From Tubulanus polymorphus (lineage: Eukaryota; Nemertea; Palaeonemertea; Tubulaniformes; Tubulanidae): 64,000 nt of DNA. Shown here one piece after another: positions 1 to 64,000 of this stretch (the stretch's first letter is position 1; each line of letters starts with the position of its first letter). Where the stretch lies: assembly GCF_964204645.1 (NCBI RefSeq), contig NC_134025.1:27744001-27808000 (forward strand), read 5' to 3'. The notes under the pieces are model-generated. The model was not told the DNA's origin. It did no database searches and worked only from the letters and a program-made list of their open reading frames with translations. Position numbers and translations under genes: made by a program.

Positions 1-47
1 GAAAACAGTATCGCGAGCAGTATCTGAAAAGTTGGTCATGATTCGCC

Positions 48-679
48 CTACCGGACATCTGCGAAAGGATGATAGCGCGATGAAAACGTTTTTGTCGGGA
101 TCGGTCTCCAGATATTTGGTCGTTCGTTGACGGACGAAAGTTCCCATAATGACTGACTGGATGGCGCGCGTCTGGGCACTGCCCCTGGAAAACCTTTTAC
201 ATGTTCGATCGGTAATAAGTTCGCATAATTCCACAAATATCCATACGGTAATGTCGGTTCTAGCTGTAGTTTTTGATTCGAGGGTAATCCTGTCGTAACT
301 ATTTGTTCCATCGGCGCTGTTTGAGGCCGGGGTGGCTGGACAGCGCTACTGTGATGATGCCCGCTATAGTTTTGACGCAACGGATCGAATAGTTCTTTCC
401 CGTAAAATGTACATTGATTACAGCACGGTAATCCGCACGAAGCTCTAGTCATTGTCTGGCTGTATTTTGGAACGTTTGGTTCCTGCCAAAACGAAGCGGG
501 AAGGTTTCTTAATCTGAGAGGAACGCTTCTCGAATTATCCGAATTTCTGATTTCGGGGCCGACATCTGTTTTTCGCGATGGAGAAGGCGATGAATCGCTA
601 TGAATTTTTGTCGCTTCTCGTTCATTTTTCTGTTCATCTGCAGTTATACTTGGCGGCGTCGCCATCGCGGAATGAAACA
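48..679 (-). CDS. TEAD-binding Omega-loop protein, FAM181-like (last coding exon, gene 5' end not found)
   Basis: The open frame ends at a TAG at 48-50. An acceptor (TTGACTTTTTAG, read on the minus strand) places the exon start at 679, and the first Met after it is at 665, giving 205 residues. The frame stays open through the acceptor, so an upstream coding exon is possible. Residues 48-63 read VPLRLRNLPASFWQEP. This closely matches the Omega-loop with which YAP/TAZ/Yorkie and vertebrate FAM181A/B dock on TEAD factors (consensus around LRxLPxSF[FW]). The Trp after SF and the following Glu-Pro resemble my recollection of FAM181 more than YAP. No WW domain is present, which argues against a YAP/Yorkie orthologue. 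The rest is low-complexity, rich in Pro, Ser and Gln, with a Cys cluster (CGLPCCNQC) just after the motif and a WRPIPTK-containing C-terminus. Inferred role: nuclear TEAD cofactor or competitor. The motif is a direct observation; the family name is tentative. Confidence 0.6.
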
Positions 680-1272
680 CTAAAAAGTCAACAGGTAAAA
701 CGTACAACCACTTTGAGATAAGGTAGTTGTAAACTGGCGAGACTGGCGGGCTTGTATTCCTCCAGGAACACGAATTACCCTGTAACGTTCTCACGGATCG
801 ACAGAAAACTAACTTCTTCTACATAAAGAGTTATCTTCAAACTGTTGAAGAACATAAGTAAACCCCGGTGATATACGCTTGGTAGTTACAGTTATATTAC
901 CTTTTCTAACCGATTTCTACAATCACTCGTTAAAAAATTGGGACAGTTCAGTCCACCTGTACAAAAGAAAACATTCACTAGAATCTCAGTAAATTGCAGA
1001 TTTTCTGAACCGAAATATATTCCTCTTGACAAAGAATTTGAAAAGTTCCCAGTAATTTAATTTTCGTAACGAAAAGTCAGATTTTGTAGACAATGTTTTT
1101 TTCATTGCAAACTTTTTTTCCAAAAATAAAATCCGTATGATTATTGTAATCCGAATAAGCGAAGATCTTTAAAATAGTTGAATCGTGTTTTCTCCTGACA
1201 ACCGATGTAGTGATCCCGTGAGCAATAACTAACCACACTGAACTCACAAGAAGATTTTCACTTCCTGCCGTG

Positions 1273-1280
1273 TGACGTCA
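1273..1280. promoter_or_regulatory. Full CRE palindrome TGACGTCA, possible promoter of the minus-strand gene at 48-679
   Basis: A perfect TGACGTCA lies about 600 bases upstream of the FAM181-like exon in a locally less A+T-rich stretch, with a CACTTCCTG ETS-like site just before it. CREB/ATF factors bind this octamer. That it marks the promoter is inference from position only; single octamers also occur by chance. Confidence 0.25.
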
Positions 1281-4200
1281 CATGATGATGACTTTATTAT
1301 TTGCCTTCGTGAGTTTCCGGAATTTCTCGGGCTTTACGAGGTCAGCTTCTTGGCGTGTTCTTAGTTGCTTTGGAATGTTAGTCTCTTATTAATGTTTATT
1401 CTAATGCAGACGTGGAGCTTGGCGGGAATACAAAACGAAGAACGCGAGCGAATGCAAACAAAATCGCTTACCTTTCGCATATCTGACATTTCACGCGTTC
1501 ATGGAATAAAGTTGTACCTGTTTCGCCCTGTTATTTAAAACAAAGGGCACGCCTTTTACGTGAGAAAAATCGGCGATATAGGAAACTAATAAATCAAGTC
1601 CACGATCTTTTATCCAGTAAAACAGCTTGCCGACAGGTCTAAGCCCTAACTGTCAGCATCAGCAATGATTCACGAAGCGCAAATGGTTCGAGCTATTCTC
1701 AGGTGGTTCTAAAAACTTGGGGGGCCCGGCCAACTGTGCGTGAACGTTCAAAATCGCTAAACTTGAAAGAAATAATCGATGTTTCAGTAAATATCTGTGA
1801 ATTCCGACGTTTAGAGAAAAATGCACCGGAATTCTAACATGACCTATAGGTTGCATATTTGTTCACACGTGAACTCCTATCGAAACATTTTCATGAGTTT
1901 TATTTCAAATTCTCGAACACTTTTATTTTATCGTCTAATTCAAGAATTTTATGATCCGTTACTATGCGGTCATCAAAATGGTTCAAAAGCCAAAGTAAAT
2001 CAACAATGCAAGTACGCACAACCTTTATCATATCGTACCTGAAAAACATGAAATCCAAAACATGAAATCATTTGTTGCATAGTTTTGGAGTTTATAGACA
2101 ACTTTATCGTAAATTTTGCGAATATTTCCGATGGTCGCAAAATAATAATGAATGAAAATTATGTCTCCAGGGCACTACTCAGCTATACGTGTATATGAAA
2201 CAAAGAGAAAGGTCGTGTTTTTAGTTATTTCTATATTTACTCATAAGTTATTTATTAATAGGTAAGGCGTGTTTACATGAAATGGTACCGGGCTAAAGAA
2301 CCTAACGGCCGTAAAGTTTTCTTTGGGTAAACAAAGCTTAACACTAACGAATAATCCAGCGGTTAAAAAACGTTGAATTGTATTTGTTTATGAGGAGCAT
2401 TTGCCAAACGCGTTATATTATGACAGAGCACGAACGTAAAACTGATTTCTGTTGAACATTTCTGAAACTTTGCCGCAAAAGTCTTCGCATATTTTCTTGT
2501 GTTCTCTTGCTGCGATTTTCTTAAGAAACAATAGCGAAAAGTGCATCGGGGTTAATGCAATAAGTAGAGCCTTCTTGGTTTTTATTCACTGAACGCGTTA
2601 TCCCCCAACTTCACTCTCTCTCTCTCCATAATGTTCTTTATTTTGCAGATACGAAGTTCTTATTCTCATCTGAAGTTTCTAGAATTTAAGAAAAACTATT
2701 CAATGTGTAAAAAGGCAGCTACGCTTATGTATTAGATAAAAATATGTACAAATTATGCATTTCTGATACTATACATAGATTTCCTTAAAGAAGCCTGGAC
2801 CGCTGATCGAGCAGCGTATCGATGTCTCCTCGTTGATATTATTTGGCTTATTAATGATGCACTGCCGGAGAATAAACGCCGATTTTTGGTATGCGGAAAA
2901 TCTCATTGGTTTGGGAGAATATCAGGTATTATTGAATTAAAACACGACAAGAATTCTATGGTAGATACGTTACGGTGTTGTTAATTAACGAGGACACTTC
3001 TGCAGAAATGTTAGACATGTCGATGGAATTTAGACGGCGTTCAGACGAGAGAGATGTCAGTAAAACCCTGTATTCCGATTAAAGAGCTCTGCAGGATCGG
3101 TTTGTCAGATTTCATAATGCTTCTATACGACTTATGAATATCAGGATTGGTCGATGCCCGATTTGTTATTGGCGTGAGTCATCGTTTTAATGGTAAATGA
3201 TATGATATGAATATGTTTTGAGATTTTCACGGCATCTGTTTCAACCATACTTTATATTTTATCGACGTTATTATCTTCTGTAATTATAGAAAGACGTAGG
3301 TTATTACGTTACCGGCTCATATCTCCGGCATACCGAGGGCATATTTGTTATGTTGATATAGGCCCAAAAATCCGCGCGAAATGTCAAGCTGTAGCATACC
3401 GCGAAATTTTCTGATAAACCGACAAAATAAAATAAGATAAAACATTACGATAGTGATGATAAATGATTACTACTATATCAATGACGTCTATGAGATATTG
3501 CCGAAAACATTTGATCTATCTGTATACGAGACTGTCCTACTACAATCCAGATTTTGTGAGCGTTCAACTTCAGAAGTTCAACCCGAGATTCTTCGATTGG
3601 CATTGTGAAAATAAATGAAATAGTGCCGACATATATACTCATTAACCTTTGATAAATAAACTAGTTGAAACCTGACCTTTCTGGAATCTACATTACTACG
3701 TATTTAACAACGTAGGCCTACTTAATTACAATTATAAGAATTATCATTGTTGGAATATCTAGCATTTCATTGAAAAGACAAAATCTAAGGGTATGAAATC
3801 TATTAAAATACTACATTCGCTTTGAAAGTATGAAATCATTTCTGTTGATTTAACTTATTTTTCAGCGGGATGGTTTATTGAGTCACGCCGGGAAGATGGC
3901 CGCAGTAGTGTCGAAAACGTGAATTTCAACGTAATTTTGAAACGTGCCCTTCACGCCAGTTACCGTGTTTGCAAACGCCGATTTGATGCCAGGTTGATCT
4001 GCTGGCAAATTTTTCCTCATTTTACACGACTGAAGTTAGTTGCATCGGATTGTAAAGCACTTGTTTACTTGTGTATCACGCCGGGTTTCAACTAATCGCC
4101 CGGCTTGCTCTAGAACCCAATCCAATCGCGGTTTTGCCTGAAATTAGGTACGATCGTTAAAATACGGTTTCAATTGGTTATTAACGAAACTTCAAAGCCA

Positions 4201-5419
4201 AGTTGTTGAGGTGAATCTTTGAAATGCCAAGGTAAAACCCGCGAGTTAATCTTTGTACTCGTTAAATCATATATAACTAATATAAATTGACGTCTGAAAC
4301 AGACAAATATTTAACTGCAAACAATCTGTGCGGTTTCGGTATAAAACATTATACGTCTGAATTTTTGTCTATGACGTAGTTCGGCGGTAATTTCTTGTGG
4401 CAAGTAATTGCTACGTTATTCCGCATCCACGTAAATACCGCTTTTTGTATACACCGGTACATATATACTAATTTACAACAGGACATACCTCCTCCTCAAC
4501 AAAGAGATTCAGATGGATAGATTTGAAAGAAGAAACGAAACGTAAAACAGTAAATATTATTCGATCCGTGAATCGAATTCTTCCTGTTATCGGTGTGTGT
4601 ATAACTATAAATTGGGTATTGGAATCAAGGTGTTCAAATAGAAAACCTTCCACTGGGAGGGTCCGATATTCATTTCAGTTATAGCTCTCGCACCTGAGCG
4701 AGCATTTAAAAATCGCAATATTGCGCGGTTAAGCAAACATTGGCGTTATATATTTTGCAGCGATCGCGTTTCCGAGAGTTATAAAATTTCACAGAATAAA
4801 GTAACCAGGTATCTTAAACACGCGAAACTTGTATCGGCACCTGTGCGACAAATGGTGTTACTTAAATATAGTTCACGTTAAGATAACAAACCCACGGTCG
4901 CGAATCTACAGGGATACCCCATCGGCAAAATAAAGATTTTGTTTTAAGTGCTAAGAGGCATGCGCCGAGCATATGCATTATGAAAATGATACGCAACTTC
5001 GAAGAAAAGCGGATCCAAAAGTCTTAAAAATCATCCAGTAAAGTGTTGCATAAAGATCAATTTCCATCAACAACGTATGAATTCAGTAATCAAAATATCA
5101 TTTCCAAAACAACAACAAAAAATCGATCGAAAATGTGTTTTTTGCGTAAACTGAAAATAAGACTATGAAGGAAACGACGGGAAATTATGATCCACATCGC
5201 GGTCGTCACAATCTTTTCTGATAGATGGCGTCTGAGTCGATGAAGTGTTTTTTTTAGGCGGCCATAAAAAAGAATTTGCTGAAATACTTCGGTGCGGTAT
5301 ATGATACAAAATACTTAAATTTGAAAGCATATCCGTTTTTATTTGTGGCACTGATTACTGAAAATTGCGCGAAAAAAATCAATTCATGGGGGCAGTAGAA
5401 AATGCTCCCCCCGCATAGA

Positions 5420-5517
5420 GCATTGTGTATCCCCTGTATCACCGGATACAACACTGTGTATCCCCTGTATCCCCGGATATAGCACTGTGCATCCCCGGAT
5501 ACAGCACTGTGCATCCC
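5420..5517. repeat. Minisatellite, 31-bp unit, about 3.5 copies
   Basis: Successive units begin at about 5420, 5451, 5482 and 5504. Each starts with GCACTGTGTATCCCC or a close variant and runs into CCGGATA(C/T)A. The first two units are 31 bp and nearly identical; the third lacks a 9-bp CTGTATCCC-type segment, and the last is partial. The array is much richer in G+C than its surroundings. Confidence 0.8.
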
Positions 5518-8500
5518 ACTGGTCAGTTAATCATCGTCTTGAAATCGACGGAGAGATGACGCATAGATGATGGGTCGAATAACTTTAATTTTACTATCAC
5601 ACGAGCGATTAACAATTCGAGATTGAGATTCATCGTATTTCTGTACAAAGAGGACTGGGATGTTGGTAACAGTGGCAGTGTTTTTTTTGTAGCCCGTGTT
5701 CTCGATTCCGAAGCACAATACTCCTCGTTTCGCTAATCACTTTTTGTCAGATGATATTTTCCAAGTCATTTTGCACATGTTGACAAACCGAACGTTCAGT
5801 ATTTACTGACAAGCTGTGTTCTGTGAAGAAACTCCGATCCACTGACCCTTAATGGCCTTACCTGGGGGACCGTTGGCATGGTTACCCAATGAAAATTGGA
5901 TTAGGTTTTGTGTGAAGGTTCTGTTTGTTATCAGGATTACTCATTCCAATTTCTAATTTTCATCGCCGATAAGTTCCTTTAATTCTTTAATTCAGTTAAT
6001 TCTGACTATTTAGATATTTGCCTTTCTTGGTACATCTATCAGTCTCTGAGTAATTTTAACAGCTGTTAATTTACATGTAAAATGCCAAGTTTCTCATTTA
6101 TGCGATATTCGAAATACCCGAAACCACTTTCGGGAATTCGGGAATCGTCTTTTGTCCCTTTTTGATTTTGATGGAAGCTCGATAATCCTGTCAAGAGAAT
6201 AAAACTGGTGTGGCCCTAAATAACAGAAATCCTGTGTCTATTCATTCATCGTAGGTTCTTGTGATGGATCAAAATCAATTATGACTCTTAATCATTTGTA
6301 CCTTGCTAAGATAATAGAATCAGAATTACACCAATCTGGCTAGGCAGGTGTACAGATTAGCTCGTAATTGTTTTACCAGCAAAAAATCAAATTGGAGAGT
6401 TTGGAATTGAATTAGTTTGTTATCCTGCCAGATACGGTTAGAGCTAGAATTAATCTCTGTGTCGATGGAAGAGACTCACGCTGATGTTACAGTGCAATAG
6501 ACCTGTTGTCAGGAGGCAATTGCTCCGATGCAGGACTGAAAATGGACAGATATCCATACATGGACTGTAAGCTCTTCCTCCATAAATGTTGTGTCCGATA
6601 ACGAAGTGCAGCTGGCTGTGTCTAAACTTTCAAACATCAGTGGTAAGCACTTTTGATAGCATTTCTATCTGTTGTGTAATAATGTCTTCGAAACTTTTAA
6701 AAGATGATATTCAAAATAACGCATTGATTTCACTCGTTCATTTTGCTTCTTTTGTAATTGCGAAAAGGTTTGAACTGATGACTGAAGAATCTATAGCAAA
6801 ATTGCAAATGAACGAGGGTGATGCCTATTCTGAATTTGTTTTCTTATGTAAGATGCAAAAATCTAGACAAACCAAGCTTCTTTGAGCAACGTGGAAATGC
6901 GATATTTTATGTGCTCGGTAAGGAAACAAATATGGTGTTATATTGAAGTTGACAGTTAATCCATACTTAGCAATATAAACATAGTGAAGATAAGACAATA
7001 ATCAATGCATAAGTATTGTCATATTCTGCTCTTAACTGGACATTAGTAAAACTTATATACCCCTGCAACTGAACTGTCATTCTGCAATCAGCTACACTTT
7101 ATAAGATATGTTTGCATAAGGCAATTTATTGATAGAGTAAACCTCTTCTGACAAGAAGCTGTTTTATTTTCCTGTATTACTGTGGCTAGTTTCCCAGTGT
7201 CAGTTCGTGGCTTGTTGCATATAGTAATCCACCGATTCTATAACACATTCAAGAATCTCATAATCACTGTCGCTTTTAGTTTTCAACCTTTTGACAACTA
7301 AGTCTATGACTTCCTCTTATAAAATGATTCATTTACAAGTTATATTTGAAGATTTGCCGATGAAACATCCCAGCATATTTGCTGAAATCACAGCATTGTT
7401 TGTTTCATAATTGATCTATAGACTTGAGTCTGTCGGAAAAAAACTATTCTATGAGCTATGCCAATCATACGGATAAGCTGTAAGGAGATGACACTATCTT
7501 CTTTAGTGGTTTTACATCTGTAATTTATTGCGGTAATCATTTCATTTGGTTTCACAATAAACCATTGCCGTATCTTCCTCGATCTCGCTCGTCTTTATCT
7601 TGTATAAGTAAAGTGGACAAGCTTCGGTACTGGTTATGTACAGATTCTTTTATCCGAGCAACTTTGTTAATATAATCTTTTCTAAGCAATTGTTGAAGAG
7701 CCCAGAGTAATAGCCGTGTGCTTTCTGTAGTGGTCAGTGCTCTCTGAGGAATTTAGTCATTAATATTATCCATCCGAAATAGCTGTAGGGAGCCCTGTAG
7801 GCATGGCCGCTTATCACGCTCTTGTCCATTATTCCCGTTATCATGAACTATCAGTAATCTCATTTTGGACAGTAGAAGATGGTATATCTCTTGTATCAAC
7901 GACCTGAATCTGTATTAAAGCATCATTAGGCTAATGTCCTGCTTCATCACTTGCTTGAGATAATCTGAAAATGTTTCCTTTCATTTCCTCAATCACTTTT
8001 GTTTTAAGCTTATCCGCTGATAATTTCAAGGTAACGTCATCGTTTATGTCTTTTCGAACTATCAACATGTCCGATGTGACAGGCTTTAATTAACATCGAT
8101 ACAACGACGCTGCGCTCTCGTGATGGATGTCACTCGGTCCAAGTTAGTCGCAAATTGAAGCAGGTTATCATTTTGCAACTGTGATCGTACCCTAAACTTC
8201 ATTTTGGTGGTCATTTAAAGTTAAAGATTTGATAATAACAATTTGTCCCACGGCATTCGGCATTCATGGTAACTTTTTCCTACCGCATTGGGCCCGTGTG
8301 TATTTAACCTGCTCTTCAGTTTATAATACCCTCGGCTCTGATGTATTATCTTCTCATGTATATTCTATTTGTCTAATAGAAATTGCATATTGTTACGGAG
8401 CTGTGGGGAAGTTGTGGCCATTCTGCGTAAATTGGTGATTATCAGGAGACCGCTCATATGCATATTCACACTTACTCATGTTCAACAGTTGTTAACCGTT

Positions 8501-11500
8501 TTTTGAAATGTGCTTAATTTGCTTCGATTCAGGTAAGAACAGATTCAGTTTAATGCAGGTTTAATTGATGGCGTGAGTCAGGAATTCATCGTTCGTTTAG
8601 TCACCAGCAGCAGAACTGTGTGCTGCGACACGGGGAAATGCGGACTTCAGCCTTTTCACGATGTGCTCGTGAATAAACCATCTAGTATCAAGACTTTTTG
8701 TGAGTTTGGACAAACTAAAGCCAGTTCTGATACTCACTCACATTTTTATATACTATTAAATTGTAAATTGACTCGGGAAATCTCTTTATAGTTGTCCTGG
8801 ATTTATTCCGATCACAACCTGTGAGAAAATAACCGAAAGATAAATGCAACATCAAAACCAATTAACGAAATTCCTTTAAAGGCAGTTTCAGAACATTTCC
8901 CTTAATTCAATTTCCATCACTGATTGTCATTAGACCATCGGACAATTTAGAGTACAGTCGGAAAGATCTTCGTATCATTAAGTGAAAATGAACTGATCAT
9001 TGGTCAGTGTATTTGAATGGTAATAATGGGATTTTTGTGCTTTTTATGACCAATACAGACATTTTAATTCGATTCTGTCATTGGGATTTTATGCGATTCT
9101 ATTTTCTAGCTGGCATCCAGCTGATTGTCTACCTCACATTAGTGACAGGTTTATGCGCAGTCCAATTCACTATCTGACTGTGATGAACATAAAATGATTT
9201 GGATTTAATTACGACCAGACCTGATGGACCTGTCCCAAATACACTAAATCAAAGCCCATCAAATACAAATTTGTTGCCGAGCAAAATCATTAAACATCCT
9301 TATAACTCGAATCAGGGCAAATAAATAAAACGACAGTAGGTCTAACGGGGATGTCTTATTGGAAGACGATTTGAATGACTGAATGCTGTTTGGCTGAGGA
9401 CACAAAATACAGGATCATCTACAATTTATCTTTCATATATTTCAGATGGAAGTAAGATGACCAGTCTGCTTCTTAAGGATTCGATATGTCAAGCATGTTA
9501 TCAATTTGTCGACATTTCACTTATTTTTTGTTTCATACATGAATTGGTCAGTTTGGGTCAAGCGTTAGATGTGACATATGATGTTGATCGATGACTGCAC
9601 TATTTGACAGAGGATAACACTGTATGACCGTTGCTTTATCTTTCTGTAACACCAAACATTCGACCTGGATTAATATCTAGTATCATAAAGATAAATGTAG
9701 ATTGCTCCGGTAATGTTACTTCTATTAGTATACAATCCATCTTTACGCATATTAGCTAGGATTATTTTTTTTCGTATCAAACGCTTTGCTTTAAGTTGGC
9801 TACTTGGAGTTGGCCGCTAATTTTGCTGCGCTTGCTACGAAAAGGGTTCTTTACTATGTATCATATACTAAGATGTAGCCTGAAACCTAAAGAAACTTCG
9901 AAAGCAGTAGAAAGCAATCTTCACCGGCAATAGAAACTGTTAATCAGTTATTCGGGTTGTAGACAGAAAAATCTCTCAAAGTGTCTATTTACTCTGTAGC
10001 CGACTAGGAGTAAATTCTGTGTGTTTTGTCTCACTCCAGTCTATTAACTAGATTTGCGTACAGCCAACAAATTTGTTAATTAGTTACACCTTTAATTAAT
10101 TTTTACAGGGGATTATCGTATTTTGCCGAGCGTGGCACCTGCTGATTTAATCAGTGACCTGCATAGAGAATCTTGAAATTGATCCTGTCCACTTTGACAA
10201 TCGGAGAAATTGAGTGACCAGCATAGAAAATGAAGTGACCGTTAGCATGAAGGTGGTCAAGCGTCAAATTTGATCAGGAATGAATGTTTATGATGGGTGG
10301 ATGACAGCAAGGCCGGTTTCCTCCCATCTCAGTTGATAGTATTCTGATGATTCATTCACTCGATAGGATCACATCAAATTTGATGTCTTGATATTGCATC
10401 CCAGCCATGGGCTCTCAGAGTCGAATTTAAGAAATAACACTGGAAAACACAACATTCAGAGGATGAATAGATATGGCCTGATTTAGGAAAATCTTATGTT
10501 TGAGATGTTTGATAGGTAGATCTACCAATATTTCCAAAGACATACTATCCACGTTTAATGCATAAACCTCTTTCATCTTTTATCCAGTCCCAGGACAGAG
10601 TTGAATTCCATCATGTATAATTATACTGCACCTTAGTGTACTGAATCTCAAAATACCAACTGGAGTCACCTTTAATTGAGTAATATATCATATCTGCTCT
10701 CATTGCATTAAGTTTCTCTTTAAAGTTTAATTGAATTGAACCGAAAACTTTCAACATAAATTCAATTTGTAAACAGTAAGTTCATTCAGTGGTCATCTCC
10801 TCTCTGAAGAATTTGAAAATTGAATTAAACGAAAGCAATTAAGGCCGGGAATCAAGGGGATAAGACGTGCCTCATTAAGATCTTCGTCATCTTCGTCATC
10901 ATTTGATATTTCTCCCAAAATAATCTGAATGAAATTTGCGATTGCCCAGGATATTGTGAAGGCTGACCTTAAAATGATTTTGTTATACAGTGATCGACTT
11001 ACTTCACTGAGCTCTTAGACAGGGAAGAGTCTGTAATAGAATTATGTAAATTAGCTACGACTTCGCCAAACAACTCATGTGATTAACCCTTACCAAACTA
11101 AAATATTCTTTGGACTTCGCTTCGAGAAATGGCATGACTCCTTAAAAGCAATCGCAGGCGGTACCTTACAGTATTGGAATATAGTTTTCTGACCTGTAAA
11201 TTAATCTATAAAATATTTCTAGATAGCTGAAAAATAATTTCCATCAATTTTAGAGCCAATGTTGCTAATATAGACTTAGAAAAATTTGATAGAATGAAGA
11301 CAAAATTATGCTTATTTCAAGTAATCGTTCTATCAGTAAACTTGGTGGGTTTGTAAGGGACACCAAATCAAAACAAATCATAAGAAATCTGCCGATCAAA
11401 CAAATAACAAGTCGATCCCTATTTTAAGATCAAGATGAAAAAAAAGCGCTCAACAAAGGAACGCAAGTGTATATGCATTATATGTAAAATGACTCTAAAA

Positions 11501-14500
11501 CACATTTTGACCGTGTCAGAAATTATTTCACCCCACCCGGTATTACGTCAAGAGAAGCTGGTCAGATGATGTCATTTTATGCATTTGGTATCGCAAGTTA
11601 GGTCAAATCAGGTTTCATTTTTTTTCATTTCATTTCACTCAGTTCCCAATTTAGATTTTTCCAGACCGATCATAGCTGGAATCGTATCTGTATCCTTATT
11701 ATCGATTCAATCATCGCCAATCTGTTTGATTACACGTTCCCCCTATGATGTATAGATGATGCTTATTGAATTGCTTTACACATTAAATATTGGCCTCATG
11801 TGATCATTTGACCCATCTTGATTATTCGAGACACTTGTAAGCGCTGAAAGATTACATGATTTTCACAGCCAGGCTTTGATGGCTAGTTACCAATGCATCC
11901 GGATAAGTACCATGTATATGTGCCGCTGATTTCCAACTGGATTTTGGTGTTAAAGCGTGATTTATTTGCAATGTTGTCATACGTAGAATGCTGGCAATCA
12001 TACTGAAGATGGTAAAGTGGGTTTTCTATGAGTGCTGAAAAGGCTAGGTCTTTATACTGCAGGATGAGTCTGCCAGTTGTGTGGATAATAGCTTGACAGC
12101 TTTTTGTCTCTCTCTCTTCAATTGATATAACTGGCCGACGATGGGTACACCACCAGTGTTACTGTACTAAGGTTAGAATATTTTTTCTGTTTTTCTGTCT
12201 ACATCATTTACCTTCTGTATGTATGCCTTCTGTTTGAGGTTTCATGTAATATTCCTCGGGAGCAATGACCAGTTTTTACCCAAATCAAGTTATGATATAT
12301 GATCCCCTCACATTGTGAATGATTTTCATTTTGATACCTACCTTAGGTTTTCTGAATGGCCTCTGAATGTGTGACAGCGTGTATAAACAGAATTTTTGTG
12401 TTTAATCAAGAAATAATTTCGTCTCTCAAGTGCAATTCATATCAGATTCAAATATCAAATGAACAATCGCATTTTACTAAGTTGCCATACACTTCAACAC
12501 CTGCAAAGTCTTAACCTATATTGCTCTTTTTCTAAAAGTCGCGAACAATATCAACGTTGGGCAAAAAATGAAATACCGATACTATCTTGTACGAGAGGGT
12601 AGTCACTTTTTGGTCTGACGGTGATTAGACATTTTATTCGGACAACAGGTTTTACTTGGCTCGCGATGGAATGATAAAAGAACGTGCTTATCATAACTAG
12701 TTCAATTTTGTAGTAAGTTTGAATAATTCCTTTCTCCGTTTTCACGTCAAGCAGTCAGTTTAGTTTTCTGTGCTGCAGAAGTATATTGTTGCAGTACCAG
12801 TCACAGATGAGCTTGCTGCAGAATTGTCTTGTCTGTTTAAGTGCCTTGAGTACAAGCCATGAGTAAAGTCATCAAGTTGTGTGTTCGAAAACACAATCAA
12901 GGTCCATTAGGACGCAATCTTGATTGTATTAGCCTGTAGTTTCGTCGTACAGGCCATGTTTTAAAAGCAATAGCCGTCCGGGGAATCTTCAGTCAACTGT
13001 TTCAGGTATCAGTGTACAGTTCGGTTCCAAATGACTTTAATCACCAGTTTAAAGATAAATTCATTCCATCCCGTCGTCGGTCCAATAACAAGAAGATATT
13101 CATTTCTCAAGGGATTTCGAATTTTCTCTAGACTGGCTGGTTTTAGTTGATTTTGAGTTTTATCGCAGTTTCATTTCGTATAAATCTTTATGTCTTTTTT
13201 CTTCCTAAGATTTTTTGAAATGTTATAAATTTTAGTATAGCAACATACGGTATCTTTGGACCTTCGTATGAGTGAAAATGTATTGAGACTCAAATCTCGT
13301 ATATGTTCAGCATTGGTTTCGGACAAGCGATGTAACTTGGGTACTGCCATCTGTGGTATGTTCACAAAACTAATCTATTGAGTCTGCGGGTTATTACAAT
13401 ATTATTGGTCCCATGATGCTGCTAGCTGTTGTCACGTTAATGCAATACTTCACACCTCAGACGGACAGCTGAAAAACTCAATTACGACTCGGTACTTTCA
13501 TTGTTATATAAATCACACAAAATCGGTTAAGTCTGTGGACAGCCTTAACTTCAGCGCTTCATTTCTATTGTATGTCGTCTTCGCCTGTCTTAGACCTGGG
13601 ATTGCAGGTTTGTCGAGACAAACAACTAAATGACTAATTTCAAAACATTCCTGAAATATCTAATTCGAAAGGAATTAAATAATTACCACAAATCAATTTC
13701 TTTTTCAAAGGGAATAAATGGAAACGCTGAAAAATTATGGATTTGTCTGAAAAAGTAGTTTATTTTGAAGAAAATATACGTGATTCGGAATAATTACAAA
13801 GATTCAAGTGGTTTTATTTTTAACGGGTCTCTGGTAACTGTGGTCATCAACGGTTCTGATTTATTGAAAAAGCCACAAAATGAACGGCTGTTTTCACAAA
13901 ATATTCCTCCCTCCGCAGTTTCTCTACCCTATAATTGATTTGACTGACGACCCTTTAATTAGGAGTTATCAGTCGGTTTCTTACGACGCTGACCAACGAT
14001 ATTCAAATGAATCATGTAACTACACCACCACTGGACATTAGTGGACAAAAATCCACCTTATAATCTGATCTACGACCTGTTATTATCGTGTTCGACCATT
14101 TTTCATTAGAAATATTGCTGTAGAATTGTTTGAAATTGTAGTCGCGATGTACGTTATAGCGATTAAGTCTGATTGATGGCGTATAAGGGCTGGTTATTGG
14201 CTACCTTGATTAACACGGACGGACGGAACAGGTACGTACATATCAATATGCTACCAGTGTCCATCACCGGATGTTCACAAAGCGCTAAAATACCTCGACA
14301 AAGTTACTCTCCGGCCCGATTTTGTCAGTCTAAATGGCAGTGTGTGTATTTAGGGATAAGAGTCGGAAGTTGAGGCCATTCCCTGATGCGCTATTCATGT
14401 TGGCCACTGCTGATAAAATGGTTATTACCTACTGTGACTGGTTTTTATTTAATTTGAGACTGGCTATCATCGTGTTAATCTCCGTGTGAAATTTGTTCAG

Positions 14501-17500
14501 CCTTCATTAAATGTATTTACCGTCTCTTTCAATATTAATGGTCAACTCTTCGCTAACATAGATTCTGCATTTCATGTGTTTATCTGTCCATTTCTTTTTT
14601 TTATCCAAATCTCATCTACATTGGAAATCCGATCAGTAGAAGCCGCTCTATCGATTTTGATATACTGAAAATGAAAATCTTGAACTTCCACGATTGTGGA
14701 TCGACATAAGATTTTTTCAAGATTGTTTCATTTGAAACGTTCGCTTTTATCTGGGTGATTTAATGATATAAACTTTAGAATGATTACGGCATTAGTGGCT
14801 ATTGTTTGCTGGATTCTGAGTCAATGATGGGTTTAGCTTATTACAGAGTATCTTTATCTAAAATTGATTAGCTATACAGTCACAGTGAAGCTAATGGCAA
14901 AAGAATGTTACTTTTCTGATGAGCGAGTTACGATTTCCTGTCTAAAAATCTCAATTTCGAGCGGTACTACGCCCTGCCCTCCAAAAACATAGAAAACACT
15001 TTCTTGGGATAGGTACTTGAGTTTTCGTGAGTTTAAATGCCTTCCTTATTGTCTTTCATCCTTTAGGATGGTCTTTCATGCTTTCATGATGAAAATGAGA
15101 GAGGGAGATTTTCTCGTCAAGAAATCAGCATTGGAATGGAATTTAGTGTGAAATAACACAATTACTAAACAGAAAACCTTTAACATTTATAACCATTTAT
15201 GTGATTGACGAAATTATGTAACTTTCAACAGTTTGCTGTATAGCACCAGAAAGTGGTAAAATAATATAACTTTGGGAATGTTAGTACACCATAAAAACCT
15301 TGTTATAAGAACCTCTCTCACCGGTCTTGTTGCATTTTCTGTCAGTCTTATTTCCGTCATTTCGATGTACATAAAACGCTCGTTTTTCCTATTCGTACTA
15401 ACCAAAATCTGCCACGCGGGGGTTGTAAGACCTTATTTGGCCCATTAAACCTGTCATAATACCACGGGTATTAATGCCACTACTTGACCCTACCCGCTGC
15501 CAGGAGATCTGCGGCAGATTTTCTCATAAATTTGGTGAATCATTGTATAGACTAGGTAGGTATCCTTGGGGGTGTTCGCTATCTACATAAAGCACTAACT
15601 GTAACACAAGTTTATAAAATATACATGGAATGGTAACATGATGGAGAAGTTATGGCCATTCAATGAGACATTGAGGTTTAAGAACTGTTACTCGTCTCAG
15701 TGAATAATTACAAATCTACCTATCGTTTTTACATTTGAGAACGTTTCCAGGGTCTCCCGGTTAGATCCACTTATGGAATTAAGATGGGAGACACTTCTGA
15801 TAGAAATTTCTTTTTACAGCTCTTCTCTTTTCAAACATCGTCTTTTGTTCGTTAAACATAATCTAACAAAAGATATCTGAGGTAATTTTACTTAAAAGAA
15901 TGATTTTTTTTCTAAAATTTTTTAAGATCAACTTTTTAATGACTCCCAAAGGTATGGAGCAAGTTCAATGCGGCAAGCCAGGTGGATAATGAGCTCTCAT
16001 TACGACACCTACATATTTAACCTTTGGGGTAAAATTGTCATCTTTCAAGCTGAAATAACCAATGATTTATCTGATAATTATACGGCATTCGCCTTGAAGA
16101 AAAGTTTACATTCAGCAAATTTTCATTAGAATTCAGTACAATACGTTATGATAGATAAATCTATTACTGGGAAGCAAATAAAACTAATAATTATTGTATC
16201 TTTTTTATGAAACGAGTATTCTGTAATGTATAACTGCCTCTGTCTGGGGTGTATTAAACTTCTTTAGTTGACCTTTGCGTTTTGGGACAGCTCAATCATT
16301 CTGTATTCCACAGGCAGCTTCATTTTCACACATTTCACAATTTATCAGTCATAAATGGTCGGACGAGTTTAAAATTTATGGAATAAAGCAATTTATTCAG
16401 TTTCGTTTTTGCATGTATTCCATTATTTGCATTAAGCTGCGAGGAATGCATCGTTCCCCTGATGTAGAGACCTGTCATTACGTATTCTGTAACTAGCTCG
16501 GATTATTAGCTGATTCGTGCATCTTCACCTTAGTACATTACCACCTTGCAGTTATATTGGTAACTGTGCATGTAGTAAAACATAACATTTATGAAGTGAG
16601 AGAAGGCATATTAGAAATGATCTAATGGAGATGTGGTCGGATTGTGGGTTATAGGTGTCGACCCTGCCGATCTGTTCAGTCGTTACGGGTGACCATAAGT
16701 GCAGATTTATGACGACAAATGAGGGTTGTAATTTACTGCAATGACCCCTGTGATTTGAAGATTAATTATCACTGGGTCCTGTGAGATTGGGTCAATATTA
16801 AATTTTGTTGTAATAAATCTACTTTGCGAGGCAGTATTAGTGTGTCTCGCGTTCCTTGGGGGAGGGGGATTTCTTTATATTGACGAAAACAAATCAACGC
16901 GAGAAATTGTGTATAGGGCCTACCCCAATAAATTCTCTTCGCAGATGAAAAAAATTCGGATGGTAATATAGAACACTGAACTCGGTTAGGGTCAGTTTTA
17001 AAACTTTTCAATCAAAGAGTGATTCATATTTGAGAATATTCATTTGAACTATTCGCGCTTTTGGCAATTGTAATGGAAATTCTGATAAGAGCAGAATCAA
17101 TGAAGTTTGTGTATAGTAAATGAAACTGATGTATTTGTCACTGTGGTTTAGTGCGTATTTGACATCTGTAAGCGACAGACTCATTTTAGCTGCATACCAT
17201 AACTGTCATAATCACTATGACCAGCACAGCGAGAGAATGACTGGTCAACGGAATACCTGTCCTTACCAGTCTACATTATATCATTCCTGCAAACCTATGA
17301 AACCCATTGTCAACATTTTATCGTCAACATCGAGGCGTATTCAAAAAGTCATCAGTGTCTTCATAATAATAACCGTGATTATGATTTTACTATAATTTTG
17401 CACGTTCAAATCAAACACGTAACGTGTAGGCCAATGTCAATCCAACATAAAAAGTCTTCATAATTAATTTCATAAGGGTTATTTGAATAAAGAAGGCAGA

Positions 17501-17619
17501 CATTACATGTCTGGTTATTGAATGCGGTCTGGTTAAATGGTCTTTTTCCCATTATGAAAAAATAACGAATGATTGATGTACTAAACATGAGCAAGTTTTA
17601 TTGTGAAATCTACAAAATG

Positions 17620-17654
17620 AACAATTGTCATAGACTCATAGACAATTGTCATAG
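17620..17654. repeat. Short direct repeat containing palindrome GACAATTGTC
   Basis: ACAATTGTCATAG occurs twice about 21 bases apart, at roughly 17621-17633 and 17642-17654. The core ACAATTGT is itself palindromic. No function is evident. Confidence 0.5.
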
Positions 17655-20600
17655 AATTTAATAGTGTGTATCTTTTAATGGATTGTAACCATGAGAGGTT
17701 TTTTGCGTTCAGTTATTTGCAAGTGGCGATAATATATCACATGACTGCGTTCAACGACAACTTTAAGGAAATACAGAGGGCAAATTCTAGGTAGGATCTT
17801 CATTAAGTAAGTAAAATTTGGATTTGGGGCCATAAACAAGACTTCGCTTGGTGGTATGTGTATTCAAGAAAACTTGGATATTTTGCATAGTCATATCTTT
17901 CGGTTAGAAAGAATGTCCCAAGGTATTCTCTATTAAGGTAACCCTTTATTCAGTTGAGATGGGAGGACACTCATATATCCCATGTCCAGACAGTGTAAGA
18001 TGATGCTGAGTGTAAACTGTCGTTTACCCTGACGGAGATTGATATGAAGTACAATGTCTTTGTCTCTTTTCTCATATTGTGTTCCTGAGGAGAGAAACAA
18101 TATCTCCACTTTACTATGACAAGTGCCACTGGTTTAGACAACATTGTATTGATTGCTATGAATAGCCTATAAACGGATACCCAGAACATTGTAACATCAT
18201 CTTGGTCAGTTCGGAATTGGAACTGCACTTTCACTCACAAAGACTCCCTTCGACTAAACAGTACGACGTTCCAACCGTTAAGTCTGCATTTTAAATAAAA
18301 GCTACCTGACTTGATTCGCCAATGATCATAAAAAGCGTTCAATGAAAGACATTTGCCGGCGAAGTCTTTACTTCAGTTGACCCTCATATAAGTCTTTCCT
18401 GAAGTTTTCTCTTTTGTTGTTGAGCTCATCGCTAATTTTCCGCAGTCAATCAGAAAACTTCACAAGGAGTTCTATGAATTTTCATGCATATATTTACGTG
18501 TACAATCAGTCACGTTATTGGTCTATCTGCCTTAATCTGATAGAAGGCAGGAAATTGTTAGTGGTCTGAAGCTTCATCGAGCTCGCGTGCAATCTTCTTG
18601 CGTTGCAAAATTACCTTTAATCCCGGAATTTCTGTCGAAGATATGTTTCCAGCTTATCACAGTGACCTGTGCAATTTTGAATTGTGACTTCTGTGACGGA
18701 CATTCTTAATACAAAAAAGATTATTTGAAAATTTCCCGTCATATCAATACCATTGCTGCTGTCAATCTTACTTTTTATAGAATGATTTTGAGATGATATG
18801 AAAAAAAACAAACGTACGTGAAAAATTTGAAACAAAATCGTCTGACATAGAAACATAGAAATTTGAATTTTGGATAAATTTTGAGTAAAGAAAAAACTTA
18901 GAATTCGAAAAATATGTAAAATGATTGATGTATAATGTTGTGTATTGAGATTGAGAACAGATAAGTAAGTGATAAGTCAGTGAGTTGTGACAGTATGACA
19001 TCACAGATTCGCCCCTCCCCTCTCGTTGACCCGATAATACACTGAGTTGTACTGGCACGCATGCAGCCAATAACTGGTACCATTGTCTCCAGCCTGGCAC
19101 AGTACAAACATCAGCTTACGAAATGTATCTGATTTGAACTTCGTGTAAAGACCGACGACTTCCATTATCTATTGGAATTAAAAGATAAATCACCGAGCTC
19201 GCGAGACTGTCCGACTACATGCGCTCTGGTGCTTTAATTGTTTCACGTGTCTTCGTATTTTCAGTCTGAAAGGATATCGGACAATTGCTCGCACATCGAC
19301 GCTGGCGGCTCTTTCATTACTTACGTCATTCACATACAGGTAAGTGTCAGTCTTAAACAGTTTTAATTCTTCATTTATCATCGTTTCGTCGTATTCTTAA
19401 ACACTATGAAACTTTTTCTAATTCAAAAATTGTTCTGTCACTCTGCAGTTTCAGAAAAAAAAAAACATTTGTGTTTTTATTTTGTGTGAAAAGTTTTCTC
19501 CTTTTCTAATGAACGCGTTGGCATTTTTGTATCACATATTGATGAAATTAACTTCATTTGAAACTGAAACAGAACTCACAAATCCGAGAAAAATATCGGA
19601 ATCGAGCGTTCAGCAATTCTTAGATTTATATTTTGGCTCAGTTCCCTTCAATATTGAACCTTCAAGATATTCCTAATTACTTGAACTTCGAATTCCGATT
19701 TCATATGTATAAATCAGATAAAGGTCAATGTATGTGATCTGTTGCTAATAGCTTTGATTGTATCACTTAATTAATCAGTTCATATTAATCGATGTGCTCC
19801 AGTTTTCATTGCGGTTGCATTGTGTAATTAATCAACTAATGTCATTAAGTGACAGAAATTACAACCTATCTAGAACATACTTCTTGTTGTGAGAGAAAAT
19901 CTCAGAAATATTTGTCTGTAGTTATAGTGTGGTTTTTCTCTCTCCAAAGCTATACTTCAAATCAAGATTCGATAAAACGATTTCTGTGATACTGATACAT
20001 TGATGTTATTTGATACATGAAATTTGAAATGTTTCTGATTTTAAGGCTGTTGTTGAGGTAAGTATTGCATAGTTCTTATACAGGTAAGGTCGAGAGATCA
20101 TAGAGTAAAAGTGATCCTTTGAAAATAAAATAACTTAACTACCCCTTATGCATATTTGCAGATGAACATTTCTTGATTAAAAATCCACGGAAATTTTGAG
20201 TAGTTGTAATGTTTTTATTTCATAAAAAGATTGGCGTTTCAACGAGTTCCTTTCATTTTGCCCCTTTAACCCCAAATGGACAGGATTTTATATATAGTTA
20301 TAAACAACCTGTATCTGAAGAGGTATTCTGATTACATTGGTATTGTCTTATCAGACTCTGTACGGTCGTCCAATTTATCTGCAAAGGATTCTACTGATTC
20401 CGGTTTATTTGGGCACTGCTCATCATCATTTTTATTAGATTTTGCCTTTTATCTGTCCGCTTTCATGCATTGCTCAAGCGCACATGGGTAATGATTTAAG
20501 GACACGAGATTACGCCAGGTTTGAGGACAAAGTTATTCAGAGCATTTGACCGGAAGAGACCAGCTTTTCTGGGATAATGTCACTGCTAGCTACACTGATT

Positions 20601-23600
20601 GCTGGTATTATTGCCCAAAGGGCATCAAAATAAGGAGATGAATTCTTACCTTTTAACTTACCTGTTTACAATAACGCCGAAATCTTTCTTGGAAAATTAT
20701 AGATTAGTTCGTAGTTGAAGTGATGATTTATGTATTTGGCTTAAAGAAAATATTGTATTTTTTGCGTAGATTTCATAAAATCTTTATTGGTTCGAGTATA
20801 GATCGAATTAAACTGAAGTAATTAGTAAACAAAGCTTGCTCCCATTAGCCTAATAGTTGCAGTCAGCCTGTGCAAAATGGAAATTCTTTATGATATGTGG
20901 TCACTCGCAATACTAGCTATTTTCTTTTCTATCAGAAGGTCCATATTTCATGAAACTTTTTTCACCATCATGTCGAGGTCAATAACTCACAGGAGCTGTC
21001 AGCAGGCAGCTCTGTGAGACAGAGGCCTTCGTCATTGCATGAAATACAGCCTGCAATCACGCCTATGATTTCCTTGGTCTCGGAGATAAAGAAAATTGCC
21101 CATTTCATGACATCGCAATAGAATTATGATGATTCGGAGAATTTATAGTAGAAGTACGCGATTAAGCATCCAGTTTCATTACACCACAATCTGTGCCACT
21201 GTCCGAGCTATTGGAAATCAGTTAACTTGGTCCACTGACTGGTCGGTGCTCATTGTCTTATTCTTCGATGTATCATTCCTCAGTACCGGTTTCTTCAGTG
21301 GTTGTATTTTACCAATGCTTGGCGAGTGTTGGCTGAAAAGAGATAAGCTCGTAAACTCAACATCTTAGCGGTGATATAAGTTGAAGTATATACATAAATA
21401 TATCCATATCTCAGTAATAGTTTTAGATAGAATATGTACTGAGAGTGCTTTATGAAAACCAGAAACCAGAAATATATAACAACCGCTTTCAAATAAGTAC
21501 AGTAAACATGAATATACACAATTTAGATCATAGCGCTTCTTGGATCCTTTTTACAGTGCCCGACAATGACAGTCCACCTACAATTTGACCATTATGAACC
21601 AGTACCAATAACAAATGTAATATATCTATCCATCCATTGTTTAGCAAACTGAAACAATCCCCGCTTCCCAAATCAGCCGTATATTGATTTATATGGCAAA
21701 AACAAATTATTTCATTTGTACATCGCATGCAGTTGGGTAAGGCAAGTGTTGAAGGACCGAGGTATGGTTAATCACAAGTTATTTGTTCCTCGACATATTG
21801 CGACATTAATGCCCATGGAATGTGCCTGACAACAATAAAGCCGTGAATTTTACGCTATAATGTGCTAAATCTGGTAGTTTGCTACTATCATGGCAACTTA
21901 GCAACCGTGATTTATTCTTAAGCCAGCGGGGCACCTGATTGGATTTTATTGGCAAATTTGGAAGTGGTCAAGCAAATATTACCATAGAGATGGCATCATT
22001 AGCTCACCTTATACTAAAACAATGATATCCTGTTGCAAACATAATATTATGTTAATTACTTCCAAATGTCAACATCAACGCCTTCAATAAAAATCATTGT
22101 GGACAAACGATCCCTTATTGCATTTGATGTTTCTGGTTACAGTCACTGGATTCATCGTACGGCAGTTTATTCATTGAGGCAAGTTTAGTGAAATTTCTCG
22201 AAAAATTGTGTCGTTCAGTCGATAGAATCAACCAACATCGGTTCATCTAACAGAAAAAAAACACATTTACAAGAAAGAAAAGTTATATCCAAACAATTAA
22301 GATGAGTTATTCAGATGACAGTTTACATTAGGTGCCTGAATCTGAACAATCCATATATATCTGAAATGAGGAGGGTTTTGTATGTACCGAGAGGCTTGTT
22401 GACATGGAAATATTTGTCGAGACTAATGTGTTTCACTCGTAAGGTCCATCTAAGACAACATCCTTTATGATATCTTGACCATTACGAGTCCTCTTGATGG
22501 TCTTTTAGATGTTTCCATATTTAGCCTAAAAACTGAAGCATTGTCATCAGCGGAAATGTCCGCGTTGTTTTCATGCTATTGCATTCTGATTGGTTATTGT
22601 GTGACTGGAGAAAGAGTCCTATCCATGCGGCCAGTAGTTAACCTCTGCGTAATGGCGTATAAATCTTACCATGGCATGTGATTACATTCCAAAGTTTGCC
22701 ATCTCTGTGATTCCTAACCTGGCCTACTGTCAGATACTGGGGCTGTAATTATTAATTTATTGCCCCATAAAGAAAGCATGTCAGCTCACACTGTAATGAC
22801 TGGCTGCTGACTATGCTGTTACCTGTATGGTCATCCATAGACACAGTAACAATGTGCAAAACAATATTTTCCGCCTGAATGTAACTATCTAGCTGTAATC
22901 TAGTGGTATGTATTTGAATTGAATAAAGAATGCTGGATTTCCTGACATTTTACTTTGTGTAAACGAATTTCGCATTTCCTTCACCAGTTCTGATCTTTCT
23001 ACTCTAAAGCCTAGGTGAAGATTTGTAGAGCTATCATGTCAAATCACCCATCATTCGTGTCTCCGGAACCAGTCCAGAACTAGCCTCGCGTCATCAGTCC
23101 ACTGGCCTCAGATTTATGACTTCGTGTGTGATAAACAAAATCTCACTAATTTCAGAAGATCGAAAATTATAAGAGTCGAGGATTCTTTCAGTTGGAAATT
23201 GTGATTTAGCGATTAATTTCCATGTAGATGACTTTTTCTACCTGAACCTGTCAGCGTAGTGATCTCTGACCACTTAAGTCAGCTCAGATCAACATAAAAC
23301 ACCGTAATTCTGGTGTATAACACATCCATCACAGTCTAACTGCTCTACAGGGATTTGACCATGGATTAATATCATGTCACTACAATCTCCCCTCCATTGA
23401 TTAACTGCTTGTGATGGCATGTAATTGGTTTATTATAATAGACAGATATCATTTCGTCAAGTCATTTTTCACCGTTTGTGTTTACATCTGCGACCGATAT
23501 TGGCACTTTGGACAACATTGATCGGCGTGAAGACAAAGCATTGATAAATATTTCTATCCGGTTTTAAGCTGTTTCTGATGTAAATTTTTTAATATTCGTC

Positions 23601-23994
23601 GAAGCGGAAGATGAAATAAACAAAAAAATGTTATCGCTTATTACTTAATATCACTTTAATTTGATCGGAAGATTTCTCGATGATGAGAGATGTTAACATC
23701 AATGAAAAATATCATGAATGGGATGCCGCGTACGGTTCGGTGAAAATGAGATTCTCTGAAATAGAATAGGCTTCCGTGAAAATGATTTCATTCTCAGATT
23801 TATATATTCATGCAATACGTAGAGTTCATCGAACCTACTTGTTTTAAATTAGCATCAATGTCTTTGTTTTCTTTGTTCGAATGCAAAGTTGTGGGTGTCT
23901 TCTGGCGATTGTAACCAATGAAACGGCAGAATTCTGTCGACGCCGTGGGTTAACGTGAAATTGAATCACTTGTTAACGGAATCTACAAAAACTT

Positions 23995-24000
23995 TATATA
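23995..24000 (+). promoter_or_regulatory. TATA-like box before candidate distal first exon of the trachealess gene
   Basis: TTTATATAGG lies here; a start site about 30 bases downstream would give a leader of roughly 155 bases before the ATG at 24181. The leader contains an 18-codon upstream ORF, from ATG 24065 to TAG 24118. In DNA this rich in A+T a TATA motif alone is weak evidence; its value is the position relative to the phase-compatible exon. Confidence 0.35.
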
Positions 24001-24180
24001 GGTATATATCAGGGAAGAGTAGCGAGAGGTCGCGCTAATAGGAACTTTTAAGCTGGTGTGAAGTATGGCAAGTGGCCACAATTATACAATAACAGTCACC
24101 GTGCAAACATCGTTTTAGGTCAACAGCGACACTGTTTCATCAGCGACTAGTTTAGACAGTGGACACTGAGTGGACATCCA

Positions 24181-24245
24181 ATGACATCTACAATGCTACT
24201 TGATGATGAGCCGTGGTGGTCAAGATGTCCTGTCAACGACTATGG
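24181..24245 (+). CDS. Candidate alternative first coding exon of the trachealess/NPAS3 homologue
   Basis: ATG at 24181 opens 21 codons followed by two bases (GG) and a donor GTAAAT at 24246. The exon therefore ends in phase 2, exactly the phase needed to join the bHLH exon at 35561. The junction codon becomes GGC (Gly) and the sequence then reads [15 protein letters not shown], the same as I recall before the basic region of Drosophila Trachealess. The peptide MTSTMLLDDEPWWSRCPVNDY is acidic and aromatic and is not recognised. A TATA-like box lies about 180 bases upstream. The ATG context is weak (C at -3). A matching phase happens by chance one time in three, so this remains a hypothesis. 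It would give an 870-residue isoform with a different N-terminus. Confidence 0.4.
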
Positions 24246-27200
24246 GTAAATTAGTTTCACTTTTCAATCTGATTTTCACCAGTATTTGAGTATACCTGAC
24301 ACATGCATATTTGATGATACTGCAAGCTTTCATATCATCATTGCATGCTTGTTATTGATGTGTCGCAGTGATTTGATAACGGACTTGGTCTTCCAATAGA
24401 AAACAGTAAGTTCATGCTTATAACAGATAATTTTCTCTGATATTCGTTTATCTGAATGTCTTCCAGAGCACCTTGAATCTTTTTTCCAATATTTTCACGT
24501 ATGAATTACGAATATATGAATCGATTATATCGGATTTGTCGATTAGTTTAGTTCATTCTCAATCAAGTCTCTCCTCAGAGACCAAAATAGATTAAGTTAA
24601 AGATTTTTTTCATATTCGTGTCTGGTTCTTATTCTCAGTTATAGAATGTCTTATGGCCGTTTCTCTATTTTGTCATTCATCAGTTACTTCGTTTTAACAT
24701 TAAGAACATCATTTACAGACAGACTTTGTCGGTAGAGTAATTAAAATGAGTATCTAACTAAATATATGCATTGTGTTTGTTAAATCAGTTAAGCTCAGTC
24801 AGTTCAGTTCAAATATGATTACGAAAAAAAAATCTAGTTATCGTTATTGTTTAAAGTATTGAGATACTTGCATTGCATAGATTCTTTGTATACAAAATGG
24901 CAAGAAAAAGTCGATTTTCCAAAAGTTCAAACTTCTTTTATCTTCAATTAAGTGTCTTGGGAATCCTTGGATGGGTTATGTTTTGAAGTTGATACGATGT
25001 ATGAATACGTATATTTGATTTTGATAAGAAACCAATAATTATCGCCCTGAAGTATGATGATCATACCAAAAATAAGGACAAATGAGATTTTTATGTCATG
25101 TGTCATGACACTAACACACTGCGTGATGTCAGAGTTCAACTGGTGATGTTGTCTGAATAACAACTTTCTGAGTGGTTTTTTCACGTCCATGTTCAGAATT
25201 TTATTACAGTGACCCATCGTTGTCAAAGCACTGACCCAAGTGTGGTTATTTTTCCCTAATCTGATTACGTTTGTGCAGCGCATACTGATGACTGATCTTG
25301 TAGAGTAATTACGTATTCAACTAGTGTCCCCTACAACAGGACAGAACACGTGTAGAACTCAAACTCTCCATCATTGCTGCTATTATTGGTTTTGTTGTAA
25401 CACTGGTCTAATCAATGTCGTTCATTAATAAATCACTTCAACCGATTTACTTTCCGTAGTCAGATAAATTAATTTCATCATTGTACAGATTTGTTTAAAT
25501 AATGCACACACTCTGTAATCAGTTTTTATCAAACGGTGGTTCGGTGCACTCAGCCAAGTAAAAAACAAACTTTCGATTAATCCAGACCCTCCAAGTCTAG
25601 TCTTGTAATATGTCTGATTTCATACTGAAGTGCCTTTAACAGTTTAACTCTATCTACGTTGCCATAACATATCATTCTTGAATTTGTAAACTTTATCAGC
25701 TCAAGAGAGATTGTACAAGGCTTGTCACATACATATATTGAAATGAATTCTATGTGGGTGCAGTTCTGTATTTTCCCTTGTGTCTCAAATCTGCTTCAGA
25801 CATGTTGAAAAACTGTCGCGACTTCTGTCTCCAAGTTATAGTAATGAAGTTTTAGTGCCGTTTTTTATTGATAATTTGATGGCACCAGTAATAGACTCTT
25901 ACCGCGTGGAGGGTACTTGATAGACCTTTGAGGGCGACATACATTGTATTACGCCCCTCGACCGTACCCCTTGAAACACGCTCAAGAAAAACGAGAGCGC
26001 CTGGCGACTGTTGACACATATTCATAGTCAACGCGCTATGAACAAAAAAAGTTTCAGATAAATCTAAAAAATCAATCAGAGCATTGTAGTTGAAAAGCGT
26101 TCGTAAATGTTTACAATAGAAGGGCACGTTTCGCTAAGCGAAAGATTAATATGAAAATGTGCAGCCTCCTCCGAGCCTTGCTTTCTATTTGTATTCCAGA
26201 CCAGAAATGTGTCCACGATTTCTGCTCATTAAAATTCATAGCAGCATTCCGAATCCGTGCTTTGTTTTATCCTAAAATCTCCTATCAGATGGCTACGCTG
26301 TACTTGAGAGAGTAGTGGCTCTCTTGGCAACAGCTCATAAGGTATCAAATGTATTGTTTCGACTGGTATTTCGGTTGTGGTCATCAATTTACAAACTATC
26401 CACGTACACGACACGCGTGTGCGTGTATGTCATATTTCCATATCCTTATTGAGAAAATTGCTAATCTAAAGTAATGAACTGAATTCATTTGGTATGTTTT
26501 GCAAAAAAAATAATTTCCACTTTTTATTTTGTTCGATCCTTTCCACGAAATATTTCGTAAATCCGCGTAATAAACAGAATCAATGGCATCATTCAATAAA
26601 AAGCTTTCAATGATCAAATTTAATAGCCATTCTTCAGTCAAATAAATCTTCATTTGATATCCTTATTTCAAAGTTGTTATCAGTACAGGTCAGACAGTAT
26701 CAAACATCATTTTTACCGAGCCATCAATACGTTAGATACATATAAATTTATTCATGATATACCAGATATGATGCATCTCTGAAAGCTATAAAAATGTTGT
26801 GGTGGCAATATATTTTCATCAAAATACTCGTCGAGGACATTATAAAAGCCTGAGAATCGCAGTATTGGGGACAGTAAGTTATTAGCAACAGAAAGTTGAC
26901 AGGGCACGGGAAACTTTTACCTCTACTATACCAACTGATCTAACCATATGCCATTTACACGGGAAGTATTGATAGCTCAGTAAAAGCAGACAATTCTCCT
27001 GAAATGTTCTACCGTCTTTTATTTGTCGACACAATCATCCTATCGTCTACATATCATTGGAAAAACTTTGTTGCATCCAAACATGAAAATTCATTCGAAA
27101 ATATATACAGTTTCACCAGGTAATTGATAGTTCTGTAACATACGAAATATCTACCTTGAAAATTCTTTCTTTATGTAAATATATATGGCATCTTGTATGT

Positions 27201-30200
27201 CCGATGGCCTGTTGTCATGCGATACGACTATAATTGTCAAATGGGCAGTTTCCTGAAATGAAAAGTCAATTAGCCCTCGCTTTCCCGCTATGTCCATGAA
27301 TCAGAACTGACAAAATCTGTCCTGTTTAATAGCTCTATCTCGTGTCAGACTAGAATCAAGTTGGTGTATTTGTTTAATTTGACTGAAATTTGTTGCGACA
27401 GTGGTCAAACAATGCGAGCGCTTTTTGGAAATTGTGGAAAAAACAGTTTATGGTTAGACAGTTAACTAATCACCCCATTTCAACGTCTGATGGAAATTAG
27501 TGCAGTGAGATTATGATAGATGGCAGGCTAGAATATGTAGACTCCGTCTCGAAAGTATAACGCGCTCTCTATCTCAATGTTCATCGAAGGAACCCAGATA
27601 GTATTGGGACATCATACGATTACGGTATAACGATAATACAAAGGATTACGTTAGGTTTAGATCATAGAAATCTTTTTAAGGATCTTTTAAATAACATATC
27701 GTAAAGGAAGTTATTGATATTTCTGGATAGAAACGACTGACGTCTGTATTCAGTGCTGCAACCTGTCAATAGAGTCCGAAACTAACCAATGTATTTGTCG
27801 ACTCGGTCAAAATATTTAATCATCGCATATACGATACACAGTCTTCAACAACGTACATTTTACTGAGAACTTTCATGTAACTTTCCTAGAAATGTTTATT
27901 TTTGAATATTGTCGAATATGGCTCAGGCTGCTTAATCACCTAGAAATATCTATATACATATATTATCTAGTAAGATAAACTTTTACATCGTCAGATCCCG
28001 AAGGAAAGAGTTCTTTTTTTCATCAAAGTATGTACAGCAGAAATTAATCAAATGTAAGAATTTTTATTTGATGCAATAAATTCCTTGGGGATTGATAGAT
28101 TCCGGGTGTAAATATTAGTCAACTAATGTGGTGACAGAATGCTTGTTATTTTCTTAAACATTTGCATTTTTGCGCATCCATTTGTTTCTAATATAGAGAT
28201 TTGCTCTTTTGGTTATTCGTGTTTTGATTACAAATATGGGCATGTTTTGTCTCGGTTGTTCTATTTATCCTACATTTGTTCAATGTTAGCACCAGAGGCA
28301 TCAAACAGTCTCACGAGCCCGTCATTTTACTGACTTCGTCTGTCCCGTAAGGCTATCTAATATGCTAATCAGTAAGCCTGCTTGGAATGGTTAAGCATAA
28401 GATTAATCAGGCTTTGCTCTTGTATTAGACTATATTACTACCTTACCGGTTCAAAGATATTTTGTTGCCTTATCAAGATTTTGTAGATATTAATAACTCA
28501 TAAGGGTTATTTCTCTAACCTACGTAGGTATACATTACTTGCTTTTCTTCGGCATTGATATGAAATAAGATGTAAAAATCTTAATTTCCCCGTTGGAATC
28601 TATATTTTTGAATGGGATGCCATTGCGCAAATTAGTGGATTAGTTGATATCTTTTTGTTTGGGCATGGACTTGAAAACGATTCGTTTTACAGTCCATGGT
28701 TTGACAGTAGAAGATGTAATCAAATCTATCGGACAGAATATTCTAAACTGTTTTTAAACTCGTAGAATAGCCTTGTCTTGGTCCTTGGAAATGATTGCTC
28801 AATCAAAGAAAGAATTGAGTCGTGGAGAGGTCCAGGTGATAATTAGATTGACCTGGCCGTGATTATGTATCCCCCAGTGAACGTTCTCTAATTCTCTGCG
28901 TTTCTTTTCCCTTGGTCTCATTTCCTTTCATCCTGGCAATTTCACTTTCATTAGACGCTCCTTTTTCCCCTATAATTCATTTATTTCGATGCGGGTTGAA
29001 TGTCTATAGCCAATTACGTCCGTATAGCTGACATCTTGGACACTGAAATGCCGTCATCAACTGACAGTTAACGAAGGATTAGAAACGCCAATCAATGTCT
29101 CTGACTTGTGTCGTATATACATCTGGAAATCCGGATTTCTTCTGACCTTTTGTTCATTCACTAGTAAGCGGAACGATATGACGGAACTGATCAACACGAC
29201 TTATCCTCTTAGATCGAGAAGCTCTCTAATCATTCCTTGATTTGTCAAAAGAGATGCAAACAATGTGGAACCTAAGGTGAAGTTTGAATGGATTACTGAC
29301 TTCCTGCTGTGACCGTCATTGGTTTTTACCTATGTCATGTTATTGTTTTGAGAGCTCTGACGTGAAACCTGATCTGACAGCCTGCAGCTTTCAAGAGTTA
29401 TCTGTATTTTCCATAAGCTGATTATTAACGTGTAACTGTAAAAGAAAACCATGTCAAAGCCATAATGAATGGTTTAATTTATACTTGAAGGACTATTCCT
29501 TAAACCTTCGTATTTTCCCCGTTCGCGTCCTTTTTATTCGAAATATCCAATTCAAATTCATATGTTTTCAGTTCGGTATGGATAGAAACATGTTTATCAT
29601 AAGTTGTTTGACAAGGAGAATTGTTGGGTTAATAGATTTGAGCTATGTGTTGTCCCACTATTGTAAGGTGTGTAGGGAGTAAGTAAGCCGATTTGTGAAG
29701 CGTTTCTGTCCCGTAGATGGAATTAATAATCTTGCTGCGATGAAAGATGTGAATACTAATCATAGCGTTTTATTATCCTCGGATGCTGGGGTTAATACAA
29801 TCCCGCTGCATCTCTATCAAACCCAGTATTTCAATGCCATTGCCGTTCATTAACACAGTCCAATTCCATTCAAATTGTAAAAACTCTCGAAAAAAAATTT
29901 CATCACTTCGACAAAATTAGTTCATATTAAACGATGTTCCTCATAATTCACTCCAAACTGTTTAATACGAACACACTGGGAATATCCAGCTTTGCAGAAA
30001 TATCATTCATAATCACTTACAGGCAATACTAATTAATTTAGGTTCTTTCATCGATAAAACATCGCATATATATATTTTAATTCCGTAAAATATAAACATG
30101 AGTCAACATCTATTTTATAAAAAGAATTCAAAAATCGCTATCATGAATTTTCTGCATCCACCGATTGTAATGATTTGCTGAGTCATTTAAGAAAAATCCA

Positions 30201-31172
30201 CGTTCAAGACTGAAGTTACTGCCGATGCACCATGTCAACACGCTCTATGGTTCACAAAATCTGTAGAAACACATAGTTAAATATCGATATTTCACCGAAA
30301 TTTATCTTCCTTTTATTTTGGAAAATGCGTAGATAACAGAAACACTTTATCTGAGAAGGCCGAAGAAAGTGTGCTATGGTATTCATGTATTGTTCTCGGG
30401 CTTCCGGTTTGTTAGTGACAGTGTCTTTCCTGCCAGGGTTACTTACGCACTGCGTCACTCGTCCCACCATCTGTCACCGTCATCGCTACTGTGTCGTCAA
30501 CTGTCAGTACCGAGCTTTAAGCCACACCTCCTCAAACAGCTCTCACGTACATCTTACTCTCCGCGTGCTCTCGCAGCTACTCAAGGACAACCAATCAGCC
30601 GCTAAAAACCCTTGACTTCACGTAAACATACGTTTCTCAAGTCCACATTTCATACAATAATCAAATTCAACGGCTTCACTCATTATGAAAATGACTATAT
30701 AATGATCTCTCTTAAGGTGTAAACATAATACTGACGACGTGCTGCCATTGGTTGGCTGGACTTCTACTTACGAATTCCGTCTGAAACTTTTTCTGAAAGT
30801 TTTCCTGCAAGCATTGTCTTTACGATATTGCTAATAAGTCGCGTATCATTAATCGAATTAGTGCCCTAATGAAAAGGACTTAAAGCTTGATTACACTGCA
30901 GTCACAAAGCAGATAGATCCGAGCTACTTAAGTGGAACGAGTGTCATAGTTTTAACGACAACTTAATGGAGCAAACAGACAAGAAACTAGTTAAGCAAGT
31001 ACTGATAAAATAATATTTCGTCATCATTTCCGCGCGATATCTTATCGTATTATAGTGCTCACGGATTGAAAAAAGGGAACCGTGGCCAGGCGTGCCATAA
31101 GCCCCAGATCTGGGAACTGTCAGTACCATCACGAATCGGATTATCAGCCCCTAAACAATCACGCATACGTCA
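24246..31172. other. Noncoding upstream region of the trachealess gene
   Basis: No coding exon is supported. The part at 30390-30610 is less A+T-rich and contains a CCAAT box at 30591-30595; open frames there on the plus strand have no family resemblance. Short AT microsatellites occur (for example near 30064). If the exon at 24181 is real, this interval is an intron of the long isoform and at the same time the promoter region of the short one. Confidence 0.5.
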
Positions 31173-31179
31173 TATATAA
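31173..31179 (+). promoter_or_regulatory. TATA box for proximal trachealess promoter
   Basis: TATATAA, 70 bases before the chosen start codon. Initiation about 30 bases downstream gives a leader of roughly 40 bases. The reading frame used by exon 1 is closed upstream by the TAA inside this box, which agrees with translation starting downstream. Confidence 0.45.
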
Positions 31180-31242
31180 GCAAGATCACGCCATCACGAA
31201 GTGTGCATTTTGGCACAGCACGTACACTGTGCTGGACCTATC

Positions 31243-31304
31243 ATGTTCCCTATGCTCGCGTATGGCCGGCAATCGCCGATTGAGCCCCGTTTTCAGCATT
31301 CATG
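31243..31304 (+). CDS. trh: trh exon 1, proximal first coding exon
   Basis: Twenty codons plus two bases end at a strong donor (GTAAGT, 31305). The ATG at 31243 has A at -3; a second in-frame ATG at 31252 starts MLAYGRQ. As I recall it, the fly protein starts MLPYQ, which supports this frame. The phase-2 end joins 35561 to give [12 protein letters not shown] different frame of the same DNA is longer and open, but it cannot be joined in phase to the bHLH exon. Confidence 0.6.
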
Positions 31305-34300
31305 GTAAGTTACGTTTTTTTCCGTTTTTTTTTTAATCATCTTTATGATGATTATTCGAGGATTCCATTCGAAATTATGAGAAGTTGCCCAGTCATTGAA
31401 TGCTGCTCGGGTAACGTTGGACTGCTGCCTGGAATACCGAACGCAACTTTATTACAGATATGAATGGATGCCAGCTTTATGTTATTTTTATAGTTGGGAG
31501 GTCCCAGGAAATGTTTCAGTCTTTTAGATGCAGGGCACTTAACGGCGATAATGAAACTTGCAACTGAGCTGAATTTTTAAGTTCCATATGCTAATTGGCT
31601 TTGCTAGTTTATATGGCTAGAATTTAACTGGCATTGACAGTTTATTTTAGTATTGGAATAAGGAGTCAGAGATGAAACTTCAAGAGGTAATTTCATGCAT
31701 TATTTCATGTTTTTCCACAGCAGGAAAACTTATCAGAACAATATTGCCATCATTTTGATATATATATATATTTGTTAATGGGTTCTTTAATTTAGGTTTA
31801 AAGTCGAACATTCATAAGTCGATGCAACAATCACAAAAAATTACTCACCAATTAAATATATATTGCTTTCCAAATTGAACCGTCGTTTTAGAGTCCGTGA
31901 TTAATCAAACTAGGAGTCAGTTAGTATCCATTTCATTTACACAACTGCTAAAATACCATGGACAAGTGTCATTAGATAGCGAGTTCCAAAAATTGCCTTT
32001 CTATATAGGCATGTGTGTCGAAAAAATTAAATCGAGGTGAAATTCTGGGTGATGTTTTTCTTTGGCGACGTAACGTGAAAGGATTTTTTTTCTGACGAAT
32101 AACAAACGTCTCCACTTTTACGAATATAATTTTTCAATAACTGACTGAATGGCGATACTTAACAGTGTTGAGTGTACATATAAGTAGCTTTTTTCAAGAG
32201 CGATCAATGCGCCGTAACCCTTAAAAGCACACCTAAAGAATATTAATAATATATATTTTTCTAAAAACACTTGATGCTTTTTCAGTGATGGTTATTTGTG
32301 ATTGTTATTAATTCAGTGTATGTGCGAAACCTTTCGCAGATGGAATTATGTCTGTTGTGCAACAGGAGAATTTTTTTGCAAAAAGATGAACTTTAAATCT
32401 CTTTTCCGTTGACATTCTTAAGCATTCCACTAATTTACATTCTGGGCACTGGTCATATATAGAACCAGTTCCGTGATAGTTTGGGACCATTCAATGAATT
32501 ACTGAAGTTAAATCTGACGATTGAAAATACATTTCCACCTCAAACTATTCAATGCGAGGGCTTCAGCGCCTCTTCCCTACCAAATTGAGGTTTATTTCGC
32601 ATTTGTATGTAATATCAAAAAGAACGAGAAATACATGCTACATTGCTATGGCTTTAGACACGTTGTATTATAGATTGAATTTGTTTTCTCTGTGGTAAAT
32701 TATGAGAATTCAACTGATTAGTATTCTGCAAGTTAAATGAAGCCAAGTTCGGATATCGATTTCGTATTTATCAAAATTCATAGCACGAATCTTGTTTCTT
32801 GACATATTTTCGAAAAGGAAAAGACGAGACTCTAGCAAGATATAGCCTTCAATTGAATTGTGTTATCATCTGAAATTCAGTTTTGCTGAGAAATTCGGTT
32901 TTTTTCATTCGTTTACTTGACAACACTCTTAATTCATTTGTACAATTCTAAAGCTAATCTCCGACTCACGCACTCCAAACCAATATGGAACCCTTACCTA
33001 TTCTAAATTATTCATCAGACTTTCAAGAATTTATTTCAATACTTGTCGGATGTTAAATGTCTGAGATTCTTTTTTTGGTGGAGCCAGAATTCTCTCTCTG
33101 AAGTCGCACTCAAATTCTAGTTAATCTCATTCTCTTTGTTTTTCAAGAGCCATAAAACATTTATCAAAATAAGCTTTAATGTTGTGTATCTAACAGGCAT
33201 GTTCGAATGAGGCAAATGGAGTGAAAAGATTTGCCTAGTGCTTAATTATTGATAGATCTCTTCCGTGGTGTCAAGATACAAGTGGACCCTAATCAACTAA
33301 TTTGTCTCGCCTGGTTTCTCAAGATGCGCATAGTTCTTTGTTCTTCGGTAATCACTCCCACTTCTAACCATATTTCATCGAGTACCTCCGAAGATCGCTG
33401 CAGTCCTTGAAGTTGTAAAACTTGCTGTTAACAGATGAGAGGCTGAAGATCTTGTTTCACTATCAACTACTGCTTAACATGCTTAAAAATTGGTTAATTA
33501 CACTTAATTACGGGACCAAATTGGAATCATTGTGAAGAGTGTAAATTGAATTTTTTCTCCAGAAACATCCAGATGTCTTTGCTTTCTAAGATAACTCAGC
33601 AGTTGTTTGGGCATCAAGTGAAATTTGCTTCATTCATCTTTCTTAGCGAAACATTCGTTCTTGGAAATTTTTCTTGCGTCTGTTCCTTCTATTGAATTAT
33701 GTCCTACACAAGTAGCAGTTTAATGTCATCAAGGTATATTGAGCACGTAATTCCTCATCATGTCTTAAATCTCCATCCTGTTTCTATTGGCATTTATCCC
33801 TAAACATCGACCATTATGTTATTTTCTGCTGAGCAAAAAAGGAGGTAATTTTCTACTCTTTCGCTGCGTGCTCGGAAGCTGCTTTCACAAACAATGAAAT
33901 TAGGCGGGTATTTTGACATGGATGGCTTCCCGCTGCGCTGGCGTTTTGCTGTATTTTGCTGGAAATAATCAACACAAATGAACCCGATTTGATTATGTTT
34001 GTCCTATTAAATGATGTAGTACTGATCTTGTTTTGCTCTGGGCTTCAATCAATGGAATTATTCATTTTTCGTCTATTCACTTCATGGGGGGTGAAATCCC
34101 TGATTACGCCGCGGGAAAGGAAATTAATTCCCAATTAATTCCTCTCAATATCAGCAATGACTAGATTTAACAGCGCATCAACATAGCGGTATTTATGTGT
34201 CCTGCAACTTTCCTGCGGTGAAATAGGAGCCCATCTTACTTGACTCGTATTTCATTATCATGAAAATACTTATTTTTATCATAAATTTTCTCACAAATTC

Positions 34301-37300
34301 AAAAAGGAGCGCAACATAAATGCATCTTATTGATAAGGGTTAGGATATGATATGATATAAGATTGACGTCACGCTTATCCATTGGATGAAAAATAGAGCT
34401 TATTATCGAAATCTAACAAAAATTAAAATCATAGAGTGAGGTGACGATGTTTTGCGATGGAAGAAGTGAAAAGACGCAGCACATGAGTCAATTCAGTGCG
34501 TCTGAGAGTTATCTTAACTAATTTGTCACTAGTATTGTCGCCATGAGAGAATGTGGCATCTTTGCCCATCAGGCCTATTAGCCTAATCTGTCAGATTGGA
34601 TGGGATTTGTACGCATTACGATGATTACCCCAACGTAAGGTTAATCCAATTACACTAGTAAGGTGGAACTAGCCGACTGTTTGCTACTGGGTAATTACCC
34701 CTCCTACAATGATGGATGCATCATCCAATGCGGCCAAAAGGTACGAGTTTGATTAAATGGGTGCCAACCTTGATTAAAACTTGTTGAGAGTATTTTTTCA
34801 CTGCACTGGTCACAATTGTTACCGAGATAAACTCTCTATTCTCTGTAAATGAGTAGAAATCATTGTCAGATCTTCACTGGATTAGGGTCACACGCACAAT
34901 TTTTTCATTCACATCCTCTGTTTTTATAAAGGAAGACCAGGTCCTTAATCTTTTCAGTTGTGGATTCTTCATTAAGAATATACACCATGGTTGCATCATT
35001 TCGAGGACCCCACAACTAATTTCCTTTGAAATGTCACATCAGTGTCTGTGGAATTGTTTTCAGTTTTTGAATCTTGAACGTTACGTTTAGACACCAGTTT
35101 CCAAACTTGAATTCATATTCAGTGAAACTCGTTCCTGTCTATAATCAAATGTCCTGAATCACAGAATTAAACAAGAAAATACAAAATTTAGCCGTCAAAC
35201 AAATCATTACTTAAAACGGCAGATGAAATGTTAAGACTTTTTAAATCGTCATTTTCATTTCTTTTTTGTTCAGATCTCAACAGCAGATTAATAACTATGT
35301 TTAACTGTGTTTCAATCAGTTTGTCGTTATACGGCGAGTCTATTTCGGAATCTAATCCGCAGATAGAAAAAGATTGAATTGTGACATCAAAGTCGATGGG
35401 TAACTTTGAGAAAAAACTCTGATGATGATTTAGGATGATTTAGGAAGATACAGCCTTGATTTTCATTTACAATCTGTGTTGTTCATTTGATGCCTACATT
35501 TTGATTCTAGATGTTTTCAGATTCTTAACTAATTTAATACAGTATTTACGCTCCTTACAGCATCCTGGAGCTGCGGAAAGAAAAATCACGAGATGCAGCG
35601 CGGTCACGGCGTGGCAAAGAAAATTACGAATTCTATGAACTCGCTAAGATGTTACCATTACCTGGTGCTATCACTAGTCAACTGGACAAAGCGTCTATAA
35701 TCAGACTGACAATAAGTTACTTGAAATTGAGAGATTTTTCCAGTCATGGTGATCCTCCATGGAGTCGAGATGGTCCTCCGCCTAACAAATCAGTTAAAGG
35801 TATGTATATTTCAATTGTACTATCACCGTGAATTTCTCATTTACGGAATATTTACTTTTTCATAATGGACATCTAAAGCTGTGATGACAATTTCTGACAT
35901 TCACTGTTTTGGACTGTCTTCAGTTTGTCACACAAAGCTGGTTATCATCTCCCCGACAGAGCGAGAAAACTTGACTTGTTTCCTTGAAACGGGAGATTTT
36001 CTGTCTTCTTTCTGGCTTCGTTGATCTTCTTGGCTTACACTAGGCGATTATTCCTGATAATTGAAAAATGGACCACATGTCTAAAGCAGGACTGGTCAGT
36101 AAGGAATTAGACTCTGTTAACTAGTGGATTGTAGCGGTGTTAGCATTCTTACCATGTCCCAATCCGCTATCATGTCTGCCTGACATACGGAAAAATCCAT
36201 TATAACAAAGTTGACTAATCTCATGTATTATTCCGAACCATTCCTTCTCTTCGGTCAGCTTCATCGACTGTTGGCGTCTTTAATTCATGTTGGTACCAAT
36301 ACTCACTTTATTTCATCGCTTTAAACAACAAACAAAAGAAAACTATACATTTTCCTGTGCAGCGAGAAGTTCACTTAAAAAAAGGGAATTCAAACTATCA
36401 TTTATGCAACGTCATCAACTGTCTAACTATATCGAACTTACAGACTATCTGTGCATGTTTTTTCTAAATCTGTGCGCTGTTTTGTATATTCTAGGAGGGC
36501 CACCTCGGCGCCGGTCTATGACCGCAGTAGCGATGGAAATCTTTGAAGCCAGTCAAGGGACGCATATACTTCAGGTAAATGAATAAAATATCAAAACGTT
36601 CACAGACGCTGACTGAATGTCTGAATTTTGAATGAGGTACTTAGGATGACACATCAGACTGATAGGAATTTCATTGTTAGAGTGAGACTTTTTTGAAATC
36701 GGTACGGTTTGATTAGTTTTTGAATGATATATGATCCAATGATCATTACTTACTTCACGGATGAACTGAGTTTTTTCTATAAAAGGAAAATCCAAATAAT
36801 ATCTCGTGGTAGAACAGGAAATTTTATGGTTTTTCTTGGCAAGTGAAACATCAAGAACATGGGCAATTGCGTAAAATAAATGGTGCAATCTATAACCATT
36901 AACCATTAAAACCTCTAAGTCGAAATCCTTGACTAATCTTTCCTAATTCGGTTATCTCTTATTTTGATTGAACTTTCATTACATTTCTATGGTACTTGTC
37001 AATTATTTCACTGTAGTCGACAAATATTGTCATCAATCTTTCGGAAATGTCTTTGATATTATTAATCTTTTGAACAATGCAATATATACCGGTAGATAAC
37101 TTAACGTGAAATATTCAAGTGCTTCTGATCATTTTCACTATTTCAATGGACAAGAACAGATCAATAAGAAATGATGATGAATCTGTTGATGATTATATTC
37201 TGGCAATATGTTGGATGGTAAAAGATTTGACATTATTTGGCAATTTATATCTTTGATATCTTGCTTAAACCGTTTTAGTATCATATGGCTATTTATGTAG

Positions 37301-40300
37301 AACGTTAGTTAGATGTATAATTGCATGTGTCATGTGAACTGTTAAATTTCCCAAGTTGACGGGAATTCATGTCACACATCTCAGATTGGTTGCTTCAAGC
37401 ATTTGCCTCAACTGTCTCAAGAGAGGGACCTTTTAATGAAACCCCTAATGAAATTTGTCTTGTCACTTTGCAAGTCTATTAATGGGTTGAATCTGTTCAA
37501 GTTTACTTGAGGCATTTCTTTCTTTAGAGATAATCTTTCTTGTTGAGTTTATTTATTGAGATATCATTTAGATCGGAGCTACCTTTGACCAATGATATTT
37601 AATCATTTGTTTAGTCTTACGAATCTTTGCGTTGAAATGAAAATGTTTTATCAGTTTACAACAGCGTAGAGAGATGATGCTCGAATTTGTAGATTCGGTT
37701 TTTAACGATTTTCAGTTTGATTCATTATGTTATCTATCGTGTTCCTGTGAAGTGTGTAATTAGCATCAACCCACAACCCACTCTTGATTAAACCTATAAC
37801 GTCTGTGAACGTGAATGATGATGGCAGAGTAATAATTGCCTTTTTTCCGTCAGTCCCGCCTCAGCCCACTCATGGTAAAAACACCTTTACTGACTATAAT
37901 CTGTCACACGATGATTTATCGTGTCCAGCCTCTTCCACCCACATATATTCAATGTGATAATATTACCTCAATTTCATCCATAGCAAAGTATAAATCAATT
38001 CAACTTTTTCTGAACAAAGTATACTTTTACCGAATTTGGTTACTGATCTGATATACGTTTCATTATCATCTATGGGGTTGCATATCTATTTTCAGCCTTA
38101 ATATGTCCGACATATTTTTTTTTTGTCAGGAGAGGGTCTATGAATTACTCTACCATCATCGATTTGTGAAGCTATTTCCCTCAGCTCACAATTAATTCAT
38201 TAGTTACCATGACCTGTGCAAATGGCTGCTTGTCTATTGTTAGTTTTGCACCATCAGTCAAGTGCTGCGAATGGTAACCGGATATGTCGAGCTCCTCGTG
38301 TGACGTTCTACCTTTTATCACCTTCAGATACAGTCAATTAATGTCATTTCTTACCTTCCTTCTCTCTTGAACATAATATAGTGATAACAATCAACCATTA
38401 GATTTTGAGAAAAGCTCTTGGTAACCATTTCGGGATTCAAATATTGAATATTGAAAAAAAAATTAACTGGGCCTTCGTCCAGAATTCGATGTAACCCGTA
38501 ACTACGGATATGGGTCCAGAATTTCCAAAGTCCAAAATTAACCCATTAATTCAATCGATTCCATATTTTGTCCTTTGCTTCCAACAAAATCCAGTCGGTA
38601 TTTTACCGGTGTTCTGAGCTGGTGTCATTTATGACATCTATCTATCAAATCATTGAAAACCGAGCGACATTTCTCGAGTGATGAGTCGCGACTTTCACTG
38701 TTATTGTACCATTATAGAAGTTGGCATATCATCTTCATGATGCTCCGTTGCTTCCAGTCTCCATCACTGCCGTATCATTGAAGCATCACTGTAACCGATG
38801 TGGAAAACTCTGTCATCACCTGATGTGTTAAACATTGTCAGATGATTCCGGTCCAATGACCTCCCTTCAGCTTTTTCTCAGCTAATATCTTCACAATCTT
38901 CTTTATAAATAAATTATTCATTAGGTGTCCTATAAGAATCTTTCTTTTTTTTTTACTGGTGAGTGATTAGTATCTGTCCATTCCTGATTTCGATTGCTCG
39001 ATTCACTTAGGTACTCCGTTAAAACTTTCGTATCTTTATTTCTTTGAATAAACTCGGCATTTTTACGTCAAATTTCTGTGTAGTTAGCGTGAATTCCGCG
39101 TTTCCTCAGAGAAATGATCACATCTTACAACTCAATTGATGTCGATAGAGGAATCATTTAGAGCCTGGAAAATAGAAATAATATTTGCTGCCTTTTTGGT
39201 GAACAGCTTGTCACAAATTTGTCATTGATCAATCGAAGCCGGATTCTAGTCCCTCTGAAATTTGGCGAACAAATGTAATCAAACAAGCTCTTCTATTGCG
39301 GTGATAATGAAAGCAAGAAAATGAAAGCGCCAAGTACGTGACAGGTGTGCTAATATATGATTTCTGATTGGTCGATTCTACTGAACATGTTCGATTCATT
39401 CACGTCTAGCAGAAACTCGACTTTTAGCCAAGTACGATATTCCTTGCAATTGATTTATTCAATCTACTGAAGGCATATGGTATATGTATTGTGTACATCA
39501 TTAAAAAACTTCTCATTTAGAGATTTATTTACTGAAAACCTCCTCAGTGAGTGTATAACTATTCCAAGAGAACTTGAGCGCCAGAAGCTAGTAGCTTTAG
39601 AATAAAATCTTTCAAATGATAGTTACTGATATCGAATCTATTGGTTAACAGTTACATTTCTCTCAAGACCTTTAAGCACTGAGTAATATATGAGATTGTG
39701 GGCTCATCGATGCAGAGACTATTTCTGTCTGGATAGATTCCATCAGTGATCATTGAAGCGTGAGCGCTCTGAATCTCTGCGCGAGATTTACTGGATTTCA
39801 TTTAAACCCTCCTTCAAGAAGGGAATGTATTCAAGAAGTATCATAAACGTTCATGAGCTGTCTTAATTTAAGATGATGCCGTTTTTCGACAAGGGAAGTC
39901 ATTGCCATTTAGTTAATGTTGCATAAAGAATGGGATTCCCTGACGGGTCGTTGGATGAGGCAGTGATTTCACATCAACCATTCCAGCTGGTCAATCGCTC
40001 CACATTTCCATGCACCCGCACTGCATACATAATTACTAACATAATCTACTCTGCTTTTCACGGCCCATGGATGACAAGATCCTTGATGGATTATTGATGT
40101 TTGTCGTCTTTTCGCACATTCTTGCTTGACTTTTTCAGGATCATTTTTTTTCGATTTTGAAGTGTCTTTAGTCTCTTTTGAAAATTGATAAACACGGTAT
40201 TCATTTGTGAAAGTTTTATTCACTTGCCCATCAGCAGACTGACTGCGAGTTCACATTTACACCTTTATTCCCGTTGTATTGATCACTCTTGCGCTAATGA

Positions 40301-43300
40301 GTAATGAATTTCTGTCTTTTGTTTTTCCTGGTCATTTATCACGAACTACGTCAAGAGTCATTGAGTCTTGTTTGTAGCACCTCGGTTAGCTACATCTCAC
40401 TCTGCATTATTTGCTACTCTTGGCTGATTAATCGACTCTTTATGTGGAGTTTATTACCCACAAATCCGTCCATAGTTTGGCACGGTCATAAACTGGTGAC
40501 AGAATGGTTCTAATCTCTTACTTTACCAGGGTCGATTTAAGCCCCCATCTTAACTTGTTCTCTACTGATAATCAGACTCTTCCTGTGAGACTGTAAAACA
40601 TTATTTTATCTGTCCTCGAAGAGAAATAGTCGTCATATCATAAGATATACGTTGACCGTTTGAAGTATAACATTATATCGAAAAGCGTGAAATCCCCTTA
40701 GCTACGTTTCGGGGATTTGTCCTCGAATTGCTAGACAGATAGCCTTGGTGAAGCAATGTTTGTCTTGTGTAATTGTATGGATTCTTGGATTGGACTGATA
40801 TCACTGTTAATTAAGAAAGAAGTGACTAGTCCTAATCTCTAGGTTTATTGCTGGATTAAGAGTCTGATCAGCTTTTCTACCAGGTACAACACACACACCT
40901 CAAACCTTTTAATGGCAAAGTGATAGGTGCACAGTGATCAATCTCCCTTAGTACATGTTTATCTATGTTTCAGACGTACAATAGTAATGTTACATATCTT
41001 CAGAAATGTATAAAACTGTATCTGATGATTAAAATGTTTTCATTATTTCAGTCTTTGGATGGATTTGCGTTTGCTTTATCAAACGACGGTCGATTTCTCT
41101 ACATATCGGAAACGGTTTCCATCTACCTTGGACTTTCTCAGGTAAAGTGTTTCTACTTCCAGATTTTGTAGACAAATCTGTTTAATTTCCACAAAAAAAA
41201 ACAATATTAAAACTCGATGAAAGACTCTGTCCGCGTTGAAACGATGATACAGAATCAAATCTCACAGTCCGAAAAGCTTCAATGAACTGATAATTCTTTT
41301 GACGTTTCGAATATACGTATAAATTGAAACGTTATCAGGCTATAGTCGAAACGTCGAATAAGATATTAATTCAAACGTCATCGAAGATAACCAGGTGGGA
41401 TCTAGGGTCTGATTCAGGGAGGGTTGTACGCCCAAAATAGGACGTATCATATAATTAAAAGGGCACCCTGAAAAAAATTTCATTTTTGGAAATACACAGA
41501 ACAAACTTATGAATTCAAACATTTTAGTCAGGCAACTTCACATTTTTAGGGGGTGTGCACTCCCTACACCCTGCCTGTGGATCCATCCCCGATGACTATG
41601 AGGATAAACTGGAAACGTCACATAAATTACTAGCTGAATGAAACTTTTCGGACTCGTTTTTCTTTTGTATTGTTGGATCTAATAAAACAATGTTTTTATA
41701 AAGAGTTCAAATTCCACTACATGGTACATTGAATTAAGTTTGCGGTTATGATATTTGCTCTCGCGAATTAGACAGATGCGAATCCTTAACACGCACCAAT
41801 AAAGATGATATTTCATCTCGGTGACAAAAGGCCATCATTCTCTGCTCCATTATTTCTCGTTATATCGTAGTTATGTCTGAACGGCTGAAGTGTAGAATTA
41901 TGGAAATCTGATGGCTTTATCAATTATATCTGACACTGTAGCAATCATAAAACCGTGTAGTGTTAACATTGCCACTAAATTGCTGATATGTCAGATCCGA
42001 GATGAAATCATTCTTGGCCTTCAATTTAACGACAAGATCAGTAGTAATTCAAGATAATCCAGTGCAAACTAAAAGTTTCCATGTATACTACGAAGGTTCA
42101 TAGTGCAATGAGGCGAATTGAATTGATATTTGGCACAAGATGTTTTATTTGATGAATTGATTTTATTCCATAATCAATCAAACAATCATGCACGATATAC
42201 TTCGGTGTAACACAGACTTTGTCTCTGAACGCTAAAATGGGCTCAATACATCCAGATATGAGCAGGCATTCTCTGAGGAGAATGATTCGCAACTGTAATC
42301 AAACAAATCCCATCAGTATGAAACGAATCAATTAGATTGTTATTGCTGTAGCGTTAAATGGCTATGATTGAACTATCTAGATAAGTGACAGACTAATTTT
42401 TACAGCCAAATTGCTTTAATTCAGACCATAAATATGTTGAAAGGCTTTTAGTCGATGACTTTGGACACATTTAGAAGTAAACATTTTCTGTTTCTGTAAC
42501 TGATTTCAGAACGAGTGATACTCTAGAAATATCATCCAAAGTCTGGTAAATCGGCTTCGGCATATTGAAGTATTTTATACTACCTTTTTTCATATTAGAA
42601 AAAGTCATTTTCTGCTATGTGATAATTCAATTGTTTTGTTCAAAAGTCAATTACTATAACTCGTAATTCGATTATTTAAATGAATTGTAGTTTATTGATT
42701 ATGCTGATATTCTCGAAAAGTGCGAAGTCTTGCTTTCAGGCATTATTAATCCTAAACAAGCTTAAAGACCTCGTGAATATCAATCAGAAATGAAATTATA
42801 GCTTTCTAAGGTAGAAACACAGTTCCCTATAATTATAATTTAGCGGATGAGGTGCTGCTATTGTTTCCGCTGTCGATCAGCGGGTTACTCATCCAGAGGA
42901 AAGTCGACTGCCTTGAACAAATTGACCCATTCTATTTATTGTGAGAGTTTTTCCACGGGCAATCATTAGAAATCCGCGTGAATAACAGCTTTACAGTCCA
43001 CAAGACGTTCTCGTTGCGACTTCGCCAGCGTGGATGGGGAGGTCATCCAGTGATACTGAGTAATTGCATTTGCACATTTAATTGAAATTAAGCAACAGAG
43101 TGACAGTTCGTTGCATGGATTATCAGTAAATCAGTTAGATATACTTGTCAGATCAAATAGAATGTAGCCTTTGTTAAAGCAAACTGTATTTCAAAGAGCA
43201 AGTTGTATTTCAAAGAGCATCATCTTATCTAGAAGGGTTTGGGAAGAGAAGACGAGAATGGTTGATGGAAATCATTTGAAGTATTTTCTTATCTTACAGG

Positions 43301-45949
43301 TGGAGATGGCTGGTAGTTGTGTTTTTGATTACGTACATCAGCAAGATCATCCCGAATTAGCTGAACAGTTAGGTTTGTGTCTTCCGCACAGTACATCGAT
43401 GCCATCACCAAGTTCTGGATCAGAAGCAGGCGCTGCGACTACGTCATCTGCTACGAAGACAGATAGCCCTTCAGTATCTGAAAGGGGTATATACATAAAT
43501 GCAATTTCCAATTTCAAACAGATTGAAATTTCTTAACTAAATCTTTAATCTTTTCTCTCGTTTCGTTCGCAGTTTCTGGATTGATGCAGCATAGTAAAAC
43601 GCGAGGAGTTGAACGGGCTTTCCATATACGAATGAAATCTACATTAACCAAACGAGGAGTTCATGTTAAAACATCGGGATATAGGGTAAAACATTGTCAA
43701 CATCATGCGTCCTTCAACATCATCTGAATTCATTATTCGGTTTTATCATTCTAGAATTGAATTGTGTTTTTCAGGTAGTACATATAATTGGTCATATGCG
43801 TTCACAATTCTCATTTTCTCTGACACGCAAGCATCCGCCGCCTATATTAGGATTTGTAGCTGTAGCCCTCGCCCTACCACCACCAACAATAAATGAACTT
43901 AAAATCGACAATGACATGTTTGTAATGAGGGTCAGTCCAGATTTCAAAGTTGTTTTCTGTGAACCAAGGTGAGTTGGTCCTATCACTGTTTTCTAAACAT
44001 TTCCGTGGAAACCCAATCACAATGATGTTGTTTTGACCGCGGAGAGTCGTATCTATTTGTTAGAATTGCTGATCTGATGGACATGACTCCAGATGACCTC
44101 GTAAACAAAAATCTCTACAGTTTTATCCATGCCGAAGATTTAAACAAAATGAGGAAGGCCCATTCTGATTGTAAGTGCAGTTTGAAATATTTCGTCATTT
44201 AATCTAAAGAATATCAATCAACGAACTATACTTTCATTTCAGTATTAACAAAAGGCCAGGTCCTGTCCGACTATTTTCGCATAATGAATGTGCATGGTGG
44301 ACAGGTATGGTTACAAATGTGTGCTACAATCATCTTCAACAATAAGAACTCCGATGAAGAGAGTATTATCTGTATCATTTATGTTCTCAGGTAGGTTTCT
44401 GAAAAGTCATAAATGATTCATGCATATTCATGCATTATATTCATTATGATTAATGATCCTTTTCAGTGGGATTGAGTATGCGAACTGCGTAATGAGTAGT
44501 AGTCAACTAGCAGCGGTGAAAAACAAAAATTCTGACAACACAGATAATTCAGATAGTGAAGCAGCTGCTGAACAAAGTAATTAGAATAGTATAACATTTC
44601 AAATAAATCGAAGGTGAAATATATAGTCATATTCATATCCATGTATTAACTCCCGCATCTCTTATTCAGGTGAATGCCGAGCGAAGCAATTGGATCACTC
44701 ATGTAATAATCCATCATCAACTACAGGAACTAGTGAAAGAACATCAACTAGTCACCATAACCTCGATCATTCACATCTCAGTAAACATATGAACAATAAT
44801 GAACCGATTGGAAACTTGGAAACGTTTCGATATCCTCAAAATGGAGATGGCGACATGGACGTGGCGAGAGATTTCTTGTTGGATGATAGCACATCTGGTT
44901 GTTACGCCGATGACGATATCAGTGATAAACTGAAGGATATTAAAAACTCTCGAAGGAAAATGGGTCGACCTCGTAAAAGAAAACGTGACCCATCCCCTGA
45001 TAATCATCCTCAGGTGACGGATATCGATGCTTCATCGCATACATCGTTATCACCTCTCCACAATCCAGTTACCCTCACCCCTTCTCAGTCGAATGTACCT
45101 ACTAGCCCCACCCCTAATCCCGGAACAGCTCCAGCTCAGACTTTACGATCGCCATTACCAGAGGATTTGTCGGTTAAGACTGTAAGTGCTGCGTTAGGAT
45201 CACCAGACCATCATAATCAGGATATACCACAAAGACCAGGCAGTGGTACTGTTTCAAATGTACGCGATCTGGAGGAAGCAATGAGTAAACATCTACCCCA
45301 AAATGATGAGCCAAACTATTTAGGTAATAATTACACATCAGGTCAATTTGCTAAACAAAGATCTACCATACAATGGATCGGCTCACAGCAACAAACTAAC
45401 AATGATACATTACCCGCATCAACACTGTTGCGCCATCTTTACGCGAATAGGGAATCTGTGATTCGTACTAACGTTTACAACCAGTCCCGTCCTCAGTATT
45501 ACGGTGATATTCAGAGTACTGTTTTGGGAACTAACGCGGACAGTTCGCAATTTAGCGTGTCGCAGTTAACTAGCGGTACTTCAAAAAGCCAGTCGCCTAA
45601 TGTCTATCACAATAGCGCATATACGAGTTCAATAGCTGATGCTTATGGTATGGTTACACCAGTAGCTGATAAATACACAGCATTTTCTGAAAGTAGTTAC
45701 ACAGATAGTAACTCTAATCAACTGAAGTTGTATAATAACGATGGAGTGACTCAAACGATGCCGATACGACCTCAAGTTTACCCATTATCAACCCCTTCGC
45801 ATGCTCATACAGCATACGATCGCGGTGCGGCCAGTCAATTTGCTAAGAGCTCTTATTATCATAGTTCAAGCAATCCTTATTCCGCCTTTACTCATCCCAG
45901 TTCAGGATTGACCGAGGATCATTATCGACAAGCCAAGTCAGCGTGGTGA
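31243..45949 (+). CDS. trh: Trachealess / NPAS1-NPAS3 orthologue, bHLH-PAS transcription factor (complete, 11 coding exons)
   Basis: Coding exons: 31243-31304, 35561-35799, 36495-36574, 41052-41141, 43300-43486, 43573-43685, 43775-43968, 44064-44170, 44243-44390, 44467-44576, 44670-45949. All junctions are GT-AG and all phases fit, giving 869 residues; a start at 31252 would remove three. Domains: bHLH about 26-80, PAS-A about 128-285, PAS-B about 305-407, then a long disordered Ser/Thr/Asn/Gln-rich C-terminal half. The order and sequence of these blocks match Drosophila Trachealess and vertebrate NPAS1/3. The family acts in the nucleus as a heterodimer with ARNT/Tango, binding ACGTG-core sites; it controls tubular organ (fly) or neural (vertebrate) development. 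The C-terminal motifs at 641-709 resemble the fly protein, so trachealess is the better name. Large 5' introns and an empty upstream flank suggest complex regulation. The first exon is the least certain part. Confidence 0.95.
31305..35560 (+). other. trh intron 1 (4.3 kb)
   Basis: Noncoding. It has a polypyrimidine-rich beginning, a (TA)n run near 31758-31772 and several homeodomain-type ATTA clusters. The latter include a 12-bp palindrome GGGTAATTACCC at about 34688-34699, inside a relatively ordered, less biased stretch (34540-34760) that could be a conserved enhancer. No exon is seen. Confidence 0.6.
35561..35799 (+). CDS. trh: trh exon 2, bHLH domain
   Basis: The acceptor CTCCTTACAG precedes C-ATC-CTG-GAG. 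The exon encodes the whole bHLH: basic region [18 protein letters not shown], helix 1 with [13 protein letters not shown], and the loop and helix 2 ending [10 protein letters not shown] linker rich in Pro and Gly follows. The basic region matches the trh/SIM/NPAS class of bHLH-PAS proteins rather than AhR or CLOCK. The donor is GTATGT at 35800. Confidence 0.95.
36495..36574 (+). CDS. trh: trh exon 3, linker between bHLH and PAS-A
   Basis: A phase-1 acceptor (TTCTAG) and a phase-0 donor (GTAAAT) bound 80 bases. They encode a short basic stretch (PPRRRS) and then [15 protein letters not shown], equivalent to the LAIEVFEAHLGSHILQ segment of NPAS3. Confidence 0.93.
36575..41051 (+). other. trh intron 3 (4.5 kb)
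   Basis: No exon is supported between the linker and PAS-A exons. There is a TACGTG (the Trh:Tango core site) at 39335-39340, a frequency expected by chance. The open frames here are short and unrelated to known families. Confidence 0.55.
41052..41141 (+). CDS. trh: trh exon 4, start of PAS-A
   Basis: Thirty whole codons (phase 0 to phase 0) encode [20 protein letters not shown] and [10 protein letters not shown], the signature opening of the NPAS/trh PAS-A domain. The acceptor is TTATTTCAG and the donor GTAAAG. Confidence 0.95.
41301..41355. repeat. 10-bp inverted repeat GACGTTTCGA...TCGAAACGTC
   Basis: Perfect 10-base arms are separated by 35 bases, with a third related GAAACGTTAT between them. 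It abuts the hAT-like remnant and may be part of older mobile DNA. Confidence 0.5.
41392..41590 (-). mobile_element. hAT-like nonautonomous element remnant (copy A)
   Basis: Read on the minus strand, this shares with the element at 61389-61623 a 5' segment (CCCCCTAAAAATGT), a central TATTTCCAAAAAT and a 3' segment ending in CCTCCCTGAATCAGACCC then TAGATCC. Its ends are decayed versions of CAGGGGCGGATCC and its complement. Internal deletions are obvious relative to the other copy. It lies inside trh intron 4. Confidence 0.65.
43300..44576 (+). CDS. trh: trh exons 5-10, rest of PAS-A and all of PAS-B
   Basis: Six closely spaced exons with introns of 72-95 bases. Exon 5 carries [18 protein letters not shown] and a Ser/Ala-rich insertion. 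Exon 6 carries [20 protein letters not shown], one of the most conserved blocks in the subfamily. Exon 7 carries [17 protein letters not shown] and the beginning of PAS-B. Exons 8 and 9 carry [20 protein letters not shown] and WLQMCATII. Exon 10 carries IEYANCV and an acidic Ser/Asp/Asn stretch. The exon 10 donor (AAA|GTAATT) is weak, but joining it to 44670 keeps the frame, while reading through meets a stop at once (TAG, 44582-44584). Confidence 0.93.
44670..45949 (+). CDS. trh: trh exon 11, C-terminal regulatory region
   Basis: A single long exon encodes residues 444-869 and ends SAW-TGA. Residues 541-549 are MGRPRKRKR, which combines an AT-hook-like GRP core with a nuclear localisation-type basic run. 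Three blocks stand out in otherwise disordered sequence: [13 protein letters not shown] (641-653), STIQWIG (675-681) and [19 protein letters not shown] (691-709). They match blocks I recall from fly Trachealess in the same order and are not in the NPAS3 tail as I recall it. The remainder is rich in Ser, Tyr, Asn and Gln, typical of activation regions. Confidence 0.93.
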
Positions 45950-47025
45950 TACGTTATCGGAAGTCTGAACGATATTATGTTCTGAGTTATAATTTGAGTT
46001 TCTTCTCAGAATTTGTATTATTGCTGGGATAGTCAAGAATGCAAATTATGTAACAGATTTTATGATTCGTTTTAAACAACTTGGAATTTACGATTCAATC
46101 ATCCGGCAATTGTATTCCAATTAGCTTGAAGCAGAAATATATATATATCATGATATATTATGTGCTCTGACTAATTATGTGCTATTTTCTGTTAATATGT
46201 TTTCCAAAGAAAAATTAATTGGAAGTAAATAAGACTTTACCATTAGATGAAATATTAGAGCCAAATTATGTGATAATTCTGAGTGTCTGGTCAACGACCA
46301 ATCACACATAAAACTGACAATGGGGTAAAACTGACTGTAGCTCAAAAATATTTACTGGAGGGTTTTTTGAGGAAACGAAGAGACTGTTGCATAAAAAATA
46401 CCTCATTTTATACGTGCCATAATAACTAGCATATTCATATTGTCAAAAACATATATCTAATGTCAAGTGTTTGTAGCACATTGTTGTAATGTTTCCTTCT
46501 TTTTTACATCTTTCATCCTCTACTCATCGGACTTCAGTTTAATTGGTGATGATTGTTTACTGAAATGTTATAGTTGTTGTAAAACATTTAGCCGATTACG
46601 CTGACTTTTATGTACGGATATAATTTCCATGTTTAGAAAAAACATGGTTGCATTTTCATTTCTACTGTATAAAATACACATGTACACAGTCATTTAATGA
46701 TATTTTGCTTTGAAAGCTTATTTTATATTCGAGTAAGTAGCAGAATTTGTATAGCCGTACAAGTACAAACAGAAGAATCTCATAATGTGCCATAGTGATT
46801 TTAGATTGCCAAAACGGTCTCACTTCACAAGTGAAGCTGTACATGTGGATTCAGAAGGCAATGTATAATTTAAACGCAGTGCAAAAATAATTTTTACCAA
46901 AAAAAAGAACCTTAATTTATTGTTGTGTTCATCTTGTTATTGTGAATTAAGAATTGTTTACACTACATAATTCATTAAGTCATATGTATAATATTATCAT
47001 AAATAAATGTCTACATCGAAACACA
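45950..47025 (+). other. Probable trh 3' UTR
   Basis: A+T-rich sequence with several ATTTA-like and TATATATA runs (for example around 46140-46160), up to a canonical poly(A) signal at 47002. No coding potential is seen. The length of about 1.1 kb is inferred from the first good AATAAA. Confidence 0.5.
47002..47007 (+). terminator. Poly(A) signal AATAAA, candidate end of trh
   Basis: AATAAA lies about 1.05 kb after the trh stop and is followed by a T-rich stretch (CTTACTTTTCTTACTCC) suitable as a downstream element. Confidence 0.5.
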
Positions 47026-47682
47026 ACAACTCTTACTTTTCTTACTCCGTTAAATAACTAGTTGTTGCAGGGTGTCTGGAATCCGCCTCCATATTCTGTC
47101 TCCTTTAACACTGCTATTCCAGATCATCAGTAATAACTCCTACGTCACTGGTAGAATGCAGGAAAATGCATCCGGAGGCTTCTATTTTCAGACCCCCTAA
47201 AAAATTGGACAGTTGCTACATGTAAACAGATTTACATTTACCCTCAATGTCTAATCCTGGATCCAATCCTGATGAGATCCATTACCATGGAAATCGCTTC
47301 TGGTAGCTGATCTAAATCAGGGAGGTGGACCTCCCTGTCTAAATCAAACAAAACTTAATCCTTGATCTTCATGTTACATTACTTTGTTCCTCATATCCTT
47401 ACAAAATGATGAAAATAAAACTTCATATATATAATTTGGTTTTTTAATGCACATTCACTTAAGAAAACAGCATATCATACTGTTTACATTACGCAAGTCC
47501 ATCTCGGTTAATCCACATCACTCGGGTCGGGACCATGCACTACACCGGTCTATCTTATACATCATTATATTTTCAAATAATCTTACATTAACAAACAGTA
47601 GATATGGATTATTGGAAAACGTGTAACTGATTAACCAAGGTTGATCGAAACTACAATTCTTTACAAAATTCTATTCGATACT
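47026..47682. other. Intergenic region between convergent trh and MRPL44
   Basis: It contains a possible decayed hAT-like remnant near 47180-47270 (a CCCCCTAAAAAATT segment like that of the element at 61389, and a later GGATCCAATCCTG). It also has a perfect 8-bp inverted repeat AGGGAGGT-GG-ACCTCCCT at 47319-47336, flanked by direct copies of CTAAATCA. No gene is seen. Confidence 0.45.
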
Positions 47683-47687
47683 TTATT
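47682..47687 (-). terminator. Poly(A) signal AATAAA overlapping the MRPL44 stop codon
   Basis: On the minus strand the C-terminal codons read ACT-CAA-TAA followed by AG. The stop TAA (47685-47683) therefore lies inside AATAAA. Use of this signal would leave a 3' UTR of only about 15-25 bases. An ATTAAA about 240 bases further on is an alternative. Confidence 0.5.
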
Positions 47688-48699
47688 GAGTAATTTGAGA
47701 TCTAGATGAATTGCGGTCGACGGGTAGAGGGGGTCGATGATCTTCTATTTGGTATAAACGTTTAAGGGCGTCTTTAGCCGCCTCTTCTTCGGCGATTAAA
47801 ACAGTTTCTCCCGGGGATCGACCGATCAGCTTCCGATCGGAATAAATCCCGACGTGATATACGGCGAGAACCGTATTACAACCCGACTGCCACAGAAGTC
47901 GAGGTTCCGGAAGACCGCGTCCTTGTTGTTCTAATATTTCGCTTAATTCACCCATAGCGTTTTTAAAATCGACGATTGTACCGATGTCTTTGCCGATCAG
48001 TTCGGGAATAACGAAATCTTTCAAAACTAATTCTAACTCATTTGAACCCGATTCGACGAGAATCGCGCCGAGAAACGCTTTAAACGTATTCGATAAAGTG
48101 ATCATTTCCGGTGAACTTTCTCCGCTTAGGATTAAATCCGTCATTCCGAGATTCTTGCCTATATGAGCGAGAGACTCGTCGGCCCAAAGTACGTCGTGTA
48201 TTTTGGCGATATATTCTTCCTTCAGCGAAGGGTAGATACTGCTCAGAAGCATCTTCACGCGATCGCTTCCATTCTTTTCCCCTTCGACGATCAACAATTC
48301 GTTACTTTCGAGTTCTAAATCCGAGTCGTCTACACCCAACTCTTTTCTCTTATTCGACTCTTTCTCGACGTACGACTTGTTGACGAATAAACGCTTCAGG
48401 ATTTTGTCGCTTAGGTCGACACCTAATCGTTTTCCGAACGCGAAAACTTCGGCGTCGTAATTCCAATTCGCGAATTCGGATCTGTGTCGCCACGGTTCAG
48501 GTCCCACTTCTAGTCGTCGTTTGTATAATTCCTTCACTAATTTTGATTCGTGGTGTTTGTAACCGCGAGCGTGAACTACACAAACAGGATTCAAACCGAC
48601 GACTGACTTTCTGACGAGGGTTTGTCTCAATGAAGAAATGAACGGTCCTCCTCCTCCTCTTCGGATGAGAGGCGAAACCATCGTGATTATTTTTGACAT
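47683..48699 (-). CDS. MRPL44: Mitochondrial large ribosomal subunit protein mL44
   Basis: A single-exon coding region of 338 codons; human MRPL44 is about 332. Residues 1-45 are basic and nearly free of acidic residues, as expected of a mitochondrial presequence. Residues about 80-235 form an RNase III-like fold, in which the usual D..EA..GA catalytic signature reads NTFKAFLGA (204-212), so the catalytic acids are gone, as in other mL44 proteins. Residues about 245-317 are a double-stranded RNA-binding domain (NAMGELSEILEQQG and EEEAAKDALKRLY). Role known for the family: structural component of the mitochondrial 39S subunit. An acceptor (CTGTTTCTAG) sits immediately before the ATG, so the coding region probably follows a 5'-UTR intron. 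The gene is convergent with trh and divergent from calponin-like gene 1. Confidence 0.95.
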   Translation of the reverse strand: MSKIITMVSPLIRRGGGGPFISSLRQTLVRKSVVGLNPVCVVHARGYKHHESKLVKELYKRRLEVGPEPWRHRSEFANWNYDAEVFAFGKRLGVDLSDKILKRLFVNKSYVEKESNKRKELGVDDSDLELESNELLIVEGEKNGSDRVKMLLSSIYPSLKEEYIAKIHDVLWADESLAHIGKNLGMTDLILSGESSPEMITLSNTFKAFLGAILVESGSNELELVLKDFVIPELIGKDIGTIVDFKNAMGELSEILEQQGRGLPEPRLLWQSGCNTVLAVYHVGIYSDRKLIGRSPGETVLIAEEEAAKDALKRLYQIEDHRPPLPVDRNSSRSQITQ

Positions 48700-48885
48700 C
48701 TAGAAACAGAGGATAAAATCTTAATTGAATTTAGCAAGATATTGTTTGGTACCCTCTGCCTGGCTTGTGACTGTGGACTGTGGTCACTGTGGTGTGGAGC
48801 ACGTATAAATCAATCAATTAATAGATCAATATATCTATATATCACAGAGTTTTCAATATTAGAAATGAATCCACACAGTATTTAC
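48700..48885 (-). other. Probable 5'-UTR intron of MRPL44
   Basis: On the minus strand a donor AAAAG|GTAAAT at 48886/48885 and an acceptor TTTCTAG at 48700, directly before the ATG, enclose 186 bases. The intron consists largely of repeat copy 48714-48851. Splicing is inferred from the two sites only. Confidence 0.45.
48714..48851. repeat. Direct repeat, copy 1 (partner at 49104-49227)
   Basis: Begins TAAAATCTTAATTGAATTTA and continues through GGTACCCTCTGCCTGG, a GTGACTGTGG run and GGAGCACGTATAAATCAATC to ATATATCACAGAGTT. It is nearly identical to the second copy but has an extra 7-base ACTGTGG and a few more bases in the ATAGATCAATAT part. Confidence 0.85.
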
Positions 48886-48979
48886 CTTTTTGCGAGTGAA
48901 CTTCAAACAATTTGAATTAAAACATAGCCATAAAATAGGGCCCTAATGGATTTCTTGATAATAATTAATAATTTCATGC

Positions 48980-48987
48980 ACTTCCGG
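48980..48987 (-). promoter_or_regulatory. ETS/GABP (NRF-2-type) site in the MRPL44 promoter
   Basis: CCGGAAGT on the minus strand, about 95 bases upstream of the inferred 5'-UTR donor. GABP sites close to the start are characteristic of nuclear genes for mitochondrial proteins in animals. The surrounding 48975-49100 is G+C-richer than its flanks. Use as the core promoter is inference. Confidence 0.4.
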
Positions 48988-49103
48988 GTGTATTTCAAAC
49001 CGAAGCGCCGTCTATTTCTTATTTGGACTACTGGAGCGGACGTAAATGAAACTACCGCGTGGTAGTTGTTTAAATGTCGTGCCCGGCGTTTCAGCCTACC
49101 ACC

Positions 49104-49227
49104 TAAAATCTTAATTGAATTTAGCAAGATATTGTTTGGTACCCTCTGCCTGGCTTGTGACTGTGGTCACTGTGGTGTGGAGCACGTATAAATCAATCAA
49201 TTAAAATGATCTATATATCACAGAGTT
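49104..49227. repeat. Direct repeat, copy 2 (partner at 48714-48851)
   Basis: Same orientation as copy 1, 390 bases away. The shared sequence starts and ends abruptly. It lies between the MRPL44 promoter and that of calponin-like gene 1. It is either a recent local duplication or two insertions of a short element. Confidence 0.85.
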
Positions 49228-49430
49228 CTCCTAAATTGCGTGCATAAGCCCTATACCATTCCTACCCAAAATCTTTTCGCTGGGTTTCAAGTAAGTAATT
49301 CTGGATAAGTTCTAGAACTTCCGAGACGTGTTACTTTTACAAATACAATTTGAGCATTTTCTGGTAAAATTGCATGCATCGGATATGACCTCGCACCAAG
49401 GAAGCGGCAAACTTCTGGTTGCGCGTAAGT

Positions 49431-49436
49431 CACGTG
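49431..49436. promoter_or_regulatory. E-box CACGTG upstream of calponin-like gene 1
   Basis: A canonical CACGTG about 100 bases before the start codon, in a G+C-richer stretch (49380-49530) that is probably the promoter and leader of the gene. No TATA box is seen. Confidence 0.3.
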
Positions 49437-49531
49437 CCTGAGCGCGAAGAGTTCTGCATCGCACCTGCACTCTCTCGTTTTGTTTTGCCTGAGTTAGCTG
49501 TACGGTACACCGAACTTCCGACTACCTCAAG

Positions 49532-52397
49532 ATGCCTCCTCCCCCAAAGGTAAGATGTTCATCATTCGTATTTACGAGTGCAAAGTACTTTTTTCAAAAC
49601 TAATCACCATCTTATTTCAAAACTAATCAAAATTTCTTTCGCAAGACTTGAAACAACTTTCGACTCCTAGTTGTGTTACGAAAAATTGGCCGTACTAATG
49701 ATTTCAAAATTCGTATTTTGTATTATGCCTGTGAACCTAAACTGAATATTTTTAGATAGCGTGATTCATTTTATTTGGCGTTCAAAGTTCATGAATGTGT
49801 AAGCATTTAATTTTAGAAATTCTAAGCGCAAAAAATATCCTCTCTTCAGCTCTCATCGCGAACGATGTTGAATAACACGAATGACAGGTGCAGAAGTATC
49901 CGTTCTATCATATCAAATGAATGAAGGATTGAGTTATCTGAGGAAGAATTTAGACTGTTCCGATATTAATGCCTCGCGGTTAGCACCGGCCTTCATTTTA
50001 ATAGAAAATGTACAGAATACAAATAACTATATATTTCATAATTCTAAAAAAGCTTTCAACTGAAGCAAAAACCAAACTGAACGCAGTGACGAGAATACAC
50101 ATATGCCTGCTTCTTGAAAAGCAACGCTTTTTGGTACCAGGATGCCAGTCAGTACAGGGCGCCATATAAACTATAAATAGTCAGCATTTGTAGGAAGAGA
50201 AAAACACCTAAGAGTTTCCGTTAAACTACTGAACGAATGAACGAGAAACTTTCTTACTTTCCCTAATTATATCGAGAATGTAACGGGACGAAACACTACG
50301 TTAGATATGTCAGAGGTTATCCTCCTATAAGAGTATCTCTCGTTGGAACCGCTGGAAAATTTGGTATTACTCGGATCGCTTTTGCATTCGTTCTATCCCT
50401 AGATAAACATTAACCACGAATTAATATTAATATTTGTAATCATTGCAATAATCAAGCAAAACCGTTCTCTGCTGAAATGATTGCCACCAAGCTAAACAGA
50501 CGCAGCTGTATTCCGTTAACTACTCGTCGGTTCTTGCCGCATGCTGGGTGAAAGTTTTCTTAACTTCATTACGTGTGGTAGCCTGTTTAGATGTTATTGT
50601 TATATCATATTGGATTTATAAAAAAAGAATGTTATCTTACATAAAATAATCACGAAGAATACACACGGTCGTTACTTGGTGAAGTTCGGTTTTCCGAGTT
50701 TGGTGTTTGCTAACCTGAGTGGTGGCGGCTGGGGAAGGGTCTTTATTCAGCACGTAGGAACTACGTGTTTCCTCAATGTTACTTAGTCCCCATTTGAATA
50801 TCTAAATATATGATATACACAAAATCTAGCCCAGCCTTTTCGAACGGAGATATTTAGAATTTCGAGAATGTAAGAAAACGGTAGATCTTAACCGCAATTT
50901 GAATAAAGATGTTCAGGGAACAGTGGGAAGGCGAGATATTTATATCCTCGGATTTAGATATATCGGAGAATTTCTCGAGATTATTTACGGTATAGATCAA
51001 CAACTGTCGATATACGCCACCGCACTTACTACCTATAGCTTTACCAGTGATAGTTTGATAAACTTCTCCAGTTGCGATGAATCACAGCAATGCAGAAAAC
51101 TGCACACAGTTCCCAATCAAGAATTCTTTACCTTAATAAGATTCTGTTGGGGTTTAAGATATATATCCTTTAATTGTAATCATATATAAAAAGCAATTAA
51201 TTGAGACTAGTGGCAGACCCAAAATATGATGATTTAACAGGTAGAATCTGTTAATCTGACGTTCTGAAAAGATTAATTCTATTCATCTTCGGAGATTCAT
51301 AATTTCATGTAAAAAATTTTGAATAAAACTACGATGATAGATAAAAGTTATCAATCCAAAACGTCAGTTAAACAGATTTGTGGGTCTTCTATTTAAGTAA
51401 TTTATCAACTATTCTGAAACTTCTCTTTTGCAGAGAGACCCTGAAGCTGAAAAGCAAGCTATGGAGTGGATCGAAGCAATTTTGGGGAAAAAGTTCGATG
51501 GACCTTTCGATGATGTTTTGAAGAATGGGGTGGTTCTTTGTCAGTTAGTATATATTATCATTATCTATACATCTATCGATGGTTTGAACTATCAATCATA
51601 AATACATGCTGAAATTAACCTCAAAACGCTAGAGACTTCGCATGATAAAAATAAATCATTTATTAGTTTCTCTTACGTCGATGAATAGTGTTTACGTAGA
51701 TACGAACACGAATAACCTCTCCTAGCTTTACATACAAAACATCACTCCTATGAACAGAGTTTATCTTGTAAAACATCGCTGCGCAAAACTTGCCTTCATC
51801 TTCAGCAAGTAGACCCCTTCAATACCAGTTATATAAAAAAACCATGATAAGGGTATACTCGATATTACGGAAGCATATACAGATAATTCACTTTCTCAAA
51901 TTGACCGATATTTTCTTTTTAGATTAATTAATAAACTTGCTCCTGGAAGTGTGAAGAAAATTGCTGAAAAGGGAATGGATTTCAAACTGATGGAGAACAT
52001 ATCAGCCTTCCAAGCTGCCGTGAAAAAATACGGTGTCGAAGACGAGACGTTTCAAACTGTAGATCTGTGGCAAAAGAAAAATATTTCAGCCGTGACGAAA
52101 TGTATCTTTGCCCTCGGAAGAGTGGTAAGTCAAAAAGCCACGAAGACCCCACTAAACGTCCATCGCTATAACCAACGTCTAGATTTACAGAAAGTTGGCT
52201 TTTCTCTTTAGGCCCAGAAGCATCCTGAATTCAACGGCCCGATACTTGGTCCAAAAGAATCTGACGCAAATAAACGGGAATTCACCGAAGAACAATTGAG
52301 AGCTGGTGAGGGACATGTCGGTCTGCAGGCAGGCTTTGCGGGAGGTGCGAGTCAAGCGGGACAAAGTTTCGGTAAACAGCGAATGATCCAGGACTGA
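49532..52397 (+). CDS. Calponin-like protein 1 (myophilin/transgelin family), 4 exons
   Basis: Exons 49532-49549, 51434-51543, 51923-52124 and 52212-52397 join in phase to 171 residues. The N-terminus is very short (MPPPPK). A single calponin-homology domain spans about 9-112, with MEWIEAILG, FDDVLKNGVVLCQLINKLAPG, FQAAVKKYGV, FQTVDLWQKKNISAV and CIFALGR. One calponin-family repeat lies at about 144-168 (GHVGLQAGFAGGASQAGQSF, followed by GKQ). This is the layout of transgelin/myophilin rather than true calponin, which has three repeats and is longer; transgelins are usually about 190-200 residues. Known role: actin-filament binding and cross-linking, prominent in muscle. The sequence does not tell muscle from non-muscle expression. 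Confidence 0.93.
49550..51433 (+). other. Intron 1 of calponin-like gene 1 (1.9 kb)
   Basis: No exon is seen. It contains a small inverted repeat CACGTAG-GAA-CTACGTG at 50751-50767. In mesodermal genes of this family first introns often hold enhancers, but nothing here proves that. Confidence 0.5.
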
Positions 52398-52575
52398 AGT
52401 TCGTGATGAAAATAATCTCTGTTTCGATTTCTGATTCATACAAATACTTTCGTAGTAGGCATTAACGGTTAATAGTTGAAAAGTTTCAATTTTTCATAAA
52501 TATTTCACTCTCTTCCACCTTGTTCATTTATCGCGTCTTCATTTTTACCCTCGACACTTATTCGGTTAAATTACA

Positions 52576-52581
52576 AATAAA
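52576..52581 (+). terminator. Poly(A) signal of calponin-like gene 1
   Basis: AATAAA 179 bases after the stop codon, the first one downstream. Confidence 0.55.
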
Positions 52582-52671
52582 CTAAAAGTAATGTAAAAAT
52601 CGTGAATTATATTCATGCTTACTTGTTTTTTTTTTTGGATTTTTCTTCGTCATCGACATCGTAAGTGAATT

Positions 52672-53043
52672 CAGGGGTAGATCCAGCCACCACTCTTAAG
52701 GGTGATACAACTTATAAAAAGGGACATAATCCACGACAAACGAGGGGTCTCTGAAATTTTGAAAATTAACTGCTTTGTGGTTTAATTTCCAAACAATTCC
52801 TGATGCAAAGTGCTTTCTATAAAATTTGAACTGCGTTGATATTTAGTTTCCAGGCAATAAAAATGAAAGAACATGTGTCTTTCTGTTTAAAATAATCTGC
52901 CTCGTCTTGTAAAAATGTGCCCTTTTCTACTTATGGGATTGATAGGAACGACTAAATGTAAGCACTTTTATTTTGGGGATGAAAAATGTTAAAAAGTGCA
53001 CGGAATTATCGTGACGGTGGTGCTACGTCTGAATCCGCGCCTG
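52672..53043. mobile_element. hAT-like nonautonomous element (copy B)
   Basis: Terminal inverted repeats CAGGGGTAGATCCAG and CTGAATCCGCGCCTG bound 372 bases between calponin-like gene 1 and the EF-hand gene. The interior has no open frame of note and does not obviously match copies A and D. No clear 8-bp target duplication is visible, so the assignment rests on the end sequences. Confidence 0.5.
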
Positions 53044-53283
53044 ATATTACTTCTTTTGCTATGATCTTGCGCTGGTTTAACCCTTTATTTTTACGAACAA
53101 TAACTATCAAATGCCTACTGTGAATGAATTCAATTGAGGTCATCTAACAAAAATACGAAAAAACTGGATTCTCCTGACAACGACTTGAAATTTTCAATAA
53201 AGGTTTACATTACTACATAACATATACGTCTAGTAAAAACTAAGAGATAGATTATCATATATATAAATCTATACTGCAAAACA

Positions 53284-54733
53284 ATGTCTAAACGGACACC
53301 AACTACATCGGCGAATAAAGAGGCCGGACTTCCAGCGGAGCAGCATCGAACATCAAACAGCAACGAAGGACAAAAAACTGTGAATAATGCGAGACCAAGT
53401 ATTCAACCTGGAACTCAAAGACTAAGTTTACAACCGGCATCAAGAAGAACCAGTACTAAACCCCAAACCGGTCAATCTAAAAGTTCAAACAAATCAACGA
53501 AGGTAAGAAGCGTTGAGTGAAGATTTTCATTCCGGAGGCGGCTCGACTTGATTATAACCCGTCTGTTAATGAAGCCGCCCGAACTTTTCTCATTTTGCTG
53601 TTTTTTATGGTATTGTATGACCTGGTGTCTGAATTTACTGAACAGAAATAGAAAACCATCCAGAAAGACCGAAAATCTATTCTATCATATTGAAATCATT
53701 ACATTATTACATTATTTCAGTCTTTTGACTGAACTAATATTAGTCATTAGTCATCATGGGCTCTTGTTATTGTCCTCGTGAGCAGTGACTGTCCAGTCGT
53801 GGTCACTGGTTGTCATGGTAAAACGTAAACAATACTGTAAGGAAACGCTATGGTAGGTTCGAACTGGACTCGAAACCGGCTCTGAGGTTATTGATATTAT
53901 TGTATACGAATCTTAATTTTTTGTGTATGTATCTGTCTGTTATTTAGGGAAATGAACAAGCATTGCTATCTCCAGAAAATAGGCAGAAATATTCCGTCTG
54001 TAAGTTATCTCAAGTCCATAATTGTTAATCCAGTTCACCCTGATAGTAAATCCATTTGAATCTCTAACATAGTACGAACATTGGACATTTTACAGTTACC
54101 GATGAAGAGGTAAAAGGGCTGACGAAACTTTATCAAACATTGGATAAGAGCGGGGGCAAAGAAGGAATTGTGTTAGAGTTGTTCATCAGTCTTCCCGATT
54201 TCGTCGGTTGTCCGTTTATTCGGCGCATTTGTGAAATTCATATTCCGAAAGGCACTGATAAGATCAGCCCAGAGGCTTATATGGATATATTGGCCGTTCT
54301 GTCTCCTAAAGCAGCCATAGATATGAAAAGGAAATGTGAGTTCAGTTCAAACATGTAAAACCTCGCGTATCAATTGGAAAAGAATTGGTACGATTGTATT
54401 TTTCATTTTCAGTGGCGTTTAATGTTCTGGATATTCACAATCAAGGAGTTTTACGACACGATGAAATATTCCGCATGTTTAAACTGATCTTTCGTTCGGC
54501 ATTGACAGATAACCAGATTCTCGACCTGGTACTGAGAGTTTTAAATAGAGGAGATATTGAAACTAGAGGCATGCTTACGTATACCGATTTCAACAGGGTA
54601 CGATTTCTACTTCACAAAACCTGTCCTGTATTTTGTAAAGCGTAATTTTAGTGTCATCATTTCCTCTGGTTTCAGTTGACGAGTGATTCTGATATCCACG
54701 CAAGATTTACAGCTAATCTTCAACTTCCTTAGG
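53284..54733 (+). CDS. Calcineurin-B/CIB-like EF-hand protein with degenerate calcium loops, 5 exons
   Basis: Exons 53284-53502, 53949-54000, 54096-54335, 54413-54597 and 54677-54733 join in phase to 250 residues. Residues 1-90 are a basic, Ser/Thr/Gln-rich, probably disordered extension without an N-myristoylation start (MSKRT). Residues 91-250 follow the calcineurin B topology: an LTKLYQTLDK helix, LFISLPDFVGCPFIRRI (as in LSLPELQQNPLVQRV), SPEAYMDILAVLS, LAFNVLDIHNQGVLRHDEIF, and a final TSDSDIHARFTANL resembling LDIHKKMVVDV. Loop 1 (107-118) and loop 2 (139-150) lack the ligand pattern. Loop 3 (177-188, DIHNQGVLRHDE) keeps positions 1, 6 and 12. Loop 4 (218-229) has D1, E3, G6 and D12 but Arg at 5. 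Calcium binding is thus doubtful or weak. No specific orthologue is recognised. Confidence 0.8.
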
Positions 54734-54789
54734 ATGTGATCCAGTGCAGCGCCAGAGTCTAGTCGCATTTTCCATGTATCATTTTTTCA

Positions 54790-54795
54790 AATAAA
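54790..54795 (+). terminator. Poly(A) signal of the EF-hand gene
   Basis: AATAAA 57 bases after the stop codon, giving a short 3' UTR. Confidence 0.6.
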
Positions 54796-55513
54796 TAATT
54801 CATTTCATAAGAGGCGTTTTTGCGTCTCTCCGAAGCTACTAGATTCATAGATCCAATATCAAAACAAAAATGCAAATCATCTTATATTAAATAATCATTT
54901 ATCATATCATTATAATGTAATTACATACATTACATTTATGCATTATTCATCAAAATGTTGACAATTCGATGTCGCTGTAATTACATGAAGCATCTATAAA
55001 TCGCATATAAAGTGCAGCCTCTCATAACATCCACTAACTACAGAAACTAATACTGTTGTTAATGCTAAAATAAATAACTATCATTGTCAATGTACAAGAC
55101 ACAGTATTTTTAGTGCAGTGACAGAAAACCAAAAATGATAACTCAACACATGTACAAAGCACCAGCATTCTTGCATATGAAATTTTTTAGCCCCGAAGAG
55201 AGAAGAATGTTCATCGCCTAAATATTTCAATCATAGTTACTAAGTCGCACATAATGTGGTTTTAATGGAATTGATAAAACCGAGTGGAATATTGAACTAT
55301 TACACAGCACACATTGAAACCGAGAGGGAGCTACACTTATTATTTCACGAATTCAACACACATTTTATCCAAATATTCCAAATATCCACCGGGTTTCACT
55401 CGATTTGTCAGGAATCTTGAATTAATCAAAAAGTTCAATAGATTTCAACAAAGATCTATTACACGTTACTGTGTCTTTCTTTCATCTAATTATTGCCAGT
55501 AGTAAAAACTGCC
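54796..55513. other. Intergenic, convergent 3' ends of the EF-hand gene and MTCH2
   Basis: Very A+T-rich, with tracts such as ATCATTTATCATATCATTATAATG. No gene or recognisable element is present. Confidence 0.5.
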
Positions 55514-55519
55514 TTTATT
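55514..55519 (-). terminator. Poly(A) signal of MTCH2
   Basis: AATAAA on the minus strand about 95 bases beyond the MTCH2 stop codon. Confidence 0.5.
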
Positions 55520-55613
55520 TCGACCATCGTTTTCTATGTACATATACTGCATGTTTTGTACCTGTCCGCGCGATGTTAGAGACGATAAATAATTTCGTTT
55601 TTAGCGTCTAATT

Positions 55614-57734
55614 TCAATGGCTGAATATGTCTTTTGCTGGCACGCGTTGTCCATCTTGACGAATGATAACTGGTCCCCGATAATAACGCATGAACAAACT
55701 CGATCCACGTTTCAGTTCACCCTGTAAATAAATTCCCATACAAATATTACCAACTGCACAAACAGAAACATTTTTTAACGAATTCTCTGATTTTTTTACT
55801 CTTTTTTACCAGACACGTGTTACCTGCTACAATTTTAATACTACTGTTATGATAAACTTACCATACGACTCAAATGCGCCCAACAATCTTGCCATGAAGT
55901 ATAATTCGGCATGTGTGGTGGAGTTCCAGCAGCCAGTCTGTAACAATATCAAACACATATGAATGGTAGTTTTTTAGAAACAATACGAAATATTCAGTTG
56001 CGATATGTTGAATGCATAAAATACCTACCCACTGTTGTTAACAGACATAACATTAGCGACCAATTGGAATGGATAAGTGAAATGAGTCACCAATAACTGA
56101 AAATATGACGGAAAGCTCGCATACATTTCAATGCATATAGGGATAAACATGTGTGCGAAAGTAAAATGAATTCATGATAAATTACTTACTCCAGACGCTA
56201 TACTCGTGTAAGGCATCAAATTCTGTAATTCAAACAATATTTTACACTAAGTGATAGCAATAGATTTACTGGAATCTTTTTACATTCGTAATATATTTAC
56301 ACACCTTATCTTCAATTGTATAGTTATTGATTATATATGTAGTAAAATTCGCTAACCAAATCGTCAGTACTTCTGCTGCTAACCTCGGTATTATACCACT
56401 AAAATCAATAAACAAACAATTCACTTAGACCTCGAATACCCGATTCCAAAGAGCCACATTCTTTTACTTACGCAAAAAAACCCAAAATTCCCTCTTTTTC
56501 ATAAATATCTTGAAACGAACTGAATACTGAACTGAAAAGATAGAAAAGTGTTGAATTTACACCTTTGAATGACAATGACGTCAATTTTTTAAAGGGAATA
56601 TTTGTATTTACTTGTATTGTGTTTCTCGTCCAATAAACTGAGCCATACTTCTCACCATTATCACTACGAATAATCAAGGTCATGTTTTAAGATAGAATTT
56701 TACGAATAAACTAAAACTTCATAATTCGATTTATTTACAGTATTTACCTTGGAAGGGTTGATTAACGATGATACCCGCAACTCTAGCTACCGTTTCTTTT
56801 GATGTCTAAAACATATCAAGAAATTATTGAGCACCGGTAATCTAACTAAGGCAAAAACACCCTCTTCCACTTTCTACAAATTCTACTTCTATAACACTCA
56901 CATCTTTAACAAATTTTCTAAGAGATTTGATTATTGTGTCTTCATCATCACCATCTAGTTCGGCTTTGACTTCATTCTCCTCTTCCGAAAAAAGATCTTC
57001 CAGTTTCTAGGGAAAAGTATTTGATTGTTCCGTTTAAGAATTTCTTACAAAATATAATCTATTCTCGGATTTGGGTCGACTAAGACCTGAACTACACAAT
57101 AAGAGGACCTAAAATGCGCGCAATCAAATTCAAGTTTTGTTTTTACCTCATTTACGTAATTTGTAGCGAAAGTTGAAAGCACACCTCCATAAATGCGAGG
57201 TACGAGACCTCGGTACATTCCAAAAAATCCATCAACACTTTTTATGTACTTAACTAAAATACAGATGACAGTGGACACCAATGTACAGCGAAGAAACAAA
57301 CCGGTAATGCCTTTTTAGGCTTGATCATTTTGACATTTTTGATTTTGCGATTTTCACTACTGATTCTTTAACGAAAACCACTTACTGTATTTGAAGACGT
57401 TGGGATAGGCCAAAGCTTCCTTGCCAAAGAAAGTTGTCGTAGGTTTTGGAGCAATTGGTTCATGTCCGAGCTGAAAGTATTATCATGTATGTATCACATC
57501 GTATATTTTAGGGAGGAACGGACAAAACACAGACTATTTATTGAGAGGAAACGGAGAGAAAAATGCAAGTTGTGATTATGTCGCGAGGTTTTTTACCTGA
57601 ATCAATGTTTTAGCATATCCGATTGGATGAAATACAGAAGTAACAACGATGCCCGACAGCACCTGCACCGGAGTTGTCGAGAATTGCTGCATTCCAGCAG
57701 CGGGATTTTCGACTTGACCTCTGCTGGCAGCCAT
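55614..57734 (-). CDS. MTCH2: Mitochondrial carrier homologue 2, 12 exons (complete)
   Basis: Exons on the minus strand: 57734-57597, 57470-57386, 57253-57147, 57006-56902, 56805-56748, 56663-56612, 56531-56472, 56398-56305, 56222-56190, 56096-56029, 55937-55862, 55721-55614. All phases fit, giving 327 residues (human 303). Diagnostic blocks: HPIGYAKTLIQ and GHEPIAP (as LMYVKVLIQVGYEPLPP), GFFGMYRGLVPRIYGGVLST, QPFQVIMVRSMAQFIGRE, EKEGILGFFAGIIPRL, TYPFQLVANVMSVNNSGLA, SWQDCWAHLSRM and GELKRGSSLFMRYY. The carrier motif Px[DE]xx[KR] is degenerate (PIGYAK), as is normal for MTCH. Known role: outer mitochondrial membrane protein of the SLC25-derived fold that inserts tail-anchored proteins and recruits tBID. 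Residues 111-145 form a very acidic linker, longer than in vertebrates. The start has a strong context (AACAATGG); an in-frame ATG at 57803 is less likely. Confidence 0.95.
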
Positions 57735-58496
57735 TGTTAAATAACACGATAATGCGATAGATGGCGTATTGGTTTGGAGTGTTGAAACGTGTTCGAATCC
57801 CATTCATTTCCTGAAATGCTCGAATTTTCTGGATCACGATTTCTGTACGCGGAAATTGTTCCATATATCGGTTAATTCATTCCAACAACAAATTCTAAGC
57901 GAAGAAATTGTAGAAAACCTGAAAGGTGTAAAAGCCACCTCAGCTTTGCGCTCAAATAAATGTAAGGACAGGTTCGAAAAAAATCATTTTCCTCGCAAAC
58001 CCTGGCAAAGGTTACGAAAATCATGAAAAAGTATACTTTTTACATATGTCAGTGATAAACAGCTTAGAATTATGAATTTTACTCTAAAATGCTGCACATC
58101 CCTGGGACTCTTTATTCTAGTTGTACCTTGATGTTCTTTTCTGTTTCGACGTGAATGATTTCATAAAACAATGCCGAGAGTTTTTAAATAAATGAACTAG
58201 AAAATCTAACAAACCTTCTATTCTTGTTCCATACAAACTTTTGACGGCATAAATGAGCTATGTATAGTATTAATTTCGGCGCTATCGAGACAATGCAGCA
58301 CTGAATGGCTGTATTGTAATATTTAGGACAACATTTGATGACTAAAGGTTTTTAGACTCTCAATTGTGACAGTACCCTCATATTGTGGTTCACCGGTACT
58401 GAAACGGATCAATTCCTCCATAACTTTTTAGGATATTCATCATCTCTGGGGATTCCTTTACCTCGTTATTCGGATAAAAAGCCACAATAGCCAAAG
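57735..58496. other. Shared upstream region of divergent MTCH2 and calponin-like gene 2
   Basis: 762 bases separate the two start codons. The first 150 bases next to MTCH2 are less A+T-rich and probably carry its promoter. No TATA box stands out, and open frames on both strands are chance shadows. A common bidirectional promoter is possible but not shown. Confidence 0.45.
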
Positions 58497-61048
58497 ATGA
58501 GTTCCATGCGAGCACCGAAATCGGGATTAAGCCGTGATACGCATCAAAAGGTAAGGCAAATAAAAAGCTGCGGATGTCGTAATACATTTCTAAATAATTC
58601 TTCAAAATCACATTACGCGTTTTCATTTCAGATAATGAATAAATATGATCAAGATGATGGTTCATTGTGTCTGGAATGGCTGAGAGAAATTATTCTGGAG
58701 AATTTGTACAACGGAGAATACTTCGAAGAAATAGACCTGAATGGAGAGGCAGAAAGCTTCTATAGACAGCTCAAAGATGGATATGTGTTAGCTAGGTATA
58801 TTGCATAAAATCATTTTGTTTTTTTTTCAAATTCATTCGCCAATTTATTGCAAAATTCACAAAATCGTAAAAAGTCATGATCTCATGATCTGACTCAGTT
58901 GGTCTATAGACCTATGTGTAGGCCCTGTAGGAATGTATAGATGTTTCAAAGCGCGGGGAAATGAATGAATTTTATCAAAATAAAAAATGCTCTTTGTACG
59001 AGGTCGCATCAATGACGACAATTTGGGAGTTTTGCATTAAGTAGTCCATTTATCCACTGAATTGGACTCGACATAAGACCAGAGAAGATATTCAATGAAT
59101 TAACGGTTAAAAGGCAAAAATAGGCAGACACCCAGTGTCTTCGCAGGGGCGGACCCAGGAAATTTGGAAGGCTGAGTAAAGAAGAAAAGAAAAGGCATCT
59201 TTCGGATGAAAGCTGCGATTGCATAGGCAACTATCTGGGTACCACCTGCGTTATTAGATATTTTTGAAGAAAACGTCCGAACTGTTGCAATTTCTGAAAA
59301 CTTTGAAAAAATACATCCACGCAATTTCATGAGGATGAATTGTCAAATTTGCAGGTCATTACTATCTTTGTCTTGATGAAAAGGGCAACCTAAATTAGGA
59401 AGGCAGGGATCCTAAATCCGCCCCTGTTTCGTTGCATGTATCCCCAAAGCAAGGAAAGGATGTCACTTATAGCACGTTGACACCATTAAAATCATCATTA
59501 TGTCACAGCGGGTCTGGTGTAACAGCAATCACGCCGTTTCGCCTTCTAAATTACCCGTAATACAACGATTATCTGAAATTACTGAAAATTAGGCTACTTG
59601 ATATATTTATAACGAATTATCATTGCAGATTATTTGATTTAGTGCGTGGCTTTTCTCTCGTTACAGCTCAAACTTCAACCATATTTTACCTCCTCTCAGC
59701 CAAATATAAATCAGGCGACACGATTTGTTTGGTGAATGATAATGAATAAATTTCTATCCGCCAAGGTTATAGTGACATCACGCACATTGTACAGAATTAC
59801 TGAGACAAACGCTAAACCTTGGAGTAATCATTTCCAATGATTACTCCAAGGCTGAACCATCCTGCGCCGTCATCGCGTGTCTAACATAGGATTCGATTCC
59901 CGGATCCAAATGGGAATTAAATGAGCTTTACTCATTAATTCTCGTTGATTAATATTGAATGTAGTTCATGCTTGTATACACGGTATTTACAGTCCTGTTT
60001 TGATCGCGGTTCTTTTAATTTTCAGATTAGCAAAAGCGCTCTTACCAAACAGCGTTCCCGACTCAAAGTTACGGCAACGCCCAACATTGCATTTCAAACA
60101 AATGGAACTTATAGAATATTTCTTAATCGCAGCACGAGATTTCGGCGTCAGTGACCAGGAAGTATTTCAAACTTGTGATTTATACGAACGACAAAATCTC
60201 CATCAAGTGGTTGTGTGTTTAATGGCTTTAGCGAGAAAGGTTAGCTTTGTGTTTACTACTAATTATAGGCTTTTGTTCATTCACACTGAAATGTTTCCGG
60301 TATTTTGGTGCGTTTGAGTGTAGTTCGTTGCATTCCTTGTCTCAGATTCGGCACGGTCTGGGTAGGGGCCAATCTTGATCACAGCTTTATAGGCTGACAC
60401 GGGAAAGGGGAAGTTCATCTACAAGCTAGACCCAGCTATAGAATTCTGAAACGTTTTGACTTAGTAGTTAGAAGTTAAATTGATTTAAACCACGACTCGC
60501 ATGTCCACTGGCCCTGTTCCTTTTTTCTTAAATTAGGGATTGACAGATTTCGTTGATAATTTTTTACTCGACGCACCTGCCCGCAGGGTTAGTTCATCGA
60601 AATCCCCCGTTAGGGAACGGTTCGGTGCTGTGACCATGTTAGATGAGAATGGCGTTCGATAATGGGTTGACTTTGCACTCCCTGCCATTCGTGATGCTGA
60701 ATGGCGTTTGACAAAACAAAACATACTCTGATCACTTGGTATACATTCGTGGGAAACGGGTATCATATCTGGACTTTCTTACATACGTACATCTTCAGCC
60801 TTCATTGAGATGATTATTCTAATAAAGTTTGAATTCAAATCTTGTTAAATTTTAATGCATTTTATTTCCAGTGTAAGGATCGGGGAATGACGGGATTTGG
60901 ACCCAGAGAATCGCAAGCTAATGTACGCCGATTCTCGCAAGAACAGCTAAACGCAGGAAAGGGTTTCGTCAGTTTGCAGATGGGTTCGAACGCCGGAGCA
61001 AATCAGTCTGGCCTCTCTTTTGGTAAAACTCGTGGTATCGTTGATTAG
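58497..61048 (+). CDS. Calponin-like protein 2 (transgelin family), 4 exons
   Basis: Exons 58497-58550, 58632-58795, 60026-60239 and 60872-61048 join in phase to 202 residues, the usual transgelin length. An 18-residue basic N-terminal exon precedes one calponin-homology domain (about 28-143; CLEWLREIILEN, QLKDGYVLARLAKALLP, FKQMELIEYFLIAARDFGV, FQTCDLYERQNLHQVV). A single calponin-family repeat lies at about 175-200 (GFVSLQMGSNAGANQSGLSF then GKTRG). Known role: actin binding. Exon phases (0, 2, 0) and positions match calponin-like gene 1 exactly, though the proteins have diverged strongly. An earlier acceptor-like CATTGCAG near 59628 does not lead into a usable frame; the exon at 60026 does. 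Confidence 0.9.
59144..59426. mobile_element. hAT-like nonautonomous element (copy C)
   Basis: Ends CAGGGGCGGACCCAGG and CCTAAATCCGCCCCTG form a near-perfect terminal inverted repeat around 283 bases. The flanking octamers TGTCTTCG and TTTCGTTG agree at 5 of 8 positions, compatible with a worn 8-bp target duplication. The interior shows no transposase. Confidence 0.65.
59817..59851. repeat. Perfect 14-bp inverted repeat with 7-base loop
   Basis: CCTTGGAGTAATCA, loop TTTCCAA, then TGATTACTCCAAGG. The arms are perfectly complementary. CCAAGGTT about 60 bases upstream (59761) is the complement of the outer part of the left arm. It lies in intron 2 of calponin-like gene 2. Confidence 0.8.
60240..60871 (+). 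other. Intron 3 of calponin-like gene 2
   Basis: 632 bases without an exon. One minus-strand open frame of 77 codons (60533-60766) in a less A+T-rich patch has no recognisable motif and is probably chance. Confidence 0.5.
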
Positions 61049-61388
61049 TTGTGCAAGGCTTTCTGAATCGTTCACTGGCGGCCGCACTTTCGCTCTCAAC
61101 AGAAAATCTCAGCGAAAGAATTGCTATCAAAATTTTGTTGTATAGAAAAACCTAATCCTCGGTCACATCTCATGTATACAGCTTGGGTAAAAAATAAGTT
61201 ATTTGCATAAAATATTATAAATGTATCGCATGGCAGTTCCTAGCGGATCATGATCATTAGGTGCTGCCACCTTCCGTTATCAGAAAAACTAAAAGTTAAC
61301 ATTTTTCGTTCTTCCTGTTCACCATCCGAAATTCATGAACTCCTCAGTCATATATCATACCATTAAGTGGAGTGGCGTATTCATGTTT
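61049..61388. other. 3' flank of calponin-like gene 2
   Basis: Probably 3' UTR. No canonical AATAAA occurs close by; ATAAAATATTATAAATG near 61207 is a variant candidate, and the first perfect AATAAA is beyond the mobile element at 61659. Confidence 0.4.
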
Positions 61389-61623
61389 CAGGGGCGGATC
61401 CAAGTGGAGGATGCAGGTGGTGGGGACCCCCTCCCCCTAAAAATGTAAAGTTGTCCTGAAATCTTGCGGGAAATGAAAAAAACTAGATACCTAAAAATGT
61501 TCCAAAATGCATAAAGCTTGTTCTCAGTATTTCCAAAAATTAGTTTACTTTTTCCGATGAGCTTTCTCGGTGCCTATTTCGGGGGTGCACCCCTCCCTGA
61601 ATCAGACCCTAGATCCGCTCCTG
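61389..61623 (+). mobile_element. hAT-like nonautonomous element (copy D)
   Basis: Ends CAGGGGCGGATCC and GGATC-type GATCCGCTCCTG (reverse complement CAGGAGCGGATC) bound 235 bases. The interior matches copy A (41392-41590, opposite strand) along its length, which shows these are two members of one family. The flanking octamers do not match clearly. Confidence 0.7.
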
Positions 61624-64000
61624 TTAGTTTCTTATTGTATGTGTAGCAAACAGTTTGAATAAAAAAAAATTCGTCAGTACCGTTTATTATCATGTTTCGT
61701 CATAGCAGTCATCAAAGCTATTCCGCTTCCAACAGGTTGATGACACGTATATGATATGCCTGTCGGGAGTGGGGGTGTCAGATAAGTCCTTTTTCCAGAT
61801 TTGCAGATCAGAGAAATCATTTGCTCCAGGGTCGAATACTCGGCAAGAAAAATATTCATATATACATATTCAATAAAAACAAAATTTTTATTACTTTTCT
61901 TTTTGATATCTATTGAGAACTTAAAAAAGAACAATGTATCGCCGAAAATCTTCGTGTGGCGATACGTTCATAGTTAAAAACTATTTCAAATATACAACAA
62001 AAATAATTAGCTTCAAAATTCTTCTTAAAACTTTATATTATGCTGTAAATTCAATAAAACTTTTCCTACGAAAAAAAGCTGAGATTTCTTTGCAATAATT
62101 TACACTTAATATATGTTTTTAATACTGAACAATGAACTTGTTTTAACTGGAAGTGAATTATTCGTTACAGATCGAAATCCAACATTCACACTTTCATAGA
62201 AATCTTTACGAATAGCAGTTATAAAAATGAACGCGCAATAAATATCTGATGAAGCAGCAGTAGTTTATCCTAAGCGATTTTTTATAACAATCTCAATATT
62301 CCCATATTATGCATTAGTACAAATTTAAATTTCATAGATTTTCCTCTAAGAACTGGTAATGTTTTTCAAACTATATTATCATTATTAGTAATTTATGGAT
62401 AGGTTTAACTCCGAGCAATTGAATAATAAAAATTTCCTGAGAGATAAACGTTTAACAATCTTATTTTAACAGAACATTTTAAAAACTTCAGTAACAGTAA
62501 CTTATCAAAACAGTACACATTTCTCCGTATAGATGGCGGTTATGATGATGAATAACCCAACCTCGGCAACATATTGGACTCTCCCATGAAAGCTAAAAAG
62601 TTGTCCAGATGAGAAGATCCCTTTTTTTTTTATGATATCCAATAACAGACTTAATACTATTTTTGATCATTATAAAACGAATGCCCCGATATAACGAAGT
62701 CAATTTCATTCTAAAGGCAGTTGTATTTACATGAGCATAGCGGTAGAGTTTTTACAACGTCAGTTGTCTTTGTTTCTTTGCGTTCATCTACAACGCTCTT
62801 TGTCCTGTTATTATCTTTGCCAAAGGCAAAAAACTCTGGCTCTAAAATAAATATTTTTCTGTAGCCTATCGTCGTTTAAAATACATTAAAAATATGTAAT
62901 TAGCTCGCTAGTTTGCTGATCCTATTCAACTCTATTAATACTCCTTTATTGCGGAAATAAAAATGTCAACAGCGCTGCTAAAAAATAATATTTTAAGTGT
63001 CGTGTAGATTATTCACAATAGACGTGGTATAGGCAAGTTTCTAAACAGAAACCCTACAGGTCTTGCCATAAATTCTCAAGAACATTTGTGTTCGTTGTTC
63101 TTCTTGAATGAATATCCGCCTATAGAAAACTGAATTTCACTTTGAATCAACATGCCCTAATTCTAAGTCCGAATATTTCTATAAGAGTACTGGAATACAC
63201 CGAGCTGTTTCTTTGTGAAGGATAATTATGCAAATATCAGACGCATACTTGCACGGGCTAGCCAGCCAACTAAAACAGCTTTTATTCAATACCGTAAAGA
63301 ATTTGTTTGCTGGATTGGCACATCAAATAAAATTTATCTTCCCCACTGCACATTAAAAACATTTTATTTGACGACGCAATTACCCCAAAGCTTTCAGCTA
63401 TATAATCTGTGACTTCATACTTAGTGCCTTATGACCTCTATGTACATATATATATATGTATATATATATATTAGTCGGTGAGCTATTTCAGGAATCACAT
63501 ACACCTGGCTTCAGTATTTCTGGTTAATGACCATGCAACACGAGTTTTCAGCTTTCCATCGCTTACTACTGTAAACAAATCTCATGCCTATACTTTTCGA
63601 ATGCACCGAGATAATAAAATCTGTGAAGTAAGTTAGGTAGCACATCAAACTTAGGCTGATCTTCTATCGATTAGAATAAGTCTTAAGGAGATTATTTTTT
63701 AACTGCCCACAGGTTGTTACATAACTAGATGTATATGTTAGTAATAGATAAATCTTAGTGGTTAGATTCAAAGTTTACGATAATTTAGCTAGTCAATCAA
63801 ATATGGTAATTAGATAATCAAGAATTTTAGCCGATTAAAGTTTGTGAAACCATTGGGAAAATAATTGTTCGTTACGGTTCAAATCACATTGTTTTTGAAG
63901 ACACAGACATCATGCGGGCGCACTTTCAACTAGTGTGAATTCAAATCTGTTCACCCGTAACAACAATCTGATTCAGATATCTTTATTTCAGGCATGTCTT
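61624..64000. other. Noncoding end of the window
   Basis: A+T-rich sequence without a supported gene. It holds many AAAAATAAT-type tracts and the TA microsatellite at 63445. Several AATAAA motifs occur on both strands, so part could be the 3' UTR of a gene outside the window. Confidence 0.5.
63445..63472. repeat. (TA)n microsatellite
   Basis: Alternating ATATATATATATG-TATATATATATAT, about 28 bases with one G interruption. Confidence 0.85.

Follow-up and report, generated by a model that had tools for sequence, protein, structure and literature searches.

A predicted loop-only TEAD cofactor in the nemertean Tubulanus polymorphus, encoded apart from YAP, FAM181, PERCC1 and Vestigial

The output of the Hippo pathway is TEAD, over which YAP and Vestigial-type cofactors are usually said to compete. 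A 64,000-nucleotide stretch of Tubulanus polymorphus DNA (contig NC_134025.1, positions 27,744,001 to 27,808,000; hereafter the window) encodes a TEAD-binding Omega loop in a small protein, which raises the question of whether this protein is one of the known loop-bearing cofactors or an additional one, and how it might act on TEAD. Our analysis favors an additional gene. It probably encodes a nuclear cofactor of 205 residues, largely disordered, which grips TEAD by the Omega loop alone (interface 3), like human FAM181A, and which is distinct from the YAP, FAM181, PERCC1 and Vestigial of the same genome.

The Omega-loop gene in the window

The loop, VPLRLRNLPASFWQEP, which the initial annotation had placed in an invertebrate protein, is encoded exactly at 524..477 of the minus strand, within the 205-aa open reading frame (Table 1). 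It gives a full-length match to Pfam PF15238, TEADIR3 (Omega loop, TEAD interacting region 3), with 34.4 bits and an E value of 2.3e-8, passing the Pfam gathering cut-off of 26 bits. In a six-frame search of the 268-Mb genome it was the best TEADIR3 match (E 1.9e-6), and it is therefore not a chance resemblance. Among PDB sequences, the best match is to the FAM181A peptide from the co-crystal with TEAD (6l9f), and human YAP1 comes next.

The frame is open from stop to stop over 818..48 of the minus strand, with the ATG at 665 and the stop at 48 inside it, and the start context reads GCGATGG. The span first given for the gene, 48-679, was thus nearly right, the actual coding part being 665..48 on the minus strand. 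With a codon-composition score trained on six coding stretches from the same genome, the ORF reached 0.139, against a maximum of 0.031 among 2000 intergenic pieces. When the minus strand of window positions 1-36000 was scanned for maximum segments, 668..87 came out as the top coding-like segment, with a score of 32.5 and a runner-up of 11. This codon composition supports a real gene. The genome-wide E value, a codon score above that of every intergenic piece and the intact 205-codon frame make it highly improbable that the ORF arose by chance or is a pseudogene in decay.

The ORF could also be the last exon of a larger gene, with a missing helix or N-terminal domain in upstream exons. Splice acceptors do occur 5' of the ATG, and one of them (the AG just before GGTAATTCG, near 780) leaves the frame open. 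However, the in-frame stretch ahead of ATG 665 looks non-coding (codon score -0.14), the start codon lies in a good context, no minus-strand coding-like segment rises over background up to 36 kb, and the window holds no N-terminal match to FAM181, PERCC1 or YAP, so that we regard a larger gene as quite improbable. The FAM181 N-terminal exon that had been expected upstream of the loop exon was found neither by similarity in the window nor by coding score on the minus strand of positions 1-36000.

Outside the loop, Pfam detected nothing in the ORF and NCBIfam gave no match. Two features noted earlier were confirmed here: the Pfam search found no WW domain, and the Cys cluster, C-x3-CC-x2-C, lies at 437..411, where it may possibly bind metal. 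The motif ELFDPL was considered as a swapped interface-2 helix and rejected, as it sits after the loop and is missing the leading Leu of LxxLF. An AlphaFold single-sequence model had a mean pLDDT of 46, a low-confidence result that carries no information on docking. The protein is probably disordered outside the loop; this pLDDT is expected for disorder yet is no proof of it.

Table 1. Features of the window gene (window coordinates) and other Omega-loop genes of the genome
Feature	Position	Strand	Details
Loop-protein CDS	48..665	minus	205 aa, one coding exon; ATG 665-663, stop 50-48
Candidate 5' UTR start of coding exon	666..679	minus	after acceptor cttttTAG ending at 680; putative
Candidate non-coding 5' exon end	1472..1500	minus	donor AAG/GTAAGC at 1471; putative, read from the sequence
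TEAD-binding Omega loop (interface 3)	477..524	minus	VPLRLRNLPASFWQEP, residues 48-63; Pfam TEADIR3; 6l9f match
Cys cluster (CGLPCCNQC)	411..437	minus	C77-x3-C81-C82-x2-C85, read from translation
ELFDPL	378..395	minus	resembles interface-2 helix end (LQDLFDP in FAM181, LGELFDF in PERCC1); doubtful
RPIPTK C-terminal motif	90..107	minus	resembles C-terminal part of human FAM181A; weak
YAP (L006)	C9:14260 kb		LEELF helix, loop, start of WW domain
FAM181 (L008)	C5:21553 kb (C5:21553041)		N-terminal LLQFMDIASSSIKLVLDK...RKRVNHRKYIQRQIK domain, LQDLFDP, LPLRGRPLPSSFFTEP; single coding exon
PERCC1 (L007)	C7:14894 kb (C7:14894356)		LxxLF helix ahead of loop, conserved C-terminus (SPDxxDILxxW); single coding exon
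Vestigial/VGLL2 (L005)	C1:10759-10763 kb		loop at 10763 kb; TONDU 3 kb upstream, C1:10759643
Unnamed multi-exon gene (L002/L014)	C7:15210-15213 kb	plus	~5727-7867 of C7:15205000-15214900; loop VPMRLRALPQSFWQQPNKPQ; ~four coding exons

Relation to the other Omega-loop genes

The genome contains six loop genes, namely YAP, Vestigial, FAM181, PERCC1 and two unnamed ones, in the window and on contig 7 (Table 1). The YAP, FAM181, PERCC1 and Vestigial loci were assigned from motif content, by the motifs that characterize the vertebrate proteins. A seventh TEADIR3 match, at C7:1786409, falls in a 24-codon frame with an E value of 6 and was taken as chance. With TEADIR3 scores of about 34 bits each, the window and contig-7 loops outrank the remaining four. 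PERCC1 and FAM181 lie below the Pfam cut-off for this model, and annotation pipelines may miss both. P, R, P, S and F are invariant between the window loop, the loops of the genome's YAP, FAM181, PERCC1 and Vestigial, and those of human YAP and FAM181A.

Three of the named families were considered for the window gene and rejected. With YAP, TAZ and Yorkie the window protein shares the VP(M/L)RLRxLPxSF loop for TEAD, but it has no WW domains, no interface 1 and no interface 2, the helix before the loop being absent. YAP occupies a distinct locus on contig 9, in agreement with the earlier proposal that the loop protein is separate from YAP. Vestigial/VGLL2, found elsewhere on contig 1, resembles the window protein in having a loop Trp at the F96 position, but no TONDU was found within the window. 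PERCC1 shares a single coding exon and a loop with FWQEPN; it differs in its N-terminal region, in the LxxLF helix that precedes its loop and in the conserved C-terminus SPDxxDILxxW, the latter two being absent from the window protein, and it was located on contig 7.

The assignment of the window gene to FAM181 itself had to be abandoned, the genome's FAM181 orthologue being the contig-5 locus. The FAM181 N-terminal domain (LLxFxxxASSxIKxxLDK...RKxxNHRKYxQxQIK) is absent from the ORF and from the window, and its one copy in the whole genome is on contig 5. With FAM181A and FAM181B (PF15238; 6l9f, 6sen, 6seo) the window protein shares the Omega loop, with the ASFW-EP signature of FAM181A, the absence of WW domains and a predicted binding at interface 3 only. 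It differs in lacking the N-terminal domain, and the Cys cluster and most of the C-terminus are not common to the two.

Could it then be a diverged FAM181 duplicate in which the N-terminal domain and interface 2 have disappeared while the loop and the C-terminal RPIPTK survive? The window and FAM181A loops are 75% identical, the window gene has a single coding exon as does the genome's own FAM181, and RPxxxxPIPTK follows the loop in the same order, with 0.9% of shuffles reaching the local alignment score of the RPIPTK region against what we take to be the human FAM181A C-terminus, to which the similarity is weak. On the other side, the genome's FAM181 has no such C-terminal similarity to FAM181A, the window loop is nearer to that of the contig-7 gene (70% over 20 residues) than to that of the genome's FAM181 (56% over 18), and the genome holds no second FAM181 N-terminal domain. 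We consider a duplicate unlikely, though credible. That loop similarity raises another reading, in which the window and contig-7 genes form a spiralian Omega-loop family of their own, apart from FAM181. The contig-7 loop, VPMRLRALPQSFWQQPNKPQ, is the most like the window loop (14 of 20 positions identical), and both have similarly high TEADIR3 scores. However, the two genes show no similarity outside the loop, their structures differ (about four coding exons against one), and both loops may merely sit near the ancestral form; a common family therefore appears rather unlikely. The contig-7 gene also carries an LxxLF-like motif, LLFKLF, in a later exon, placing the helix after the loop, the opposite of the order in YAP.

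Because the FAM181 N-terminal domain, an LxxLF in the usual place, WW domains and TONDU are all absent, we read the window gene as encoding an additional loop-only protein. Judged from these sequence comparisons, it is an additional loop gene, orthologous to none of YAP, FAM181, PERCC1 and Vestigial.

Predicted action on TEAD

The putative partner is encoded by one TEAD gene (C1:27888-27892 kb), in which both the TEA domain and the YAP-binding domain were found. Aligned to human TEADs, its exons keep V265, D272, K297 and W299 (AVDIRQIYDKF...FFLVKFW) and Y429 (HIYRLVK), and the exon before these ends with E263 (DPLLE); the numbering is that of TEAD4, counted by hand along the aligned sequence. 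By this alignment, the loop-pocket residues of the genome's single TEAD are intact.

On the side of the loop, alanine at YAP M86, R89, L91, S94 or F95 causes a loss of binding of more than 100-fold each, and F96 caps the Omega loop (PMC10146773). Drosophila Vg has a Trp at the capping F96 position and binds the same TEAD pocket (PMC7566471). M86, R89, L91, S94, F95 and F96 correspond in the window protein to L, R, L, S, F and W, so that, as aligned, the mutation-tested YAP residues are all kept or conservatively replaced. We infer from these contact residues a loop-only TEAD binder that would exclude YAP and Vestigial from interface 3. In this model, L50, L55 and F59 would occupy the hydrophobic TEAD pocket, with R53 pairing with Asp272, S58 with Glu263/Tyr429, and W60 capping the loop. 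Since YAP and Vestigial use that pocket too, binding of the window protein would be expected to shut them out.

A precedent for such docking is FAM181A, which binds TEAD solely at interface 3; neither FAM181A nor FAM181B has the helix (PMC10146773). The loop alone may nevertheless need help, because a YAP loop peptide of 15 residues is described as a weak TEAD binder (PMC10146773). The window protein may either compete with YAP or carry its own C-terminal partners, through the Cys cluster and the RPIPTK region, to TEAD target genes. Even FAM181A/B had no demonstrable effect on transcription by TEAD when examined in HEK293FT cells (PMC12672301). TEAD binding, nuclear location, competition and output of the window protein are all put forward as predictions.

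The initial annotation had regarded FAM181-like proteins as little described in spiralians, but invertebrate FAM181 and PERCC1 have already been published (PMC9710580). PERCC1 is reported in molluscs and annelids and a FAM181 of Capitella is named (PMC9710580), and FAM181B is among the ciliogenesis hub genes in Urechis (PMC10380512). The idea of a FAM181 family in spiralians is thus not new. Our literature search for a further loop family in spiralians found nothing, and a loop-only gene beside all four known ones was not found described there, although uncharacterised database entries may exist. The presence of the loop in a separate gene hints that TEAD receives one more input than has been described. 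We tentatively raise the possibility that spiralians possess a family of TEAD cofactors, so far undescribed, that rely on the loop alone and stand apart from FAM181, PERCC1, YAP and Vestigial; it would give them at least one additional way onto their single TEAD, independent of YAP or in competition with it. If the two unnamed loop proteins bind, the TEAD pocket, at which interface-3 drugs are also aimed, would be contested by more proteins than described, and loop-only binders like the window protein would reveal what the loop does without a helix.

Neighboring genes and other loci

The only TEAD gene (C1:27888046-27891608) lies about 143 kb from the loop gene, on the same 32-Mb contig. Random placement would bring the loop gene this near to TEAD about once per thousand, a figure to be read in light of the proximity having been noticed post hoc. 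Within the window, the loop gene neighbors a bHLH-PAS gene on the plus strand (35538-45949; Pfam bHLH_HIF1A model), NPAS1/3 or Trachealess-like by sequence. The window also contains the mitochondrial ribosomal protein mL44 on the minus strand (47683-48699) and two transgelin-like calponin-homology exons on the plus strand (51837-52208 and 59949-60314).

Elsewhere in the genome, the Hox cluster is intact and ordered at C6:5318237-5634765, comprising, by homeodomain, Post2, Lox2/Lox4-like, Antp, Lox5, Scr, Dfd, Hox3, Hox2 and Hox1. Lox5 was recognized by KLNGP after the homeodomain, and two Lox4/Lox2-like genes by IKELN; together with Post2 they support a spiralian origin of the genome. A search of the assembly for COX1 gave no match. 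ParaHox genes are on contig 5.
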